Shown: positions 1 to 64,000 of the stretch, piece by piece
How the letters are laid out: every line of letters starts with the position of its first letter
Numbering within the stretch: position 1 is the first letter of the stretch
Notes under the pieces: model-generated
The model's database searches: none
Seen by the model: the letters and a program-made list of their open reading frames with translations, nothing else
Told to the model about the DNA's origin: nothing
Source of the DNA: an uncultured Clostridia bacterium
GTDB taxonomy: Bacteria; Bacillota; Clostridia; Oscillospirales; CAG-272
NCBI GenBank assembly: GCA_944381085.1
Contig: CALWJX010000003.1
Coordinates: forward strand, 62,001 to 126,000
Reading direction: 5' to 3'
Length of the DNA: 64,000 nucleotides
Made by a program: the position numbers and the translations under genes

Positions 1-65
1 CTTTACAATGTCCAAGATGCCACACGGCAACAACGGTATGCAAAGTATCCTAAATTTACTTTATT

Positions 66-94
66 ATAATACCACATCAAACCGGTTTTGTCAA
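66..94 (-). promoter_or_regulatory. sigma-A promoter reading off the left edge
   Basis: On the minus strand TTGACA (89-94) is followed after 17 bp by TATTAT (66-71). This is a near-consensus housekeeping promoter firing leftwards, so the gene it serves lies beyond the left edge. Only about 60 bases of its leader are inside the window. Confidence 0.6.
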
Positions 95-562
95 GTATCA
101 GAATGTTCACAAAGTTTTCACTTCCCACCTTCATGTGCGGTTTTGTAAATGTCACGAAATGTTCACACAATTTCATATTTTGATTTTTATCTGTGGGAAA
201 AATCACTTATAAAAGCATTATGTGAATTTAATTCACCAATCTTTTGCAATATGACTTTTGGATTTGCTTTTCAGAATGTCATAATCGCATATTTTCTACA
301 TATACTTCGGTTTACAAATTGCAAAGTAAATTATATTTACTATTTCATTTTCTTGTTGAATTTATCAATAACATTCATCTGGCAAATCAAGGGTTTTCTT
401 TTATGCTTTTTGCACAATTTCAGGGTCAAAATTTCTACGCATATACAAATTGCACAAAAATAAAAGATTGAACTCTTATTTTTATTTTTTAAATCGGAGT
501 TCATATTTTCAACCCAATTTATCAAAAAGTTATTTTCAAAACGCGCGTTATTATTGCCCGGG
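95..562. other. AT-rich intergenic region without a gene
   Basis: Roughly 470 bases of AT-rich sequence lie between the leftward promoter and the rlmI promoter. The open frames here are rich in Phe, Ile, Tyr and Asn, have no ribosome binding site and match no family I recognise. I see no RNA gene or repeat. Confidence 0.5.
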
Positions 563-591
563 TTGAATTTGTAAGAATTATATGTTATAAT
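563..591 (+). promoter_or_regulatory. promoter of the rlmI-like gene
   Basis: TTGAAT (563-568) and TATAAT (586-591) are separated by 17 bp, 57 bp before the start codon of the methyltransferase gene. Ribosome binding site AAGGAG follows at about 631-636. Confidence 0.7.
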
Positions 592-647
592 ATTTTATCA
601 CCTTCTGAAAGCGTCAGAAGCAAACCTTATAAAGGAGCGGATACATA

Positions 648-2096
648 ATGAAACTTACCGCAAACACAGAGCCCGAAAAAGAAGAAAGCTCAGAATCTCA
701 AAAAGAAAACCCGCATAGAACAAATTCCGTAAACGCAAACGCGCAAAACGTCAAAGAGGCAAAAGCCAAAGCATTAAATCCCATTCCCGCGCAGCCGTCC
801 AGCAATATTTCAGCGGACGCCAATGAAATATACGTCAAAGCAAACCGGAGCGCGGACGGTTTGCCCAAAATAAAATTAACCGTAAGCGAAAAAGCGGAAA
901 AGTCCCTGAGAGGAGGACACGTCTGGGTTTACCGCGACGAGATCAAAGACATCTGCGGCGATTTCGAAAACGGAGACATCGCGGACGTATATTCGCAGAA
1001 TGCCAAATATCTCGGCTCAGGATTTCTCAATCTCAATTCAAAAATCGCGGTCCGTATCATTTCAAAAAACCGAAATGATCGCTTTACACCGGAATTCTGG
1101 AAAAGGCGAATAAGATATTCGGTTTCTTACCGGAAAGCGGTAATGAACGATGAGGATTTTAAATGCTGCCGGCTGATTTTCGGAGAAGCGGACACGTTTC
1201 CGGGGCTTGTCGTCGACCGTTACAACGATATACTGTCGGTTCAGGCGGCGTCTCTGGGAATAGAAAAAATAAAGGACATAATATTCCCCGCCCTCATAAA
1301 CGTGCTCGGAGACGAATTCGGAGTGCACATCAGGGCAATCTATGAGCGCAACGACCTTAATATCAGAACGCTTGAGGGAATGAAAGAATACAAATCATTT
1401 TACGCTTTTCCGTCATCCGAAAAAGCCCCCGCGAACTACCCGGACGGCATAACCATCATAAAAGAAAACAACATTATGTACGAGGTGGACTATATAAACG
1501 GGCAGAAAACCGGATTTTTTCTGGACCAGAAATACAACCGGGCTGCCATACAGAACATAGCAAGGGACAAGCAGGTGCTTGATTGTTTTACTCACACCGG
1601 TTCATTCGGGCTCAACGCCGCTTTCGCGGGCGCCGAGCATGTAACAAGCGTGGATATATCGGCAAGCGCGCTGGAAACCGCGCGAAAAAACGCCGCGTTA
1701 AATCATCTTGAAGATAAAATAACATATGTACAGTCGGACGTATTTGATTTTCTCGATAATTTAATCAAAAACAAAGAAAGCAGGTACAATTTTGTAATAC
1801 TCGACCCTCCTCCCTTCGCAAAAAGCAGAAGTATTTTGAGAAACGCGATCAAAGGCTATCGGGAATTAAACCGGAAAGCCATGCAGATACTGCCCAGAGG
1901 CGGATATCTCGCCACCTGCTCATGCTCGCATTTCATGACAGATGCATATTTCAGACAAATGCTGCATAATGCCGCGTCCGACGCGAGTGTTTCCCTGCGT
2001 CAGGTTGACGCGCGCGCTCAGTCGCCGGACCACCCGATTTTATGGAATGTACCCGAGACAAATTATCTTAAATTTTATATTTTTCAAATCGTTTAA
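648..2096 (+). CDS. rlmI: class I rRNA methyltransferase, RlmI-like (PUA + SAM domain)
   Basis: Predicted S-adenosylmethionine-dependent 23S rRNA cytosine-5 methyltransferase of the RlmI/RlmK-like family (482 aa). After residue 75 a PUA-type RNA-binding segment begins (about residues 76-150). The Rossmann methyltransferase domain follows, with FFLDQKYNR, the SAM-binding VLDCFTHTGSFGLNAA and the motif LDPPPFAKS. The first about 75 residues are low-complexity, rich in Glu, Asn, Ala and Ser, and are not part of the family fold; the start is supported by AAGGAG seven to eleven bases upstream and by the promoter at 563-591. It is monocistronic: about 300 bases and a new promoter separate it from the response regulator. 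Family assignment is strong; the exact target base is inferred from the family. Confidence 0.88.
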   Translation: MKLTANTEPEKEESSESQKENPHRTNSVNANAQNVKEAKAKALNPIPAQPSSNISADANEIYVKANRSADGLPKIKLTVSEKAEKSLRGGHVWVYRDEIKDICGDFENGDIADVYSQNAKYLGSGFLNLNSKIAVRIISKNRNDRFTPEFWKRRIRYSVSYRKAVMNDEDFKCCRLIFGEADTFPGLVVDRYNDILSVQAASLGIEKIKDIIFPALINVLGDEFGVHIRAIYERNDLNIRTLEGMKEYKSFYAFPSSEKAPANYPDGITIIKENNIMYEVDYINGQKTGFFLDQKYNRAAIQNIARDKQVLDCFTHTGSFGLNAAFAGAEHVTSVDISASALETARKNAALNHLEDKITYVQSDVFDFLDNLIKNKESRYNFVILDPPPFAKSRSILRNAIKGYRELNRKAMQILPRGGYLATCSCSHFMTDAYFRQMLHNAASDASVSLRQVDARAQSPDHPILWNVPETNYLKFYIFQIV

Positions 2097-2203
2097 ATCG
2101 GCCATTGCAACAATAAATTGATTTTTAAATTTATTATTAATATTTTTTTACCGATACCGAGTCCGTATAATTCGGCTTAAACAAATCTTAATTTTTACAT
2201 ATA

Positions 2204-2232
2204 TTGATTTTTAAAAATATTCGGTATATAAT
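2204..2232 (+). promoter_or_regulatory. promoter of the two-component operon
   Basis: TTGATT (2204-2209), 17 bp, TATAAT (2227-2232). It leaves an approximately 155-nt leader before the response regulator start at 2394. I do not recognise a riboswitch in that leader. Confidence 0.65.
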
Positions 2233-2393
2233 AAAATCATCATCCGGCGAAATTCAAACGCAAGCAGCGCCGAATGTTGTCTTTTCAATAAAGCAGCCGC
2301 GGGTTAAAAATCCGCATATCAATGAATTTAAAGACAAAAATCAAATAAGCCACATGCGGCTATTGCCGCAAGGATATCAAAGAAAGGACAATT

Positions 2394-3086
2394 ATGTACA
2401 ATATACTGATATGCGATGACGAACGTGATATAGTAAGATCTTTGGAAATTTATTTAAAAGCGGAAAACTACAACACATTCTGCGCTTATAACGGAAAAGA
2501 AGCGCTTGAAATCGTATCGCAAAACGATATCCATCTCGTATTAATGGATATCATGATGCCGGAAACCGACGGCATCTCCGCAATGATAGAGCTCAGAAAA
2601 AGCACAAATATACCGGTCATATTATTGACCGCAAAAAGCGAGGACAGCGATAAAATTCTGGGGCTTAACGTCGGCGCCGACGATTATATAACCAAGCCAT
2701 TCAATCCCGTCGAGCTTCTGGCAAGAGTGCGCTCATGTCTGCGCAGATATATGCAGCTCGGAGGCGGAACGCTCAAAACCGCACAGATAACCATTGGTGA
2801 AATAACCCTTGACGACAATGAAAAAAGCGTTACGGTGGGAAACGAGCCGGTAAGTCTGACGCCTACCGAGTTCGAGATTCTTAAGCTTTTTATGACCAAT
2901 CCGGGAAAGGTTTTTTCGCCGAAGGAAATTTACAAGCAGGTCTGGAACGACCTGCCGTACGGCTCCGAGGGAACTGTAGCCGTTCACATAAGACACCTGC
3001 GCGAAAAAATCGAAATAAACCCCGCCGACCCAAGATACCTAAAGGTAGTATGGGGACAGGGATATAAAATGGACAATACAAAATAA
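2394..3086 (+). CDS. OmpR/PhoB-family response regulator
   Basis: A 230-aa transcriptional regulator. An N-terminal receiver domain (about 1-115) carries the acidic pair DDE near residue 8, the phospho-acceptor Asp52 in LVLMDIMMPE, the conserved Thr in LLTAKS and Lys in TKPF. A C-terminal winged-helix DNA-binding domain (about 135-228) includes SLTPTEFEILKLF and VWGQGYK. It is followed 65 bp later by a histidine kinase on the same strand, which is its likely partner. The ribosome binding site is AAAGGA five bases before ATG. The target genes cannot be read from the sequence; VanR/RegX-like regulators of this shape commonly respond to envelope stress, which is only an inference here. Confidence 0.93.
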   Translation: MYNILICDDERDIVRSLEIYLKAENYNTFCAYNGKEALEIVSQNDIHLVLMDIMMPETDGISAMIELRKSTNIPVILLTAKSEDSDKILGLNVGADDYITKPFNPVELLARVRSCLRRYMQLGGGTLKTAQITIGEITLDDNEKSVTVGNEPVSLTPTEFEILKLFMTNPGKVFSPKEIYKQVWNDLPYGSEGTVAVHIRHLREKIEINPADPRYLKVVWGQGYKMDNTK

Positions 3087-3151
3087 AATTTTCCGACTAT
3101 ATAGACCCTTTTATAATTCCGTAAATCAATTGCAAAGAGGAATATATTATA

Positions 3152-5455
3152 ATGGATACGAAAAGGTTAAACAAATACGGACTCGCGTCAAAAACCGTCG
3201 CCATCATTTTTCTTACGGTGATATGCGTCGCCATGATTTTAAACGTATGCGCGATATGTCTGGCATACGGATTCGGACTGTATTCGGGTCAAGGCGCCGC
3301 GGGCGCTTCCGATTCTTCATTTTACGATTATACTTTGGACAATATTGTTTACACGGATTTTCAGAACTATATCCATTTTCTCGCCAAAAACAGTCCGACA
3401 AGCGACTATTCGGAAGAGATAGAATATTTCAGAAAACTTTATTCATCGGAAAATACAAATATAAGATTTACAATTATCGACAGTCAAGGCAATACTCTCG
3501 CGCAAAATCTTGACGGATATCCGGACGGTCTGCCGTCAACCGCCAACAGCTATACTTTTCCCATTATTTTTGTTGATAAGGTAAGTACGCAGACATTGTA
3601 TTTCAACTCGTATGAAGAATGTATCGACGAGATCGAAAGACTTGAAGACATGCAAAACGGACCTTATCTTGAATTTGATATAAGCGGACCGTTTTACACC
3701 GATGAAAGTCAGACCGAAATTGGTAGCGCCGAAAGCGAAGAAACCGGCGCGGCTGAAACAACAAGCGCCGGCGAAGCAGCGCCAAGCGCCTCGGAAACCG
3801 CAACAACAAGTACGGAAAACAATACTCAGGCAGAGGAAAAGCAGCTTAATAATGTAAAATATGTAAGCATGTTCTCATACAGCGAATACGAAACCACGGC
3901 AAATAACGACTCAGCCGTTCAGCCTCAATATTATATAGTCGTAAAATCAACTCAGGGCAGCGTAAAAAACATCTATCTTGAGGCGTGTGTAAGCAAAAAC
4001 CTGACCGCTCATGACAGTTTTTATTATATCTCTCGGTTTGTAAGCTTTCTCGATATCGTCAAATATCACATTCTTTACACGTTGATAATTCTTATAACCG
4101 TATTCGCCTGCGTAACAGTATTTTTGTGTTCGGCAGCCGGGAGGAGAAAAGGAGAGGAAACGGTACGTCCGAACTTCATAGACCGTATTCCGTTTGACCT
4201 GCTGCTTATAATATATGTATCTTTGTCCGTCTTAATATTGGGCATCTGCCTTGAGGCGATTTACTTTGCGTTTCCCAACGCCTTCTGGCTGGAAATTTTC
4301 TTTTTCATACTGTCGCTCATCCTCGTGTCGCTGATGTTCATTTCGTTTATCATGACTCTCGCGACCAGAATCAAACTCGGAAAATGGTACAGAAACACTT
4401 TGATTTTCATTGTTCTGTATTTCATATACCGCCAGCTGAAAAAATTCTTTCTGTTTATAGGCAGATGCATACACAACCTGCGTTCGCTCACAAAAGGCAT
4501 AATTTTCATAGCGGTATTTCTGATTCTGGATGTTCTGATTTTTTCACGGCTCAACTATATGGTCTGGTTTTTCAGAACAGGCGCGATTGCCGTATTGGTC
4601 CTTATGTTTTCGCTTGAAATAGACGCCTTGAAAAAGGGCGGCAAAAAAATCGCGGGCGGAGACCTCGACAGTAAAATAGACACCCGTAACCTTCATTTCG
4701 ACATGAAAGACATCGCGGAGAACTTTAATCACATAGGAGAGGGACTGTCAAACGCGGTGGCGGAGCAAACCAAGAGCGAAAGAATGAAAACAGAGCTGAT
4801 AACCAATGTTTCCCACGACATAAAAACCCCTTTGACCTGCATTATTAACTATATAGACCTCCTGAAAAAAGAGGAAATAAATTCGCCAACGGCAAAAGAA
4901 TACATTGATATAATCGACCGCCAGGCATACAGGCTGAAAAAACTGACCGAAGACTTAGTCGAAGCTTCAAAGGCGTCAACCGGGAATATAGCCGTCAACA
5001 AGGAGAAAATCGACATAAACCTGTTGCTGTCACAGGCTGCCGGAGAATACGAGGATAAATTAAAGGAAAAACAAATAGAGCTGGTTTTGTCATACAGCGA
5101 AGAAAGCGCATATATAGAATGTGACGGAAGGCTCATGTGGCGTGTGCTTGACAATCTCTTAAGCAACATCGGCAAATACGCGCAGGAACACACAAGAGTA
5201 TATATCTCCTCCGAAAAAAGCAACGGCAAAGTAAACCTCACATTCAAAAACGTATCAAAATATCAGCTCAATATTTCCGCCGACGAACTTACCGAAAGAT
5301 TTGTCAGAGGCGACAGTTCAAGAAATACCGAAGGCAGCGGCTTGGGACTGTCCATAGCCAAAAACCTTACCGAGCTTCAGGGCGGCATGTTCAAAATAGA
5401 AATTGACGGCGACCTGTTCAAAACCAATATCGTATTTGCCGAGAAACAGGACTGA
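3152..5455 (+). CDS. membrane sensor histidine kinase with multi-TM input region
   Basis: A 767-aa sensor kinase. A first membrane segment lies at about residues 14-45. A large extracytoplasmic region (about 46-300) follows and contains a Ser/Thr/Glu/Ala-rich low-complexity stretch near residues 190-235. Several further hydrophobic segments lie between about 308 and 490, then a HAMP-like linker. The dimerisation/phospho-acceptor box NVSHDIKTPLT has its histidine at about residue 555. The C-terminal ATPase domain shows the N box LDNLLSNIGKYA and the G box GSGLGLSIAKNL. It is the second gene of the operon with the response regulator, and a hairpin terminator follows at 5592-5627. The four extra TM segments before the HAMP region are more than a classical two-TM sensor has. 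The signal sensed is unknown. Confidence 0.93.
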   Translation: MDTKRLNKYGLASKTVAIIFLTVICVAMILNVCAICLAYGFGLYSGQGAAGASDSSFYDYTLDNIVYTDFQNYIHFLAKNSPTSDYSEEIEYFRKLYSSENTNIRFTIIDSQGNTLAQNLDGYPDGLPSTANSYTFPIIFVDKVSTQTLYFNSYEECIDEIERLEDMQNGPYLEFDISGPFYTDESQTEIGSAESEETGAAETTSAGEAAPSASETATTSTENNTQAEEKQLNNVKYVSMFSYSEYETTANNDSAVQPQYYIVVKSTQGSVKNIYLEACVSKNLTAHDSFYYISRFVSFLDIVKYHILYTLIILITVFACVTVFLCSAAGRRKGEETVRPNFIDRIPFDLLLIIYVSLSVLILGICLEAIYFAFPNAFWLEIFFFILSLILVSLMFISFIMTLATRIKLGKWYRNTLIFIVLYFIYRQLKKFFLFIGRCIHNLRSLTKGIIFIAVFLILDVLIFSRLNYMVWFFRTGAIAVLVLMFSLEIDALKKGGKKIAGGDLDSKIDTRNLHFDMKDIAENFNHIGEGLSNAVAEQTKSERMKTELITNVSHDIKTPLTCIINYIDLLKKEEINSPTAKEYIDIIDRQAYRLKKLTEDLVEASKASTGNIAVNKEKIDINLLLSQAAGEYEDKLKEKQIELVLSYSEESAYIECDGRLMWRVLDNLLSNIGKYAQEHTRVYISSEKSNGKVNLTFKNVSKYQLNISADELTERFVRGDSSRNTEGSGLGLSIAKNLTELQGGMFKIEIDGDLFKTNIVFAEKQD

Positions 5456-5591
5456 TCAACAAAGCTTTCCGATTCTAAGTTGTATTAATGTTAATTCAAA
5501 TATAATAACCAACCTTGCTACGACCTCAGACTTTTAAACAACGATTTAAAACAGACGAATTATAAACTTGCGCTCGGTCTTAACGCGCAAT

Positions 5592-5629
5592 AAACCACTT
5601 GCCCCGTAACGGCGGCAAGTGGTTTTTAC
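5592..5629 (+). terminator. intrinsic terminator of the two-component operon
   Basis: A perfect 12-bp stem (AAACCACTTGCC at 5592-5603, GGCAAGTGGTTT at 5614-5625) ends in a T run. It lies 136 bases downstream of the kinase stop codon. The rest of 5456-5855 holds nothing recognisable. Confidence 0.8.
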
Positions 5630-5855
5630 ACTGAAAATATATAATCGAATTTTCTTACAAATAAGCAATCGGTATACGCTCGCGGAAGCCTTAACGGCGC
5701 AAAGAAAAAACTCCCGTTTTAAAATTGCCGTATTACATATGTATGCCGACCATAACTCAGGCAAGCGTCAATCGAATCGCAGTTGGCCTCAAAAGTTGAT
5801 TTTTTGTTTATTTTTCAATTAAATGTAGAATAATCGCTTTATAAAACCGTTTGTG

Positions 5856-6470
5856 TTATAAAGCATATATATTTACACTTTCCCGTAATAGTGTGCAAAG
5901 AGCAACCGTCGCGGTCTCATATTCAAAGTCAAGAAAAAAATTGTCAGATCCGAAAAAATCACATTGCGCGAACCCCCGCGCGAGGGTTATGTCAAGCATT
6001 TTTGTATAAGCCTCTTTTGCCGTCCAGACCTTCAAAAAATTCTTGGTATTCTTTGATACAAAAGCCCTTTCACCGGAATTAAAAAACCTTGTCGATATCA
6101 ATTCGATTTTATCCTGAGTAATTTTTTTTGTTTCAATGTCTATTCCCACTTCGGTCGAAGAAATCACGCAGGCGAAACAATCTTCCGAGTGAGAAAGACT
6201 GAACCGCACCCCAGAATTTGCAAAATACGGCTTATTATTGGCTGATCTCTCCAATATAAGTCCGCTTTCGCGGACTCCGGCTTTGCGGAGCAACCATACA
6301 AGTCCGTTTAACGCGCAAAGGCTTTGCTTTATCAAGTCCGGATTTTTACGTGAAAGAATATTGTCTATATATTTATCCGTCTGTCGGTTGCAAAAAGAGT
6401 TTTTTAAGTATTCAGCCGTATCACGCGCCGAAAAAGAAGCGTCAAATCTACCGCAGCAAACAAAAGTCAT
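5856..6470 (-). CDS. 4'-phosphopantetheinyl transferase, Sfp-type
   Basis: A 204-aa enzyme predicted to transfer 4'-phosphopantetheine from CoA to a conserved serine of an acyl or peptidyl carrier protein in the cytosol. The diagnostic motifs are SLSHSED (about 91-97), VGIDIET with magnesium ligands Asp111 and Glu113, and FLKVWTAKEAYTK with Glu153. The length fits the Sfp/AcpT class rather than the shorter AcpS. Its start codon lies one base beyond the hprK stop codon, so it is co-transcribed and probably translationally coupled to hprK. No polyketide or peptide synthetase lies in the window, so it may serve the fatty-acid carrier protein or a distant locus. Confidence 0.85.
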   Translation of the reverse strand: MTFVCCGRFDASFSARDTAEYLKNSFCNRQTDKYIDNILSRKNPDLIKQSLCALNGLVWLLRKAGVRESGLILERSANNKPYFANSGVRFSLSHSEDCFACVISSTEVGIDIETKKITQDKIELISTRFFNSGERAFVSKNTKNFLKVWTAKEAYTKMLDITLARGFAQCDFFGSDNFFLDFEYETATVALCTLLRESVNIYAL

Positions 6471-6471
6471 A

Positions 6472-7401
6472 TCAGACGCCCATCTGTCCCATAAGTTTTT
6501 TACTGAATTCTTCCGCGGTATTATATCCCATTTTCTTCTGCCTGTTGTTCATCGCGGCAATCTCAAGAATAATCGCCAGATTGCGCCCCGGTTTTACCGG
6601 AATGGTAATCGCCGGAATTTTAATGCCCAGAATGTCAAAATTCTGGTCGTCGATTCCCAGTCGGTCATACATTTTTCCCTGCACCCAAGGCTCAAGATTA
6701 ATTACAAGGTCGATTTTTTCGGTCTCCTTGACCGCTCCCATTCCGAAGAGCCGGCGAACGTCAACAATGCCAATTCCCCTTAGCTCCACATAGTGCCGTA
6801 TTATCTCGGGCGCGCTTCCCACAAGCGTTTTCGCGGAAACCCGCTTTATCTCGACCGCGTCGTCCGCAATCAGCCGATGCCCTCTTTTCACAAGCTCAAT
6901 GGCGGTCTCGCTTTTTCCTACCCCACTGTCTCCAAGCAGCAAAAGTCCCTCGCCGTAAACCTCTACAAGTACTCCGTGGCGTGTAATGCGCGGCGCGAGG
7001 TAGGTATTAAGAGAACTTATGAGCGACGCCATTATAGGACTTGTCTTTTCTTTTGTCCTCAGAATCGGCACTCCGAACTTACGCGCGTTTGTCGCCATTT
7101 CCTCGAATACCGGGAGCCCAGAGGTGTAAATGACCGCGTTGGGGTGCGCGCTTATAAAGTTATATATCTTTACGCTTCGCTCCTCGTCGCTCAGCTCGGA
7201 GAGATAACGATGCTCGGCGTTTCCGATAAGATGCAGGCGTTCCGCGTCGAAAATTTCATAAAAGCCGGTAAGAGCGAGACCGGGACGCATGACCTCCGGA
7301 GTCTGAACAAGTATGCTGTCAAAATTGTCGGGGATAACCACTTTTTCAAGACCAAACTCGTCCGCCAATTTAGAGAGCGGTATGCTGTAAACCTCTTCCA
7401 T
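6472..7401 (-). CDS. hprK: HPr kinase/phosphorylase
   Basis: A bifunctional 309-aa enzyme that phosphorylates and dephosphorylates the regulatory serine of HPr, controlling carbon catabolite repression in Firmicutes. Walker A motif GDSGVGKS is at residues 157-164, followed by the HPr-kinase signature region with HRLIADD and ELRGIGIVDVRRLFG. The N-terminal domain (about 1-130) is of the usual kind and the total length is normal. The start is supported by GGAGGTATTTTTAC just upstream of ATG. It heads an operon with the phosphopantetheinyl transferase. Its presence implies CcpA-type catabolite control, relevant for the glycosidase cluster at 20-28 kb. Confidence 0.96.
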   Translation of the reverse strand: MEEVYSIPLSKLADEFGLEKVVIPDNFDSILVQTPEVMRPGLALTGFYEIFDAERLHLIGNAEHRYLSELSDEERSVKIYNFISAHPNAVIYTSGLPVFEEMATNARKFGVPILRTKEKTSPIMASLISSLNTYLAPRITRHGVLVEVYGEGLLLLGDSGVGKSETAIELVKRGHRLIADDAVEIKRVSAKTLVGSAPEIIRHYVELRGIGIVDVRRLFGMGAVKETEKIDLVINLEPWVQGKMYDRLGIDDQNFDILGIKIPAITIPVKPGRNLAIILEIAAMNNRQKKMGYNTAEEFSKKLMGQMGV

Positions 7402-7554
7402 GTAAAAATACCTCCGTTATTTTTATTCTTAAATATTTTCAATTATTAACTTTATGCAGGCTATGTATAAAACTTTATAAAACCAATTATGAAAGCGGTA
7501 ACTTCCAAAATACACATCATGACAGGATAACAAGGGCTACTCGCCCTGCCCCGG

Positions 7555-7574
7555 CAAACTTTTGAAAAAGTTTG
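7555..7574. repeat. short perfect inverted repeat
   Basis: CAAACTTTT and AAAAGTTTG flank a 2-base centre in the 247-bp gap between hprK and the small gene at 7649. It has no clean T run in either direction, so I do not call it a terminator. The GC-rich flank (GGGCTACTCGCCC at about 7533-7545) forms another small hairpin. Confidence 0.4.
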
Positions 7575-7648
7575 ATCAAAACTTTCGACAAACGTCTTCG
7601 GTCTGACAAAACAGTTCACAATAACTTATTATCGCAAATCTTCGTTAT

Positions 7649-7870
7649 TTAGTCCAAAGGAGATAATTCCATTTTCCGTATATTATCTATCTTAATTATT
7701 TCTACATTCGGACTATCTATTAGACTTATTAATATCGCTTCATCTTCATAAAAATCGTCATTGTACAGCCCTTCAAGAGCAGTTCCGTCTATGAGCGTCA
7801 CTACCACAATATGCTCATATAATTGCATATATCTATTGTGGAATTGTTCAGCTTTAAAATATTTATCCAT
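7649..7870 (-). CDS. small acidic protein of unknown function
   Basis: A 73-aa ORF starting MDKYFKAEQF. The start was chosen because GGAAAGG lies 8 bases upstream of this ATG; a GTG three codons earlier would sit inside the ribosome binding site. The protein has an N-terminal helix-like stretch, then alternating beta-like segments (HIVVVTLIDG, AILISLIDS, VEIIKIDNIRKMEL). A short helix followed by about five strands with an internal Gly is reminiscent of an Sm/LSm-like barrel, but this is a shape argument only. It is a lone gene whose upstream side faces the palindromic repeat array. I do not recognise the family. Confidence 0.6.
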   Translation of the reverse strand: MDKYFKAEQFHNRYMQLYEHIVVVTLIDGTALEGLYNDDFYEDEAILISLIDSPNVEIIKIDNIRKMELSPLD

Positions 7871-8002
7871 TACAACCACCTTTCCAAATTCAGATATACG
7901 CTTCTATAATTTTGACTCTATTATTTCCCTTTTTGTGAGGTCATCTACAAAATAGTTCCATGAGTATTCTATAAAAACAAATTAGTATTTATCTGATTCC
8001 TT

Positions 8003-8301
8003 CACGCTGTATACAAAACCCCGGACAGTTTTACATCAGTAAAACTGCCGCATACAGCAAGTTAAATATCATTTTTTGATTTCTTTACGCTGTATGCAAA
8101 GCCCCGGACAGTTTTACATCAGTAAAACTGCCGCATACAGCACGTCAAATAATATTTGTCCGATTGCTTTACGCTGTATCAATTTGCTAAGGATACAACC
8201 CGGACAGTTTTACGTCAGTAAAACTGCCGCATACAGCCAATAAAATAACATCTATCTGATTTCTTCACGCTGTATGCATATATACCATTATATCATATTT
8301 T
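8003..8301. repeat. palindromic repeat array 1 (83-bp family)
   Basis: There are three units of a nested palindrome plus a terminal half unit. Each unit has outer arms related to GCTGTATGC / GCATACAGC and an inner hairpin CAGTTTTAC-ATCA-GTAAAACTG (GTCA in the third unit). The CCCGG marker falls at 8020, 8103 and 8199: the first two units are exactly 83 bp apart and the third is shifted by 13 bp, because its left outer arm carries an extra stretch. The array ends with a lone left arm at 8268-8276 followed by an AT-rich tail (CATATATACCATTATATCAT). It lies between two divergently transcribed genes (7649-7870 minus, 8478 plus). The same family forms array 2 at 57.4 kb. Confidence 0.9.
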
Positions 8302-8477
8302 ACGGCTTTTTCAATGTAAAATGCAAAAAAAATTTATTTATCATGAAAAATGTAATTTCAATTCACATCTCCGTCATAAAAATGAGTTATAATTATTTTG
8401 AGTTTACATTTTCAACACATTCCGAAAAAACAAGTCAATAAACCCAAACATATGTTGTTCAATCGAAAGGAGATACA

Positions 8478-9638
8478 ATGTCCCGCAATAAAAACGGCAA
8501 GAGACCCGACAGACCCGAGCGCGGCAGAACTAATTTGCCGGCAAAGAACACACAAAGTCCCGAAAAGAAAAAGAGAAATAAAATCATCGCGATTTCCATA
8601 ATTTCGGCGGCGGTGGTTTGCTTTGCGGTTTTCATAGTAATCGTTCTCGTATATCAATTGGGAAAAGCAAAGCCCATCAAAGGCACGGAAGAGGAACTAA
8701 GAGTGGTGGGAAGCATCGACGGCTTTGAGGTAAAATATGAGGAGCTGAGATATATATCTCTGCTGTATCAGTCGGCATATGAAAGAAATTACGGCGAAAA
8801 TGTATGGCAGGATGAAGCTATGCGCGAAAAGTTTGAAGAAGAGATAATTTCCAACCTCAAAAACAATTACGCGGTGCTTGCCGCCTGCAAAAGTCTTAAT
8901 ATCGACACCGATATGAAAGAAGCCGAAGAATACGCGCAGGAGCAAATCGAGCAGATCGTGGAAAAAGATTTTGGCGGAAGCATGAAGAAATACAAAGAAT
9001 TTCTCAAAGAAAACAACCTTACCGACAGCCTGATGAGATTTCTCTGCAAAGTCGATTTTCTCGAGTCTTTGGCGCTTCACACGATGTCCGAAAATAAAAT
9101 TTATATAGAGTACAACGATTCCACATATCTTGAATTTCTGGATTATGTGCTCACAAGCGATGACTATGCCAGAACCATACACGTTTTCCTGTCAAAAACT
9201 ATCGGAGACGACGAGGCAAACGCTCAGAAGCTTTCAGAGGCAACCGAGATAGCACAGGATCTGAAGAACATTGAAGACAAAAACGAAAGATATGAAGCGA
9301 TGAAAAGCCACATCGGGAAAACCGAATATGTCGAGGGCTTCTCGATGTCCACGAAGGACGGAGTTTATTTCACGAGAGGTCAGATGGGAGACGAATACGA
9401 GAACGCGGCGTTCGCGCTTGACGAATACGGAGTCAGCGACGTGGTCGAGACTGACGACGGATATTATGTTATAATGAAACTGCCCAAGGAACAGGATTAT
9501 GTCTACAAAGAAGGAACCACCCTTCTCTCATACTATCAGAACGCGGTTCTGAATGTATATGTAAAAGCGTTTAAGGATTCAATCGATTTTGTTCCCAATG
9601 AGTATTTCAACAGTCTGGATCTTACACGCATTGAATAA
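8478..9638 (+). CDS. membrane-anchored PpiC/SurA-like peptidyl-prolyl isomerase
   Basis: A 386-aa predicted extracytoplasmic foldase. A basic N-terminus (about 1-35) is followed by one membrane anchor (about 36-60, IIAISIISAAVVCFAVFIVIVLVY split around it). A SurA-N-like helical region follows (about 70-210). The C-terminal part resembles a parvulin rotamase: RTIHVFLSK, then YFTRGQMGDEYENAAFALDEYGV and VVETDDGYYVIMK. There is no lipobox, so this is a type II membrane protein rather than a PrsA lipoprotein. AAGGAGATACA precedes the ATG. The next gene, 42 bp downstream, also encodes a protein with a single N-terminal anchor, suggesting a small envelope operon. Catalytic activity of the degenerate rotamase domain is uncertain. 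Confidence 0.78.
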   Translation: MSRNKNGKRPDRPERGRTNLPAKNTQSPEKKKRNKIIAISIISAAVVCFAVFIVIVLVYQLGKAKPIKGTEEELRVVGSIDGFEVKYEELRYISLLYQSAYERNYGENVWQDEAMREKFEEEIISNLKNNYAVLAACKSLNIDTDMKEAEEYAQEQIEQIVEKDFGGSMKKYKEFLKENNLTDSLMRFLCKVDFLESLALHTMSENKIYIEYNDSTYLEFLDYVLTSDDYARTIHVFLSKTIGDDEANAQKLSEATEIAQDLKNIEDKNERYEAMKSHIGKTEYVEGFSMSTKDGVYFTRGQMGDEYENAAFALDEYGVSDVVETDDGYYVIMKLPKEQDYVYKEGTTLLSYYQNAVLNVYVKAFKDSIDFVPNEYFNSLDLTRIE

Positions 9639-9680
9639 TTTTCTCGACACACAAAAAGCAGCGAAACGGAAAGGTAAATT

Positions 9681-10655
9681 TTGTCTATGTCTGTAAAAAA
9701 ACAGAGCAGATTCGCTCGCAGGACGTCGGCAAGCATACGCCGTTCAAAAAAAATCCCCGTCATAACAGGTATTATTGTATTCGTTGTAATAGTGACCGTG
9801 GCGGCGGTAATTACCGGAAATTTTCTGAAAAAAAAAGCGGACAGCTATACTCCGGAGGATACAAGATACAATGCGCCCGAAAGCTTGCCCCATTTTAACG
9901 ACAATGAAGCAAAAAGCGTGCTGGCGTATGCTTACAGACTCGGCTCGGACGCCTCCGCCAACGCGGAAAACGGAGTCACTGATTTTTCCGCTTGTCTTAG
10001 ATATTCCGATCACAGCCTTTCCTACTCATCGGAAGTGTGCAGATTTATGGGCTTCGACACAATGAAAGAAGATGTAAATCTTTCCGAAAACACAGAACAT
10101 ATACACAGTCTCGGCGGCTATTTCTGCGGATACATGTATATGGACGCTTTCAACGGTTATCCCGAAAGCCAAACCAGAATAAAAAAAGCATATGAAATAT
10201 CACTTGCGCGGGAAGCCGCGGAAAACGGTGTTGACGACATACTTCTTCTGGGAATTGAGGTTGACGAGAACAATATCGACGATGTGGCGCAGTTTATATC
10301 CGAAATAAAAAACGGTCTGACTGACATACAGGTAGGCATACTCATTGATACTCAAACCATGCAGAAGACATTTGACGGCATTTACCTTGCGGGTAAACTT
10401 ATAAAGGTCTGCGACTATATCGCGCTTGATCTCCGCGGAATTCAGCCAGCGAGCGCCGACGGCGAAAACACGCGGGACGGCGGAGAAAATCAGACCACCG
10501 AATCACAAAAAAGCGCGCTTGAGCAAACGCTTGAACAGATGGATTATTTTATAAAGTCATATAACCTTCGTCTCGTCTTCGGGTCAGAGGACTCCGAAAA
10601 CTGTCAAAAAGCGATTGAACTCGGATACGGAAACTGCCAGATGGTCGTTGACTGA
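9681..10655 (+). CDS. membrane-anchored extracytoplasmic protein, unknown function
   Basis: A 324-aa protein with a basic N-terminus (about 1-24), one membrane span (about 25-48) and an extracytoplasmic domain. The latter part alternates helix and strand (DDILLLGIEV, DIQVGILIDTQTM, CDYIALDLRGI, LRLVFGSED) like part of a TIM barrel, such as the putative glycoside hydrolase DUF4015 group. This is only an impression from the pattern, and no catalytic pair is evident. A short acidic Gly/Asn-rich insertion lies near residues 255-275. The proposed start is TTG, six bases after GGAAAGG; an ATG two codons later is the alternative. It probably forms an operon with the preceding foldase-like gene. Confidence 0.7.
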   Translation: MSMSVKKQSRFARRTSASIRRSKKIPVITGIIVFVVIVTVAAVITGNFLKKKADSYTPEDTRYNAPESLPHFNDNEAKSVLAYAYRLGSDASANAENGVTDFSACLRYSDHSLSYSSEVCRFMGFDTMKEDVNLSENTEHIHSLGGYFCGYMYMDAFNGYPESQTRIKKAYEISLAREAAENGVDDILLLGIEVDENNIDDVAQFISEIKNGLTDIQVGILIDTQTMQKTFDGIYLAGKLIKVCDYIALDLRGIQPASADGENTRDGGENQTTESQKSALEQTLEQMDYFIKSYNLRLVFGSEDSENCQKAIELGYGNCQMVVD

Positions 10656-10818
10656 TAAATTTCAGGGCAAAAATCAGTTTTTTTGAAATAAATTGAATTA
10701 TTTAAAAGTAAATACGGATTTTTTTGCGTATATTATAGGTTGAAGGGAATTGTTTAACAACCCTTAAAGCGCATCTATGTTCAGCAATTTATATTTGTCC
10801 GGAAAGGATCTATAATTG

Positions 10819-11865
10819 ATGACAGAAAAAAGTAACAAAGATGTATCCGAAAAGTCCGAAAAAAATATCTGCGACGTATTTCTTGAAAGAGAGAAAGAAA
10901 ATCTGTCGCGCTTCGCTTTTCTGACCTGCAACACCCGCGGCAGAGAGCATCCTTATATTCCGTGCAAAAACCGCACGGAATTTCAGAGAGACAGAGACCG
11001 GATAATACATTCTCAGTCTTTTCGACGCCTGATGAACAAAACCCAGGTATTTCTGGCGCCGGTCGGAGACCACTACCGCACAAGACTTACGCACACGCTT
11101 GAGGTGACTCAGGTTGCCCGCATTATCGCAAGGGCTTTGAGACTCAACGAAGACCTGACCGAGGCGGCGGCGTTGGGTCATGATCTCGGGCATACGCCTT
11201 TCGGTCACGCGGGGGAATCCGCGCTGCAGACGTGCTATTCACCGGATTTCACTCACTACAGGCAAAGTCTGCGCGTCGTGGAAAAGCTTGAAAACGACGG
11301 CGAAGGTCTGAATCTCACATGGGAAGTCAGGGACGGAATAGTAAATCACACCGGAAGTCACCTTGCCTCCACGCTTGAGGGCGTAATCGTAAAGTTCGCG
11401 GACAGAATAGCTTACATAAATCATGACATTGACGACGCCTGCAGAGCGGGTATTCTCTCGGTCGACGATATACCGTCCGACATAATAGATGTGTTGGGAC
11501 GCGGTCACAGCGAGAGGATAAACACAATGGTAACCTCCGTAATTGACGCCAGCACGGAAAAGCCCTACATAGCGATGACCGAGGAAGTCGGAAAAGCCAC
11601 GGAAAAGCTGAGAAATTTTTTATTTGAGAGGGTATATTTGAATAAAGAGGCAAAAAGCGAAGACAGCAAAGCCAAGGAGCTGCTTATTAAGCTTTACGAG
11701 TACTTTGTGGCGCATCCCTACAAAATGCCCGAGTTTTATTACAAAAACACCGAGAATGAACCGATTGAGCGCTGCGTCTGCGATTTTGTCTCCGGGATGA
11801 CCGACAGATACGCCATTGACCTTTACAGCGAGTTGTTTATTCCCAAAATATGGAGGGGAAAATGA
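10819..11865 (+). CDS. dgt: deoxyguanosinetriphosphate triphosphohydrolase-like protein
   Basis: A 348-aa HD-superfamily dNTP triphosphohydrolase predicted to cleave dGTP (or other dNTPs) to the nucleoside and tripolyphosphate. The metal-binding HD motif is seen as RLTHTLEV (His92) and ALGHDLGHTPFGH (His121-Asp122), with a further Asp in VKFADRIAYINHD. The usual N-terminal region RDRDRIIHSQSFRRL is present. The first about 30 residues are Lys/Glu/Ser-rich. ATG at 10819 is 11 bases after GGAAAGG; TTG at 10816 would be slightly better spaced, so the start is uncertain by one codon. Its stop overlaps the dnaG start (ATGA), giving a dgt-dnaG-rpoD operon, a common arrangement in Clostridia. Confidence 0.93.
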   Translation: MTEKSNKDVSEKSEKNICDVFLEREKENLSRFAFLTCNTRGREHPYIPCKNRTEFQRDRDRIIHSQSFRRLMNKTQVFLAPVGDHYRTRLTHTLEVTQVARIIARALRLNEDLTEAAALGHDLGHTPFGHAGESALQTCYSPDFTHYRQSLRVVEKLENDGEGLNLTWEVRDGIVNHTGSHLASTLEGVIVKFADRIAYINHDIDDACRAGILSVDDIPSDIIDVLGRGHSERINTMVTSVIDASTEKPYIAMTEEVGKATEKLRNFLFERVYLNKEAKSEDSKAKELLIKLYEYFVAHPYKMPEFYYKNTENEPIERCVCDFVSGMTDRYAIDLYSELFIPKIWRGK

Positions 11866-13649
11866 CGATTCCGAGAGAAATAATCGAAGACATAATCTCA
11901 AGAAACGATATTGTTGATCTTATCTCGTCATATGTAAACCTGAAACGAGCGGGCTCCAATTTCAACGGGCTCTGCCCGTTTCACAGTGAAAAAACCCCGT
12001 CGTTCACGGTATTTCCGGCGTCACAAAGCTTTTATTGCTTCGGATGCGGGGCGGGCGGGGACGCAATTACTTTTATCATGAAGTCGGAAAATCTCGAATA
12101 TATTCCGGCACTTGAGTTTCTTGCCGCCAGAGCGGGTATACGGCTCTCTTTTGACAATGACGCCGGAAAAACCGCTTCCGAACGAAAAAAAGTCCTTGAC
12201 ATGAATCTTGCCGCGGCAAAATATTTCAGAGCCTGTCTTTTTGACTCAAATATAGGCAAAAGCGGCATGGATTACCTTGTCAGAGAAAGAAAACTGTCCG
12301 AGGCGGTCATAAAACACTTCGGTTTGGGTTTTGCGCCGGACGGATTCCGCGGACTTACGGAACACATGAAAAGTCTCGGATATAAAGACGATGAGCTTGT
12401 AAGGGCGTTTCTGTGCGGAAAAAGCCAAAAGACCGGAAAAGCATATGATTACTTCCGTAACAGAATCATGTTTCCGATAATAGACACCTCAGGCAATGTC
12501 ATCGCTTTCGGAGGCAGGGTCATGGACGACTCAAAGCCCAAATATCTGAATTCATCAGACACGGCGGCGTTTAAAAAGAGCAAAAATCTGTTCGCGCTGA
12601 ATTTCGCAAGGCGACACTGTTCCGAACAGTTGATTCTGTGCGAGGGATATATGGATGTAATCGCGCTTCACGCGGCGGGATTTGAAAACGCGGTCGCCAC
12701 ATTGGGAACCGCTCTTACGGCAGAACAGTCAAGAATCATGGCAAAATACACAAAAAAGGTCATAATATCTTATGACTCCGACGGAGCGGGACAAAAAGCG
12801 GCGGACAGAGCCACGGAAATGTTCTCAAATATAGGGCTTGAAGCCAAAATACTCAAAATAGAGGGGGCGAAGGACCCCGACGAGTTTATAAAAAAGTTCG
12901 GCGCGGAAGAATTCAGGCGTCTGCTTTCAAAAAGCCGCACGGGATTCGAGTTCAAATCGGAAACGATTCTGTCCAAATACGATATATCAAAGCCGGCGGA
13001 TAAAGTCAAGGCGGCGGAAGAATTCTGCGAATATATTTCGGACATCTGGTCCGAAGTCGAAAGAGACGTTTATATATCGTCCGTGGCGCAAACGCTTCGC
13101 ATAAGCGCCGAAGGATTGAAAAACGATGTTGAAAAAGCAAGAAGGAAAAAGATAAACATATTCCGAAAAAAGGAAAGCAGCGAAGCGAAAATGAACGCCA
13201 TGGGAATTAAAGACAGAATAAACTCATATACCGCGATAAACAGGAGAGCGGTTGCCGCCGAGGAAACCATAATCGGGCTTTTGTTGATATACGAAGAATA
13301 CAGGGTCGGAGTAATAAAAGGAAAATACGAAATTTCAGGAGAAGACTTTATATCGGAATTCAACCGCAGGGTCTTTGAAAAAACAATAGAGTGTCAGAAA
13401 AACGAGAGCTTCAGCATGTCGCTGCTCGGACAATTCTTCACGCCGGATGAGATGGGGCGCATTCAAAGCATGGAAGTTAAGCGAAAAATGCTCACAGAAA
13501 ACGGAAGTAATGTACTCAAAGAATGTATAGAAGCTCTGAAAAAAGAAAAAAGCTTAGCTGTCGCCTCCGAAAACAATGACAGTATCAATGAAATACAAAA
13601 ATTAATTGAAAGCAAAAGAACAGTCAAAGACAAAAGCACTAATGAGTAA
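11862..13649 (+). CDS. dnaG: DNA primase
   Basis: A 595-aa primase that makes RNA primers at the replication fork. The CHC2 zinc finger is at the N-terminus (Cys38, His41, Cys59, Cys62 in CPFHSEKTPSF...YCFGCGAGGD). It is followed by the catalytic core and the TOPRIM domain (LCEGYMDVIALHAAGFENAV and YDSDGAGQKAADRA). The C-terminal helicase-interaction domain is divergent. The start at 11862 is chosen because GGAGGGG lies just upstream and the ATG forms a 4-base overlap with the dgt stop; an upstream in-frame ATG at 11850 is less likely. It is second in the dgt-dnaG-rpoD operon. Confidence 0.97.
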   Translation: MTIPREIIEDIISRNDIVDLISSYVNLKRAGSNFNGLCPFHSEKTPSFTVFPASQSFYCFGCGAGGDAITFIMKSENLEYIPALEFLAARAGIRLSFDNDAGKTASERKKVLDMNLAAAKYFRACLFDSNIGKSGMDYLVRERKLSEAVIKHFGLGFAPDGFRGLTEHMKSLGYKDDELVRAFLCGKSQKTGKAYDYFRNRIMFPIIDTSGNVIAFGGRVMDDSKPKYLNSSDTAAFKKSKNLFALNFARRHCSEQLILCEGYMDVIALHAAGFENAVATLGTALTAEQSRIMAKYTKKVIISYDSDGAGQKAADRATEMFSNIGLEAKILKIEGAKDPDEFIKKFGAEEFRRLLSKSRTGFEFKSETILSKYDISKPADKVKAAEEFCEYISDIWSEVERDVYISSVAQTLRISAEGLKNDVEKARRKKINIFRKKESSEAKMNAMGIKDRINSYTAINRRAVAAEETIIGLLLIYEEYRVGVIKGKYEISGEDFISEFNRRVFEKTIECQKNESFSMSLLGQFFTPDEMGRIQSMEVKRKMLTENGSNVLKECIEALKKEKSLAVASENNDSINEIQKLIESKRTVKDKSTNE

Positions 13650-13857
13650 TTTTGCTTGAATTTCCTCATTATTTATCATATGAATCCGGGTGTCGCGGGA
13701 TTTGAATGAATATTTTTGTATAAATCACAAACAATAATTCAGTAAGATCACGCGGCGCAATAAATTGCGGTAAACATATAAAATCACATGCAGTAAAAAA
13801 TAAAGACATTTGACAAAGGAAGCTTCGGTTTATACGTAACAGAAAGGAAAACATATA

Positions 13858-14970
13858 ATGACAGAAGAAAAAAACGAAATGCCGGATGAAAAAATCAATA
13901 AAGTCGAGGATCTGATTGAAAAAGGCAAGAAGAGCGGACTTTCGGATGAAGACCTCGATGAAGCGCTTGAAGAAATGAATTATGACATCGACAGCATGGA
14001 CAAGCTTTACGAGACTCTCGAAGATAACGGCATAGCTTTTCCCGGTGATTTGTCAAATTCCGAAATAGAAGAGATACAGAATGAAGTGTCAAGATTCGGA
14101 ACCGGCGAAAACATGGAAAAAATACTTGAGCAGGAAGGATTCGCAATTGACGATCCCGTAAGGCAGTACTTAAAAGAGATAGGAAGGATTCCCCTGCTTG
14201 ACTCGGAAGAGGAAAAAGTACTTGCCGAAAAAATGGCAAAAGGAGACGAAGACGCCAAAAACCGTCTCGTGGAATCCAATCTCCGGCTTGTTGTAAGTAT
14301 CGCCAAAAGATATCTGGCGAGAGGAATGTTTTTTCTTGACCTTATTCAGGAGGGCAACCTCGGACTTATGAAAGCGGTGGAAAAATTCGACTATCAGAAG
14401 GGATATAAATTTTCCACATACGCCACATGGTGGATACGTCAGGCAATAACGAGAGCCATAGCGGATCAGGCAAGAACAATCAGGATCCCCGTACACATGG
14501 TTGAAACCATTCACAAGGTAACCAGATATTCAAGGCAGATGCTCCAGGAACTCGGCAGAGAACCTACCGCGGAAGAAATCGGCGAAAAAATCGGCATGAG
14601 CGCGGACAAGGTAAGAGAAATCCTGAAAATATCCCAAGACCCGGTTTCGCTTGAAACTCCTATCGGCGAAGAAGAAGACAGCCATCTCGGAGATTTTATC
14701 CCGGACGATGACACTCCCGCGCCGGCGGACGCCGCGGCGTCAACCATTCTCAGAGAAGTCATTGAGAGAGAGCTTCACACTCTCACCCCGCGAGAGGAGC
14801 ATGTCATTAAACTCAGATTCGGACTGTATGACGGGCGAACCAGAACCCTTGAAGAAGTGGGAAAAGAGTTTGACATAACAAGAGAACGCATACGCCAGAT
14901 TGAGGCAAAGGCGCTGCGCAAGCTTCGTCATCCCAGCAGAGCAAGACATTTAAAAGGATTTTTGGATTGA
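13858..14970 (+). CDS. rpoD: RNA polymerase primary sigma factor (sigma-70/SigA)
   Basis: The 370-aa housekeeping sigma factor. Region 1.1-like acidic N-terminus is followed by region 1.2 ([17 protein letters not shown]). Region 2 includes [16 protein letters not shown] and the -10 recognition segment [15 protein letters not shown]. Region 3 is followed by region 4, with [15 protein letters not shown] and the -35 helix [18 protein letters not shown]. The length matches Firmicutes SigA. It lies 208 bp downstream of dnaG, so it may share the operon transcript or have its own promoter in the gap. The many TTGACA-17-TATAAT promoters in this window are its expected targets. RBS is GAAAGGAAAA upstream of ATG. 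Confidence 0.97.
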
Positions 14971-15162
14971 TAAATTGTAAATATTTTTGGTCTGAATATT
15001 ACAAATTTTGAATTTGAAAAATGTGTAAAACACACAATCTTATATGCTTTATGCACAAATTTCCCGATTTGAGTTTGTAAATAATGATGAGTCCGGGTGA
15101 CCGCGAAGTGAACATCGCGCGAAATGTGACGATTGAGTAAGCTTCGGTTCAAAAAAACAGGC

Positions 15163-15191
15163 TTGACAAAAAGGAATTTTTGTTGTAAAAT
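15163..15191 (+). promoter_or_regulatory. strong promoter of the solute-binding lipoprotein gene
   Basis: TTGACA (15163-15168), 17 bp, TAAAAT (15186-15191). The leader contains a hairpin with arms ATCCGG (15206-15211) and CCGGAT (15237-15242) enclosing a second small stem, then the RBS AGGAGG at 15253-15258. Confidence 0.75.
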
Positions 15192-15264
15192 AGTATAGCA
15201 TTAACATCCGGTACCAACCGATTTTTTCGGCAACTTCCGGATAGATATCAAAAGGAGGATACCT

Positions 15265-17241
15265 ATGAAGAAAAGGCTGTTGTGTATGACTCTCGGTCTT
15301 ATCATGGTCTTGTCTGTTCTTCTTGCCGGTTGTTCAAATTCAAATGGCGATGAAGAGGACGGCACCGAAGCGGTCGAGGTCGAAGGCGCTCAGACCGTAA
15401 CGATGTGGGTCATTACTGATGAAAGGACAACCGAGGAGGCCATGAATGCCGTCGAAGAGGCGTTCACCAAAATAACGAAATCAAAATATAAGATAAATGT
15501 TGACATTCAGTTCTACACAGAAGACGAATATTACCAGGCGCTTGAAGAATCCATCAACAAATCCGTGGAAGAACAGGAGCTTTATGAGGAAGTTCAGAGG
15601 GCCCTCAGGCAGGCTATCAGAGACGCTCAGGCTCAGGGAATCACCGATGAAGTCGCGATAACAAACCAGTTTTATAAGGACCATCCCGAATACGAGAGAT
15701 TCAGAGACTGGGACAGTGACGAGGAAGAGGAAACCGGAGAAGTTGAGGAAGAGACAATTATCAACGATTACGGTATTGCAGAGCTTAAATATCCTGATAC
15801 CGAGCCGTATCAGGTCGATATAATATATCTGTCCGGATACGAAAGATACCTTGACTACATAGAAAAGGAATGGCTGGCGCCGCTTGACGAAGAGCTCAGC
15901 GGTTCTTCCAAAAAGCTGAACGACGTCATCTCCGCTTCGCTTCTGGGAGGCGTAATGGTAGACGGAGCCACATACGCCATACCTAACAACGTGGCTATCG
16001 GCGAATACAAGTATATGATGCTTGACAAAGAGCTTTTTGACAAGTATTATTACAATTACAGCGATATTACCGACATCCTTGACTGCGCGGACTTCCTTGC
16101 GGACATCAAAAAGCTTGAGCCCAATGTCGTTCCGATAGACGCGACGTTTGAGGAATGTATGAATCTGTTCGTATGGTATTGGACGCTCAATGTTGAAGAA
16201 TATAAGGGCGATGACATTGATGAAAACGGCAATCCCGTAACCGAATATAAATATACATACAATACCGACAACATATTCAGTATATGCGGCGCGGTTTACC
16301 AGGGTCCCGAATACAGAAACCGCGGCGACATGGTGCTCTCTTTCGACAGTCTGTTTACGCTTCCCGAATACAGAGAAATATTCATGCAATTGATGGAATA
16401 TAAATACAACGGTTATTACGGTGAAGTCACGGAAGGACAGACAGCCGCCGTTTCATTCATGACCGGCGACTACACGGTGAAACAGACTATTGAAGAAAAT
16501 AAGGGCGTATATACCGATGAGGAAACCGGAAAGCAGTATTACGGAATAGTGGTTGAATATCCCGAAGCGGACGAACAGGACCTTTACGGTAACATGTTCG
16601 GCGTATATGGTCTGTCATCCCATCTCTCCGGAAGCATGAAAATAATCACCGCGCTCAATACCAACGCCGAGCTGCGCAATCTCCTTCAGTACGGTATCGA
16701 AGGCACACATTATGAAATCAGCGAGGACGGTGTGCTTCACAGACTCAACAATGACTACATGATGGATATTGAAAAAACCGGCAACTGTTTCATAGCTTAT
16801 CCCGAGGAGGGGCTTCCTTCCAACTATTGGGAAATCGCCAAGGTTCAGAACAACGAAGCGCTTATAAATCCGCTGCTCGGTTTCAGCTTTGACAATATTC
16901 TCGCCGAGAACGACGGACAGCTTGACAACGGCCTTATAGAAAATGTTAACATTTTGTCACAACAGACTTTGGAAAAAATAAACGCGTGCCAGACCTACGA
17001 GGAACTTGACGAGCTTGTCAACACGACGACCGACGGACTTGCCGATTCTCTCAGACCTTCAAGAAATCCCACTATTATTTTCCCCGGCTTCGATGATCCG
17101 GTTGTAGTCAATCTGAATAAATATTGCAATAACGCATATGATCCGAGTAGTGCGGAGGGCGGAGAGGATACCAGCGGCGAGTCTCCCTACACCGTGTACT
17201 ATAACTGGTTGAGCACTTATGGATATTTACCTGCTTCTTAA
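15265..17241 (+). CDS. large extracellular solute-binding lipoprotein
   Basis: A 658-aa lipoprotein with a signal peptide ending in lipobox LLAGC (lipidated Cys23), followed by a short acidic linker. The mature part begins with VTMWVITDE and a region like family-1 solute-binding proteins (alpha/beta segments, VDIIYLSGYERYLDYIEKEWLAPLD, then GVMVDGATYAIPNNVA), typical of sugar ABC-transporter receptors. It is longer than the usual 420-560 aa, with a Glu-rich insertion at about residues 85-175. No permease or ATPase genes flank it; a strong promoter and a strong terminator make it monocistronic. It may feed a shared permease encoded elsewhere. Ligand unknown; sugar or peptide are both possible. 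Confidence 0.85.
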   Translation: MKKRLLCMTLGLIMVLSVLLAGCSNSNGDEEDGTEAVEVEGAQTVTMWVITDERTTEEAMNAVEEAFTKITKSKYKINVDIQFYTEDEYYQALEESINKSVEEQELYEEVQRALRQAIRDAQAQGITDEVAITNQFYKDHPEYERFRDWDSDEEEETGEVEEETIINDYGIAELKYPDTEPYQVDIIYLSGYERYLDYIEKEWLAPLDEELSGSSKKLNDVISASLLGGVMVDGATYAIPNNVAIGEYKYMMLDKELFDKYYYNYSDITDILDCADFLADIKKLEPNVVPIDATFEECMNLFVWYWTLNVEEYKGDDIDENGNPVTEYKYTYNTDNIFSICGAVYQGPEYRNRGDMVLSFDSLFTLPEYREIFMQLMEYKYNGYYGEVTEGQTAAVSFMTGDYTVKQTIEENKGVYTDEETGKQYYGIVVEYPEADEQDLYGNMFGVYGLSSHLSGSMKIITALNTNAELRNLLQYGIEGTHYEISEDGVLHRLNNDYMMDIEKTGNCFIAYPEEGLPSNYWEIAKVQNNEALINPLLGFSFDNILAENDGQLDNGLIENVNILSQQTLEKINACQTYEELDELVNTTTDGLADSLRPSRNPTIIFPGFDDPVVVNLNKYCNNAYDPSSAEGGEDTSGESPYTVYYNWLSTYGYLPAS

Positions 17242-17286
17242 GTCAATTAAGTATTGTCGGATAAATTTCATTAAAGGTTAAAAATC

Positions 17287-17321
17287 AAACCTCTGTCGGA
17301 ATAATCCGACAGAGGTTTTTT
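17287..17321 (+). terminator. intrinsic terminator after the lipoprotein gene
   Basis: A perfect 13-bp stem (AACCTCTGTCGGA at 17288-17300 and TCCGACAGAGGTT at 17305-17317) with a 4-base loop is followed by a T run. It sits 46 bp past the stop codon. Confidence 0.92.
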
Positions 17322-17382
17322 GCAAATTTATGAAAAAATCTCAAAATGAAGTAAACGCACAAAAATATAACGGAGTTAAAAA

Positions 17383-18027
17383 ATGAAGTATACCCATATA
17401 ATCTGGGACTTTAACGGAACTATACTTTCGGATATGCAAATCTGCATTGACAGCGTTAATGAAATGCTTTCGCGGAGGGAACTTGAAACAATTCCGGACA
17501 TTGAGGCTTATCGGCGTATTTTTGATTTCCCGGTAATAGATTATTACAGACGTCTCGGTTTTGATTTTTCAAAGGAACCGTACGAAGAATTGGCGAAAAC
17601 ATGGATAAATTTATACGAAAAAAAATTTCACCGTGCAAAGCTTACCGACAATTTGTCCGAGACACTGGTTACAATAAGCGGAAAAGGGATTACTCAGGAC
17701 ATTATTTCAGCCTGCGATGAAAGGATGCTTGAAAATCAGCTTGCAAATTTCAAAATCAGACATTTTTTCCGAACCGTAATGGGTCTGGACAATATACACG
17801 CCGCCGGCAAGACCGATATTGCCCGTGCCTGGCGGAAAAATAATCCTTGCGCAAAAGCGCTGTTTATCGGAGATACTATACATGACGCCGAAGCCGCGCG
17901 GGAGTCAGGATGCGACTGCGTACTCTTTTCCGGAGGTCATCAATCCCGTGACAGGCTGATATCGGAAAAAATTCCGGTGGTCAACGACATATCGGAAATA
18001 CTGAATTATATCTTACCCGATAATTGA
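17383..18027 (+). CDS. HAD-superfamily phosphatase (phosphoglycolate phosphatase-like)
   Basis: A 214-aa HAD hydrolase. Motif I is IWDFNGTILSD, with Asn replacing the second residue after Asp, as in a recognised subset of Gph-like enzymes. Motif III includes AGKTDIARAW and motif IV FIGDTIHDAEAARESGCDCVL. A helical cap domain occupies about residues 20-85. It probably dephosphorylates a small phospho-metabolite in the cytosol; the substrate cannot be assigned. It is followed after 39 bp by the PHP phosphatase gene, with which it may be co-transcribed. GGAGTTAAAAA precedes the start. Confidence 0.85.
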   Translation: MKYTHIIWDFNGTILSDMQICIDSVNEMLSRRELETIPDIEAYRRIFDFPVIDYYRRLGFDFSKEPYEELAKTWINLYEKKFHRAKLTDNLSETLVTISGKGITQDIISACDERMLENQLANFKIRHFFRTVMGLDNIHAAGKTDIARAWRKNNPCAKALFIGDTIHDAEAARESGCDCVLFSGGHQSRDRLISEKIPVVNDISEILNYILPDN

Positions 18028-18066
18028 AAAAACATACCGCACTACAGAATGGAAGGATAAAAACAT

Positions 18067-18765
18067 ATGGAGTATATTGATTTTCACTCACATGTACTGC
18101 CGGGAATAGACGACGGCTCAAAAGACCCTCAAATGTCCGCTCAAATGCTTAAAACTTTATATTCTCAAGGCGTACGACACAGCGTTTTGTCCTCACATTT
18201 TTACGGTCGCAGACATTCCCCCGAAGAGTATCTGAAAATAAGACAGGAAGCCTTTGACCGTCTGATGACAGTGTATGAGCCCGACCGTATGCCAATACTG
18301 CACCTTGGGGCGGAAGTCGCGCTGTCACAACACATGATGAAATGGGAACTCTCCGGAATGAAGCTGGACGGGACAAACATCATAATGCTTGAACTGCCGG
18401 GAAGATATGAAGATTGGATAGACGATATCATGTATGAATTTTCAGTGACCGGATACAAAATCATGATAGCTCATCTGGACAGAGTAATAGACAGCTATCC
18501 CAAACAAAAATGGATGAAATTACTTGATAAAAATTTTATTTATCAAATAAATAATGATTCTCTTTCTTCCATGAAAATCAGAAAAACCATCGAAAAACTT
18601 GCCAAAGAGGGAGCTGATTTCGTTCTGGGAAGCGATGCTCACAATATAACCGACAGAAGTCCAAATTTTGATGAAGCGACAACCAGACTAAAAAAAGGCG
18701 GTCTGTCTGATGAATTTGCCGACAGCATTGAAAGAAATCAGGGGAAAATACTCAGACTCTGGTAG
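18067..18765 (+). CDS. CpsB/YwqE-type PHP-domain phosphatase
   Basis: A 232-aa manganese-dependent phosphatase of the CpsB/CapC family, which in Firmicutes dephosphorylates tyrosine kinases governing exopolysaccharide synthesis. PHP metal ligands are visible in YIDFHSHVLPGIDDGS, then SSHFY, LGAEVAL, IAHLDR and GSDAHN. The length is close to the family norm (about 240-255). No tyrosine kinase or capsule glycosyltransferase lies next to it; the O-antigen ligase-like gene is 43 kb away. A different phosphoester substrate is therefore possible. It ends before a strong bidirectional terminator shared with the convergent glucokinase gene. Confidence 0.85.
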   Translation: MEYIDFHSHVLPGIDDGSKDPQMSAQMLKTLYSQGVRHSVLSSHFYGRRHSPEEYLKIRQEAFDRLMTVYEPDRMPILHLGAEVALSQHMMKWELSGMKLDGTNIIMLELPGRYEDWIDDIMYEFSVTGYKIMIAHLDRVIDSYPKQKWMKLLDKNFIYQINNDSLSSMKIRKTIEKLAKEGADFVLGSDAHNITDRSPNFDEATTRLKKGGLSDEFADSIERNQGKILRLW

Positions 18766-18887
18766 TATTTTTCAAATCAAAAACTGCCCTCCGTTTCATG
18801 TAATATCAGGTATCCCCTCCTCTGACAAAATCGATTATCTGTCCGATTTTACCATAAACAATTAAGAACTCAGATTTGCGCGTATAA

Positions 18888-18930
18888 TAACAGATACCCG
18901 TCCGACAATTCCCGGACGGGTATCTGTTTT
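18888..18930. terminator. terminator between the PHP phosphatase and glucokinase genes
   Basis: A perfect 14-bp stem (CAGATACCCGTCCG at 18891-18904, CGGACGGGTATCTG at 18913-18926) with T4 on the plus side and an A-rich opposite flank. It is placed between convergent genes, 125 bp past the plus-strand stop. Confidence 0.88.
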
Positions 18931-19037
18931 CAATATACTTATCAGAACAGCGCGCAATTACGTCAACCCATACTCCTGCCGCCCCGCCACATCTGCCTAC
19001 ACGGCGTTGCCCTGCCGCGTTACAATCAAAAGAATAT

Positions 19038-19997
19038 TTATATTCCGAGAAACGCGGCGCCGATAAGCCCGGCGTCGTTTCCAAGCTGTGCGATACAAAT
19101 CTTTGTATGAGCCACCGCGTCTCCGCCGTACTGTTCGGCGCGCACCAAGGGGAGAAGCATGTCAATCAACGCCTGTCCCTCTCCGGAAATGCCGCCGCCG
19201 ATAGACAGTACTTCCGGCTGAAAAATATTTATTATGCTCGTAATTCCGCTTGCCAAGTATTTTATATATTCATTTACGACTTCTTGCGCCGCCAAATCGC
19301 CTTTTCTCATAGCGTCAAAAGCAGTCCTGCCCGAAACCTTTCCCTTTTCGCGCGCGAGCTCTGTCATTACGGTATGTCTTCCCTGCTCCTCACATTCATG
19401 CATCTTTTCTTCGGTCATATTTATAAGCGCAGTCGCAGAACTGTATGCCTCCCAGCACCCGTGTCTTCCGCAGTTACATGCTCTGCCGTCCACCCTGATA
19501 ACAATATGACCCAGTTCCGCGCCGGCGTAATTAAAACCCGAATAAACCCTGTTGTCGATAATAATTCCGCCTCCGACTCCGGTACCGAGCGTAATCATAA
19601 CCGAATTTGAGGTACCCTTTGCGGCGCCGGCGACAGCCTCGCCCCAAGCCGCGGCATTTGCGTCGTTTTCTACATGAACCGTATCAACCTTAAAGCGCTT
19701 GGCGAATTCCGCGCAAATAGGATATTTTCTGAAAGGAAGATTACAGGAATATTCAATAACCCCGTCCGTATGGTTTGCAATGCCGGGAGACGCGATTCCG
19801 ACGGCGCTCACTTCGCTTTCATCAATTCCGGCAGAACCGCACAATTCATGGCACAGTCTTGCCATGTCGTCAATAATCTCATCTGACGGACGCTCGGCTT
19901 TTGTCGGTACGCTTCCCTTTTTTATAATCTTAAAATCTTTATCTATAACCGCGGCAGCGATATTCGTCCCGCCGAGATCCACACCGATCCGATACAT
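19038..19997 (-). CDS. glcK: ROK-family glucokinase
   Basis: A 319-aa ROK sugar kinase, expected to phosphorylate glucose to glucose-6-phosphate with ATP. The N-terminal phosphate-binding motif is GVDLGGTNIAAAV, followed by the catalytic segment HVENDANAAAWGE and GTGVGGGIIIDNRV. The zinc-binding ROK signature is visible as CNCGRHGCWE. No N-terminal helix-turn-helix is present, so it is a kinase rather than a repressor. It has its own promoter (20068-20096). It lies beside the glycosidase cluster and would channel released glucose into glycolysis. Glucokinase is the most likely activity, but N-acetyl-sugar or allose kinases share this fold. Confidence 0.9.
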   Translation of the reverse strand: MYRIGVDLGGTNIAAAVIDKDFKIIKKGSVPTKAERPSDEIIDDMARLCHELCGSAGIDESEVSAVGIASPGIANHTDGVIEYSCNLPFRKYPICAEFAKRFKVDTVHVENDANAAAWGEAVAGAAKGTSNSVMITLGTGVGGGIIIDNRVYSGFNYAGAELGHIVIRVDGRACNCGRHGCWEAYSSATALINMTEEKMHECEEQGRHTVMTELAREKGKVSGRTAFDAMRKGDLAAQEVVNEYIKYLASGITSIINIFQPEVLSIGGGISGEGQALIDMLLPLVRAEQYGGDAVAHTKICIAQLGNDAGLIGAAFLGI

Positions 19998-20067
19998 ATA
20001 CCAAAACTCCTTTACCGTTAAACACCATATGATTCGTGCTTTGCTTTGAACATATCAACTCAAAAAT

Positions 20068-20096
20068 ATTATAAAGTAAAATCGGCACAATGTCAA
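20068..20096 (-). promoter_or_regulatory. consensus promoter of the glucokinase gene
   Basis: On the minus strand TTGACA (20091-20096), 17 bp, TATAAT (20068-20073): a perfect sigma-A consensus, 71 bp before the start codon. Confidence 0.85.
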
Positions 20097-20239
20097 GTCC
20101 TTTTTATACCGAAAAATAAATTCCACAGACAAAATTTCCGAATTCCGTGTCTTTTATCACAAACATTTTAACCGGAATAATCACAAACTTATTATATTTT
20201 ATATTATATGCCTCTTAGGCAGACATTATTTTGAAAATA

Positions 20240-21073
20240 TCAATATTTTAAGAAAAGCGGCCGTTCATGCCCCGGCAGGTTAGGACTGTGAAGAGAAATC
20301 ATTCTCGTACCGTCAAGTCGTTTAAACAGCATGGTGTGACCCGCGTCAAAATTATAGCGGCTGTCATAATGCTTCCATTTTCCGCGAATACTATCGCTCT
20401 CTGCCTCAAGTACGATATACCTTCCGTCATTGAAGCTTGACCAAATCATTTTAAGCTTACCGTCCTCACGATAAAGAAACGGTCCGTCGGTGACATATTT
20501 TCCCTCTTCTCCGTTATACGGACTTACATACGGATTGTCCGACGCCCTGAACAAAAGAAACGGCTCCTCTACAGGACGCGACAAATCATCGGCAAGCTTT
20601 ACTGCCCATATTTCGCCGTCTCCCACCTGTACCCATTCGTGGCAAAATACCATATACGGAACATTGTCTTCCACATAAAAGGTTCCGTCCAGACATTCCC
20701 AATCGGCAGGGGTTATGGGTTTGTCCGAAATCGGAAGAAACTTACCGTCGGGTAAATCACATACGAATATCTGGGTCGCCCGGCAACGACCGTCCTTTTT
20801 ACAGCTTCCGAAAAGATAATATTTTCCTTTATATCCGTGCACCTCCGGCGCCCAGAAATCCTTATCCGCCCAAAATCCGATCTCCCCGCCGTCCAAAATC
20901 ACCTTGGGGTCACTGAAATGTTCAAGATCTTTCGTCTTATAAACCGAAAAGGTATTCCTCGCGCTGACTGTATCGTTATGCAGCGCGGTCGTGCCATACA
21001 TATAATAACATTCTTCTTCCGGACAAGTCAGAATAAAAGGGTCTCTGATATGTATTTCTTCTCTGTTCAGCAT
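20240..21073 (-). CDS. glycoside hydrolase family 43 protein
   Basis: A 277-aa intracellular five-bladed beta-propeller enzyme. The family's general-base aspartate is in HIRDPFIL near the N-terminus. The pKa-modulating Asp is probably in LDGTFYVEDN and the acid Glu in the middle (WAPEVHGYKGKYYLFGS). Blades recur as tryptophan/tyrosine-rich repeats through to NFDAGHTML. There is no signal peptide, so it acts on imported oligosaccharides. GH43 enzymes are usually arabinofuranosidases, xylosidases or galactanases; the specificity cannot be assigned here. It is part of the cluster with GH95, a second GH43-like protein and GH78. GGAAAGACAGG precedes the ATG. Confidence 0.87.
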   Translation of the reverse strand: MLNREEIHIRDPFILTCPEEECYYMYGTTALHNDTVSARNTFSVYKTKDLEHFSDPKVILDGGEIGFWADKDFWAPEVHGYKGKYYLFGSCKKDGRCRATQIFVCDLPDGKFLPISDKPITPADWECLDGTFYVEDNVPYMVFCHEWVQVGDGEIWAVKLADDLSRPVEEPFLLFRASDNPYVSPYNGEEGKYVTDGPFLYREDGKLKMIWSSFNDGRYIVLEAESDSIRGKWKHYDSRYNFDAGHTMLFKRLDGTRMISLHSPNLPGHERPLFLKY

Positions 21074-21156
21074 TTTTTACCTGTCTTTCCGCCGTATCCT
21101 AACAAAAAATACGGCAATATTTTTAAAAATTTAAAATCAATCCTCGTTCAATAAGC

Positions 21157-21243
21157 GGCTAAGCACCGTAATTCAATTTTTTCAGCGGGAGATTGTATTC
21201 TCCCACTGAAAACATAAAGTGAAAAAATTTTAATTCAGTTATA
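21157..21243. repeat. dispersed palindromic element, family 2, copy A
   Basis: An approximately 87-bp element built round a hairpin (arms TTTTCAGCGGGAGA and TCTCCCACTGAAAA). It aligns over its whole length with copies at 29278-29381 (inverted) and 40172-40264. Its right end overlaps the stop codon of the minus-strand gene that ends at 21235. Confidence 0.8.
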
Positions 21244-21768
21244 AACTATGGCGCCGAAATATGTAACGGTATTTTGTCCGTTAATATAATTGACCCCCAC
21301 CTGCTTTGCCAGTCTGCTCACTAAAATACCATAGCCTTCAATAGAACCATGCGCGCGGTCGGGAAAACGGCACGGCGCGTCGGGGTAAGTACATTCCTTA
21401 CACAGGTCGCACCCTTCGTTGGACAATATCATATAGTTATCCAGACGCGGTTTTACCGCGGCGTCGATTTTACGGCAAAGCTTTTTGAAATTTTCCATAC
21501 CCGCCATCATTCCCTCATAGTCGAAAGAGTCTTCAAGTTCGCACTTCAATGTAAACACCAGCATTTTTTCATATTTTCTGATGCGGTCACGACATTCCTC
21601 CAAAGTTCCGAGCCCCGGAGGGCAGGACCATGTGGTACCGTATTTGTGGCAGACGTTCGCTTCGCACATCTCTCTGACTTCGGGCAAAAAATCCACCTCT
21701 GAAGTATTTATGATTCCGTACTGAAAAGCACCTGCATCCTCGACAATTTTTATTAATGTATCATCCAT
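21235..21768 (-). CDS. DUF2284-family cysteine-rich metal-binding protein
   Basis: A 177-aa protein of the DUF2284 type, a putative metal- or iron-sulfur-binding protein. Two cysteine groups are seen: CHKYGTTWSCPPG (about residues 36-48) and CDLCKECTYPDAPCRFP (about 118-134). It ends with GVNYINGQNTVTYFG, typical of the family. Biochemical function is unknown. GAAAGGAATTTATAAAA precedes the start. It lies between two glycosidase genes on the same strand and may be co-transcribed with the GH95 gene 57 bp upstream, without an obvious functional link. Its stop codon lies within palindromic element copy A. Confidence 0.85.
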   Translation of the reverse strand: MDDTLIKIVEDAGAFQYGIINTSEVDFLPEVREMCEANVCHKYGTTWSCPPGLGTLEECRDRIRKYEKMLVFTLKCELEDSFDYEGMMAGMENFKKLCRKIDAAVKPRLDNYMILSNEGCDLCKECTYPDAPCRFPDRAHGSIEGYGILVSRLAKQVGVNYINGQNTVTYFGAIVYN

Positions 21769-21825
21769 TTTTATAAATTCCTTTCATTCAGCGGGGCAAT
21801 AATCCGCCCTCTATAAAATATAAAC

Positions 21826-24138
21826 TTACGGTGTCTGCTCAATCCCACCGCAACGTGTTATACTTTTACTTATTACCTTGCCGTCTTTCCAGCCAAAGCA
21901 AATTTCTCTGCCGCCTTTAAGTCTCAGTCCTCTTACGCTGCCCGATGCCCACTCTTTAGGAAGCGCAGGCAATAAGGTAACATCATCAACACCGTCATAG
22001 TCGGAAAAATTTCCGACGCCATTGACGCTAAAATCTGTCTGACAGACAAGCATTTCAACAATCGCGGCGGCAATTCCGAAATTCCCGTCTATCTGGAACG
22101 GCGGATGGGCGTCAAACAAATTCGCATACACTCCGCCTCCGGAAAACACGCAATCTTCGGTAAAAACCGGGCGAAGTATTTTGTCCAGATACATTTTGGC
22201 TTTTTCCGGATTTTTAAGCCTTGCCCAAAGACATGCTCTCCAACCCAGACTCCAACCCGTCGCGTCTTCTCCCCTTTTGACCATAGTAACCTTTGCCGCT
22301 TCAAACAGCTCGGGAGTTTTTTCACTAATTGAATTGCCCGGATACAGTCCATACAAAAGAGACATATGCCGATGTTCCGGTTCAAGCTCATTAAATTCTT
22401 TTTCCCACTCAAGTATCTGTCCATCGGTCCCTGTCTTGTAACCATCCAGTTTATTCAGTGCCGATTTCAAAGTGTCCCTGAACCCGATATCAGTATCAAG
22501 AAGTTCCGACGCCTTTATGCATGTCTCAAAAATTTCGGTACAAATGCCTGTATCCATCGCCGAGCCGTGTGAAATGCAATGATATACTCCGTCTATAGAA
22601 TAGCAATTCTCCGGCGAGGTAGTAATCGAAACCGCAAGATGACCGTCAGAAGTCTGTTCAAGCATATCAAGCATGAAAAGCGCGGCTCCCTTAAGTACCT
22701 CCCAGTTATCCTTTAAATACAGTATGTCAAGAGTGTATTCGTAATGCTCCCAGATATGGCGAGCGAGCCATGCCCCCGAGCTGTTCCAGAACCCGCATTG
22801 AACCATACTTAAATTAGGGCTTCGTTTTCCCACAGCCTCGCTTTGAGCCCAGATGTCGGAATTATGTCCGGAGCACCATCCGCGACAGCGATAGTGCTTT
22901 GACGCAGTCTTCGCTCCGTTTTTTGATATACTGCTGACAAGTTCTGTCATGGGCAGATGACATTCCGACAAATTGCACGCCTCGACGTGCCAATAATTCA
23001 TCTGCGCGTTAATATTAATCGTGTAGTTACAGCTCCACGGAGGTCTGGTCTGATCGTTCCATATGCCTTGCAAATTCATTGCCCGTGTGCCGGAGCGAGA
23101 AGCGGAAATAGTCAGATATCTTGCGTAATCAAACAGCAGGACCGCAAGACCCACATCAGATTTATCCCGTTCATAACCAATAATTCTCTCATCCGTAGGC
23201 AAGTCGCCGCGGTCTGCCCCGTCCAAGCGCAGCTCCATGCGGTCAAAAAGCGATTTATAATCCGAGACATGAGACTCTTTTACCGCGTCATATCCCTTTT
23301 TAAAAGCGGATCGTGTTGCTTCGAGAGCTGTTTTTAAAGGATCTTTTTTACTGTTCTCAGGTTTTTTATCAAATCCTTCAAAATCAGAAGCTATATCAAG
23401 ATAAATGACAAACTCGCCGCCCTCAACTCTTACCGCGTCATTTCCCGCCGTGACCTTTCCTCCTCGTGCTTCGACCCGCAAAGCGACGGCATAACTCAGA
23501 GCCCTGTTATGCTCAAAGTCATCATATACAATTGGATTTTCACATTCGTAGTAATTAGGCGCCGCGTAGCTTGGCATTAACGACCTCATGACAAGCGCGC
23601 CGTCATGTATTTCAAATCTGTGCGGATGAGGTGAGTTTATTTTTATGACAGCCTTCATCCCGGGGTTATCCGAACCGAATTTAAGCGCCATGACATTGTC
23701 GGGATGCGAACAGATAACCTCTCTTTTGTATGTATGTCCGCCGCTTTTAAAACACACGCGCGCAACACTCTCTGAAATATCAAGATTTCTGCGGTAATCT
23801 TCAATCTCTTCCAACCCGTAAAAATCAATTGTAAGTTCTCCCGCCGGTTCATAGCTTTCGGTAAATTCGCAAAGGCATTTTTTCCAGAGTATATGTTCTG
23901 CCTCCGTCCTGTCTCCGCGGGCCAAAGCGGCTTTTGCCTCGACAAATCCCTCGTACACGGTATCGGATGACTTGTCTCGGGGAAACCCGGACCAGAGCGT
24001 ATCCTCATTGAGTGAAATTTTTTCGTGTTTTGCTCCGCCGTAAACCATTCCCCCCAAGCGCCCGTTTCCTATGGGAAGCGCCTCGGTAAAATTCCGGGCG
24101 CATTTTCTATACCAAAGCTCCTTGTTATGTTTTTCCAT
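21826..24138 (-). CDS. glycoside hydrolase family 95 (alpha-L-fucosidase type)
   Basis: A 770-aa GH95 enzyme lacking a signal peptide, thus probably intracellular. The N-terminal beta domain begins LWYRKCARNFTEALPIGNGRLGGMVYGG and SLNEDTLWSGFP. The (alpha/alpha)6 catalytic part contains GIWNDQTRPPWSCNYTININAQMNYW, and ITTSPENCY near residue 510, corresponding to the acidic catalytic region. A C-terminal beta domain ends with LRLKGGREICFGWKDG. GH95 members hydrolyse alpha-1,2-fucosides; some act on alpha-L-galactosides in plant polysaccharides. GAGGTGTTAAT precedes ATG. The gene is transcribed from the divergent region at 24.3 kb that it shares with a GH43-like gene. Confidence 0.94.
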   Translation of the reverse strand: MEKHNKELWYRKCARNFTEALPIGNGRLGGMVYGGAKHEKISLNEDTLWSGFPRDKSSDTVYEGFVEAKAALARGDRTEAEHILWKKCLCEFTESYEPAGELTIDFYGLEEIEDYRRNLDISESVARVCFKSGGHTYKREVICSHPDNVMALKFGSDNPGMKAVIKINSPHPHRFEIHDGALVMRSLMPSYAAPNYYECENPIVYDDFEHNRALSYAVALRVEARGGKVTAGNDAVRVEGGEFVIYLDIASDFEGFDKKPENSKKDPLKTALEATRSAFKKGYDAVKESHVSDYKSLFDRMELRLDGADRGDLPTDERIIGYERDKSDVGLAVLLFDYARYLTISASRSGTRAMNLQGIWNDQTRPPWSCNYTININAQMNYWHVEACNLSECHLPMTELVSSISKNGAKTASKHYRCRGWCSGHNSDIWAQSEAVGKRSPNLSMVQCGFWNSSGAWLARHIWEHYEYTLDILYLKDNWEVLKGAALFMLDMLEQTSDGHLAVSITTSPENCYSIDGVYHCISHGSAMDTGICTEIFETCIKASELLDTDIGFRDTLKSALNKLDGYKTGTDGQILEWEKEFNELEPEHRHMSLLYGLYPGNSISEKTPELFEAAKVTMVKRGEDATGWSLGWRACLWARLKNPEKAKMYLDKILRPVFTEDCVFSGGGVYANLFDAHPPFQIDGNFGIAAAIVEMLVCQTDFSVNGVGNFSDYDGVDDVTLLPALPKEWASGSVRGLRLKGGREICFGWKDGKVISKSITRCGGIEQTP

Positions 24139-24331
24139 ATTAACACCTCATGTCCCCGCAGGCGACAGATATGAAAAATTTGAATTTAGCAAAGCTTCTA
24201 CGCACAAATATTTTTATGCGAAAAAAGACTGTATTCCGACAAAATTATTTTTACGTTGATTCACTTGCCGAAACTTCAGGCAAACATTTCAAAACCATTT
24301 CATTTACTACACACGCAACCGTTTAAAATAT

Positions 24332-24360
24332 ATTATCCCACAACGCGCAAGAAATGTCTA
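24332..24360 (-). promoter_or_regulatory. candidate promoter of the GH95 gene
   Basis: On the minus strand TAGACA (24355-24360), 17 bp, GATAAT (24332-24337). The -35 element lies inside the left arm of the large inverted repeat, so a protein bound there would block this promoter. The leader is about 190 nt. Confidence 0.5.
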
Positions 24361-24395
24361 TACGTTTTTTTGCGGTAAATATAGACATTTCTTGC
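24347..24395. promoter_or_regulatory. perfect 16-bp inverted repeat in the divergent glycosidase control region
   Basis: GCAAGAAATGTCTATA (24347-24362) and its exact reverse complement (24380-24395) are separated by 17 bp of T-rich sequence. It sits between the GH95 gene (minus) and the GH43-like gene (plus). Possible readings are a dimeric repressor or activator operator pair, or a hairpin in the GH43 upstream transcript. No regulator gene is adjacent. Confidence 0.6.
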
Positions 24396-24475
24396 TTTTA
24401 TTTAATTGAGATCAGAGAACCGCACTGTATAACGAAATTAATTACATGAATAAACATTTATGACAAAAAAATTTC

Positions 24476-24504
24476 TTGACACACGGAATTTATTGGTATA
24501 TAAT
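24476..24504 (+). promoter_or_regulatory. consensus promoter of the GH43-like gene
   Basis: TTGACA (24476-24481), 17 bp, TATAAT (24499-24504), 50 bp before the ATG at 24554. It rules out translation starts upstream of about 24511. Confidence 0.85.
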
Positions 24505-24553
24505 GTCCTCATCGGATTATGCCCGAAATCAACATAAAAAAAGGAGACATAAT

Positions 24554-25594
24554 ATGCCCGGCTATATATACCCAGGAAAAACGTGGCTTGACGATGAGGG
24601 AAAGTCAATACATGCGCACGGTGGCTCTATAATGAATGTAAACGGGAAATACTACTGGTACGGTGAAAACAAAGAAAAGACGGTTCCCGGCTCGGGAATC
24701 TGGCACTGGGGAGTACGCTGCTATTCCTCAATCGATCTATGCTCATGGCACGACGAAGGACTTATCCTGCCCCCGGATACCGAAAATCCCGACTCTCCGA
24801 TACACCCCTCACAGTGTATGGACCGTCCTCACATTCTGTTTTGCGAAAAAACCGGAAAATACGTAATGTGGATCAAAATAATGGGAAAGGACGGAATACA
24901 GAGAATGGCAGTTTTCATATCGTCCTCTTTGCTGTCGGGATATGAAATGCTGCGCTATTACCGTCCTCTCGATATGAGTTCCGGCGACTTTGACCTTGTA
25001 AAAGACTCTTCGGGCAAAGCATATATTTATTTTGAACGGGTACATACGGATATGATCTGCGCGGAGCTGAGCGACGACTATACAGACATCAACGGAACAT
25101 ATTCGGTTCATTTTCCGAACGGACAGCCTCCATTTGTGCGTGAAGCGCCCGCGTTCTTTAAAAAAGACGACAAGATGTACCTGTTTACCTCCGGAACCAC
25201 CGGATATTTTCCGAATCCGTCCGAGGTGGCTTGCGCGGACGACTATCACGGTCCTTGGAAGGTACTCGGAGACCCTCACGTTGACATGCCCGGAAAAGAT
25301 TCTTACTGTTCTCAGATAACCTCGGTATTCCATGTTCCCGGAACAAAACTGTATATAGCGCTGGCAGACCGCTGGCTCACGGATCTTCCCGAAAATATGC
25401 CCGACGTCCGTCGTGTTTTCGAGTGCTGGTTTGACCCAAAAGGTTCAAGACCGGTCGCCCCCGAAGACGATCCGAATAATTACACGGAACAGAATACGTC
25501 AAAAGCCACATATGTATGGCTGCCCGTGGAGTTTGAAAACGGCATTCCCGTACTGCATTGGTACGACAAATGGAGTCCCGTGGATTTTATGTGA
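24554..25594 (+). CDS. GH43-like five-bladed propeller glycosidase
   Basis: A 346-aa protein with the start of a GH43-type propeller: GGSIMNVNGKYYWYGENKE, then CYSSIDLCSWHDEGLIL, DRPHILFCEKTGKYVMW, KDSSGKAYIYFE and FVREAPAFFKKDDKMYLFTSGTTGY. This pattern resembles the galactan- or galactoside-acting GH43 subfamilies (for example exo-beta-1,3-galactanase-like). The catalytic residues are inferred from alignment by eye only. There is no signal peptide. The start is fixed by AAGGAG seven bases upstream and by the promoter at 24476-24504. It is co-oriented with the GH78-like gene 182 bp downstream and divergent from GH95. Confidence 0.82.
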   Translation: MPGYIYPGKTWLDDEGKSIHAHGGSIMNVNGKYYWYGENKEKTVPGSGIWHWGVRCYSSIDLCSWHDEGLILPPDTENPDSPIHPSQCMDRPHILFCEKTGKYVMWIKIMGKDGIQRMAVFISSSLLSGYEMLRYYRPLDMSSGDFDLVKDSSGKAYIYFERVHTDMICAELSDDYTDINGTYSVHFPNGQPPFVREAPAFFKKDDKMYLFTSGTTGYFPNPSEVACADDYHGPWKVLGDPHVDMPGKDSYCSQITSVFHVPGTKLYIALADRWLTDLPENMPDVRRVFECWFDPKGSRPVAPEDDPNNYTEQNTSKATYVWLPVEFENGIPVLHWYDKWSPVDFM

Positions 25595-25776
25595 AACGAC
25601 AGCCGAAAAACAGCCGACATTAATTTATATTCAATATCATACATGAAAAATGCCTCGCTCTCGCGTGAGTCAATAATAAAATCTTTTTCCGAAAAATCCT
25701 GACCTACATGTGAAAAGCACAAACAAAAAGACTCAAACCGATTTAAGTCGGTTCTTAAAAAAGGAATGGTATAATT

Positions 25777-27828
25777 ATGAAAAAACTGAGCTTAAGCGCG
25801 AAATGGATATGGACAAAAGACAATATAACGCCGGACAGCCGCGTGATTTTCAGAAAAAAGTTTAATATTTCCGATATTCCCGACAAATGCAACGCTTATA
25901 TTTCCGTTGATACGAAGTATTGGCTGTACGTCAACTCAAAGCAGGTCGTTTTTGAGGGCGGACTGTTTCGGGAAAGCAAAAACGGTTGCGGCTATGCCGA
26001 CGTTGCGGATATATCCTCATATCTCAGACAAGGTGAAAATGTCATAAGCTTATTCTGCTGGTTTTACGGAAACGGAGGCAGAAACAACACAAACAGCACG
26101 CGGGCGGGTATGATTTTCGAGTGTCCCGAAATCGGAATATACAGCGACTCGGATTTCAAATGCAAAAAACATCCGGCATATTATAAGACTTCGGGGCAAC
26201 AACCTTCTTTTCTGTACGGCGGTCACAACACCGGATTTGACGCAAGACTTGACATCGGCGACTTTACCGCGCTTGATTTTGACGATTCGGACTTTGAAAA
26301 CGCCACGGAATATGAAAATCAGATGTGGGGCGAGCTGTACGAAAGACCTATACCCCTGCATAAAATAAGCGGGAAACGCATACTTGACGAAGTTCGGTAC
26401 GAAAACGGAAAATATACCGCCTCACTTCCCTATGCCTCACAGGTAACTCCGGGATTCAAGGTAATCGCGCAGGGCGGAGAAGTCATAAGCATACATACCG
26501 ACAGATATGCCGTCAAGGGAGGACCGGGAGACGACATACACACATACTACGGTCATCGCACGGAGTATACCTGTAAGCCGGGACTTAACGAATTTGAATC
26601 GCTCTTCTACATATACGGCGAAAAACTTGTATTTGAAGTTTCGAGTCCCGTGACATTTACCGAGTTTTCATACAGGGAAAGCGGATATAACTGCGACATA
26701 GTCGGCGGCTTTGCCTGTGACTGTGACATAATAAACAAAGCCGTAAAAAAGGCAATGAGAACCCTCTATGTCTGTATGCGCGACAACTTTATGGACTGCC
26801 CCGACCGTGAGCGGGGACAGTGGATAGGAGACGTTTCGGTACAGCTGCCTCAGGTAGGATACGTGCTTGACGGCAACGCCCTTTTGCTCGCGAAAAAATG
26901 CATCAATGACTTCATAAATTTAAGAAAAGGCGACGCGCTCGTGGGCAATGTTCCGGGAGAAAATTTCTGCGAGCTTCCCTCTCAGTCTCTCAACGCCATA
27001 AGCGAGCTCGGAATGATATCATATTACTACAGATACACCGCGGATAAAGAGACCTTAAAGCTTTGCTTTGAGCCCTGCGTTAACTATCTGAAACTGTGGA
27101 ATATGGGAAAAGACGGTCTGGTGACCCCGCGTCAAGGCAATTGGAGATGGATGGACCATTTATATAACGTAGACGAAGATGTGTGCGAAAACGCGTGGTA
27201 CTATTCGGCGCTGAAATTCATGAGATTTGTGGCAAAAGAGCTGTCAGACAACAGATTTGATGAATTTATCGGGTCGAGGATAAACTCTATAGAGAACAAT
27301 TTCAACAAAAAATACTGGAAAGGCGACCGCTACGCCTCTCTGGACTTTGTGGACGACAGGGCTAACGCGCTCGCGGTACTCTGCGGATTGTGTCCCAAAG
27401 AAAACTATCCTTACATACACAACATTCTCATCACCGTATTCAATTGCACGGTATATATGGAAAACTATGTATTGTCGGCGTTGTGCGAAATGGGATATTA
27501 CGAAGACGCGCGCAAAAGAATGACGTCAAGATATTACAATCTTGCCGTAAACGAAAATACCACTTTATGGGAAGACTTTTACATTCTTGGCACAAAAAAT
27601 CACGCCTGGAGCGGCGCCCCCATTACAATCATGTACAGATATTTCATGGGCATCAGCACAACCGACGGATTTGAAACGGCTACGATAAAACCCGAAAAGA
27701 CAATTTTCAAAAACATGGAATGTACCGTAAACGCCAAAGGCGGTCTTATCCATATCAAAGTGGATAACGTAAACGGAAAAGTATCCGTAATCAACGGATC
27801 AGAAACCAAGGTCAACGTAATTTATTGA
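25777..27828 (+). CDS. alpha-L-rhamnosidase-like glycosidase (GH78-type)
   Basis: A 683-aa protein. N-terminal beta-sandwich domains begin AKWIWTKDN and include FRKKFNISD, YVNSKQVVFEGG and GENVISLFCWFYG, as in the carbohydrate-binding part of bacterial rhamnosidases. The (alpha/alpha)6 domain carries the GH78 hallmark DCPDRERGQWIGD (about residues 337-349), where the acidic residues bind substrate or act in catalysis, and ends with TTLWEDF and a C-terminal beta domain. Cytoplasmic, no signal peptide. It probably removes alpha-L-rhamnose from imported pectic or glycoconjugate fragments. Some GH78-like sequences act on other sugars. A small hairpin (AACCGA/TCGGTT) precedes its ribosome binding site. 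Confidence 0.87.
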   Translation: MKKLSLSAKWIWTKDNITPDSRVIFRKKFNISDIPDKCNAYISVDTKYWLYVNSKQVVFEGGLFRESKNGCGYADVADISSYLRQGENVISLFCWFYGNGGRNNTNSTRAGMIFECPEIGIYSDSDFKCKKHPAYYKTSGQQPSFLYGGHNTGFDARLDIGDFTALDFDDSDFENATEYENQMWGELYERPIPLHKISGKRILDEVRYENGKYTASLPYASQVTPGFKVIAQGGEVISIHTDRYAVKGGPGDDIHTYYGHRTEYTCKPGLNEFESLFYIYGEKLVFEVSSPVTFTEFSYRESGYNCDIVGGFACDCDIINKAVKKAMRTLYVCMRDNFMDCPDRERGQWIGDVSVQLPQVGYVLDGNALLLAKKCINDFINLRKGDALVGNVPGENFCELPSQSLNAISELGMISYYYRYTADKETLKLCFEPCVNYLKLWNMGKDGLVTPRQGNWRWMDHLYNVDEDVCENAWYYSALKFMRFVAKELSDNRFDEFIGSRINSIENNFNKKYWKGDRYASLDFVDDRANALAVLCGLCPKENYPYIHNILITVFNCTVYMENYVLSALCEMGYYEDARKRMTSRYYNLAVNENTTLWEDFYILGTKNHAWSGAPITIMYRYFMGISTTDGFETATIKPEKTIFKNMECTVNAKGGLIHIKVDNVNGKVSVINGSETKVNVIY

Positions 27829-27843
27829 CTCTGCAAGTAATTT

Positions 27844-27902
27844 GCCCGCTTCGGTATAATTAATTCTCGACCTGAGATTTTAAAAGTACGGAAGCGGGCT
27901 TT
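27844..27902 (+). terminator. inverted repeat after the GH78-like gene, probable terminator
   Basis: GCCCGCTTC (27844-27852) and GAAGCGGGC (27891-27899) pair perfectly across a 38-base loop and are followed by TTTC. The loop is long and the T run short, so it is a weaker call. Confidence 0.5.
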
Positions 27903-27988
27903 CAATCAAGATAAAAGCAAAGTTTTAATATTAACCGATTTTATAAATATTAACTCAATATGTGGAATGTAAAAAATTTGTATTCCTC

Positions 27989-28017
27989 TTGATTTTTCGC
28001 TTAAAATCATTTATAAT
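27989..28017 (+). promoter_or_regulatory. promoter of the GMP synthase gene
   Basis: TTGATT (27989-27994), 17 bp, TATAAT (28012-28017). Because it lies downstream of an in-frame ATG at 27962, it shows that the real start is 28112. Confidence 0.8.
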
Positions 28018-28023
28018 ATTAAA

Positions 28024-28111
28024 TAGATATTGCAGTCGCTTTTTGCCTCGCGACTGTAAAGGTACTTTTAAAAATTTTCATTTCAAGCCGATTACCGGCA
28101 GGAGGATATCA
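28024..28111 (+). promoter_or_regulatory. structured leader of the GMP synthase gene
   Basis: An approximately 88-nt leader. An 8-bp stem (GCAGTCGC with GCGACTGT, about 28031-28056) is followed by an AT-rich linker and a small GCCG/CGGC stem (about 28087-28099) next to the AGGAGG site. I do not recognise a known purine, PRPP or ppGpp riboswitch. The position before guaA makes a purine- or nucleotide-responsive element worth testing. Confidence 0.35.
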
Positions 28112-29095
28112 ATGCAGAATCAAAACAAAAGACCCGACTCTATGGAAAGAATAACAACGGCTGCTCTTGCCGAAAAATTTATTGACGAACAAATATTAAG
28201 TATCAAAGCACAGGTAGGTGACGGGAAGGTTTTGCTCGCGCTGTCCGGCGGTGTAGACAGTTCTGTGGTTGCCGCGCTGCTGATAAAGGCTATCGGAAAA
28301 CAGCTCACCTGCGTGCATGTGAACCACGGTCTTATGCGCAAGGGAGAGTCTGAGCAGGTAATTGAAGTTTTCAAGAATCAGCTCGGCGCAAATCTTATAT
28401 ATGTAGACGCAACCGACCGTTTTCTCGATTTGCTTGAGGGAGTGTCCGACCCCGAACAGAAGAGAAAAATAATCGGGGGAGAATTTATAAAAGTATTTGA
28501 TGAAGAAGCCCGGAAACTTGAGGGCATTTCTTTCCTAGCGCAGGGCACTATATACCCCGATATTCTTGAATCCGACGGAATAAAAGCACACCACAACGTC
28601 GGAGGACTTCCTCAGAAAATGGAATTTGAACTTGTAGAGCCTATAAAATTGCTTTTCAAAGACGAAGTGCGGGTGGTTGGACATGCTTTGGGTCTTCCTG
28701 ACAGTATGGTCAACCGTCAGCCCTTCCCCGGTCCCGGACTCGGTGTGCGCTGCCCCGGTGCCATTACCCGAGACAGACTTTTAACCCTGCGCGAATCGGA
28801 CGCCATTCTGCGTGAAGAATTTGAAAACGCGGGGCTTGCGGGAAAAGTATGGCAGTTCTTCACGGTTGTGCCGGATTTCCGCTCAACCGGCATCAGAAAC
28901 GGAAAGAGAGTTTTTGACAGAATTGTAATTATACGCGCGGTCAACACCGTAGACGCTATGAGCGCCACCGTCCCCGAAATAGAATGGGCGGTACTCAAGA
29001 AGATTACCGACAGAATACTTAACGAGGTGCCGGGCGCCGGACGTGTGCTTTACGACCTCAGTCCCAAGGAGCCCGCAACCATCGAATATGAATGA
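28112..29095 (+). CDS. guaA: GMP synthase ATP-pyrophosphatase subunit, no glutaminase domain
   Basis: A 327-aa protein equal to the C-terminal two thirds of GMP synthase, which aminates XMP to GMP using ATP. The N-type ATP-PPase P-loop is LALSGGVDSSVVAALL (SGGVDSS at 45-51). It is followed by CVHVNHGLMRKGE, QGTIYPD and KAHHNVGGLP, then the dimerisation domain with RQPFPGPGLGVRCPG and the C-terminal KEPATIEYE. The class-I glutamine amidotransferase domain (about 190 aa) of the usual bacterial protein is absent, and there is room for neither it nor a partner in the window. The enzyme is therefore ammonia-dependent or works with a separately encoded glutaminase, as in archaeal two-subunit GMP synthases. 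Start chosen at ATG after CAGGAGG, downstream of the promoter. Confidence 0.92.
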   Translation: MQNQNKRPDSMERITTAALAEKFIDEQILSIKAQVGDGKVLLALSGGVDSSVVAALLIKAIGKQLTCVHVNHGLMRKGESEQVIEVFKNQLGANLIYVDATDRFLDLLEGVSDPEQKRKIIGGEFIKVFDEEARKLEGISFLAQGTIYPDILESDGIKAHHNVGGLPQKMEFELVEPIKLLFKDEVRVVGHALGLPDSMVNRQPFPGPGLGVRCPGAITRDRLLTLRESDAILREEFENAGLAGKVWQFFTVVPDFRSTGIRNGKRVFDRIVIIRAVNTVDAMSATVPEIEWAVLKKITDRILNEVPGAGRVLYDLSPKEPATIEYE

Positions 29096-29277
29096 TTCAC
29101 GTGTGTCGGTCTTCGATAAAATTATATAAAAATAAAATCGGGCGCAGAAAAAAATCAAGAAATTCAGACCATTACCGGTACAGGCGCGTACAGTTTATCA
29201 ATTTATGCGCGTAACACGCAAAAGCTACGGTTTACCGGAGCCGCCGTTCCGAAATAATGGATTTAAATTACATATTA

Positions 29278-29381
29278 CAATTAAATTAAGATGTCCCCGC
29301 CTCAAAAGAAGACGGGCGCCGCTTGATTTTTCAGCGGGGAAAAATCTCCCGCTGAAAGCATTGAATGACGGGCTTTGCCCT
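29278..29381. repeat. dispersed palindromic element, family 2, copy B (inverted)
   Basis: This copy matches copies A and C in the opposite orientation: AAATTAAGAT, then GCCGCTTGATTTTTCAGCGGGG, the second arm CTCCCGCTGAAA and TTGAATGACGG. It has an extra segment of about 25 bp at 29292-29316 not found in A or C. It lies in the 309-bp gap before ddh. Confidence 0.72.
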
Positions 29382-29404
29382 TATAACAGAAAGGCATTTT
29401 AACT

Positions 29405-30391
29405 ATGAGCATCAGAATTGGAATTTACGGATACGGAAATCTCGGCAGGGGTGTGGAAGCCGCAATAAGAAAAAACGCGGATATGAAGCTTGAAGCTATA
29501 TTCACCCGCCGCGACCCCAAAAGTGTAAATATTCTTACCGAAAATGTCGGCGTATACCACGCCGATGAGGCTTTGAAAATGACCGGAGATATTGACGTTA
29601 TGATTCTTTGCGGCGGAAGCGCGACAGACCTTCCGACCCAGACTCCCGCGCTGGCAAAGCTTTACAATGTCATTGACAGTTTCGACACGCACGCCAAAAT
29701 TCCCGAGCACTTTGAGGCGGTGGACAAAGCCGCGTCGGAAGGCGGAAAAACAGCTATTATATCGGTAGGATGGGACCCCGGTCTGTTCTCGCTCAACCGT
29801 CTTTACGCCGAGGCTATTTTGCCCGACGGAAAGGATTACACATTCTGGGGAAAAGGCGTAAGCCAGGGGCACTCCGACGCCATACGCCGTATTGAAGGCG
29901 TGGCCGACGCCAAGCAATATACAATACCGGTAGAATCCGCGCTTGAAGCGGTAAGAAGCGGAAAGAATCCGGAACTTACCACAAGGCAGAAGCACACACG
30001 CGAGTGTTTTGTCGTAGCCAAGGAAGGCGCGGACCTTAAGCGCATTGAGAACGAAATAAAAACCATGCCGAATTATTTTGCGGACTACGATACCACGGTT
30101 CATTTTATCAGCCGTGAAGAATTTGAAAAAAATCACAGCGGAATACCTCACGGCGGGTTTGTCATAAGAAGCGGGTATACCGGAATAAACAATCAAAACA
30201 AACATATAATCGAATACAGCCTGAAACTCGATTCAAATCCCGAGTTTACCTCCTCCGTACTCGTGGCTTATGCGAGAGCGGCATACCGTATGTCGTCAGA
30301 AGGACAGAAAGGCTGCAAAACGGTTTTTGATATACCTCCGGCGTATCTCAGCCCGAAAACCGGAGAAGAAATCAGAAAATCTTTACTGTAA
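29405..30391 (+). CDS. ddh: meso-diaminopimelate D-dehydrogenase
   Basis: A 328-aa NADPH-dependent enzyme that makes meso-diaminopimelate directly from tetrahydrodipicolinate and ammonia, for lysine and peptidoglycan synthesis. The nucleotide-binding motif is IGIYGYGNLGRG, followed by FTRRDP, CGGSATDLP, the conserved DSFDTHAKIP, SVGWDPGLFS and KGVSQGHSDAIRR. Length and ends agree with the family. The ribosome binding site is GAAAGG with ATG ten bases on. The gene stands alone. It uses free ammonia, so it adds to the nitrogen-assimilation capacity given by the asnB-gltBD operon. Confidence 0.96.
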   Translation: MSIRIGIYGYGNLGRGVEAAIRKNADMKLEAIFTRRDPKSVNILTENVGVYHADEALKMTGDIDVMILCGGSATDLPTQTPALAKLYNVIDSFDTHAKIPEHFEAVDKAASEGGKTAIISVGWDPGLFSLNRLYAEAILPDGKDYTFWGKGVSQGHSDAIRRIEGVADAKQYTIPVESALEAVRSGKNPELTTRQKHTRECFVVAKEGADLKRIENEIKTMPNYFADYDTTVHFISREEFEKNHSGIPHGGFVIRSGYTGINNQNKHIIEYSLKLDSNPEFTSSVLVAYARAAYRMSSEGQKGCKTVFDIPPAYLSPKTGEEIRKSLL

Positions 30392-30485
30392 TAAATATTG
30401 ATTATTATTCCTTATTGCCGAAACAGACCAATCCTTATAAATACTGACTTTTTAAGGATTAAAACGCCTGAAACAGCAGTGATTC

Positions 30486-30514
30486 TTGACACTTCGGCAT
30501 CAAAATGGTATCGT
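30486..30514 (+). promoter_or_regulatory. candidate promoter of the TIGR04076-like gene
   Basis: TTGACA (30486-30491) is followed after 17 bp by TATCGT (30509-30514). The -35 box is perfect but the -10 box is poor. Confidence 0.4.
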
Positions 30515-30565
30515 ATTTTTAATGGCAATATAAAACTGTAGTATTTACAGATATAAGGAAATACC

Positions 30566-30925
30566 ATGCTATGCGAAGAGGTTATGATTATGCAAAAATG
30601 GTGTACTGAAGATTGGCAATTTGAATTAACGGCAATAGAGGGAAAAGCGGGGCACTGTCGGCTTGGATTGGAAAAAGGAGATAAATTTGTCTTTTCATAT
30701 GAATGTCCTGCCGGAATGTGTCCTAAAACAATGATAAAAGTATACACATGGTGTGAAGTTATCCGATGTGGCGGTGATTTTACATATAGAGGTGAAAAGG
30801 AAAAATACGAGATGAATATACCGTGTGCTGATGGCTGTATACAATTTCATCTTAAAGCAACTCCTATTAACCGGGATAAAAACGGAAAGCCTCTGCCAAA
30901 CGGTCCCAGGCCAAAAGATGAGTAA
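30566..30925 (+). CDS. TIGR04076-family small cysteine-containing protein
   Basis: Up to 119 aa. The core begins QKWCTEDWQFELTAIEGKAGHC, then KGDKFVFSYECPAGMCPKTMIKVYTW and IRCGGDFTYRG, the pattern of TIGR04076 proteins of unknown function. Five or more conserved Cys suggest metal binding. The start is uncertain: ATG at 30566 has AAGGA upstream, while ATG at 30590 is eight bases after GAAGAGG and gives a protein closer to the family length. Base usage is a little more AT-rich than neighbours. It is monocistronic, with a hairpin at 31171-31204 downstream. Confidence 0.75.
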   Translation: MLCEEVMIMQKWCTEDWQFELTAIEGKAGHCRLGLEKGDKFVFSYECPAGMCPKTMIKVYTWCEVIRCGGDFTYRGEKEKYEMNIPCADGCIQFHLKATPINRDKNGKPLPNGPRPKDE

Positions 30926-31255
30926 CCTCTGATTACAAATGTAATCTTTACCCGGTTAAAGTCTAATTTACATTAAGGGTTGGTGAGCTTCCCAACAAGA
31001 AAACATTACTTTTACTATCGCAAAAAACGAGTGTTTTCACGGAAAAGGCGCGCTTTTTCTATGCTTGTCACGGAACTTTTAAAGAATTTCTTGTAAATTG
31101 AGGCTTTTTCCTGACTTTTGTTAACACCTGCCAAAAGAGATAAAATAAAAATATATAATGAAATATTTTTGACTGCCGGAATCTTCCCTGAATTCACGGC
31201 AGTCTTTAACATAATTTCGTAATTAAAACATATTTTAAAGAAAGGGGATGATACC
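30926..31255. other. intergenic region with several small hairpins
   Basis: About 330 bases without a gene. It holds GATTAC/GTAATC, GTTGG/CCAAC and the terminator-like stem at 31171-31204. No promoter of near-consensus quality stands out for the ABC operon that follows. Confidence 0.45.
31171..31208 (+). terminator. probable intrinsic terminator upstream of the ABC operon
   Basis: GACTGCCG (31171-31178) and CGGCAGTC (31197-31204) with an 18-base loop, followed by TTT. It separates the small gene from the ABC operon. Confidence 0.5.
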
Positions 31256-31957
31256 ATGAGCTATATTGAGGTTCAGAACGTGAAAAAGGACTATAAGAGC
31301 GGAGAGCTTAAAGTCACCGCTCTGCATGACGTCAGTTTTCAGATTGAAAAAGGAGAAATCTGTGTAATAGTCGGAGAATCCGGAGCCGGCAAGACGACCC
31401 TGCTGAACATTCTCGGAGGCATGGATACTCTTACGGAAGGCAGAATTTACGTGGACGGACAGGAGATATCGGCTTACAATTCCAGACAGCTTACCGAATA
31501 CAGAAGAAAAGACATAGGCTTTGTTTTTCAGTTTTACAATCTCATTCCCAACCTTACCGCGCTTGAAAATGTAGAAATAGCCGCTCAGCTTAACCGCAAC
31601 TCTCAGGACGCCGCCACAGTTCTCGGTCAGGTCGGGCTTGAGCACAGAATTCAGAATTTCCCGGCACAGCTTTCGGGCGGAGAACAGCAAAGAGTCGCCA
31701 TAGCCCGCGCGCTCGCGAAAAATCCGAAGCTGTTGCTGTGCGACGAACCTACGGGAGCGCTTGATTACAACACCGGCAAAACAATTCTCAAACTGCTTCA
31801 GGACACCGGTCGGAACACCGGCATGACCGTTGTGATAATTACTCACAATAAAGCGCTTTGCGATATGGCGGACAGGGTCATCAAAATAAAAAGCGGCACT
31901 GTCTCTTCATCATACATAAACCCGACGCCCACCCCGGTGGAAAACATTGAATGGTAA
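31256..31957 (+). CDS. ABC transporter ATPase, MacB/LolD-type
   Basis: A 233-aa nucleotide-binding subunit. Walker A is GESGAGKTT (about 42-50), with the Q-loop in [18 protein letters not shown]. The signature is [16 protein letters not shown] and Walker [13 protein letters not shown], followed by the H-loop in VIITHN. The region after Walker B and the FtsX-type partner 46 bp downstream place it in the MacB/BceA-like group, which includes antimicrobial-peptide and lipoprotein-releasing systems. GAAAGGGG precedes the ATG. No two-component genes adjoin it; the pair at 2.4-5.5 kb is far away. Confidence 0.93.
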
Positions 31958-32003
31958 AGAATATTAAAATGTCTGCAAAAATTCAAGAAAGGAATGGCAG
32001 GAT

Positions 32004-34442
32004 ATGAACAAATACATAATGAAGTCTCTGTTCCGCTCCCTTAAATCGTCAATGGGCAGATATCTTTCAATCTTCGCCATTATCGCGCTTGGGGTCGGTT
32101 TTTTCGCGGGACTGAAAAATTGCCGCCCCGCAATGGTATCGTCAGCGGACGGTTACTTTGAAAAATACAATTTGTACGACTTAAGGGTAATATCAACCTT
32201 GGGACTTGACAAAGATGACATAAACGATTTTTCCGAGCTTTCGGAATTCAAGGACATTGAAGGCGCTTATTCCGAAACTCTTTATATTTCCTCGCAAAAG
32301 GCATCCGGAGTCTTTACGGTATCAACCTTAACAAATACTGTCAACCTTCCGCAGCTGCTTTACGGACAGATGCCGTCCGAAAAGGACGAATGCATAGTTG
32401 ACGCGAGCGTATTCGGCGAGGACGACATCGGAAAAACAATAACCATAACCGATGAAAACAGCGGGGAAAGTCTGAACAGCTTTTCCGAGAAAACATACAA
32501 AATAACCGGAATCGCCGCGTCCCCCGAATATATAAGCTCGGACAGAGGCACGACCTCTTTGGGAGACGGAAGCGTTATGGGATACATTTATGTGCATCCC
32601 GACTCATATACGGGAGATGTATTCAGCGTAATATACCTGACATTCAGCGAAAAATTTGACCTGTACAGCGATGAATACGACGAATTTTCCGAAACCGCCT
32701 CGCAAAAGGCGGAGCTTGTGCTTGAGGAATGCGCTCAAAGACGCAAAAACGAGCTTGTGGACGCGCTCGCCCCGATTCTTGGGCAGGAAGCCGCCGAGGA
32801 AATAATAGGCGAGCCGACTCTCTATGTTTTAAACCGTGACAGCAATACCGGAGTCGCGCTCTATGAAAACGACACCGCCATAGTATCAAGTATCGCAAAT
32901 GTCTTCCCTGTTTTCTTCGTTCTAATCGCGGTGCTTGTATGCATGACCACCATGTCGCGTATGGTAAACGACGAAAGAACCCAGATAGGCACGCTTAAAG
33001 CTTTGGGATGCGGCAATGTGTCAATTGCCATGAAATACATCCTGTACTCTTCAAGCTCGGCTCTGTTCGGATGTCTTGCGGGATTCTTTTTGGGCACCTA
33101 TATTATGCCAAAGGTAATATGGACCATTTACCAAGCCCGTTATACGCTACCCGACCCGAATTACGATTTCGATACACTTATGTTCTTCATGTGTATAATC
33201 GCTTCCCTTGTCTGTTCGGTAGGCGTTACATCCTACTCATGCTTCCGTGACCTGCACGAAAAACCCGCCGAGCTTATCAGACCGAAATCCCCTAAGGCCG
33301 GAAAAAAGATATTTCTTGAAAAAATCGGCGTTGTCTGGAAAAGACTTTCTTTTCTCAATAAAGTATGCCTCAGAAACACTTTCAGATACAAAAAGAGGAT
33401 GTTCATGATGCTTGTCGGAATCTGCGGATGTACCGCCCTGCTCGTAACCGGTTTCGGACTTAAAGACTCCATCGCGAATGTGGTAAACGACCAATATGAT
33501 GAAATCTTTAACTATAACCTCAGTGTTTCGGTAAATGATTCCGCCACTCAGGAGGACATAGACAGAATTTCACAAATCTGGAGAGATGACAGTGAGCAGT
33601 ACGTATTTGTATATCAGGAACAGTCTGACATAGTATCCTCAAGCGCTTCAAAAAGCGCTTATGTAGTCGCTTCCGAAAAAAATTCCCTCGAAAACTTTGT
33701 ATATCTTCACAATGGCGGGGAAGCCATAGCATACCCGGAGGGGAACAACGCGGTTATTACCGAAAAACTTGCGGAAAATCTGTCCGTAGAAGTGGGAGAC
33801 AGCATAACCGTAAAAGACAGGCAATATACAGTAAGCGGCATATGCGACAACTATATAAACAACTATGTGTATATTGAAAACACCGACACCGAAGTATTTC
33901 CGTTAAACAGGGCTTACATTACGGTAAAAAGTGACGCCGATATGGGAAAGCTCTCCGCCTCAATCCGCCAGGACAGCAGCTGCTCAAGCGTATATGAGCT
34001 TGAAACCGAACGCAGACAGATAAACGACTCCTTGTCAAGCATGGATTATATAGTCGCCGTGGTTATTCTCTGCTCCGGAGCATTGGCGTTTATAGTTCTT
34101 TACAATCTTACAAATATAAACATCATCGAAAGGCAGCGTGAAATCGCCACCGTCAAGGTGCTTGGATTCAACCGCATGGAAGCGTCTTCCTATGTTCTTC
34201 GCGACAACATTATTCTCTCCGTTATCGGAGGAATTGTAGGTCTTCCGCTTGGCAAGCTTTTGCACTTCTATGTCATGTCGCAAATACAGGTCGATATGAT
34301 CAATTTTGACATGAGAATAAGTGTATGGAGCTATGTATTCGCCATATCCCTTACTTTGATTTTCACACTTGTTTCCAATTTCTTTATGAATTTCAAGATA
34401 AATAAGATAAACATGTCGGAATCATTGAAATCAATCGAATAA
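32004..34442 (+). CDS. FtsX-like ABC transporter permease (two FtsX modules)
   Basis: An 812-aa membrane protein. One TM segment (about 20-40) is followed by a large extracytoplasmic domain (about 45-275). The first FtsX module has three TMs (about 290-410, including TMSRMVNDERTQIGTLKALG). A further N-terminal-type TM lies near 465-485, a second extracytoplasmic domain follows (about 490-670), and the second FtsX module ends the protein (about 680-810, including NIIERQREIATVKVLGFNRMEA). This layout fits permeases of the large FtsX family that work with a MacB-like ATPase, here encoded just upstream. It probably transmits mechanical force to an outer-surface process rather than importing a solute. 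A strong terminator follows. Confidence 0.92.
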   Translation: MNKYIMKSLFRSLKSSMGRYLSIFAIIALGVGFFAGLKNCRPAMVSSADGYFEKYNLYDLRVISTLGLDKDDINDFSELSEFKDIEGAYSETLYISSQKASGVFTVSTLTNTVNLPQLLYGQMPSEKDECIVDASVFGEDDIGKTITITDENSGESLNSFSEKTYKITGIAASPEYISSDRGTTSLGDGSVMGYIYVHPDSYTGDVFSVIYLTFSEKFDLYSDEYDEFSETASQKAELVLEECAQRRKNELVDALAPILGQEAAEEIIGEPTLYVLNRDSNTGVALYENDTAIVSSIANVFPVFFVLIAVLVCMTTMSRMVNDERTQIGTLKALGCGNVSIAMKYILYSSSSALFGCLAGFFLGTYIMPKVIWTIYQARYTLPDPNYDFDTLMFFMCIIASLVCSVGVTSYSCFRDLHEKPAELIRPKSPKAGKKIFLEKIGVVWKRLSFLNKVCLRNTFRYKKRMFMMLVGICGCTALLVTGFGLKDSIANVVNDQYDEIFNYNLSVSVNDSATQEDIDRISQIWRDDSEQYVFVYQEQSDIVSSSASKSAYVVASEKNSLENFVYLHNGGEAIAYPEGNNAVITEKLAENLSVEVGDSITVKDRQYTVSGICDNYINNYVYIENTDTEVFPLNRAYITVKSDADMGKLSASIRQDSSCSSVYELETERRQINDSLSSMDYIVAVVILCSGALAFIVLYNLTNINIIERQREIATVKVLGFNRMEASSYVLRDNIILSVIGGIVGLPLGKLLHFYVMSQIQVDMINFDMRISVWSYVFAISLTLIFTLVSNFFMNFKINKINMSESLKSIE

Positions 34443-34540
34443 GGCGAAAAGTCCGACAAAACCGGATTAAAGTCCGTGTTTGATTTAAATACCTGCTTTC
34501 TCGGGTGAAACGTACAAGTCTGCAAAAAAGAATAATAAAA

Positions 34541-34589
34541 AGCTCTCTTACGATAGAATAAAAGTAAAACTATCGTAGGAGGGCTTTTA
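34541..34589 (+). terminator. intrinsic terminator of the ABC operon
   Basis: AGCTCTCTTACGATAG (34541-34556) pairs with CTATCGTAGGAGGGCT (34570-34585), with two G-T pairs, a 13-base loop and a T4 run. It sits 98 bp past the permease stop. Confidence 0.8.
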
Positions 34590-34656
34590 TACGCGGAAAA
34601 GTCCGCGCATTGAAAATGGAATTATAAATTATTTACCTATATATAAGATTATCTTA

Positions 34657-36147
34657 TCAATACCAATCGTGTTTCTCTCCGCGGTCGAGAGCAGCAATCC
34701 GCGTCATTTCCTCGTCTGTCAGAGAAAAATCAAATACCGATATGTTCTCGCGTATATGGTCGGGATCAGAGGAGCCGGGGATTGCCGCCACTCCGCGCTG
34801 CAAATGCCAGCGGAGAATAACCTGCGCAGCTGTGCGGTCGTGCGCTTCGGCAATGGCAAGTATAGTGGGATCGTTCAGTATCTCACTTGTGTGTCCTCTG
34901 CCGCCGAACGGATACCACGCCTGCATGACAATACCCAAATCGTGCATATACGGCACTACGTCACGCTCCTGATAATAAATATGAATTTCATTCTGTACGA
35001 GTGCGGGCATAATATCCACCTGCGCGATAAAGTCGTCGATTTCCTCAATATACCAATTAGACAAACCAAGTGAGCGTATCTGTCCGCTTTCCGCAAACTC
35101 TTCCATTGCTTTGTATGCTTTTACGTCGTTCGTATCGGGATGGTGTAAAAGCATCATGTCGACGTAGCCGATATTCAATCTGTCCAGACACGCCTGAATG
35201 GAGTGTTCGGGATTTGCCATTTCGCTACCCGGATAGATTTTTGTAATTACAAATATGTCTTCCCGCTCAACGATTCCGTCGTCAATCGCCTCGCGTATAG
35301 CCTCTCCTATTTCTTCTTCGTTGCCATATGCAGACGCCGTATCGATCAGACGCACGCCGCTTTCCAATGCCGTGCGAACCGAATTTTTGCAGGTATCGCC
35401 ATGTAATGAATATGTCCCAAGCCCCAAAACAGGCATTTCATAACCGCTGTTTAACATGACTGTGGGAGCGTGTCCGTTTACGCCGCTTTTCAAATCGAAA
35501 TCCGAAACATCGTCCGTAAAATTCAAGTTCAAATCCTCCAACCATTGTTGTATCGTTTGGGCGTTTTCGTTGCCCGGAAACCGTCTGCCTTCCAGCCATT
35601 CGGCGTCTTCCGCCAAAGAGTGCAGATTATCGTCGCTTGAACCTATACCGCTGGAACCGGAAGTACAGAACGGTACAATAGTCTTTCCCGAAAAATCGTA
35701 GCTTTCCAAAAAGGTATATACTATTTTCGGCGCCTGCCCGTGCCAAATAGGATAACCGAGAAAGATTGTTTCAAAGTCCTGCATATTTTCGACCGTATTG
35801 GCAATAGCGGGACGAGCATCAGGATCGGCTTGTTCTATATCTGCTCTGCCGCCGCTGTAGTAATCTAAGTCTTCTTCTGTATAAGGCACTTCGGGAATAA
35901 TTTCATGAAGTACGCCCCCCGTTTCGTCGGCAATGATTCCGGCGACAGCCTCTGTGTTACCCGTACAGGAAAAATACGCGACCAGAACATTTCTTTCGGT
36001 TATATCGGGCAAAGTTGTCCCGCTGACGTTATTATTGTTATTATTATTATTGTCGTTGTTATTGTTTCCGCCCGTATTGTTCGTGCAAGCAGACACTCCC
36101 AAAAGTACAAGCAATAAAGAAATGATAAGCGCAAGTGATTTTTTCAT
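34657..36147 (-). CDS. flavodoxin-aldo/keto reductase fusion lipoprotein
   Basis: A 496-aa fusion. The N-terminus is a lipoprotein signal ending VSAC (Cys21). Next comes an Asn-rich linker (residues about 23-40) encoded by AAT/AAC repeats. A flavodoxin-like domain (about 52-205) follows, with LVAYFSCTGNTEAVA and FLGYPIWHGQAP. The C-terminal aldo/keto reductase (about 228-496) shows GLGTYSL, DTASAYGNEEEIG, FVITKIYPG and MLLHHPD (the Asp-Tyr-Lys-His catalytic set) and AIPGSSDPDHIREN. It would pair an FMN domain with an NAD(P)H carbonyl reductase outside the membrane, where soluble NADPH is not expected, so either the lipobox is not used or electrons arrive otherwise. AAGGAGGTAG precedes the ATG. 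It follows a broken alcohol dehydrogenase gene. Confidence 0.85.
   Translation of the reverse strand: MKKSLALIISLLLVLLGVSACTNNTGGNNNNDNNNNNNNNVSGTTLPDITERNVLVAYFSCTGNTEAVAGIIADETGGVLHEIIPEVPYTEEDLDYYSGGRADIEQADPDARPAIANTVENMQDFETIFLGYPIWHGQAPKIVYTFLESYDFSGKTIVPFCTSGSSGIGSSDDNLHSLAEDAEWLEGRRFPGNENAQTIQQWLEDLNLNFTDDVSDFDLKSGVNGHAPTVMLNSGYEMPVLGLGTYSLHGDTCKNSVRTALESGVRLIDTASAYGNEEEIGEAIREAIDDGIVEREDIFVITKIYPGSEMANPEHSIQACLDRLNIGYVDMMLLHHPDTNDVKAYKAMEEFAESGQIRSLGLSNWYIEEIDDFIAQVDIMPALVQNEIHIYYQERDVVPYMHDLGIVMQAWYPFGGRGHTSEILNDPTILAIAEAHDRTAAQVILRWHLQRGVAAIPGSSDPDHIRENISVFDFSLTDEEMTRIAALDRGEKHDWY
36027..36075. repeat. trinucleotide tract encoding poly-asparagine
   Basis: On the plus strand ATT/GTT triplets are reiterated (coding strand AAT/AAC). 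They encode the Asn-rich linker of the fusion lipoprotein, interrupted once by Gly-Gly and once by Asp. Slippage here would change linker length without a frameshift. Confidence 0.75.
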
Positions 36148-36267
36148 ATGTACTTTTTTCTACCTCCTTATCAGCGGTTCCCGAAGAAAGATTTCATGAC
36201 GTAGTCCGTCGTAATAATCGTTTATCTCCTCCTTACAGATACATCCGCCCGATTTACCTTTGTGACT

Positions 36268-36612
36268 TTATCTGTATGCCTTTTCAAACACACCCGCGCA
36301 GTCGGCGTCGTCCATCTCACAGGGGTTGGCGAGGAACAGACCGCCCATCGTCTCGCGCGCGTTGACGGCGAGCGTCATACATTCTTCCTTGACAATGCCG
36401 TAGTCGCTCATCTTCAGATTGTCCACGCCGCAAGCCTTTTGCAAAGCAATAAGGGCGGTTAAAAAATCTTCAGGCTTGTCGGCTTCGGGCATTCCCATTG
36501 TGCGAGCCATTTTGACAAACTGCCCGTCGCAGGCGTGTTTTTCAATGAAATAACGGGCAAACTCCACGGAAATCATGATCAGTCCCGCACCGTGCGGCAG
36601 ATTGTGGTGGTA
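36268..36612 (-). pseudogene. C-terminal fragment of an iron-containing alcohol dehydrogenase
   Basis: Only the last about 113 codons of a group III iron-containing alcohol dehydrogenase remain. They start at YHHNLPHGAGLIMIS, the conserved metal-binding His region, and run to a normal stop. The upstream two thirds of the gene are missing. The frame runs on into antisense of a lysR gene, where homology stops at about 36609-36614. The fragment is followed by the fusion reductase gene on the same strand, so the ancestral operon was probably adh-reductase divergent from lysR. See the finding on the deletion junction. Confidence 0.8.
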
Positions 36613-37474
36613 CTTTCTTGCCGTCGTGCAAGAACAAAGCATCACAAAGGCGGCACAATATCTTTATATAGCGCAACCGAGTCTCTCAAAACAAATGCAG
36701 AACCTTGAAAAGGAAATCGGTCGTCCGCTGTTTGTCCGCGGCAGCCGCAGAATCACTTTGACCGAAACCGGTATGCTTCTCAAAAAGCGCGCGGAAGAGA
36801 TAATTGCTTTATATGAAAAAACAGAAGCTGAAATATCCGCTCCGCCCGAAGATATTATAGGCGATGTGTTTATCGGAGGCGGGGAAAGCTATGCGATAAA
36901 AACCGTGGCGCAGGCAGCAAATGAAGTACAAAAACTATATCCATCGGTTTGTTTCAATATGTTCAGCGGTGACGCGGGAGACGTTATGGAAAAGCTCGAC
37001 AAAGGTTTGATTGATTTCGGAATAGTGGTGGATATGTCTGACCTATCAAAATATAATTCCATGCGATTGCCGTATTCGGACGAGTGGGGTATACTTATGA
37101 GGAAAGACAGTCAGCTCGCGGAAAAAGATTTTATTACCGCGGACGATCTCAGAAAGCAGCCGATCATTACTTCACATCAATCCTTGATCAAGGGAAGCCG
37201 GATTTATGAATGGTTTGGCGGTAATGTAAATGATCTTATTATCAACGGGAGATATAACCTTGTTTACAATGCTTCGTTGCTTGTAAAAGAAGGAATGGGA
37301 TATGCGCTGGGGCTTGATAAGCTGATCAACACTACCGGAGAAAGTATGCTTTGCTTCAGACCGCTTTACCCATCGGTACGGACAAATTTGGATATTGTAT
37401 GGAAAAAATACGCGGTATTTTCAAAGCCCGCGCAAATTTTTCTCGATAAACTGATTGAGATTATCTCGGCATAA
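36575..37474 (+). CDS. LysR-family regulator with its first codons lost
   Basis: A LysR-type transcriptional regulator (299 aa as drawn). The helix-turn-helix is nearly complete: YFLAVVQEQSITKAAQYLYIAQPSLSKQMQNLEKEIG. The co-inducer-binding domain follows (from about residue 95). Family members start MxxRxLRYFLAV; here the residues before YFLAVV (MISPAPCGRLWW) are antisense of the alcohol dehydrogenase fragment. The native start, ribosome binding site and promoter were therefore removed by a deletion, and the ATG at 36575 has no evident ribosome binding site. It is either silent or expressed at a low level from a chance start. The rest of the frame is open and well conserved, suggesting the event is recent. 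Confidence 0.8.
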   Translation: MISPAPCGRLWWYFLAVVQEQSITKAAQYLYIAQPSLSKQMQNLEKEIGRPLFVRGSRRITLTETGMLLKKRAEEIIALYEKTEAEISAPPEDIIGDVFIGGGESYAIKTVAQAANEVQKLYPSVCFNMFSGDAGDVMEKLDKGLIDFGIVVDMSDLSKYNSMRLPYSDEWGILMRKDSQLAEKDFITADDLRKQPIITSHQSLIKGSRIYEWFGGNVNDLIINGRYNLVYNASLLVKEGMGYALGLDKLINTTGESMLCFRPLYPSVRTNLDIVWKKYAVFSKPAQIFLDKLIEIISA

Positions 37475-37592
37475 AAAACCCGGATTTTTTACTTGGCTTT
37501 ATCTCTTCATGTCAATTTACATACAAATAAAATCAATAAAGTTTTTGACACAAAAAATGCTTAAACAGTGATATAGCTACATAAAGAATAAA

Positions 37593-37627
37593 TGACAGCG
37601 GAATCCCGAAAAGATATTCCGCTGTCA
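37593..37627. terminator. terminator between lysR and the acetyltransferase gene
   Basis: TGACAGCGGAAT (37593-37604) and ATTCCGCTGTCA (37616-37627) form a perfect 12-bp stem with an 11-base loop between convergent genes. The T run on the plus side is offset (TGTATTTTT). Confidence 0.6.
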
Positions 37628-37708
37628 CATGTATTTTTGCACAATCACAAACAGTGAGAATTAATGTCAGGCTTCAAATAAATTCCGAACCTTTAAGCGC
37701 GGAAATAA

Positions 37709-38321
37709 CTAAAGCTTTTCAAAATCAATCCTTCTCTGTTTATAGTAATATTCACGGTCTTTTTCCCCTATCTCCCTTAACACCCTGCATGGGTTTCCCA
37801 CAGCGACCACATCGGCCGGAATGTCCTTTGTAACCACACTTCCGGCGCCTATCACTGTATTATCGCCAATCGTAACTCCCGGTACAATTACCGCCCCGGC
37901 TCCGATCCAACAGTTTTTTCCGATATGCACCGGCATATTAAACTGATACGCCTTTTCCCTCAGCTCCGGCAAAACAGGATGCCCTGCCGACGCGACGGTC
38001 ACATTCGGACCGAACATGGTATGGTCTCCGACATATATATGAGTATCATCAACCATTGTCAACCCGAAATTCGCATACACATTGTCACCGAAATGCACAT
38101 GCGCTCCCCCGAAATTCGCGTGAAAAGGAGGCTCTATATAACACCCTTCTCCGATCCTCGGCAAACATCTGCTTAAGCAATGCTTTGCGCCTCTCCGTCT
38201 GTGTTGGGCGCGTGCTGTTATATTCATATAACAAATCCAGCTTTTTTATCTGTTCCGCCAGAATTTCCTCATCGTTCGGAAGATACAACTCTCCGGTATG
38301 CATCTTTTCTTTCATGCTCAT
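37709..38321 (-). pseudogene. maa: maltose O-acetyltransferase gene with a +1 frameshift
   Basis: The gene encodes a hexapeptide-repeat acetyltransferase in two frames. The first part (MKEKMHTGELYLPNDEEI to KALLKQMFAE) is the family's N-terminal helical segment. The second (IGEGCYIEPPFHANFGGAHVHFG to the left-handed beta-helix with GKNCWIGAGAVIVPGVTIG) is the catalytic part. The frame changes between MFAE and IGEG, where the coding strand reads GAGGATC instead of the expected GAGATC. The one extra G lies at 38156-38157. Either this is a true inactivating insertion or a base error in the assembly. The likely reaction was acetyl transfer from acetyl-CoA to a sugar hydroxyl. Confidence 0.85.
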
Positions 38322-38559
38322 CTTTAACACTAGCCTTTCATGACAGCCAATTACTGTTTATTTTGTAAGCCGCCTTATTATAACATTCCTTAATTGCTTT
38401 TTCAACCCTTTTATGTTATTAAAAACGTAAGTCCGCGGCGTATCGCAGATTTGCTTTTGAAATTCGACAGCCAAGCACAGTCGCTAAAAACAAAATATCA
38501 ATAATTCTTTTTCAAGGCACTGGTCTCATGGCATTTTTCTCGGAGTCATTTGTATTTCA
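38322..38559. other. short intergenic stretch
   Basis: AT-rich sequence between the acetyltransferase pseudogene and the candidate 41-aa gene. No convincing gene, hairpin or promoter was found. Confidence 0.4.
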
Positions 38560-38685
38560 TTAAATATTCTTTTTCTCATGTTCTTTGCCGACCGCCTTTT
38601 TGCACAACCGTTTGACGCCTATACACATAAATTCGGACCCGACCGTCAGAGCGGCGGCAATCAATACTTCATTTACATATTGCAT
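38560..38685 (-). CDS. candidate 41-aa protein downstream of a palindromic operator
   Basis: A 41-residue ORF: MQYVNEVLIAAALTVG, then SEFMCIGVKRLCKKAVG and a Lys/Glu-rich tail ending KKNI. A weakly hydrophobic helix (about residues 4-24) is followed by a basic segment with two cysteines (Cys21, Cys28), like small membrane-associated metal-related peptides. GGAAAGGAAACC lies upstream of the ATG. A consensus promoter with an operator palindrome reads towards it from 38869-38897, with about 175 nt of leader. I do not recognise a family; the hypothesis is a metal-regulated small membrane protein. Short length makes chance possible. Confidence 0.45.
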   Translation of the reverse strand: MQYVNEVLIAAALTVGSEFMCIGVKRLCKKAVGKEHEKKNI

Positions 38686-38844
38686 AAACCGGTTTCCTTT
38701 CCGTAAACTTCTTAAATATATTTTTCGTGATTTTAAAAATTCAGTCTGTTATGCATTCATCAGAAATGCGCGGAAAAAAATACTTTGACAGACCTGTCTT
38801 TCCGGGTCACTCCGCATCATCAAATCATAATTTTATGCCTGCAA

Positions 38845-38860
38845 GTTAGTTATAACTAAC
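38845..38860. promoter_or_regulatory. 16-bp palindromic operator, copy 1
   Basis: GTTAGTTATAACTAAC is a perfect palindrome. It lies immediately downstream of a minus-strand -10 box. The identical 16 bp recur at 43845-43860 upstream of the ABC operon. The half-site TTAG resembles DtxR/IdeR-type metal-repressor sites, but that is inference. Confidence 0.75.
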
Positions 38861-38868
38861 ATATAAAC

Positions 38869-38897
38869 ATTATACATTATTCTCAGAAAAAAGTCAA
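38869..38897 (-). promoter_or_regulatory. promoter overlapping the operator region, reading to the 41-aa ORF
   Basis: On the minus strand TTGACT (38892-38897), 17 bp, TATAAT (38869-38874). The palindrome covers the expected transcription start. Confidence 0.7.
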
Positions 38898-39058
38898 TAT
38901 CATACGCAAAAAATTTTAAGGCAAAACCGTACAATTCCGCCGTCAAAATCACAGCCGCATTACGGTTAAACAAATCACAATTTTATTGACATATTTGTTA
39001 TCTGCGGAGTAAGCGAAAATTGTCCGGATTGCCTTAAATCTTTAATAATACTCTCATA

Positions 39059-39536
39059 TCACAGGGAATTAGATTTTTTTGATTTTTTCTTTTTTTCCCA
39101 TTTCAGCAAAAGCGCCGAATTTATAATGACCAGAACAGAACCCGCATTGTGAACAAGCGCGCCTATGACCGGGTTTAAAATGCCCGCAATTGCAAGCGCG
39201 ATCGCTACAAAGTTCAGCGTCATCGAAAAAATCATATTAAGCTTTATTGTCGTCATCATGCGTCCGGACAGCATAAACAAGTGCGGAAGTTCCTTAACTT
39301 CATCATCAATCAAAGCGATATCCGCCGCGTCAACCGCAATATCGCTTCCGACGCCTCCCATCGCAATACCGACATCGGCTTTTCTCAGCGCGGGAGCGTC
39401 ATTTATTCCGTCTCCGATCAATCAGACTCAAAATCAAAGAAGCTCCGGAAACACACAGCAATATTATTTCTTTTTTTATACCGCCGAGCTCCAAAAAGCG
39501 TTCAACTTTTTCGGAAATTTTTTTTACAATCTTCAT
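39059..39536 (-). pseudogene. internally deleted heavy-metal (copper-type) P-type ATPase
   Basis: Two ends of a P1B-type ATPase gene are joined. From ATG (39534-39536, after GGAGAG) about 40 codons read MKIVKKISEKVERFLELGG...IILLCVSGASLILSL, an N-terminal and first-TM-like start. The sequence then jumps, out of frame, to [21 protein letters not shown] and the two C-terminal TM segments ([31 protein letters not shown]). The phosphorylation domain (DKTGT) and most TMs, roughly 500-600 codons, are missing. It retains a consensus promoter and CsoR-type operator, and csoR follows upstream. Function must be lost; copper resistance would depend on another pump. Confidence 0.85.
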
Positions 39537-39547
39537 ATGCTCTCCTT

Positions 39548-39569
39548 ATACATATAGGGGTATATGTAT
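39548..39569. promoter_or_regulatory. CsoR-type copper operator
   Basis: Arms ATACATATA and TATATGTAT (exact complements) flank a central GGGG. This AT-armed, G-tract-centred pseudo-palindrome is the form of CsoR operators in Firmicutes. It sits between the -10 box and the ribosome binding site of the ATPase pseudogene. Confidence 0.72.
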
Positions 39570-39598
39570 ATTATACACTGTCAATTATGTTTTGTCAA
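39570..39598 (-). promoter_or_regulatory. consensus promoter of the ATPase pseudogene
   Basis: On the minus strand TTGACA (39593-39598), 17 bp, TATAAT (39570-39575), directly followed by the CsoR-type operator. Confidence 0.85.
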
Positions 39599-39626
39599 TA
39601 GGCACAAAAAATTAAAGTGTAAAATA

Positions 39627-39686
39627 AAAAAGGCGGAACATATAAGACTTCCACTACCTTCGGATACCGTCTTTTTTCCCGCCTTT
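39627..39686 (-). terminator. terminator of csoR
   Basis: In minus-strand reading AAAGGCGG is followed by a nested small stem and then CCGCCTTTTTT, giving a long hairpin with a T run just downstream of the csoR stop codon. Confidence 0.65.
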
Positions 39687-39712
39687 ATCAAATGCTTTAT
39701 ATCATGATTTAA

Positions 39713-39988
39713 TTATTGCATGTTTGCGAAACGTTCCACCGCCTTGGTAAAATTCTCAATGGTCTTGTCCGCATCGCCGTGTTCGATTCCGTCTCTTACA
39801 CAGTGTTTTAAATGCCCTTCCAGCACCACCTGACCCGCTTTATTCAAAGCCGATTTCGCCGCGCTTATCTGAGAAAGTATATCTTCACATGGAATGTCCT
39901 GTTCTATCATTCTGTCTATCGCCTGTATCTGTCCTATGATTTTCGCCAGCCTGCGATGCAGGTTCTCCGTATCCATACACTGTTTCAT
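39713..39988 (-). CDS. csoR: CsoR-family copper-sensing repressor
   Basis: A 91-aa all-helical DUF156/CsoR-FrmR regulator that is predicted to release DNA on binding Cu(I). The family pattern is visible: LHRRLAKIIGQIQAIDRMIEQDIPCEDILSQ, then LNKAGQVVLEGHLKHCV. The Cys of IPCED, and the His and Cys spaced H-x3-C in HLKHC, match the copper-binding Cys-His-Cys set. The start was set at MKQCMD because GGAGGG lies six bases upstream; a longer frame begins nine codons earlier without a site. It is transcribed from a consensus promoter and probably controls the operator upstream of the broken copper ATPase gene. Confidence 0.9.
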   Translation of the reverse strand: MKQCMDTENLHRRLAKIIGQIQAIDRMIEQDIPCEDILSQISAAKSALNKAGQVVLEGHLKHCVRDGIEHGDADKTIENFTKAVERFANMQ

Positions 39989-40027
39989 TTTTGACCCTCC
40001 GTGCCGCTTTGGCATCTTATTTCAATT

Positions 40028-40056
40028 ATTATAGCAAAAAAAAATAAAAAAGTCAA
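40028..40056 (-). promoter_or_regulatory. promoter of csoR
   Basis: On the minus strand TTGACT (40051-40056), 17 bp of almost pure T, TATAAT (40028-40033). Confidence 0.8.
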
Positions 40057-40091
40057 GGAAATCACCACGACCCATACAATATACTTTTGAC

Positions 40092-40116
40092 GGCGGAGGT
40101 CTTGGTGACCTCCGCC
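40092..40116. repeat. perfect GC-rich hairpin
   Basis: GGCGGAGGTC and GACCTCCGCC with a 5-base loop lie in the gap between csoR and the ABC operon. It lacks a clean T run on either side (TTGACAGTTT follows on the plus strand), so it may be a weak terminator of the minus-strand ABC operon or a separate element. Confidence 0.5.
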
Positions 40117-40171
40117 TTGACAGTTTAAAAACCGTAAACTTTTCACACTCTCATAAGAATTTGTTTAATTA

Positions 40172-40264
40172 GGGGCTAAACTCCGTCATTCAACATTTTC
40201 AGTGGGAGATTGTACATCTCCCGCTGAAAAAATCAAGCGGCAAAAAATCTTAATTTGGTTATAT
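40172..40264. repeat. dispersed palindromic element, family 2, copy C
   Basis: Aligned with copy A over its full length: GGCTAA, CCGT, ATTCAA, the arms TTTTCAGTGGGAGA and TCTCCCGCTGAAAA, then AATCTTAATTTGGTTATA. Its right end overlaps the stop codon of the ABC gene at 40259, just as copy A overlaps a minus-strand stop codon. Confidence 0.8.
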
Positions 40265-41986
40265 AGTCCAGTTTCCGCTTTTTGTCTGGATATCAACCAT
40301 ATGCGCATATATCCCGTTTTTTTGATACAGCTTATCCGGTGCCCCTTCTTCGGCAACCGTCCCTTCCGAGAGGACAACTATCTTATCCGCTCCCGCCACG
40401 GTACGCATACGATGCGCTATAACAAGCACGGTTTTATTCTTTATAAGCTTGGAAATAGCGGACTGTATAAGTGTTTCATTCTCCACATCAAGACTCGCTG
40501 TCGCCTCGTCAAGCAAAATTATGGGCGCGTCCTTGAGAAACGCTCTCGCAATCGAAATTCTCTGTCTTTCTCCGCCTGACAGTTCACATCCGTTTTCCCC
40601 TATCTCGGTGTTCCAACCGTTCGGCAGTCTTTCGGCAAACTCGTCACAATTCGCAAGACGCGCGGCCCTCAGTACCTCCTCGTCTGTGGCGTCCTTTTTA
40701 CCGATACGTATATTTTCCATAACGGTATTGTTGAACAGAGTAACGTCCTGAAACACGATGGAGTAAAGTGACATCAGCGTTTCGGGATCAATCTTTGATA
40801 TGTCCATTCCGCCAACCGTAATTTTTCCCTTATGAATATCCCAAAATCTCGCCGCAAGACGTGAGACCGTTGTTTTACCGCCTCCCGATGGTCCTACAAG
40901 CGCGGTCACTTCTCCCTGCTTTGCGGTAAAGGATACGTCCCGAAGTACCGTCTCACCGGAATTGTAAGAAAAACCGACATGGTCGAATACAATATCGCAG
41001 CCGCGGTTTGTAAGCGTGTCGCTGCCGATTTGAACCGGATGGTCAAGTATCTCATTCATACGGTCAATATTAGTCTGAGTGGCGTTTATAGCTGCGAGAT
41101 TTTGCAGCGCTCCCGAAAGCGGGTCGTAAAAACGGGACGCAATCAGAAGAAACATAAAGAAGGTCAGTACATCAAGCGAACCGTCAATAAGCAGTAAAGC
41201 TCCCACAAGGGCGACGGTTGCGATCCCAAGCTTTAAAATCAGCTGAGCGGAAACCACCCATACCGCCAGCCCGAATTCCGTAATAACCGAACGCTTCTCC
41301 ACATCTCTTATTTTTTTATCAAGTCCAGACAGATACTCCTCCTCGGCATTATACGCTTTAAGATCACGGACCGTTTCGATATATTCCTGTATACCGTCGG
41401 CACACGCCATCTTCACCGCCATTGTCTTTTTATGCATCTTTCTCTGTACTCCGGATGAGAAAAATACGATCGCAAAGGCTATCGGAACTACCCAAAGGAC
41501 CGCAAGCGCCATACGCCAATCAAAGAAAAACAGAAAGACCGCTATAATTACAGTAGAAATCATCGAACCGTAAAGTTCGGGAAAATAATGAGAAAAATTC
41601 TGTTCGAGAGTCGTACAGTCCGCCATTATTGTACTTGTAAGGTCGGCGAGATCCTTTTTGCCGAAAAATGACAGCGGAAGCTTACGGAGTTTTTCCGCTA
41701 TTGATATACGTCTTTTGCCGCTTTCGGTGTAAGTGGCGAAATACGTGGCGTTATACTGAAACCATGTGGTTACCATTATCAGCAAGATACAAATAACACA
41801 GCCCACAATGTAAAAAGCGATCCTGTCCTGCGCACCGCCGTTCATCAGATCGGACACCAGAAGATAAAGCATTGAGACCGGCAGCATAAACGAAAAATTC
41901 TGAAAAGCGCAAGCTACACATCCCCGGATGAGGTCGACCGCGCCCTGTCTTGAGAGCGCAAATTTTTTTTGAAGTTTCTTAACCAT
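40259..41986 (-). CDS. ABC exporter-type half transporter, subunit 2
   Basis: A 575-aa protein with six N-terminal TM segments (about 20-310) and a C-terminal ATPase domain. It contains Walker A GPSGGGKTT, signature LSGGERQRISIARAFL, Walker B IILLDEATASLD and the H-loop IAHR. The start at MVKKLQ is supported by GGAGGG eight bases upstream, and the ORF begins four bases past the stop of its partner gene, so the pair is one operon and probably a heterodimer. The architecture is like YbtPQ/IrtAB siderophore-related transporters and also drug exporters. A TetR gene lies upstream on the same strand. Confidence 0.9.
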   Translation of the reverse strand: MVKKLQKKFALSRQGAVDLIRGCVACAFQNFSFMLPVSMLYLLVSDLMNGGAQDRIAFYIVGCVICILLIMVTTWFQYNATYFATYTESGKRRISIAEKLRKLPLSFFGKKDLADLTSTIMADCTTLEQNFSHYFPELYGSMISTVIIAVFLFFFDWRMALAVLWVVPIAFAIVFFSSGVQRKMHKKTMAVKMACADGIQEYIETVRDLKAYNAEEEYLSGLDKKIRDVEKRSVITEFGLAVWVVSAQLILKLGIATVALVGALLLIDGSLDVLTFFMFLLIASRFYDPLSGALQNLAAINATQTNIDRMNEILDHPVQIGSDTLTNRGCDIVFDHVGFSYNSGETVLRDVSFTAKQGEVTALVGPSGGGKTTVSRLAARFWDIHKGKITVGGMDISKIDPETLMSLYSIVFQDVTLFNNTVMENIRIGKKDATDEEVLRAARLANCDEFAERLPNGWNTEIGENGCELSGGERQRISIARAFLKDAPIILLDEATASLDVENETLIQSAISKLIKNKTVLVIAHRMRTVAGADKIVVLSEGTVAEEGAPDKLYQKNGIYAHMVDIQTKSGNWTI

Positions 41987-41990
41987 ACTC

Positions 41991-43769
41991 TTAACCCTCC
42001 TTTGACACTTTCCACTGTGCGGATGTCTGATACTCATTCCACATTTTGGAAAACAACCCGTTCTTCGCGCAAAGATCGCCTCGTTTTCCGTATTCCGCGA
42101 CGCGACCGTCATCAATAACGTATATACAGTCGGCATTCGCCACTGTAGAAAGCCTGTGAGCAATCATGATTACCGTCTTTCCGCGCGCAAGCTCTCCGAG
42201 CGCCTTTTGCACATTTGCCTCATTATCCGGGTCTGCAAAAGCCGTAGCCTCATCCATGATGATTATAGGGGCATTTTTCAGAACGGCTCGGGCAATAGAA
42301 ATTCTTTGTCCCTCTCCGCCCGAAAGGTAAACTCCGTTTGTACCTATTACAGTGTCAATGCCGTTCGGCAATTTATTTATAATGTCTGCGCACTGCGCGG
42401 TTTCCAAAGCTTTAATAACCTCCTCTCTGCTTGCGTCCGGCTTGCCGAGCCGCACGTTCTCAAGAACAGACGCCTTGAATAGCCGGCTGTTCTGAAAGAC
42501 AAACGATACCGTATTCATCAACTTATCTTTCGGAATCTCCCTGACATCAACTCCGCCTATCTTTATGCTGCCGCTCCGTGGGTCAAAAAATCGCGCCACA
42601 AGGCTCGCTAGTGTAGATTTCCCTCCTCCGGACGGTCCTACAAAAGCCACGGTCTGACCGGACTCTATTTTCATAGAAATATTTTTTATAACATCTTTGC
42701 TTCCGTCATAGCTGAATACAACATCTTTAAGTTCAACAGACGCGTCCTTGGGCAGCTTCGGGGAAAGAGGCTCGGACAACGGCTGAGCTTTTAGTACTCT
42801 GTCCATTCGCTCAAGCGCATCGGCGACTATCATTCCGTTTTCGCTCATAAACATAATTTTGGTCAATGTCAGACCTATTACGGGAGTTATAATAATATAA
42901 AACAACAAATTAAGTAAAAACTCGTCAGTTACTCCGTTGCGCGTCATAAACAGTGCCCCTGCAATTAAAAACGCAAATACTCCGTTTATTGCCGCCGTAT
43001 AAAATATCATCGGCAAACGCAATTGTTTAGTATAGGAAATTACCCAGACACCGTAATTATCAATGGTCTGTTTGAATTTTTTGAAAGAAAATACAGTCTG
43101 GCCGAAGGTCTTGACCACCGGTACTCCCCGAACATACTCCACTGCCTCATTGGACATAGAGTCAAGCGCGTCCTGATACTGTCTCATTTTCTCAGCCATT
43201 TTTCTGCCCGTCATGGTCATCATAATGCAAAAGCCCAAAATAACGGGAACAAGACTCAAAAGTCCGAGCCGCCAGTCAAATACAAACAAAAGCACAAGAA
43301 GTCCCAAAGGAGTAGCTATTGCTCCCGCTTTGTCGGGAAGCTGATGTGCAAGATATGTCTCTGTCGCGGCGCTGGACTCGTTTATTGTTTTTCTCAGTCT
43401 GCCGCTTCCGAAGCTCTCCGTAAATCCAAGCGGAAGTTTTGCTATGCGGTGAGTCATCTCAACGCGCAAATTCGTGGCAACACGAAAAGCCGCCACATGT
43501 GAACACATCAAAGCCCCGATATACACCAACACGGCAACTACCGCGAACAATACCGCCATCCATCCGTAATTTTTGATTTCGGTCGCTTGTGAAAAATCCG
43601 GAGACACAGCAAGCACGTCGCGTATGATTTGCCATATATACCAGTATGGAACGAGCGCAATCAAAGCGCTTACAGCCGACAATACCCATGAGGCATAAGT
43701 CAAAAACCTGTATCCCCCTGCATATTTCATCAGCCTTGACAAATTAGAGTGTTTTTTCTGCTTTTTCAA
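41991..43769 (-). CDS. ABC exporter-type half transporter, subunit 1
   Basis: A 592-aa protein with a TM domain (about 15-320) and an ATPase domain: Walker A GPSGGGKST, signature LSGGEGQRISIARAVL, Walker B IIIMDEATAFADP, then IAHRLSTVANAD. The coding sequence plausibly starts at TTG 43769 (MKKQKKHSNLSR) after a GGGGGGGGAAAGG stretch. A longer frame to ATG 43841 would cross the palindromic operator region and an eight-G run, so its start is uncertain. It pairs with the downstream gene, and the shared palindrome at 43844-43861 probably controls the operon. Substrate unknown; siderophore or drug transport are the family options. Confidence 0.88.
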   Translation of the reverse strand: MKKQKKHSNLSRLMKYAGGYRFLTYASWVLSAVSALIALVPYWYIWQIIRDVLAVSPDFSQATEIKNYGWMAVLFAVVAVLVYIGALMCSHVAAFRVATNLRVEMTHRIAKLPLGFTESFGSGRLRKTINESSAATETYLAHQLPDKAGAIATPLGLLVLLFVFDWRLGLLSLVPVILGFCIMMTMTGRKMAEKMRQYQDALDSMSNEAVEYVRGVPVVKTFGQTVFSFKKFKQTIDNYGVWVISYTKQLRLPMIFYTAAINGVFAFLIAGALFMTRNGVTDEFLLNLLFYIIITPVIGLTLTKIMFMSENGMIVADALERMDRVLKAQPLSEPLSPKLPKDASVELKDVVFSYDGSKDVIKNISMKIESGQTVAFVGPSGGGKSTLASLVARFFDPRSGSIKIGGVDVREIPKDKLMNTVSFVFQNSRLFKASVLENVRLGKPDASREEVIKALETAQCADIINKLPNGIDTVIGTNGVYLSGGEGQRISIARAVLKNAPIIIMDEATAFADPDNEANVQKALGELARGKTVIMIAHRLSTVANADCIYVIDDGRVAEYGKRGDLCAKNGLFSKMWNEYQTSAQWKVSKEG

Positions 43770-43776
43770 AGCCTTT

Positions 43777-43784
43777 CCCCCCCC
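43777..43784. repeat. eight-base G homopolymer in the ribosome binding region
   Basis: C8 on the plus strand (G8 on the coding strand) directly precedes AAAGGC-TTG of the first ABC gene. Length change would alter ribosome binding or, if the upstream ATG is used, the frame. Confidence 0.6.
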
Positions 43785-43843
43785 TGAAAAATATTTTATA
43801 TTGCAAAGACGCTTTTTATAAGACGTCTTAAACATGCCCAAAC

Positions 43844-43861
43844 GGTTAGTTATAACTAACC
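43844..43861. promoter_or_regulatory. 18-bp palindromic operator, copy 2
   Basis: GGTTAGTTATAACTAACC is a perfect palindrome between the tetR stop codon and the ABC operon. Its core 16 bp equal those at 38845-38860. Confidence 0.78.
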
Positions 43862-43884
43862 AACGCGATAAAAATTACAGGGTG

Positions 43885-44502
43885 TCAAAACCCCATAATT
43901 TTCTTCCAGCCTGCCATATGAAAATTTCTCAACTGCCTGACATATTCCTTGGCGTTCTCCCTTGGCATATCATGTATAAACATTTCAAAATATGCCGAAA
44001 ACATTCCGCTCACCAGCATATGTTCAAGCATCGGATCTACATTATAAGCGGGATTCCCGAGACTTTCCATAACCTTAGCGAAAGAACGGGTTGCGGATAT
44101 CTCAATCTCTACCATTTCATGAACCATATTCCCGTATTTCGTACCGTCGGAACAGCACAGCAGCAGTCTGAACTCTTCAAAGTTGTCGTAAGCATAGTCG
44201 GTCATCCAATCCATGCATTCCGCCGACTGTACTCCCATATACCTTTTTTGATCCTCCGGGCATAGGCAGGCAAATGCGTTCTGAGTATCTTTAAACTTTT
44301 TCATAAAGACATCGTACTGTTTTCCTACCAATGCGCCAAACAATTCTTCCTTGCTTTTATAATACCCGTAAAAAGCCCCGGTTGTGACTCCCGCGGTCTT
44401 TACAATGTTTCTCAGCGAGGCAGATTTAAAACCTTTTTCAAGAAACTCTGCTTTTGCCGCTTTATGTATCTGCTCAAGCGTATTTCTTTCAGTATCTGCC
44501 AT
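43885..44502 (-). CDS. TetR/AcrR-family transcriptional regulator
   Basis: A 205-aa regulator. The N-terminal helix-turn-helix is clear (IHKAAKAEFLEKGFKSASLRNIVKTAGVTTGAFYGYYKSKEELFGALV). The larger C-terminal helical domain is divergent and would bind the inducer. Its promoter overlaps a 26-bp near-perfect palindrome that differs from the GTTAGTTATAACTAAC sites, so it is likely to autoregulate through that palindrome. It lies immediately upstream of, and is co-oriented with, the two ABC transporter genes, which it probably also controls. GGAGGCATGAAGT precedes the ATG. Confidence 0.9.
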   Translation of the reverse strand: MADTERNTLEQIHKAAKAEFLEKGFKSASLRNIVKTAGVTTGAFYGYYKSKEELFGALVGKQYDVFMKKFKDTQNAFACLCPEDQKRYMGVQSAECMDWMTDYAYDNFEEFRLLLCCSDGTKYGNMVHEMVEIEISATRSFAKVMESLGNPAYNVDPMLEHMLVSGMFSAYFEMFIHDMPRENAKEYVRQLRNFHMAGWKKIMGF

Positions 44503-44519
44503 ACTTCATGCCTCCGTAT

Positions 44520-44545
44520 ATAACGATGTTATATAACATAGTTAT
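44520..44545. promoter_or_regulatory. 26-bp palindromic operator of tetR
   Basis: The left half ATAACGATGTTAT and right half ATAACATAGTTAT are reverse complements with one mismatch. It lies between the -10 box and the tetR start, a standard autoregulatory position. Confidence 0.75.
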
Positions 44546-44574
44546 ATTATACATCCCGTATTTAAATTTGTCAA
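44546..44574 (-). promoter_or_regulatory. consensus promoter of tetR
   Basis: On the minus strand TTGACA (44569-44574), 17 bp, TATAAT (44546-44551), followed at once by the palindrome. Confidence 0.85.
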
Positions 44575-44658
44575 GTACCATAACAAAAGCAATTTTAACA
44601 AAAATTTTTGAACAAAAAATTTGCTTTTATTATTTATTTACGGATAATGGCATGACAC

Positions 44659-44688
44659 AAAAAAGGAGTTGACATTACGTCAACCCCT
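44659..44688 (-). terminator. terminator of the asnB-gltB-gltD operon
   Basis: In minus-strand reading AGGGGTTGAC-GTAAT-GTCAACTCCT is followed by a T6 run. The stem has one mismatch. It lies 134 bp downstream of the gltD stop. Confidence 0.85.
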
Positions 44689-44781
44689 GTATATAAACAA
44701 AATAAATATATGCCGAAATTCCAATACGCATAAGACAGTTTTTCCATTCAAGTCCAGAAATCTATATAATGGTGTCTGCTT

Positions 44782-44840
44782 GCATACAGCATACAGCTGT
44801 GAATTGCGCACAGCGTGAAGCATTATATCATATTGCTGTA
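44782..44840. repeat. possible degenerate relic of the 83-bp repeat
   Basis: Just downstream of gltD, GCATACAG occurs twice in tandem, then GCTGTG/CACAGC and an end CATTATATCAT, recalling the outer arms and the tail of the 83-bp family. The inner CAGTTTT hairpin is absent, so this is a weak match. Confidence 0.3.
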
Positions 44841-46304
44841 CCCCATTAAATACTCATCTACCTCCTTTGCGCACGCTCTCCCCTCGGCTATCGCGTGCAC
44901 AACAAGAGACTGTCCGCGGCGTCCGTCTCCCGCCGCAAACACGCCCTTTACGGAAGTGGAATACTTTCCGTTCTCGGTAGAGATACATCCTCTCGCGTTT
45001 TTTTCCGCTCCGAAAGCCTCAGCCACATAATCCTCACACCCTACAAAGCCCGCGGCAATCAGCAGCAATTCACACGGCATATCTTCCTCGCTTTCCTCTA
45101 CTTCCGTCATGACAGTCCGTCCGCTTGCCTCGTCCTTTTTGGGAGTCAATTTAACCGTGGTAATTGAACATAAATTTCCTTTGTCATCCGCGTGAAACTT
45201 TTTGACAGTAGTCTGATAGATTCTGGGGTCGCCTCCGAAAACCGCAATCGACTCCTCCTGACCGTAATCGGTCTTGCAAACGCGAGGCCACTGAGGCCAG
45301 GGATTGTTTTCCGCCCGTTTAAGAGGCGGCCGGGCAAGCATCTCAAGCTGCGCAACGGACTTGCATCCCTGACGGATACAGGTGCCGACACAGTCGTTGC
45401 CGGTATCGCCACCGCCCACGATAATAACATTTTTATCCTTAGCCGTGATTGCAAAACCGTCCGCGTCTCCGATAACCTTTTCGGTTGCCATGGATAAAAA
45501 GTCCACGGCAAAATAAACGCCTTTCACGTCCCTTCCCTCGACTTTAAGATCTCTCGGCTTTTTGGCTCCGCAGCAAATGACTATGGCGTCAAATTCCCGT
45601 TTCAGCTCCTCAAACGAAATGTCCTTTCCGACGTCGGTTTCCGTCCTGAAAATTATTCCTTCGGATTTCATCAGGTCAATACGCCTTGATACGATTTTTT
45701 TGTCAAGCTTCATATTCGGAATGCCGTACATCAAGAGTCCTCCGGGACGACGATCCCTTTCAAATACGGTAACGCTGTGACCCCTTTGATTAAGCTGATC
45801 GGCAACCGCAAGCCCGGAGGGTCCCGATCCCACGACGGCAACTCTTTTACCGCTCCTTACTTCGGGTATTTGAGGCGTCATCCAGCCGTTTTCAAATCCC
45901 TTTTCGATAATCGCAAGTTCATTGTCATGAACGGTTACCGGCTGACCGTTCAGCCCGCAGGTACATGCCGCCTCGCAAAGCGCGGGACATACTCTGCCCG
46001 TGAACTCGGGAAAATTGTTGGTCTTAAGCAGTCTTGAAAGCGCCTCGCGCCAATTTTCCCGGTATATCTCATCGTTCCATTCGGGTATCAGGTTATGCAG
46101 CGGGCATCCGCTCACCATGCCGGCATATACCGCTCCCGCCTGGCAGAACGGGACTCCGCAGTTCATGCATCTTGACGCCTGTTCTCTGCGCCTTTCACCT
46201 GACATCGGTATTTTAAACTCGGAAAAATCGCGTATGCGCTCTTTGGGAGAGACGCTTCCGTTCCCTTCTCTTTCATATTCCATGAATCCTGTTGCTTTTC
46301 CCAT
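44823..46304 (-). CDS. gltD: glutamate synthase (NADPH) small subunit
   Basis: A 493-aa FAD- and iron-sulfur-containing subunit that passes electrons from NADPH to the large subunit. Cysteines for 4Fe-4S clusters are seen near the N-terminus (SRCMNCGVPFCQ, CPLHNLIPEWN, RVCPALCEAACTCGLN). FAD-binding GSGPSGLAVADQLN and the NADPH-binding Rossmann segment VIIVGGGDTGNDCVG follow, then AAGDGRRGQSLVVHAI near the C-terminus. It is the third gene of asnB-gltB-gltD, 12 bp after the gltB stop, with a terminator downstream. Length and motifs are normal for the family. Confidence 0.96.
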   Translation of the reverse strand: MGKATGFMEYEREGNGSVSPKERIRDFSEFKIPMSGERRREQASRCMNCGVPFCQAGAVYAGMVSGCPLHNLIPEWNDEIYRENWREALSRLLKTNNFPEFTGRVCPALCEAACTCGLNGQPVTVHDNELAIIEKGFENGWMTPQIPEVRSGKRVAVVGSGPSGLAVADQLNQRGHSVTVFERDRRPGGLLMYGIPNMKLDKKIVSRRIDLMKSEGIIFRTETDVGKDISFEELKREFDAIVICCGAKKPRDLKVEGRDVKGVYFAVDFLSMATEKVIGDADGFAITAKDKNVIIVGGGDTGNDCVGTCIRQGCKSVAQLEMLARPPLKRAENNPWPQWPRVCKTDYGQEESIAVFGGDPRIYQTTVKKFHADDKGNLCSITTVKLTPKKDEASGRTVMTEVEESEEDMPCELLLIAAGFVGCEDYVAEAFGAEKNARGCISTENGKYSTSVKGVFAAGDGRRGQSLVVHAIAEGRACAKEVDEYLMGYSNMI

Positions 46305-46316
46305 AAGTTAACTCCT

Positions 46317-49300
46317 TTACGCCTTTTGTATCAAATGAAAAGCTTCAAGCCTTGCCTGCTCGGAAGACATCCCCTGTTCTTCGAGCCGTACCGTCTCCGC
46401 CATAATTCTCCTGTAATCCTCAGGTATGATTTTTTTGAACTTGGGCAAATACTCATCAAAATTTTCAAGTATTTTTTTGCCAAACTCCGAGCCGGTAGCT
46501 CTGACATGCGCCTCAATAAGACCTCTCAGTTCGCTGACGTCATGAGATTCGGTCACATTGCCCATACTGACCATCTGCTTATTCAATCTCAGATACAGGT
46601 CATGGTCCTCGTCAAGAACGTACGCGATTCCTCCGCTCATGCCCGCGGCAAAGTTTTTCCCGGTGCGTCCGAGTATTACCGCTCTTCCGCCCGTCATATA
46701 TTCACATCCGTGATCTCCGCATCCCTCAACTACGGCGATCGCCCCGGAGTTGCGCACACAGAAGCGTTCCCCGGCAATACCGTTGATATATGCCTCTCCG
46801 CTTGTCGCGCCGTACAACGCCACATTGCCTATAATAATATTCTCATGTGCTTTGAAAGTCGAACCGGACTCCGGTCTTACCGTAAGTTTTCCGCCGGAAA
46901 GCCCTTTCCCGAAGTAGTCGTTTGAATCTCCCGCGAGATTCACAGTCATTCCCTTCGGTATAAACGCCCCGAACGACTGTCCGCCGCCCCCACGGCAATT
47001 CACAACGTATGTGTCGTTCTCAAGAGTGTCTCCGAAGGTCTTGGTGATTACCGAACCGAGTATCGTACCGGCGGTACGATTGACGCTTGAAACATCTACC
47101 GTGACGGAATGCGGCTTTTTCTTTTTGAAATAGGGTTCAAACTCGGGCAGAAGCACCGCCTGGTCCAAGGTTTTCTCAAGCGCAAAATCAAATTTGTCAT
47201 CAGGATCGTTATGAACCGCCGGAAGCGCTTCAAGTATGGCTGACAGATCTATCTTATCCGCTCTCTCGGTGATCCTGTTCTGGCGCACACGGATCTTGTC
47301 GGTGCGTCCCACAAGCTCATCGACCGTTCTCACACCGAGCTTAGCCATAATCTCACGCAGCTCTTGCGCTATAAACATCATAAAATTCATTACATATTCG
47401 GGCTTTCCGCAAAAACGCTTCCGCAGTTCCGGGTTTTGCGTCGCGATACCCACAGGGCAGGTATCAAGATTGCACACACGCATCATTACACATCCCATGC
47501 TTACCAACGGAGCGGTGGCAAATCCGAATTCCTCGGCGCCCAGAATACATGCTATAGCCACGTCCCGTCCGCTCATCAGCTTACCGTCGGTCTCAAGCCT
47601 TACTCTTGTGCGAAGACCGTTGCGTATTAATGTCTGATGCGCCTCCGCAAGACCAAGCTCCCACGGAAGTCCCGCGTGATGAATGGAGCTTTTAGGGGCC
47701 GCGCCGGTTCCTCCGTCATATCCCGATATCAGGACCACTCCCGCCCCCGCTTTCGCGACGCCCGCGGCAATAGTTCCGACTCCCGCCTCCGAAACCAGCT
47801 TGACCGAAATACGCGCGTCTCTGTTCGCGTTTTTCAGGTCGTAGATCAGCTGCGCCAGATCCTCGATGGAATAAATATCGTGATGCGGCGGAGGCGAGAT
47901 AAGCGACACTCCAGGCGTGGAATATCTGGTTTTGGCTATCCATGGATATACTTTTTTCCCGGGAAGATGTCCTCCCTCGCCGGGCTTGGCGCCCTGGGCC
48001 ATTTTTATCTGAATTTCTTTAGCGCTGCAAAGATACGCGCTTGTCACTCCGAACCTGCCGGACGCGACCTGCTTTATGGCGCTGTTCTTTTCAGTGCCGA
48101 AGCGAGCCGGGTCCTCGCCGCCTTCACCGGAATTAGATTTACCCTGAAGTCTGTTCATAGCTATTGCCATGCATGTGTGCGCTTCTTCCGAAATGGAGCC
48201 GTAGGACATCGCACCCGTTTTGAATCTCTTGACTATTTCACTCGCCGGCTCCACCTCGGAAAGCGGAACTCCTCCGTTTTCGTCCCAGACAAACTCAAGC
48301 AATCCTCTTAGCGTATGAGGTCTTCTTTCATCATCGACCATGGCTGTATATTCCTTGAATTTCTCATATGACCCCGTATGTGTGGCTTCTCTGAGCGCGA
48401 CTATGGTCTCGGGACTGTACAAATGGTCTTCGGCGTTCTTTCCGGAACGCAGCTTATGCGTTCCTACGCTGTCAAGAGTCGTATCCACACCGAATCCCAA
48501 CGGGTCAAACGCGTGGTTATGCCGCCATTCTACCGCTTCTTCAATCTCCGCAAGCCCTATGCCTTCTACCGGGCTTACAGTATTGGTAAAGTATTTGTCG
48601 ATAACCGCTTTTGAAATCCCGACCGCCTCAAATATCTGAGCCGACTGGTACGACTGCAAAGTAGAGATTCCCATTTTCGACGCGATTTTGACAATCCCGC
48701 GCAATATAGCTTTGTTATAATCCGCAATCGCGGTATGATAGTCCTTGTCAAGCCTTCCGCTGTCAATCATCTCGGCAATACATTCCTGGGCAAGATAGGG
48801 ATTGATAGCCCTTGCCCCGTATCCCAGAAGAAGAGCAAACTGGTGAACGTCTCTCGGTTCTCCGCTTTCCAGAATAATCGAAACGGCTGTACGCTTTTTG
48901 GTGCGTATGAGATACTGCTCCATTGCGGAAACCGCGAGCAAGGACGGAATAGCAACATGGTTCTCATCGATCCCTCTGTCAGACAGTATAATTATATTCG
49001 CGCCGTCACGATACGCGCGGTCACACTCCACAAAAAGTCTGTCAAGAGCCTTTTCCAAAGAGGTGTTCTTATAATACAAAAGCGAAACTGTCTGTACCCT
49101 GAAGCCTGTTTTTTTCATGTTACGGATTTTCATAAGGTCGACGGAAGTCAGTATCGGATTCCTTATCTGTAGCACCGCGCAGTTTTCGGGCTTTTCGTCG
49201 AGCAGATTGCCGTCCGAACCTGCATAGACCGTCGTATCCGTGACAACCTCCTCGCGCAGCGCGTCAATCGGAGGGTTTGTCACCTGCGCGAACAGCTGCT

Positions 49301-50834
49301 TAAAATAATTGAAAAGCGGCTGATGCTTTTCTGACAAAACCGCAAGCGGCACGTCTATTCCCATTGAGGCTATAGGCTCCGTGCCGTTTTTTGCCATCGG
49401 AAGAATCGCGTCGGTCAGATCCTCATATGTGTATCCGAACACTTTTAATAAGCGGTCTCTCTCCTCTTTTGTATACTGAGGCACCTTGGCGTTAGGAACA
49501 GGTAATTCCGAGAGAGTGACAAGATACTTGTCAAGCCATTCGCCGTAAGGCTGCCTTGAGGCATACGTCTGCTTACACTCTTCGTCCGAAATCACTCTTT
49601 TCTCTCTCATATCCACCAGCAGCATTTTTCCCGGTTCAAGTCTGGACTTGCGCGCAATATTCTCAGCGGGAATATCAAGCACCCCGACCTCGGAGGAAAG
49701 TATCAGACGTCTGTCCTTTGTAATATAATATCTCGCCGGTCTGAGACCGTTGCGGTCAAGCACCGCTCCCATAATGTCCCCGTCGGAAAACAGTATCGCG
49801 GCGGGACCGTCCCACGGCTCCATCATGGTAGCGTAATAACGGTACAAGTCCCTTTTGCTCCGTGAAATTGACGGGTCGTTTTTCCATGGCTCGGGAATCG
49901 TTATCATGACCGCGAGTGGAAGCGGTATGCCGTTCATAGTCAGAAACTCCAGAGTGTTATCAAGCATTGCCGAGTCCGAGCCCGCCGCGTTGATTACGGG
50001 CAGGACCTTATCCATGTCCTTTTCCATACATGACGAATGCATGGTCTCTTCCCTTGCAAGCATTCTGTCCGCGTTTCCGCGTATGGTATTTATCTCTCCG
50101 TTGTGAAGAATAAAGCGGTTTGGATGCGCCCGCTCCCAGCTCGGAGTGGTATTTGTGGAAAAACGCGAATGTACCATAGCAAGCGCGCTTTCATAATCAT
50201 CGTCCTGCAAATCGGCATAAAACCTGCGAAGCTGATTTACAAGAAACATCCCCTTATACACAACAGTACGGGACGACAATGAAGAAACATATGTGTTGTC
50301 GTTGCTTTGCTCAAATATTCTGCGGATAACATACAGCTTGCGGTCAAACTCAAGACCTTTTTTAAGGTTGTCGGGACGCGCCACAAAGCATTGGCAAATG
50401 TACGGCATAGTGTCCTTCGCGCGCTGCCCCAGAATATCCGCGTTTACCGGAACATCTCTCCAGAAAAGGAACTTAACCCCTTCTTTTGAACATATGACCT
50501 CAAACATTTTCTGCGCCTGACGGCGTTTCAGCGGATTTTGAGGGAAAAAGAACATACCTACGCCGTAGTCACGGACTCCGCCCAGATCCACGCCGAACAT
50601 TTCAGCGGTCTTTTTAAAGAAACGGTGAGATACCTCAAGCATAACTCCCACTCCGTCGCCTATGGTACCGCTTGCGTCCTTACCCGCTCTGTGCTCAAGT
50701 CTCTCAACTATGCATAACGCGTCATTGACAATAGAATGTGAGGCAATACCGTCAATGCTGACAACAGCCCCTATACCACATGCATCATGCTCATACGCTT
50801 CATTGTATAAAGTTTTCTGTTCTGACTGGCTCAT
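46317..50834 (-). CDS. gltB: glutamate synthase (NADPH) large subunit
   Basis: A 1505-aa enzyme that makes two glutamates from glutamine and 2-oxoglutarate. The class-II glutaminase domain starts EHDACGIGAVVS, where Cys19 becomes the N-terminal nucleophile after propeptide removal. The central and FMN domains (SISEEAHTCMAIAMNRL, GEGGEDPARFG, GEGGHLPGKKVYPWIA) precede the 3Fe-4S cysteines in CVMMRVCNLDTCPVGIATQ. The glutamate synthase C-terminal beta helix follows. The start at 50834 is supported by AAGGAGA and gives a short propeptide. It lies 11 bp downstream of asnB, and gltD follows, so one transcript encodes glutamine-amide use for both Glu and Asn. Confidence 0.97.
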   Translation of the reverse strand: MSQSEQKTLYNEAYEHDACGIGAVVSIDGIASHSIVNDALCIVERLEHRAGKDASGTIGDGVGVMLEVSHRFFKKTAEMFGVDLGGVRDYGVGMFFFPQNPLKRRQAQKMFEVICSKEGVKFLFWRDVPVNADILGQRAKDTMPYICQCFVARPDNLKKGLEFDRKLYVIRRIFEQSNDNTYVSSLSSRTVVYKGMFLVNQLRRFYADLQDDDYESALAMVHSRFSTNTTPSWERAHPNRFILHNGEINTIRGNADRMLAREETMHSSCMEKDMDKVLPVINAAGSDSAMLDNTLEFLTMNGIPLPLAVMITIPEPWKNDPSISRSKRDLYRYYATMMEPWDGPAAILFSDGDIMGAVLDRNGLRPARYYITKDRRLILSSEVGVLDIPAENIARKSRLEPGKMLLVDMREKRVISDEECKQTYASRQPYGEWLDKYLVTLSELPVPNAKVPQYTKEERDRLLKVFGYTYEDLTDAILPMAKNGTEPIASMGIDVPLAVLSEKHQPLFNYFKQLFAQVTNPPIDALREEVVTDTTVYAGSDGNLLDEKPENCAVLQIRNPILTSVDLMKIRNMKKTGFRVQTVSLLYYKNTSLEKALDRLFVECDRAYRDGANIIILSDRGIDENHVAIPSLLAVSAMEQYLIRTKKRTAVSIILESGEPRDVHQFALLLGYGARAINPYLAQECIAEMIDSGRLDKDYHTAIADYNKAILRGIVKIASKMGISTLQSYQSAQIFEAVGISKAVIDKYFTNTVSPVEGIGLAEIEEAVEWRHNHAFDPLGFGVDTTLDSVGTHKLRSGKNAEDHLYSPETIVALREATHTGSYEKFKEYTAMVDDERRPHTLRGLLEFVWDENGGVPLSEVEPASEIVKRFKTGAMSYGSISEEAHTCMAIAMNRLQGKSNSGEGGEDPARFGTEKNSAIKQVASGRFGVTSAYLCSAKEIQIKMAQGAKPGEGGHLPGKKVYPWIAKTRYSTPGVSLISPPPHHDIYSIEDLAQLIYDLKNANRDARISVKLVSEAGVGTIAAGVAKAGAGVVLISGYDGGTGAAPKSSIHHAGLPWELGLAEAHQTLIRNGLRTRVRLETDGKLMSGRDVAIACILGAEEFGFATAPLVSMGCVMMRVCNLDTCPVGIATQNPELRKRFCGKPEYVMNFMMFIAQELREIMAKLGVRTVDELVGRTDKIRVRQNRITERADKIDLSAILEALPAVHNDPDDKFDFALEKTLDQAVLLPEFEPYFKKKKPHSVTVDVSSVNRTAGTILGSVITKTFGDTLENDTYVVNCRGGGGQSFGAFIPKGMTVNLAGDSNDYFGKGLSGGKLTVRPESGSTFKAHENIIIGNVALYGATSGEAYINGIAGERFCVRNSGAIAVVEGCGDHGCEYMTGGRAVILGRTGKNFAAGMSGGIAYVLDEDHDLYLRLNKQMVSMGNVTESHDVSELRGLIEAHVRATGSEFGKKILENFDEYLPKFKKIIPEDYRRIMAETVRLEEQGMSSEQARLEAFHLIQKA

Positions 50835-50845
50835 ATCAATTCTCC

Positions 50846-52426
50846 TTATCTTCCGCTGTCTCCGTAGTTCGCGAGTACCCGCGCGGACGGGTCGTCTACA
50901 TTGCAGCCTTTCCAATCCTTATTCGGCATCCAAAAGTCCGCTATCATCTCCGCCTGACCCGGATAATATCTTTCAAACAATTCCCGGTACATAAGAGATT
51001 CTTTGGTGAAAGGCGTGGCATAACCGTATTTTTCCCTTTTTTCCTCGTATTCATTATCGGTGTAAAGCTTTTCCGCGTATTCCTTGAGATAGTCCACCAT
51101 TGAATGTCCGACGGCGTCGCTGAACGCCGCTTTCTCACGCATCAGTATATCCGGCGGAAGATAGTCGCCCTCAAATGCGTGACGCAATAAATATTTTCCT
51201 TTATTGTATTTGTTTAATTTGATTTCCGGATCAAGACTCATGACATATTCAACAAAGTCCAGGTCTCCGAACGGCACGCGCGCCTCAAGCGAATTGTCCG
51301 AAATACAGCGGTCGGCGCGCAATACGTCGTACATGTAAAGCTCCCTTACCCTCTTTTGCGATTCCCTTTGAAACTCTTCGGCAGACGGCGCGAAATCGGT
51401 ATATTTATATCCGAAAAGCTCATCTGAGATCTCTCCGGTAAGCAATACTCTCAGGTCTGTGTTTTCATGTATGTATTTGCATACAAGATACATGCCGATC
51501 GACGCTCTTATCGTCGTGATGTCATACGTACCGAGCAATGCCGCAACCTCCGGCAAAGCCTTGATAACATCGTCCCTGTTAATAATGACCTCAGTGTGCT
51601 CGGAGCCTATATAATCGGCAACCCGCTTTGCGTATTTGAGGTCGATGGCGTCGGTGCTCATTCCTATGGCAAAAGTTTTAACAGGCTTTTTTTGAAGCTT
51701 GGAGGCGACGGCGCATACCAGAGACGAATCAAGTCCTCCGGACAGCAAAAATCCCAAAGGCGCGTCCGCGTCAAGGCGTTTCTCTATGCCCGCGATAAGC
51801 TTTTCCCGGATTTTTCCGCACGCGGTCTCTATATCGTCATAGCATACCTTTTCAACTTTTCCTATATCTCTGTAACATATAAATCTGCCGTCTTTATAGT
51901 AATGTCCCGGAGGAAACGGCATTATTCTCTCACACAGCCCGACAAGGTTTTTCGCCTCGCTCGCGAAGACTGTTTCCCCGTACCGGTCATATCCGTAAAA
52001 CAGAGGTCTTATGCCTATCGGGTCTCTTGCCGCGATATACCTCCGCGTTTTTGCGTCGTATATTATCATCGCATATTCCGCGTCGAGCATTCCGAACATT
52101 TCGTCGCTGTACTCTTTGTAAAGCGGAAGTATGATTTCGCAGTCAGAGTCGCTTACAAACCTGTATCCTTTGGCTTCAAGTTCTTTTTTTTGCTTGCGGA
52201 AGCCGTAAAGCTCCCCGTTGCAAACCACATAGCTTCCGTCCATTTCAAACGGCTGCATACCGCTTTCGCTCAGCCCCATAATCGCAAGCCGGTGAAATCC
52301 CAACAGTCCGTTGCCGGTGTTTATGATACGTGACATATCCGGTCCTCTCGATACCGTTTTGTCAAAACCCAGTTTAAATTCTTCTGTCGGCATTCCAGTG
52401 CCGCAGCATCCCATTATTGAACACAT
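50846..52426 (-). CDS. asnB: asparagine synthase (glutamine-hydrolysing)
   Basis: A 526-aa enzyme that converts aspartate to asparagine with ATP and glutamine. The class-II amidotransferase nucleophile Cys2 follows the start Met (MCSIMGCCG), which together with GGGAGGACAGG fixes the start; a longer frame begins ten codons earlier. GLLGFHRLAIMGLS and the synthetase domain with LLSGGLDSSLVCAVA (ATP-PPase P-loop) and LLTGEISDELFGY are present. It heads the operon with gltB and gltD. The AsnB family also includes antibiotic-biosynthetic amidotransferases, but the operon context and complete motifs favour asparagine synthesis. Confidence 0.95.
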   Translation of the reverse strand: MCSIMGCCGTGMPTEEFKLGFDKTVSRGPDMSRIINTGNGLLGFHRLAIMGLSESGMQPFEMDGSYVVCNGELYGFRKQKKELEAKGYRFVSDSDCEIILPLYKEYSDEMFGMLDAEYAMIIYDAKTRRYIAARDPIGIRPLFYGYDRYGETVFASEAKNLVGLCERIMPFPPGHYYKDGRFICYRDIGKVEKVCYDDIETACGKIREKLIAGIEKRLDADAPLGFLLSGGLDSSLVCAVASKLQKKPVKTFAIGMSTDAIDLKYAKRVADYIGSEHTEVIINRDDVIKALPEVAALLGTYDITTIRASIGMYLVCKYIHENTDLRVLLTGEISDELFGYKYTDFAPSAEEFQRESQKRVRELYMYDVLRADRCISDNSLEARVPFGDLDFVEYVMSLDPEIKLNKYNKGKYLLRHAFEGDYLPPDILMREKAAFSDAVGHSMVDYLKEYAEKLYTDNEYEEKREKYGYATPFTKESLMYRELFERYYPGQAEMIADFWMPNKDWKGCNVDDPSARVLANYGDSGR

Positions 52427-52489
52427 GACCTGTCCTCCCGTAAAAAGCACAATCAAAGTTTTTTAAAGCGCGGCAAATGACGTGTAGCC

Positions 52490-52517
52490 TGATTATTTAA
52501 GCCTGATTATTTAAGCC
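52490..52517. repeat. 14-bp tandem duplication upstream of asnB
   Basis: GCCTGATTATTTAA is repeated twice in direct tandem, followed by a third partial GCCTG. It lies in the 222-bp gap between asnB and the GNAT gene. No confident promoter was read. Confidence 0.5.
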
Positions 52518-52648
52518 TGCTTAATCAGACAAACAGACAAACCCACCGCCGCTTAAGACTATGGCGCAAGCCTTTTCCGGCGGCAGATCAAGCTGACGCC
52601 GAAAGTATAAAGAAGTCCTCGCCAGACAGACGGTACATACGCGCCGTG

Positions 52649-53068
52649 TCATATCGGCTTAATAAAAAACAACTCGCCGGGCTGCGCGTATTTGCCGATA
52701 TCAATCATAATACACCCGCAATCCTTATAACCCAATTTTCTGTAAAAATGCTGAGCGTCCTCGTCAGACCGAGTGGAAAGCAAAAGCAGGTCAAAGCCCT
52801 TTGATTTCATGTCATTTTCCCAATGCTCCATAAGCGTCCGTCCGTATCCCATGCCCCGATACCTGCCGTCCAAATAAATAAGATTGCAAAATGGAATGCT
52901 GTCCCAGAACAAATTGTATCTTAAAATCCCCGCGAAACCGCCCTCGCATAACAGCACATATCCTGTCTTATCTCTTACCTTATTGTAAAACTCTTCTTCC
53001 CTCAAATGTCCGTCAAGCTTAAACCAATTGTCCATATCATCATTCCGAACATATCTGACTTCTAACAT
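52649..53068 (-). CDS. GNAT-family N-acetyltransferase
   Basis: A 139-aa acetyl-CoA-dependent acetyltransferase. The core fold has RYNLFWDSIPFCNLIYLDGRYRGMGYGRTLMEHWE, where the acetyl-CoA pyrophosphate loop R-G-M-G-Y-G is the diagnostic signature, then LLLSTRSDEDAQHFYRKLGYKD. The acceptor substrate cannot be assigned. GGAGGGCGAA precedes ATG. It is on the same strand as asnB but separated by about 220 bp, so it is probably its own unit. Confidence 0.88.
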   Translation of the reverse strand: MLEVRYVRNDDMDNWFKLDGHLREEEFYNKVRDKTGYVLLCEGGFAGILRYNLFWDSIPFCNLIYLDGRYRGMGYGRTLMEHWENDMKSKGFDLLLLSTRSDEDAQHFYRKLGYKDCGCIMIDIGKYAQPGELFFIKPI

Positions 53069-53366
53069 TTCGCCCTCCGCCGTAAAATTTTCCGTAAATG
53101 CAAAAACCGATTTCCTTAAAGTACGCTCTTTAATATTTTGAAAAAATATTCCGATATTTTCCGAATTTTTAAAACAAACGATAAAAAAACAAAAAGCCGA
53201 CAGACATAACTTGTCTGCGGCCTCTTTGTCGCTTTATGTGAAACATTATATCACCCTGTATAAAGTTTGTCAATAGGCATTTTTTAATAATATGTGAATT
53301 ATTTGCAAACTCATCATTCGCAATGTGATAAAATTAAATATCTTTAAGCCGCGTTGCTTTAACATC
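53069..53366. other. gap between the GNAT and ABC transporter genes
   Basis: About 300 bases, AT-rich. Its only supported element is the terminator at 53191-53221 for the ABC operon reading from the right. Confidence 0.5.
53191..53221 (-). terminator. terminator of the compact ABC operon
   Basis: In minus-strand reading GCCGCAGAC pairs with GTCTGTCGGC (one bulge) and is followed by T5 then more T. It lies about 145 bp past the ATPase stop. Confidence 0.75.
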
Positions 53367-54044
53367 TCAAATCAGCATGTCCGAGATGATTTTTCCGTCT
53401 GACATTTCGATTATCCTGTCTGTTTGATTCGCGATATGCAGATCATGTGTTACCATAATGACCGTTTGTCCGAGTTCTTGGTTTGACTTGCGCAAAAGTT
53501 CTGTTATCTCTCTTGAATTTTTACTGTCAAGGTTGCCAGTCGGTTCATCCGCCAAAAGCAAAGCGGGAGATGTAATCAGTGCGCGTGCTATCGCGACACG
53601 CTGCTGCTGACCGCCGGACAGTTGATTGGGATAGTAAAATTCCCTGTCCGAAATGTTGAGCATTTTAAGGATTTTCATCAATTCCCTCTCCTCACATACT
53701 CTGCCGTCAAGCTCAAGCGGCAAGGAAATATTTGAGCGCACGTTAAGCATGGGCAGCAGATTAAAAAACTGATAAACAATAGCCACCTTGCGTCTGCGAA
53801 AAGCCGACAAATCTTTGGCGGGCAGCGAATATATATCCTGTCCGTCAACAATTACTTTCCCCTCGGTCGGCTTATCAACGCCGCCGATAAGGTGAAGCAG
53901 CGTTGACTTGCCCGACCCGCTTGTACCTGTAATCGCCACAAACTCTCCCTTTTCAACCGAAAAAGATACTTTATCAAGGGCAATTGTCTCACTGTCGTAT
54001 ACTTTATACTTTTTTGTGAGATTTTCTGTTCTCATGATTTCCAT
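53367..54044 (-). CDS. ABC transporter ATPase, MacB/LolD-type
   Basis: A 225-aa nucleotide-binding subunit. Walker A GTSGSGKST, Q-loop VYQFFNLLPMLNV, signature [16 protein letters not shown], Walker B LLLADEPTGNLD and H-loop MVTHD are all intact. The ATG at 54044 has GAGGGG eight bases upstream and is preferred over the in-frame GTG three codons earlier. It follows the permease gene by 19 bp. The family serves FtsX-type permeases involved in peptide or lipoprotein handling and antimicrobial-peptide resistance; the actual role is unknown. Confidence 0.93.
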   Translation of the reverse strand: MEIMRTENLTKKYKVYDSETIALDKVSFSVEKGEFVAITGTSGSGKSTLLHLIGGVDKPTEGKVIVDGQDIYSLPAKDLSAFRRRKVAIVYQFFNLLPMLNVRSNISLPLELDGRVCEERELMKILKMLNISDREFYYPNQLSGGQQQRVAIARALITSPALLLADEPTGNLDSKNSREITELLRKSNQELGQTVIMVTHDLHIANQTDRIIEMSDGKIISDMLI

Positions 54045-54063
54045 ACGTTTCACCCCTCGCGAC

Positions 54064-55398
54064 TCAATAATTCTTTTTCAGCTCATCCGTAATGTTAATT
54101 TTACGGACACTTGATGTCATGAACAGCGACAAAATAAAAGTTATAACAACAACTATAATCAAGGCAAACGCCATTTCACTCCACGGATATGTAAAACAAT
54201 AGCGGTCGTCCAAAAGCTTATATGCCGAGAATACCACAAAATCTATAACAAAAGAGCCTACGACTATATACAAAAGCATATATATACCGTAATATACCGA
54301 TTCAACGGCTGTCATGCGGTAAAGTTGACCTCTGTCCATGCCCATAGAAAGCATCATGGCAAATTCGGGCTTTCTCTTGTTGAAATTCACATAAAACAGC
54401 GAGCAGGTGCCTAAAAAAGCAAGAATAAATATTATAAAAGCAAACACGTAAAACACGAAAAACGTAGCCGATATACTTTTGTCCTCGCTAATATCTCGAT
54501 TGAATTGCGATGTATAAGCCTTTAGCAGCGAAAACAGAATAAACATCAGCGCGCAGACCGACATGGAACGTGAAATCACCCGGAATTTTTTGCGGTTGTT
54601 GGTAAAATTCTGCGATGCCAATCTGCCTGCAATTCCGAAAATTTTCACCGCAATCTTATCAATTAAATTCTGTTTTAATGAAATGTTTATCGCGTCACTC
54701 GTTTTGGCAATTTCAACAGATGAATTCTTAAACAGTCTGAGCACGGGACTGAAAGACGCCGCAAAAATCACGGCAAAACCCATTAAGATAAAGCCAACGC
54801 AATACAGAAACAAATTATCGGTAAACGAATCGGTATACCAAGGCAGGCTGTCGTATCCGAGAAGACCGCTGTTTGTATAAAACGCGCCTGTAAATGAGTT
54901 TATAAGGGGATATGAAATGAAAATTCCCAAAGCGACGCCGAGGGGCACGGCTACTATTGAAATAATCAGAGCGTCAAACGCCAGAAGCTCCGCCTGATGC
55001 TTTATATCCGCTCCCAAGGTTGACAGCACAGACAATGTCTTTGCCTTTTGCCCTGAATTAATTGTAAGGATACCGCTGATAGATGAGATGCTTCCGAGTA
55101 CGCCAAGCGCAATAAGCAAAACAAAAACATACAGCATGAAAAAATATGTGTCATCCCCTTGTCTGGTGTACTCAATAATCCCACGCAGCGTTTCATCTGT
55201 AAGCGAAGCGGTATTTATTCCGTTTTCCAAAACATATTCATGCACCGTGTAATTATCCCGGAAGTCGAGCAGAGCCAAACCGAATCTGCATGAAATAACC
55301 GCCATTGCAATAGATAAAGCTATTCCAATTATCACAAGAACCGTATTGCGATTGTGTATTTTAAGCGAGCCGACGGATATTTTAAACACAATGCCCAT
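54064..55398 (-). CDS. compact FtsX-like ABC permease
   Basis: A 444-aa permease with TM1 (about 18-40) and then only about 45 residues before TM2 (about 86-112). It therefore lacks the large extracytoplasmic domain of MacB-like proteins. Three TMs form one FtsX module (to about 220), and a second set follows (about 285-440, with FNKRKPEFAMMLSMGMDRGQLYRM). The layout resembles the permease of YtrF/BceB-type or VanZ-associated ATP systems in a shortened form. A TTGCAA-18-TATAAT promoter at 55463-55492 precedes it. It is the first gene of the two-gene operon with the ATPase. Confidence 0.85.
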   Translation of the reverse strand: MGIVFKISVGSLKIHNRNTVLVIIGIALSIAMAVISCRFGLALLDFRDNYTVHEYVLENGINTASLTDETLRGIIEYTRQGDDTYFFMLYVFVLLIALGVLGSISSISGILTINSGQKAKTLSVLSTLGADIKHQAELLAFDALIISIVAVPLGVALGIFISYPLINSFTGAFYTNSGLLGYDSLPWYTDSFTDNLFLYCVGFILMGFAVIFAASFSPVLRLFKNSSVEIAKTSDAINISLKQNLIDKIAVKIFGIAGRLASQNFTNNRKKFRVISRSMSVCALMFILFSLLKAYTSQFNRDISEDKSISATFFVFYVFAFIIFILAFLGTCSLFYVNFNKRKPEFAMMLSMGMDRGQLYRMTAVESVYYGIYMLLYIVVGSFVIDFVVFSAYKLLDDRYCFTYPWSEMAFALIIVVVITFILSLFMTSSVRKINITDELKKNY

Positions 55399-55462
55399 AA
55401 TAAATCCTCCATACCACGCTGATCAGCACATTAATAAAGTTTACACGGTATTGTTTGAAGGT

Positions 55463-55492
55463 ATTATAAAATCATAGCTCCGGTTATTGCAA
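55463..55492 (-). promoter_or_regulatory. promoter of the compact ABC operon
   Basis: On the minus strand TTGCAA (55487-55492), 18 bp, TATAAT (55463-55468). A GCTCCG/CGGAGC inverted repeat overlaps the spacer and upstream side. Confidence 0.6.
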
Positions 55493-55658
55493 AACCGACA
55501 ATAAACGGAGCCTGTTTTATTTGATTTTCAAACAAAGAAACTCTCGGCAAAACACAAAATTCAGCAATATTGAAAATTTCATACCGAATTAAAAAAGTTT
55601 TGTCAGTAAGATTTCTTTAATAAAAGTGTTATTGACAATCCGGCGGCAAAAGGTCGCC

Positions 55659-56672
55659 TCAGAAGATCAGATCAATTGCATAAAACACAATATACAGTCC
55701 AAAGAAAATAAGAACAGCGGGGTCCCAAAAATTTTTCACGGTCTGGCCGATAACTTTTCTGAAATCGGATTTTTCAAACAATTCCGGCGGTTCTTCCTTA
55801 TTTTTCGCCATATTTTTAAATTTTCTCGAAAACTCCGCGCACAGCGCGGCGCCCGAAAGCAATATAAAAAACACAATTATCAGAATCAGCAAAACCACAT
55901 TTCCCGAAGACAAAAAGTAATTGGACACATTGGTCCGTATAAAGATGCCGTAAATATTGTATATAAAATGAACAACCATACATACAGGCAGTGAATTTGT
56001 AACGGAAAGCAGAAAAAACAGCAACACCGAAACAAATATCGAGGAGGGTATCAAAGACGGGTCAAAGGCAAACAGCGCAAAAAAGACCGAACATGTAAGC
56101 ACGGCGCAGCTCCACCCGTGCTTTGCGTATGAATTGAACAGCACTCCGCGGAACATGAACTCCTCGCAAACCGCGGGCAGCAAAGCAAATGAGATAACCG
56201 GAAAAATAAACGCGTACGGCGCGTCAATACCTGACAGCGAAAAAGTGGAATACAGCGAAAATCCCTCGCCCGCCGAATAAACCCCTCTGAAAATTATATC
56301 CAGAATAAGCGTCACGGACATCATGAAAACGGCGGCGGCGATAATAATAAAAATATGTTCTGCCTTTATCCGGTTTATTCTCAGTTCATTTCCAAGCGTC
56401 TTTGAGCTCTTGTTAAAACCCGTAAGCCTCAGGTAAAGATACCCCGGTATCAGAAAAATCAGAATCTCAAGCAACGCTACGCCCGCATATCCCCCCAACC
56501 TGTCCGATATGTATCTTATTGTCAGCCGGAACAATAAAATGAGCACTGCCGAAACAAGCATGAGAACCGACGCGGGAGCGGGCTTTTGTATTTTCTTTTT
56601 ATTATTTTTACCGTTGCCTTCATCCGTGCGTTTCTCTTCCGCTTCGAGCACTTCTACATTGTTATCGTCCAT
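55659..56672 (-). CDS. CPBP-family intramembrane metalloprotease
   Basis: A 337-aa polytopic membrane protein with about eight TM segments after a Lys/Asn/Glu-rich N-terminus. The CAAX-protease-like (ABI/CPBP) motifs are visible: EEFMFRGVLF (the EExxxR motif), the FxxxH-like AFDPSLIPSSIFVS region, and HFIYNIYG. Such proteins cleave prenylated or bacteriocin-linked substrates or confer immunity; here no bacteriocin gene is adjacent. The start at the third codon (56672) was chosen because GGAG lies nine bases upstream; a TTG two codons earlier would be too close. A Lys/Glu-rich C-terminal segment (KNKEEPPELFEKSD) lies near residue 290. Confidence 0.87.
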   Translation of the reverse strand: MDDNNVEVLEAEEKRTDEGNGKNNKKKIQKPAPASVLMLVSAVLILLFRLTIRYISDRLGGYAGVALLEILIFLIPGYLYLRLTGFNKSSKTLGNELRINRIKAEHIFIIIAAAVFMMSVTLILDIIFRGVYSAGEGFSLYSTFSLSGIDAPYAFIFPVISFALLPAVCEEFMFRGVLFNSYAKHGWSCAVLTCSVFFALFAFDPSLIPSSIFVSVLLFFLLSVTNSLPVCMVVHFIYNIYGIFIRTNVSNYFLSSGNVVLLILIIVFFILLSGAALCAEFSRKFKNMAKNKEEPPELFEKSDFRKVIGQTVKNFWDPAVLIFFGLYIVFYAIDLIF

Positions 56673-56723
56673 CCGCAAACTCTCCTTTCAGATATGAAAG
56701 CAGCATAGATAATACCGCAAAAA

Positions 56724-57263
56724 TCAAGCCTGCACCGATTTCTTTATCCTGTCCGCCGCGTCTTTACCCTTGAGTAGCGAGACAAGCTCAAGCCCAAACT
56801 CAAGCGCGACGCCCATTCCCTTAGCCGTGATAATACTGCCGTCGCGGACGACCTTCTCGTTTGCCTCGACTTTCGCTCCGGCAAGCTCACCCTCAAATCC
56901 GGGGAAACATACCGCGCGCTTTCCCTCAAGCAGACCTCTTTTGCCGAGTATCATCGGCGCGGCACAGATAGCGGCAATATAAGAGTTATTATTAACCGCA
57001 GCGCGTATCGCCATGTCCACCGTGTCGGAGCTGTCAAGATTGACAGTGCCGGGCATACCGCCGGGTAAAATAATCATCTCAGGTCTGTAGTCATTATACA
57101 TTGTATCGCGCATGTCAACACCGACCGAAATTTTATGAGAGCCCCGTATAATGTCGCCGCCCACTCCGACAGTGGTCACCTCAACACCGGCGCGCCGCAA
57201 AAGATCAAGCGGGCACAGCGCTTCCACTTCCTCAAAGCCTTCCGCCAAAAATAAATATACCAT
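56724..57263 (-). CDS. DJ-1/PfpI-family protein
   Basis: A 179-aa member of the DJ-1/ThiJ/PfpI superfamily. The fold starts VYLFLAEGFEEVEALCPLDLLRRAGVEV, with the conserved Glu of the catalytic site. The nucleophile elbow AAICAAPMILG carries the reactive Cys, and ILPGGMPGT follows the expected strand. Family members are deglycase/chaperone-like or amidase-like enzymes; the precise activity is not assignable. The start at 57263 is based on GGGGG eight bases upstream. The palindromic repeat array 2 lies about 160 bp upstream. Confidence 0.9.
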   Translation of the reverse strand: MVYLFLAEGFEEVEALCPLDLLRRAGVEVTTVGVGGDIIRGSHKISVGVDMRDTMYNDYRPEMIILPGGMPGTVNLDSSDTVDMAIRAAVNNNSYIAAICAAPMILGKRGLLEGKRAVCFPGFEGELAGAKVEANEKVVRDGSIITAKGMGVALEFGLELVSLLKGKDAADRIKKSVQA

Positions 57264-57424
57264 AGCCTTAACCCCCAATACCATAACAAATTATTTAATT
57301 AATATCAAAAAACAATCCCAAATACGAAATGACTGCTTTCTCCATGAATAAAATTCTCTGCCTAAGTGATATCATAAATCCAAACGGACAGTTGTTGTCA
57401 GAGAAACTTCAGCATATAACAAAC

Positions 57425-57792
57425 AAAAAGCCCGGACAGTTTTGCAACGCAAAACTGCGGCATACAGCAAATAAAATAATATTTTTTTGAGCTCTTTACG
57501 CTGTATGCAAAAACCCGGACAGTTTTGCAACGCAAAACTGCGGCATACAGCAAATAAAATATTATTTTTTTGAACTCTTTACGCTGTATGCAAAAACCCG
57601 GACAGTTTTGCAACGCAAAACTGCGGCATACAGCAAATAAAATATTATTTTTTTGAACTCTTTACGCTGTATGCAAAAACCCGGACAGTTTTGCAACGCA
57701 AAACTGCGGCATACAGCAAATAAAATAATATTTTTTTGAGCTCTTTACGCTGTATGCAATTTACGCTGTATGCATATATACAATTATATCAT
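57425..57792. repeat. palindromic repeat array 2 (83-bp family)
   Basis: Four units in exact 83-bp register (CCCGG at 57431, 57514, 57597, 57680). Each 53-bp core has outer arms GCTGTATGC/GCATACAGC and an inner hairpin CAGTTTTGC-AAC-GCAAAACTG; cores are joined by about 30-bp A/T-rich spacers. Unit 1 lacks its left outer arm. The spacers come in two forms ordered a-b-b-a (TTTTGAGCTC versus TTTTGAACTC). At the right end the left outer arm is repeated (57748-57756 and 57764-57772), followed by CATATATACAATTATATCAT. The array lies between divergent genes, like array 1. No ORF here is likely to be real. Confidence 0.93.
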
Positions 57793-57997
57793 AAAAACAT
57801 ATCCTTGTCAATTAAATTTGACATTTTTAATATAACGCATCGCTTGGCAATGTCAAAACCGAGCGGCAAGCATAAAATATTTACCGTATCCCTTATTGGC
57901 TGAGTTTCAACAATGGTAAGGCAATTCACTTTTATACTTATTGCTAAAATGGCGTTAAATTTATGTAAAATTTCCTTATAATTATTAAACATTGCTC

Positions 57998-58025
57998 TTG
58001 ACATTTTCGGACAAAAGACTATAAT
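57998..58025 (+). promoter_or_regulatory. promoter of the MATE transporter gene
   Basis: TTGACA (57998-58003), 16 bp, TATAAT (58020-58025), 38 bp before the start codon. Confidence 0.8.
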
Positions 58026-58063
58026 ATTTAAAGTAATATATTTAATTTTGAAAGTGAGAAAAA

Positions 58064-59443
58064 ATGTCAGAAACAAAATCAGCGTCACCGAATTTAACCG
58101 AAGGTCCCCTGTTGGGTAAAATGCTGAGGTTTTGTTTGCCTCTGATCGCCACCGGACTTTTACAAACGTTATACAACGCGTCGGACATGGTAGTTGTCGG
58201 ACGCTTTTCAAGCGACCACGCAATGGGAGCCGTAGGAGCGTGCGGGTCGCTTATCAACCTTATAATCAACGCTTTTTTAGGACTGTCGGTAGGCGCCGGA
58301 GTATGCATCGCGCATGAGATAGGCGCTCAGAAACACGATGAAATTAAAAAAACAGTCAATACCTCTCTGCTCGCGTCAATTTTCTGCGGAATCGCTGTAG
58401 GTATTATAGGTTACTTTCTCGCGGACCCTCTGCTTACGCTGATGGGTACGCCTCAAAACGTACACTCGGAAGCGGTTCCTTACATGAAAGCTTACTTTGT
58501 CGGAATACCCGGATGCATGGTGTACAACTTCATGGCGGCAATTCTCCGCTCCTCCGGAGACACAAAAAGCCCTCTGATTATTCTTACAATATCGGGAATA
58601 GGGAACATAATTCTCAATCTCATAATGGTAATAGTTTTTGACATGGGCGCGTTGGGAGTAGGCATAGCCACCGCGGCATCGCAATATATTTCCGCGTTCC
58701 TCGTGGTAATCCACATGATACGTATGAACGGTCCCTGTAAAATACACATCTCCGAAATGAAAATTGACAAATCCAAGCTCTGGCACATAACCAAAATCGG
58801 AATACCCGCCGGTTTTCAGGGAGTTTTGTTTTCCCTTTCAAACGTCCTTATTCAGTCAACCGTCAACACATACGGAGACATAGTGGTGGACGGCAACTCC
58901 GCCGCAAGCAATATAGAGGGATTTGTATACATAAGCATGAACTCCATGTATCACACAGTTCTGACCTTCGTCGGGCAGAACGTCGGCGCAGGCAAATATG
59001 AAAGAATCAAAAAAATTGTCTTTGAGTGTGTAATTATAGTTTCCATAATCGGGCTTACAATGGGCATATCGGCATACATTTTCGGAGACGCGCTGCTTTC
59101 AATATACGCGCCGTCAAACGCGGATGTAAGAGCGGCGGGACTTGTCAGACTCAGCATAATAAGCACGACATATTTTCTGTGCGGTCTTATGGACGTTGGT
59201 TGCGGCACGCTCCGCGGCATGGGAAAATCCACTTTGCCGATGCTTATATCTCTCATTGGCTCATGCGTATTCAGAATAGTCTGGATTTACACTGTATGCG
59301 AACTGTTTCCGGGCAATATCCGCGTGTTGTATTATTCATATCCGGTATCATGGATACTGACAGCCGGAACCCACTTCCTTGCAAGCCGTATCGTTTACAA
59401 AAAAATGATAACTCAGAGATCACAGCAGAAGTCCGTTCTGTAA
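58064..59443 (+). CDS. MATE-family efflux transporter
   Basis: A 459-aa multidrug and toxin extrusion-type antiporter with about twelve TM segments. The N-lobe begins EGPLLGKMLRFCLPLIATGLLQTLYNASDMVVVGRFSS, typical of the family, and the repeat at about 240-300 (WHITKIGIPAGFQGVLFSLSNVLIQSTV) starts the second lobe. It probably exports cationic drugs or metabolites in exchange for sodium or protons; the substrate is unknown. It has a consensus promoter and a weak GA-rich ribosome binding site. It is separate from pgk 205 bp downstream. Confidence 0.93.
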   Translation: MSETKSASPNLTEGPLLGKMLRFCLPLIATGLLQTLYNASDMVVVGRFSSDHAMGAVGACGSLINLIINAFLGLSVGAGVCIAHEIGAQKHDEIKKTVNTSLLASIFCGIAVGIIGYFLADPLLTLMGTPQNVHSEAVPYMKAYFVGIPGCMVYNFMAAILRSSGDTKSPLIILTISGIGNIILNLIMVIVFDMGALGVGIATAASQYISAFLVVIHMIRMNGPCKIHISEMKIDKSKLWHITKIGIPAGFQGVLFSLSNVLIQSTVNTYGDIVVDGNSAASNIEGFVYISMNSMYHTVLTFVGQNVGAGKYERIKKIVFECVIIVSIIGLTMGISAYIFGDALLSIYAPSNADVRAAGLVRLSIISTTYFLCGLMDVGCGTLRGMGKSTLPMLISLIGSCVFRIVWIYTVCELFPGNIRVLYYSYPVSWILTAGTHFLASRIVYKKMITQRSQQKSVL

Positions 59444-59648
59444 ATCTGTTTGTCTACGCTCCCATTTTTAGGTAATAATGTCCAAAAAAATTAATTCAAA
59501 AGAAAAATTTTCGCTTTTATATCACTTGATAAATTTTCCTGAATGTGGTACACTATAATATGGTAAAGATTATCATGGCGCATGAATAAATATTTTTCGG
59601 AAGTTCAATATTCAATATATACAAAAAAACATGAAAGGCGGAATTAAA

Positions 59649-60968
59649 ATGACCTACAATAAAAAATCAATAGAGGACGTTCAAATCACAGCCGGCAGAA
59701 AGGTCTTTGTTCGTTGCGATTTCAATGTGCCCTCAAAGGACGGCGTTATAACCTCTGACAAAAGAATTGTGGAAGCGTTGCCTACCATTAAATATCTGAT
59801 GAAGCGCGGAGCAAAGGTCATCCTCGCTTCCCATATGGGAAAGCCTCACAACGTATTTACCGAAAACTTCAAGCTCAACAAAAAGGAAATTGCCGCAATA
59901 GAAGCATTGCCGGCGGATGAGAGGGCGGCAGCAGAGAAGAGCGCGAGAGAAAAAGCGGCAAAGGATGTCAGCAAATACTCGCTTAAGATAGTTGCGGATA
60001 AGCTTAACGAATATCTCGACGGCAAAGTCACTTTTGCAAGCGATATTATCGGCAACGACGCGAAAGCAAAAATTGCCGCCATGGAAAACGGCACCTGCGT
60101 ACTGCTTGAAAATGTGCGCTTTGACGCCAGAGAAGAGAAAAACGACCCCGAGTTTGCAAAAGCTCTGGCTGATCTCGCCGGTGCGGACGGTCTTTACGTA
60201 AACGACGCTTTCGGTACGGCTCACCGCGCTCACGCGTCAACCGCCGGAGTAGCCGCTTATCTTCCCGCAGTGTGCGGATATCTTATAGGCAAGGAAATAG
60301 GAATCATGGGCAAGGCATTGGCAGACCCCGAAAGACCTTTTGTAGCGATTTTGGGCGGCGCCAAAGTTTCCGATAAGCTCAACGTAATAAACAATCTGCT
60401 CGGAAAAGTGGACACTCTTATAATCGGAGGAGGAATGGCATACACTTTCCTCGCCGCCAAAGGCTATAAAGTCGGAAATTCTCTGCTTGATTCCGAAAAA
60501 ATAGAATACTGCAAGGAAATGATGTCAAAAGCCGAAAAGAACGGAGTAAAATTGCTGCTCCCCATTGACACCGTGATAGCCGACAGCTTTCCGAATCCCA
60601 TCGACGCTCAGATAAAGGTGAGCACGGTAAACGCCGACAGTATTCCCGATAATATGCAGGGTCTTGATATAGGAGAGAAATCGAGACAGTTGTTCGCGGA
60701 CGCAATAAAGAACGCAAAGACCGTGGTATGGAACGGTCCCATGGGAGTTTTTGAAAATCCGATCCTCGCTCAGGGAACCATAGCTGTCGCACAGGCGCTT
60801 GCAGATTCCGACGCAATTACCATTGTCGGAGGCGGAGACAGCGCGGCGGCATGTGAAACGCTTGGGTTCGCGTCCAAAATCACACATATCTCCACCGGCG
60901 GCGGAGCATCACTCGAATTTCTTGAGGGTCTTGAGCTTCCGGGAATCGCGTGCCTTGAGGACAAGTAA
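59649..60968 (+). CDS. pgk: phosphoglycerate kinase
   Basis: A 439-aa glycolytic enzyme interconverting 1,3-bisphosphoglycerate and 3-phosphoglycerate with ADP/ATP. Motifs are [67 protein letters not shown] and GGGDSAAA. It is about 40 residues longer than the usual 395-400 aa. The excess is a Lys/Glu/Ala-rich helical insertion of about 35 residues right after ASHMGKP (about residues 68-105), where most PGKs go directly to the KYSL segment. The start at 59649 follows AAAGGCGG; a longer frame begins six codons earlier. tpiA follows 44 bp downstream. Confidence 0.96.
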
Positions 60969-61012
60969 TTTTCAAAGACTTTTCAACGCATAAACGAAAG
61001 GATTTTTATATT

Positions 61013-61771
61013 ATGAAAAGATATGTTATAGCGGGAAACTGGAAAATGAATTTTACTCCCGCCGAGGCAACCTCATTTATAAACGAAATAAAACCCATGA
61101 TAGAGGGAAAGAATAACTGTGACATCATTTTCTGCGCTCCGTATGTTACCATAGCGGCGGCTCAGGAAGCGGCTAAGGGCTCACAGATCAAAATCGGCGC
61201 CGAGAACGTACATTTTGCCGACAAAGGGGCCTATACCGGAGAGGTCTCGGCAAAAATGCTTACCTCCTGCGGAGTGGAATACGTAATTATCGGTCACTCG
61301 GAAAGAAGACAGTATTTCGGAGAGACAGACGAAACGGTCAATCTGCGCACCAAAGCGGCTCTCGCGGCGGGAATGAAAGTTATTCTCTGCCTCGGAGAGG
61401 TCAAAGAACAGAGACTTGCCGGAATAACCAAAGAAGTGGTTTCAATGCAGACCAAGCTTGATTTGGCAGGCGTTTCCGCAGAAGACATGAAAAATGTTAT
61501 AATCGCGTACGAGCCTGTATGGGCTATCGGTACCGGTCTTACCGCGACACCTGAGCAGGCCGACGAAACCTGCGGTCAGATACGCGCCGCGCTTGCCGAG
61601 TTATACGGAGAAGAGATCGCAAATGATACCGTAATCCAGTACGGCGGTTCAATGAATGAAAAGAACGCGGCCGAATTGCTTTCAAAACCCAATGTTGACG
61701 GAGGTCTTATCGGAGGAGCTTCACTTGTCGCGGATAAATTCGCTGCAATTGTTGACGCGGCTCAGAAATAA
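61013..61771 (+). CDS. tpiA: triosephosphate isomerase
   Basis: A 252-aa glycolytic enzyme interconverting dihydroxyacetone phosphate and glyceraldehyde-3-phosphate. The catalytic Lys is in AGNWKMN, His in VIIGHSERR and Glu in AYEPVWAIGTG; the phosphate-binding loop YGGSM lies near the C-terminus. Length and motifs are normal. It follows pgk by 44 bp with its own GAAAGG site, giving a pgk-tpiA pair typical of Firmicutes glycolytic operons, though gapA, pgm and eno are not in this window. Confidence 0.97.
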   Translation: MKRYVIAGNWKMNFTPAEATSFINEIKPMIEGKNNCDIIFCAPYVTIAAAQEAAKGSQIKIGAENVHFADKGAYTGEVSAKMLTSCGVEYVIIGHSERRQYFGETDETVNLRTKAALAAGMKVILCLGEVKEQRLAGITKEVVSMQTKLDLAGVSAEDMKNVIIAYEPVWAIGTGLTATPEQADETCGQIRAALAELYGEEIANDTVIQYGGSMNEKNAAELLSKPNVDGGLIGGASLVADKFAAIVDAAQK

Positions 61772-61914
61772 GACAAATCAATTTTGAAATTGTCGCTGTA
61801 AAAGACAAACAAACTCATCTAAACCGGCACTATGAAACCGAATTATCGGCAAACATTTTGTCGGTTTTAATTTTACATGACATTTTCAAAAAATATTTTT
61901 ATTTTCAGGATATT

Positions 61915-63324
61915 ATGAAAGAAAAATTATTAACAATTTTATACAAAACCAGAAGCGCATTTGACCACTATATTTTTTTCATGGCGGAATTTCTGCTTGC
62001 CGCGATTGTCCTTATCACCGGCACGGAGGTTACGGGAGCCATAATATTTCTGCTTCTGATATGTATAAAGCTTTTTATATGCGACGATATCTTGTCGATA
62101 ATCAATCCCATACTCATGGCGTCGGTATTTCTGACAAACTGTTACGATTCATATGACACTTTCATACAGTATGTGTACCTTGTCATACCCGCGGCGGCGG
62201 CATTGATTTTTCACCTCGTTGTTTACAGAAAAAAGATTGTCGTCGGAAAAAGCCTTTACGGCATCCTCGCGGTCGCGTTTGCGATACTTGTCGGAGGGCT
62301 TGGAAAAGTTCCGCTTGAAAAATATCTGATAGGAAGCAATCTGTACTACTATCTCGGTCTGAGTATCGGGATGGTCCTTATATATCTGTTTATGAAATCC
62401 CGGCTTGCGACAGAGAGAAAGTATGATTTAAACGAAAAATTCGCCGTTATAATGACACTCTGGGGTCTGCTTACCGTCTTCAATATAGCATTTTACTATT
62501 ACGGATATCTCCGGGATCCGTCGGACATAAACATTACCCAATATCTGTCCGCGAACTATTTGTCGAGAAACAATCTGTCCACATATATAATGTTCGCGCT
62601 TCCCTTCCCGCTGTTGCTCTCAAAAAAATATCCCGCGGTAGCCTCGCTTTCGGTTGTTTTTTACATTGCAATGATTCTGACAGGCTCAAGAGGCGGATTC
62701 ATCATGGGAAGCATAGAGTTTTTATTCTGTATAGCGTATTGGATAGCCGACGGCAAACGCCATATCTTAAAAGCGTCAATAATCGCGGTAATCGCGGTGA
62801 TTGCGGTATTCGCGCTTAAAGACGTATTAATGGAAATCATGGAGTGGCGTGCGGTCGGAGACAATCTGATAAGAGAGGACGAAGCGAGATTTAAAATGTT
62901 CAAAGCGCTCACGGAGAGATTTAAAGACCAATGGTTTCTGGGAGAGGGTCTGCTTTCGGATATCAACGCCCCGTATTACACTCCGAAAAGCGGCGCCATG
63001 TATTGGTATCACATGATGATCCCGCAAATTGTTGGCAGCATGGGAATTGTCGGCGTACTTGCCTACGGATATCAGTTTGTCGGCAGGGTGAGACTTATAT
63101 TCAAAAAAATAAACAGAACGGCAATGTGTCTCGGAATCTCATATCTCGGAATATTGCTGATGTCTCAGGTAAATCCGGGCGAATTCTGTCCTCTGCCGTA
63201 TGAATTGCTTGTAGTCGTCATATTTATTCTGCTTGAGGAAAACATCAAAAAGGCGGAAGAAACAAAATCAGGCGAGGTCTCAAAAATTCCGGCGGAAAAC
63301 GCGGAGCCAAATAAAACTGAATAA
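61915..63324 (+). CDS. O-antigen ligase/polymerase-like membrane protein
   Basis: A 469-aa polytopic membrane protein with about ten to twelve TM segments and a large loop near residues 290-360. It shows the Wzy_C/O-antigen-ligase-like signature MILTGSRGGFIMGS, and the loop with WRAVGDNLIREDEARFKMFKALTERF. The hydrophilic C-terminus (about 430-469) is Lys/Glu-rich. These proteins join or polymerise lipid-linked glycans at the outer face of the membrane. No other glycan-assembly genes lie beside it. The start at 61915 follows AGGA; the upstream in-frame ATG at 61858 is within 90 bp of tpiA and lacks a site. Confidence 0.83.
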   Translation: MKEKLLTILYKTRSAFDHYIFFMAEFLLAAIVLITGTEVTGAIIFLLLICIKLFICDDILSIINPILMASVFLTNCYDSYDTFIQYVYLVIPAAAALIFHLVVYRKKIVVGKSLYGILAVAFAILVGGLGKVPLEKYLIGSNLYYYLGLSIGMVLIYLFMKSRLATERKYDLNEKFAVIMTLWGLLTVFNIAFYYYGYLRDPSDINITQYLSANYLSRNNLSTYIMFALPFPLLLSKKYPAVASLSVVFYIAMILTGSRGGFIMGSIEFLFCIAYWIADGKRHILKASIIAVIAVIAVFALKDVLMEIMEWRAVGDNLIREDEARFKMFKALTERFKDQWFLGEGLLSDINAPYYTPKSGAMYWYHMMIPQIVGSMGIVGVLAYGYQFVGRVRLIFKKINRTAMCLGISYLGILLMSQVNPGEFCPLPYELLVVVIFILLEENIKKAEETKSGEVSKIPAENAEPNKTE

Positions 63325-63327
63325 AAC

Positions 63328-63405
63328 AAAGCTTATTCGGAACGGGTTGTCCCCAAAGCTTCAGCGCCAATTATAGCGCCGAGGTACTCCGAATAAGCTT
63401 TTTTG
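63328..63405 (+). terminator. terminator after the O-antigen ligase-like gene
   Basis: AAAGCTTATTCGGA (63328-63341) and TCCGAATAAGCTTT (63388-63401) form a perfect 14-bp stem around a structured 46-base loop (with GCGCC/GGCGC-like inner arms) and end in T6. Confidence 0.85.
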
Positions 63406-63469
63406 ATTGCAAAAAACATATACAAACCAAATTTAATACACTTGTAAATGCCTTAAATCAGGAATGAAA

Positions 63470-64000
63470 TCATTTCGATATTAATTTCTTAAGAAAAACC
63501 GCCGCCTGTGAGATATCCTTTGACGGATTTTCACCCACCTCGCGTTCAATAGTTAGAAATCCTCTGTATCCTACTTCATCAAGCGCTTTTAAATACGCCG
63601 GAAAATCCACACCGCCCTCTCCCAGCGGCACCTCTTCAAAATACTGTATTCCCTGAAATTCCTGAGGAACCGGGTGAACTACGCCGTAAATGTATTCGGG
63701 GTTTCCGTCCGCCAGTTTCACACCGTCCTTGGCGTGGGTATGAACAATATATTTTTTAAGATTATACACCGCCCTAACCGGGTCATCTCCCGTCACCATG
63801 ACCAGATTGGCGGGGTCAAGGTTTACACCCACACCGGTCGAACCGAGCGAATCAAGAAATTCCTTCAGTATCTCGGAAGTTTCGGGACCGGTTTCTACGG
63901 CAAAATGCGCGCCGACAGAATCGGCATATTCGGCAAGACTTGCGCAGGCGTCCTGCATTATTTTATATCTCGGATGATTCTTGTCGGTCGGCACCACCCC
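63470..64000 (-). CDS. sugar phosphate isomerase/epimerase (partial, runs off right edge)
   Basis: The C-terminal 176 codons of a xylose-isomerase-like TIM-barrel protein (AP endonuclease family 2 fold). Visible features are [78 protein letters not shown], which carry the family's metal-binding Glu, Asp and His. The frame remains open to the window edge, so the N-terminus lies outside. Substrate unknown; such proteins are often inositol or keto-sugar isomerases. It converges with the O-antigen ligase-like gene and shares the terminator region. Confidence 0.88.

Follow-up and report, generated by a model that had tools for sequence, protein, structure and literature searches.

Arrays of modular folding repeats directly behind sigma-A promoters in an uncultured Clostridia bacterium

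Two tandem arrays in a 64-kb stretch of DNA from an uncultured Clostridia bacterium (hereafter the window, meaning the whole stretch that was analysed) are copies of one large genome-wide family of modular folding repeats. The arrays of this family sit directly behind sigma-A promoters, mostly ahead of unrelated housekeeping genes and in sense, and the two hairpins of the repeat unit are both kept by selection for pairing. These comparisons are best explained by a new family of insertion elements, modular and structured, that form 5' leaders: we think it fairly probable that the repeats went in at the transcription starts of sigma-A promoters that were already in place, and that they now form the transcribed 5' leader of the gene behind them. 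That the arrays are transcribed, that RNA rather than single-stranded DNA is the form under selection, and that expression is affected at all are components of this reading that we infer. Under the terms searched, no report of such an element was found in the open-access papers covered.

Read on the minus strand of the window, i.e., in the direction of the gene, each unit consists of a first hairpin (P1), a second hairpin (P2) and a UCCGGG(U) tail. P1 has 9 bp and is formed by a 5' arm GYRTACARC and a 3' arm GYTGTAYRC, which enclose a 30-nt AT-rich loop that often begins with GTAAAGAAATC. A two-base step leads to P2, likewise a 9-bp hairpin, which reads CAGTTTTGC-n-GCAAAACTG and is followed by TCCGGGTT and a short linker. 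The P2 loop varies in both length and sequence, the distance of roughly 30 nt between the P1 arms is variable as well, and some modules comprise P1 only. This anatomy derives from 54 units with recognisable arms, of which 49 are distinct and 42 were aligned. The longer linkers between units (e.g., window positions 8181-8194) often read TTGTATC and can pair with the next 5' arm, the two forming a third hairpin in the computed fold of array 1.

Table 1. Features of the two arrays and their surroundings (positions are those of the window)
Feature	Position	Strand	Description	Score or source
Array 1	7987..8278	-	3.3 units, 83-bp period, leader of minus-strand operon	Tandem Repeats Finder
Array 1 unit 1	8195..8277	-	P1 + P2 + UCCGGG; A-U at covarying P2 pair	97.5 bits
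Array 1 unit 2	8099..8180	-		78.2 bits
Array 1 unit 3	8016..8097	-		96.4 bits
Array 1 promoter	8287..8314	-	TTGAAA - 16 nt - TATAAT, TG before -10	11/12 positions plus TG
Small ORF, 76 aa, no Pfam family	7652..7879	-	First ORF after array 1	
HPr kinase gene	6472..7401	-	Downstream of array 1	
4'-phosphopantetheinyl transferase superfamily gene	5856-6470		Follows HPr kinase gene	
Array 2	57424..57759	-	4.0 units, 83-bp period	Tandem Repeats Finder
Array 2 unit 1	57676..57757	-	P2 with G-C at covarying pair	102 bits
Array 2 unit 2	57593..57674	-		102.6 bits
Array 2 unit 3	57510..57591	-		102.6 bits
Array 2 unit 4	57427..57508	-		99.7 bits
Array 2 promoter	57783..57811	-	TTGACA - 17 nt - TATAAT, TG before -10	12/12 positions plus TG
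DJ-1/PfpI family gene	56724..57284	-	Directly downstream of array 2	

As read from the sequence, array 1 carries CCCGG at 8020, 8103 and 8199 and the stem-loop CAGTTTTAC-ATCA/GTCA-GTAAAACTG, and the four units of array 2 read CAGTTTTGC-AAC-GCAAAACTG. The paired change from which the original prediction started, TTTTGC/GCAAAA in array 2 versus TTTTAC/GTAAAA in array 1, is present as described and on both sides of the stem. However, the bases that flank the P2 stem change along with it (minus strand, CCGCAG versus GGCAG), and the difference between the arrays is therefore one of a module and not of one compensated base pair. Since modules are exchanged whole between arrays, arrays 1 and 2 alone could not prove covariation.

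The wider family supplies this evidence. Among 42 units of the source genome, the covarying P2 pair is GC in 32, AU in 7 and UA in 3. In a model-fitted alignment of 142 distinct units the same pair is GC in 99, AU in 17, UA in 8, GU in 2 and another combination in 5 (11 are gapped); 17 of the 18 pairs show changes on both sides, at least one on each, and the covariation score of 0.181, compared with 0.095 in shuffles, was reached in none of 500. Because paralogous units are related, a phylogeny-aware null was used in an R-scape-like test: an unfitted MAFFT alignment of 117 distinct full-length units and a FastTree tree were scored by a G-test with product correction against 1,000 null alignments, in which the number of substitutions was kept for each column and their places on the tree were drawn at random. 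The top-scoring of all column pairs is the P2 pair taken from the comparison of arrays 1 and 2 (columns 58-64, E 0.004 per alignment), with eight co-substituted branches (four GC to AT, three AT to GC and one GC to TA). The second and third ranks fall to P1 pairs (8-41, E 0.010; 2-47, E 0.081), whereas the fourth-ranked column pair has an E of about 11 (30 nulls). The test assumes a tree, which does not hold where arrays have exchanged modules, and these E values are therefore a guide. Paired changes keep the pairing above the phylogenetic background, the pair named in the prediction included, which is the opposite of the outcome that would have counted against the prediction.

Other parts of the prediction fared less well. 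The supposed conservation of the outer arms is right only in part, as the P1 arms covary in their turn (C-G/U-A, G-C/A-U, A-U/G-C). An outer stem had also been implied, in which the arms would enclose the CCCGG hairpin. Of 27 cases in which neighbouring units have unlike arms, the 3' arm pairs better with the 5' arm of its own unit, on the far side of the AT-rich spacer, in 11 and with that of the next unit in 2 (14 ties, G-U tolerated), so that the outer stem, though able to form, is the less supported register.

The exact core CCCGGACAGTTTT is found in 60 copies in the source genome and its reversed-pattern control in none. A covariance model built on 42 source-genome units gives 135 matches at E <= 0.01 among 150 candidates scored, a figure that includes reverse-strand echoes of the palindromic units, so that with only 150 candidates scored the true number of units is inexact. 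The matches occupy 58 places in 56 sequence pieces, and the number of arrays must be somewhat below 58, since several are split in two by contig ends. A chance origin of the family, of its placement and of the covariation was considered and ruled out by the reversed-pattern, random-position and null-alignment controls. On 21 contigs (C3, C6, C15, C19-C21, C29-C31, C34, C41, C42, C50, C51, C53, C54, C59, C60, C66, C72 and C74) an array is found no more than about 250 nt from the contig end; arrays seem to break the assembly, and longer arrays may thus be under-represented. Contig C15 also carries an array of longer period (L111:3836-4258), with 114 nt between unit starts and the next ORF antisense.

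For the placement of the arrays, the promoter and orientation counts cover the loci with sufficient sequence on the side in question. A TATAAT box lies at most 40 nt upstream at 38 of 49 source-genome loci, compared with 3.3 % of random positions (167/5,084), and at 34 of 46 loci of a sister genome, CASEEB01. Promoter scores of at least 10.5 directly upstream were obtained for 32 of the 49 loci, as opposed to 1.0 % of 3,004 random positions and 0.5 % of shuffled upstream sequence, and the spacer is 17 in 28 of these 32. The base G of the extended -10 element is present in 26 of 27 array promoters versus 23 of 50 other TTGACA/TATAAT sites, the classes being assigned by regular expression with a few rows mislabelled. 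The sequences between the promoter boxes are unlike among loci, so the array did not bring a duplicate of the promoter with it. The offset between array and -10 box varies, mostly from 0 to 20 nt, and in many cases the first P1 arm directly adjoins the promoter or overlaps with it (TATAATGTATACAGC). In another genus, both divergent loci with upstream sequence begin right behind a -10-like box. At 11 of the 49 source-genome loci there is no TATAAT within 40 nt, and some arrays are located inside operons (L116, L121). Array-less promoters reading TATAATGTATAC occur at L099:1652 and on the minus strands of L108 and L132 and may be remnants or target sites.

The nearest downstream ORF is in sense at 35 of the 42 assessable loci and antisense at 7 (16 were not assessable). 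Thirty of the 35 listed downstream ORFs were scanned for protein families, and among these 30 no functional theme emerged, the proteins belonging to housekeeping families or giving no match. The genes behind arrays encode, among others, galactokinase, an M29 peptidase, a poly(A)-polymerase/tRNA nucleotidyltransferase-type enzyme, DAHP synthase, a pyruvate formate lyase-like protein, RimM, prephenate dehydrogenase, aspartate aminotransferase, a mechanosensitive channel, DNA polymerase I, arginyl-tRNA synthetase, YmdB and undecaprenyl diphosphate synthase.

Model R1 has matches at E <= 0.001 in 6 of 142 genomes of the bacterial family, the source genome included, and in two of the six (G051, L070; G087, L071) the matches look like chance on reading. 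A second model, R2, matches 3 of 394 genomes of the order, with few candidates scored per genome. The exact core 13-mer is present in 11 of 146 genomes, again with the source genome, and the unit is absent from the 17 stretches read around it in other genomes, several of those from G041 being part of a different repeat; viral contigs yielded no family match. An exact-pattern scan of named genomes revealed one other array-rich genome, the sister genome CASEEB01 (G146, uncultured Eubacteriales). CALXXF01 has a few copies and JAFXJX01 a single one, and one match in JAUNDE01 looks like chance. Three genomes together have 114 listed model matches, and CASEEB01 accounts for about 100 of these (107 in a second tally).

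Long alignments with CASEEB01 were obtained for 42 of the 56 source pieces, mostly at about 85-95 % identity. In the 14 pairs of orthologous arrays shown, the promoter and often the first P1 are kept while unit number and P2 type differ, although unit number is equal in one pair (L131/L180). The orthologue of array 1 has an identical promoter and the same first stem but another P2, so that part of the difference between arrays 1 and 2 is module exchange. Polymorphic empty sites were looked for at the neighbourhood of array 2 and at five gene starts, which are essentially absent from the incomplete sister bin. The orthologues show turnover, in which units are added, lost and exchanged as modules.

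Congeners point to a probable mode of acquisition. The array-poor congener G048 (about 70 % protein identity) holds, in about 0.75 million bases, homologues of 10 of the 35 downstream genes, and none of these 10 loci has an array. For five of them (M29 peptidase, aspartate aminotransferase, phosphoglucose isomerase, an ABC protein and rimM) a similar promoter can be recognised by eye, with a short leader behind it; for example, G048 has ..TTTTTATGGTATAAT followed by a short leader where the source genome has ..TTTTTATGATATAAT followed by the array. The polA gene has a promoter without an array both in G048 and in G104. Among the remaining G048 homologues, one (46 % identity) is not alignable and three are without visible promoter. 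Since congeners keep the promoter of some of these genes without the array, the arrays were probably gained at transcription starts, which is the simplest reading of a small sample of six loci and two congeners.

Under the preferred reading, repeat units would have entered pre-existing sigma-A promoters at the point where transcription starts, and the array would then head the transcript of the downstream gene as its 5' leader. The folded leader would most likely act on its own mRNA, i.e., on decay, pausing or translation, and the number of units could provide a dial for its effect. A more ambitious version, which we regard as rather unlikely, proposes a mobile leader element that is aimed at the transcription bubble and whose folded units insert in sense just behind the -10 box of active sigma-A promoters; tens of housekeeping mRNAs of one lineage would thereby come to carry a tandem structured RNA and be modulated by it as a group, e.g., through a polymerase that is modified as it leaves the promoter.

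Whether the selected fold is one of RNA is a matter of argument. Array position and orientation favour RNA, but two observations speak against a clean RNA reading. In 13 arrays P1 follows TATAAT at 0 nt, which would leave half of the first 5' arm untranscribed, and in those that were read this arm still matches its partner. Furthermore, the two strands of array 2 fold alike (z -7.2 and -7.3). The original prediction that the folded form matters is upheld as far as the pairing is kept, and the form in question may be RNA or extruded DNA. G.U pairs exceed A.C by 16 to 9 in the unfitted alignment (p 0.23) and by 58 to 32 in the model-fitted one, which is biased by the fit.

The pairing kept by first arms upstream of the expected start and the like folding of both strands would suit a selfish, non-autonomous mobile repeat without regulatory role, whose hairpins serve as recombinase substrates in folded single-stranded DNA and for which promoters are simply places with melted DNA. 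Such a repeat, which we consider possible though doubtful, would also account for copies at unrelated genes and their absence from congeners. However, the strong bias for the sense orientation and the variable offsets behind the -10 box, unlike a fixed target site, do not fit it well, and the Y1 transposase (Y1_Tnp, PF01797), the one family tested, has no match in the source genome (98.3 % complete), whereas it was found in 5 of 14 control genomes. The repeats are small, non-coding, strongly structured and dispersed in many copies, as is expected of bacterial MITEs. At the array ends that were inspected for terminal inverted repeats and target-site duplications, the arm on one side tends to recur on the other in direct orientation; the leaders do not align, so that the boundary towards the gene could not be placed.

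The first arm abutting or overlapping the promoter, the perfect dyads and the variable array size could also be understood if the arms and P2 palindromes were DNA operators, that is, tandem sites of a dimeric protein that covers the start site. We judge this improbable: the variable P2 loop and P1 arms some 30 nt apart with variable spacing would be unusual for one dimer, and a pair that alternates between GC, AU and UA would not be easily accepted by a protein that reads sequence. Control of a regulon by a cis-acting RNA that is tandem and of known type (riboswitch, attenuator or RNA antitoxin repeat) is very improbable in spite of the 5' leader location, the two conserved hairpins and the conserved unpaired tail, since the 64-kb window has no Rfam match at gathering scores (array 2 gives sub-threshold matches only), no theme unites the genes behind the arrays, and a type III toxin, whose gene would be expected directly behind RNA antitoxin repeats, is not recognisable among the 30 scanned proteins.

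The closest in kind are the BOX and Correia elements, and we file the family under neither. BOX of Streptococcus pneumoniae (boxA-boxB(n)-boxC) belongs, with RUP and SPRITE, to the short interspersed repeats; it is modular with a variable number of tandem inner modules, hairpins are predicted when it is transcribed, and the pneumococcal repeats, described as enriched downstream of CDSs, have a proposed effect on co-transcribed genes (PMC3049150). The present family is like BOX in being short, interspersed and modular, with variable numbers of tandem inner modules and predicted hairpins. It differs in its position at the -10 box (38/49) and at gene heads in sense (35/42) rather than behind CDSs, and fixed end modules of the boxA/boxC kind were not recognised in its arrays. 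The Correia elements (CREE/NEMIS) of Neisseria are described as small structured repeats mostly upstream of genes, with transcripts that can be RNase III targets and one element immediately downstream of the mtrCDE promoter (PMC10969869, PMC2229807, PMC2649163); they are reported to carry promoters of their own. Tandem arrays do not figure in the available parts of their descriptions (PMC10969869, PMC2229807), whereas the present family is tandem. Both are small, structured and upstream of genes by these accounts; unlike that of Correia elements, the promoter here is recognisable in congeners without an array and is thus not supplied by the element.

REP/BIME and other IS200/IS605-type repeats are dispersed palindromic units, sometimes in small arrays. 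In contrast to these, the present family occupies start sites rather than positions between or behind genes, and no Y1 (RAYT) transposase was detected in the source genome. The put RNA of HK022 has a two-hairpin layout. It is described as a cis-acting leader RNA that changes polymerase behaviour (PMC9378689). The put RNA resembles the proposed leaders in this respect but is a phage element and not a dispersed array.

Small dispersed repeats of bacteria are usually found between or behind genes, where they are least harmful. The present family has spread to the spot at which some tens of ordinary genes are most sensitive; most copies share one orientation, and the folds are kept while modules are swapped. 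Two questions become testable in this way. One is whether mobile elements are able to target the sites at which transcription starts, the other whether shared control through mRNA leaders can be gained by a lineage in one burst, and for both the filled sites of the source genome and the empty sites of congeners are at hand.

Two observations from other genomes may be added. G041 (L050, L051, L053, L055) contains a different dispersed repeat, which shares AAAACTGTCCGGGC and carries TTTCACGTGAAAC. In G048 and G121, single P1-P2 copies (L069 and L067) are followed by a hairpin resembling an intrinsic terminator and adjoin an apparently duplicated 3' end of rpsI (a gene named by eye) together with ATATCGTG repeats common to two genera, a context that possibly represents an integrated element.

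Follow-up and report, generated by a model that had tools for sequence, protein, structure and literature searches.

The usual view of small repeats is that they settle at safe intergenic sites and influence genes only on occasion. Integron cassette arrays and tRNA-targeted elements have folded recombination ends, a short core found in both the target and the element, and head-to-tail arrays. In yeast, the Ty3 retrotransposon, which has its own genes and Pol III targets, inserts at a fixed position next to the transcription start. The modules of the BOX elements of Streptococcus pneumoniae are reported to change the expression of neighbouring genes (PMC3049150), and one copy of the Correia elements lies just downstream of the mtrCDE promoter (PMC10969869). 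The REP family is defined by a GTAG or CGTC tag next to a palindrome of 20-40 bp (PMC3733652).

The repeat described here was found in a 64,000-nucleotide stretch of DNA from an uncultured Clostridia bacterium, referred to below as the window. It is probably a tandem of short non-coding mobile elements that insert in one direction directly 3' of the extended -10 box TRTGnTATAAT. Once inserted, the array would form the first part of the 5' leader of the gene that follows.

Results and Discussion

The array in the window

The array is located at positions 57424-57774 on the minus strand and consists of four units with a period of 83 bp. Tandem Repeats Finder reports a period of 83, 4.0 copies and 98% matches (score 635) for the span 57424-57759, beyond which a second partial arm extends the array to 57774. 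The exact 83-bp spacing of four units given by the sequence-only reading is thereby confirmed, and the a-b-b-a order of its two spacer variants is visible in the sequence. The inner hairpin CAGTTTTGC-AAC-GCAAAACTG recurs every 83 bp. A double hairpin had been assigned to every unit; this holds for the inner hairpins, but the leftmost of the four units has no GCTGTATGC on its left and lacks the outer arm. The nine-base arm GCTGTATGC/GCATACAGC occurs 16 times in the window, compared with 0.17 expected occurrences, so that the array is not explained by chance. The combination GCTGTATGC-N5-20-CAGTTTTGC is found 3 times in the window, with 0.00 expected.

The duplication proposed earlier is real inside arrays, where units share 90.5% identity, compared with 75.7% between arrays. 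The earlier view that the array is not a gene is also supported. It is not a CRISPR, since the whole 83-bp unit repeats and the spacers are near identical. Nor is it a terminator cluster, since most units have no T-run; the terminator-like matches have CCGGG between the stem and the T-run, and terminators were rejected as an identity. In Rfam no match of the array was found above the gathering threshold, and no known riboswitch or sRNA was recognised.

The sequence-only reading did not include the promoter-docked position of the arrays in one orientation, nor a second, more diverged array at 7957-8277 of the window with three units and a relic. The features of both arrays are listed in Table 1. 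The first array would form part of the 5' leader of the DJ-1/PfpI gene. At 44760-44835 of the window there is also a degenerate relic in which two GCATACAGC arms overlap; it lies between TATAAT-like sequences on both strands.

Table 1. Positions of the two arrays and their neighbouring features in the window
Feature	Position	Strand	Evidence
Promoter of the first array: TTGACA 57811-57806, 17-nt spacer, TATAAT 57788-57783; extended -10 with TGA preceding TATAAT (TTGACA-17-TGATATAAT)	57783..57811	-	12/12 consensus matches, promoter scan
Partial element between the -10 box and the first full unit: TGTATATATGCATACAGCGTAAATT	57758..57782	-	sequence
Unit 1, promoter-proximal in sense order: hairpin 1 + hairpin 2	57679..57757	-	CM R1 97.7 bits
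Unit 2	57596..57674	-	CM R1 97.8 bits
Unit 3	57513..57591	-	CM R1 97.8 bits
Unit 4, gene-proximal	57430..57508	-	CM R1 95.6 bits
Downstream gene, DJ-1/PfpI family	56724..57284	-	ORF; Pfam PF01965 E=2e-35
Promoter of the second array (locus L003): TTGAAA 8314-8309, 16 nt, TATAAT 8292-8287	8287..8314	-	
Second array, unit 1	8198..8277	-	CM R1 97.3 bits
Second array, unit 2	8102..8180	-	CM R1 80.3 bits
Second array, unit 3	8019..8097	-	CM R1 93.3 bits
Second array, degenerate copy after unit 3	7957-8014		

Structure of the unit

In the sense direction the unit consists of hairpin 1, two bases, hairpin 2 and then TCCGGGTT. The sense strand of both window arrays is the minus strand, which corrects the strand as first read. 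Hairpin 1 has a 9-bp stem and a loop of 30-31 nt, for example GCATACAGC, 30-31 nt, GCTGTATGC, and the loop starts with RTAAAGA or ATACAGA. Hairpin 2 is formed by CAGTTTTGC and GCAAAACTG with 3-5 nt between them and is mostly flanked by GCCG...TCCG. The length of the unit is about 80-97 bp in the genome that carries the window (G000) and about 125 bp in a different genus, g59.

The outer arms had been described as enclosing the inner stem, but a comparison of 102 units shows that it is a different pair of arms that covaries. GCTGTATGC pairs better with the GCATACAGC located 30-31 nt away on the promoter side than with the arm on the opposite side, beyond hairpin 2, which lies at a distance of 4-30 nt and has more mismatches. 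The nested palindrome was rejected as the structural unit because the pairing across hairpin 2 is weaker and its spacing variable.

The stems are compensated. Among 62 units, 99.4% of the pair cells are paired, with two-sided changes in 58 cells compared with 14 in shuffles. In 19 diverse units there are 27 compensated cells over 12 of the 18 pairs and 0 one-sided changes. The two-sided changes occur almost without G-U intermediates, the ratio being 27 to 0 in the 19 units and 58 to 3 in the 62 units. The near-absence of one-sided changes is better evidence on RNA versus DNA than the asymmetry of G-U and A-C, which is 14 to 5 among units that are not independent. RNAalifold applied to the g59 units supports hairpin 1 with no two-sided changes, so that the g59 set adds position and not covariation. 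When folded, the minus strand greatly exceeds shuffled sequences in stability (z=-7.8).

Docking at promoters

A search of genome G000 gave 50 matches, many of them at contig ends, and the unit is therefore not confined to the window. With neighbours merged and contig ends joined by hand, they correspond to roughly 37 arrays, these counts being based on sequence searches and retrieved stretches; the assembly breaks at many arrays. All strong units within an array are on one strand.

A promoter was accepted when the -10 box matched at 5-6 of 6 positions and the -35 box at >=4 of 6, at a distance of <=40 nt upstream. A sigma-70 promoter was found upstream of 21 of the 28 arrays with a readable flank, compared with 5.0% of control positions, or 0.9% when a perfect TATAAT is required. 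A perfect TATAAT is present in 22 of the 28, always within 25 nt. In 20 of those 22 arrays TG occupies the extended -10 position. At many loci the gap is zero, and TATAAT is directly followed by GTATACAGC.

The orientation of the arrays is nearly uniform, and the downstream gene shares the strand of the array at nearly every locus, L025 included. The genes linked to the arrays are unrelated and have no common function. From sequence reading we take them to include tRNA nucleotidyltransferase, glucose-6-phosphate isomerase, RimM, DAHP synthase, DNA polymerase I, ArgS, MoxR-type and LysR-type proteins and a tRNA-Thr gene. At L006 the array is located between the promoter and a ZTP riboswitch. 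The exceptions to promoter docking are L005, L023, L028 and L082, at gene 3' ends, and L027, which is antisense.

Three congeners (G008, G009 and G011) retain the promoter of the L025 gene and have no array there, and it follows that the promoter precedes the element. An element that brings its own promoter was rejected on the same ground, and also because the upstream sequence is unrelated among copies. The downstream flank of L025 contains a different dispersed repeat, GTTTTCGCCCGCCTTTTTCAAAAGGCGGTGGGG, present at many places in several genomes of the genus, with matches in G010, G000 and G003.

Distribution and signs of mobility

Many copies occur in 2 of the 12 genomes of the genus, namely G000 and G003, the latter a sister species (uncultured Eubacteriales assembly CASEEB01). 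At the loci they have in common, these genomes show about 90% identity. Most arrays of G003 are found at the same loci as in G000, with different numbers of units; the many common loci indicate that recent movement is not frequent. The elements are small, non-coding and multi-copy and show presence and absence between close relatives, a trait of MITEs. The earlier suggestion of a mobilised palindrome stands to this extent: the family is dispersed and carries signs of mobility. No match was found in phages, plasmids or IMG/VR that would point to a phage or plasmid origin, and at a strict cut-off a class-wide sample gave no further carrier.

One clean pair of full and empty sites was found. At L050 of the G003 genome TGATAAAAT is separated from CTTAAATAAATAC by about 190 bp, while in G000 these flanks are joined. 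No right-hand duplicate of the core is seen there, and 5 bases (GTACA) are unaccounted for. The empty state in G000 may be the result of excision. At L045 the G003 genome has two extra units exactly between TATAATT and the unit present in G000, and the difference in array length is thus at the promoter-proximal edge.

Relatives in other genera and at other sites

A broader model, R2, finds the same architecture in other genera. In genus g7, locus L079 reads TTGACG-16-TATAAT followed directly by GTATACAGC, and L063 reads TACAAT followed by CATACAGC. In genus g59 (genome G209) a BLAST search with one element as query gave 34 places. About 25 of 27 loci begin exactly at TGnTATAAT followed by GTACACAGC, and the DNA further upstream differs between copies. 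These copies are a separate expansion of the same design in a different genus. At L211 of this genus the element is found between a promoter and a SAM-I riboswitch. Related elements with a different arm (GCAGACGGC) occur at L259 and L261 of G209, and these do not follow a TATAAT box.

The g59 element ends with a tail of roughly CTCCGACGTGCAGCTRTG, after which the 7-bp core RTATAAT is often repeated. When the left and right cores of 14 loci were compared locus by locus, 88 of 98 positions were identical, against a mean of 79.4 after shuffling (P=5e-5); the pairs were read by hand and taken only from elements whose right core could be recognised (16 of about 28 units). In the genus of the window the tail is recognisable in a decayed state, for example as TCCGGGTCGTGTCTATGATATAAA, which at L053 precedes the second arm, and as TCCGGGTTGTATCATATGAATAAT at L017, and in G000 the right-hand cores are mostly decayed.

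Other relatives are located directly or nearly directly after partial copies of tRNA 3' ends (L174, L175, L203, L199, L210) or after the 3' end of rpsI (G008, G011, G145). The 3' ends of tRNA genes and of rpsI are typical attachment sites of tyrosine recombinases. This distribution suggests that one design of element end is used with different cores, the -10 box among them.

The 3' end of rpsI is variable (L188 in G011, L189 in G008, L103 in G005, L109 in G006, L185 in G145). Short direct repeats such as CTCCAAGAGATAATT flank a variety of small cargo genes there (lipoproteins, GNAT, HTH) in a manner that resembles cassette arrays. In G000 a tyrosine recombinase match (C1:139527) is located just downstream of rpsI. 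A Gut-1 RNA (RF01706; L203 1653-1729, genome G086) lies about 70 bp from the element copy that adjoins a tRNA gene. In genus g39 (G111, G260; L198, L208, L209, L066) a variant present in multiple copies combines GCAGACAG arms with another hairpin 2; it seems to form part of larger interspersed repeats and to lie away from -10 boxes.

Possible mechanism

We propose that a recombinase supplied in trans recognises the end of the element and the -10 core, and joins the element there. The predicted sequence of the joined ends is GCTRTG-RTATAATGTA-CACAGC, in which inverted arms enclose a short centre, much as in the core sites of tyrosine recombinases. A tyrosine recombinase is the most likely enzyme in view of the core length of 7 bp, the inverted arms at these putative joined ends (GCTRTG-N10-CACAGC) and the relatives at tRNA and rpsI 3' ends. 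A DDE transposase that makes a 7-bp duplication is a possible alternative. Among the 13 places in G000 that match PF00589 none is beside an array; no recombinase is linked to the family, and no autonomous relative was found. The insertion would be tolerated because a -10 box is left on both sides, and the number of units may tune expression and the structure of the leader.

The main rival explanation is an element of the leader RNA. Hairpins in the 5' UTR, serving as an mRNA stabiliser, a pause site or a site for an RNA-binding protein, would have been amplified in tandem and kept by selection. This would be consistent with the two covarying hairpins, their uniform orientation in transcripts, the location upstream of riboswitches, the many loci kept between the sister species and the stability of the minus-strand fold. 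However, hairpin 1 begins 0-1 nt after TATAAT at many loci. The greater part of its 5' arm would there precede the expected transcription start, and yet its 9 bp are intact. Two-sided changes almost without G-U steps are also unusual for selection on RNA. These two points make a pure leader-RNA role less likely, and the patchy occurrence within the genus and the lack of a common function among the downstream genes also speak against it. On balance we regard it as unlikely. An array of DNA operators, with a global regulator binding the inverted arms around the transcription start, would fit the constant 30-31-bp spacing of the hairpin 1 arms and the fixed position at the -10 edge. It is improbable, however, since the loops of hairpin 2 measure 2-5 nt and its stems are wholly different in relatives (L064, L066, L200), a variation not shown by operators, and since the duplicated core and the empty sites are signs of insertion.

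Palindromes of the REP/BIME type moved by RAYT, a kinship that the sequence-only reading had suggested, or a derivative of IS200/IS605, would explain the hairpins, the one-way insertion on the 3' side of a short fixed target and the lack of any obvious duplication at L050. A match to Y1_Tnp (PF01797) at E<=0.001 is nevertheless absent from both G000 and G003, where assembly gaps are possible, although it is found in G002, G010, G012 and G013. The unit alignments show no GTAG or CGTC tag beside the palindrome, the units are arranged head-to-tail, and the core duplication in g59 would not be expected of IS200/IS605. This origin is therefore very improbable. An artefact of a fragmented assembly that breaks at repeats is hardly credible, since the independent genome G003 and other genera carry the same element with the same docking.

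Insertion at the -10 box is thus preferred over these alternatives. It is conceivable, although we hold it somewhat doubtful in this complete form, that the family is a site-specific mobile system for which the sigma-70 extended -10 box serves as attachment site. Folded non-coding mini-elements would be inserted at the RTATAAT cores of working promoters by a recombinase that acts in trans. The core would be copied so that a box stays on both sides, and the length of the leader array could change expression at dozens of genes. The question raised is whether a bacterial element can target the open promoter itself. It is an unusual and testable finding that one design occupies the same promoter base in three genera and has undergone two separate large expansions. 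If confirmed, it would be a bacterial mobile repeat with the promoter itself as docking site, providing dozens of natural promoter and leader variants between close species and a handle on the responsible enzyme.

Comparison with known systems

No description of the present element was found in open-access papers, which is weak evidence of novelty. The BOX elements are likewise dispersed, non-coding, modular, variable in the number of tandem units, foldable as RNA and without a transposase of their own (PMC3049150). However, they have boxA and boxC ends around boxB repeats, and no docking at a -10 box is described for them (PMC3049150). By these descriptions, and by those of the sequence and structure of the unit, they are set apart from the present element. 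Correia elements and other MITEs are also small, non-autonomous, hairpin-forming and located upstream of genes (PMC10969869). They have terminal inverted repeats and often bring promoters (PMC10969869), while for the present element a pre-existing promoter is the target and the arrays are head-to-tail. The REP/BIME sequences with RAYT are palindromic, intergenic and multi-copy as well. They differ in their alternating orientation, Y1 transposase and tag, and in being mostly downstream of genes, whereas the present elements are upstream (PMC2817692, PMC3733652).

The comparison with Ty3 is an analogy only, and concerns mobile DNA at a fixed position by the transcription start. Integrons and tRNA-targeted elements share with the present family the folded ends, the short core, the head-to-tail arrays and growth at the target-proximal end, the last seen here at one locus. 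The docked elements differ from them in having no cargo genes and no linked integrase, and in using the -10 box of a promoter as the core.
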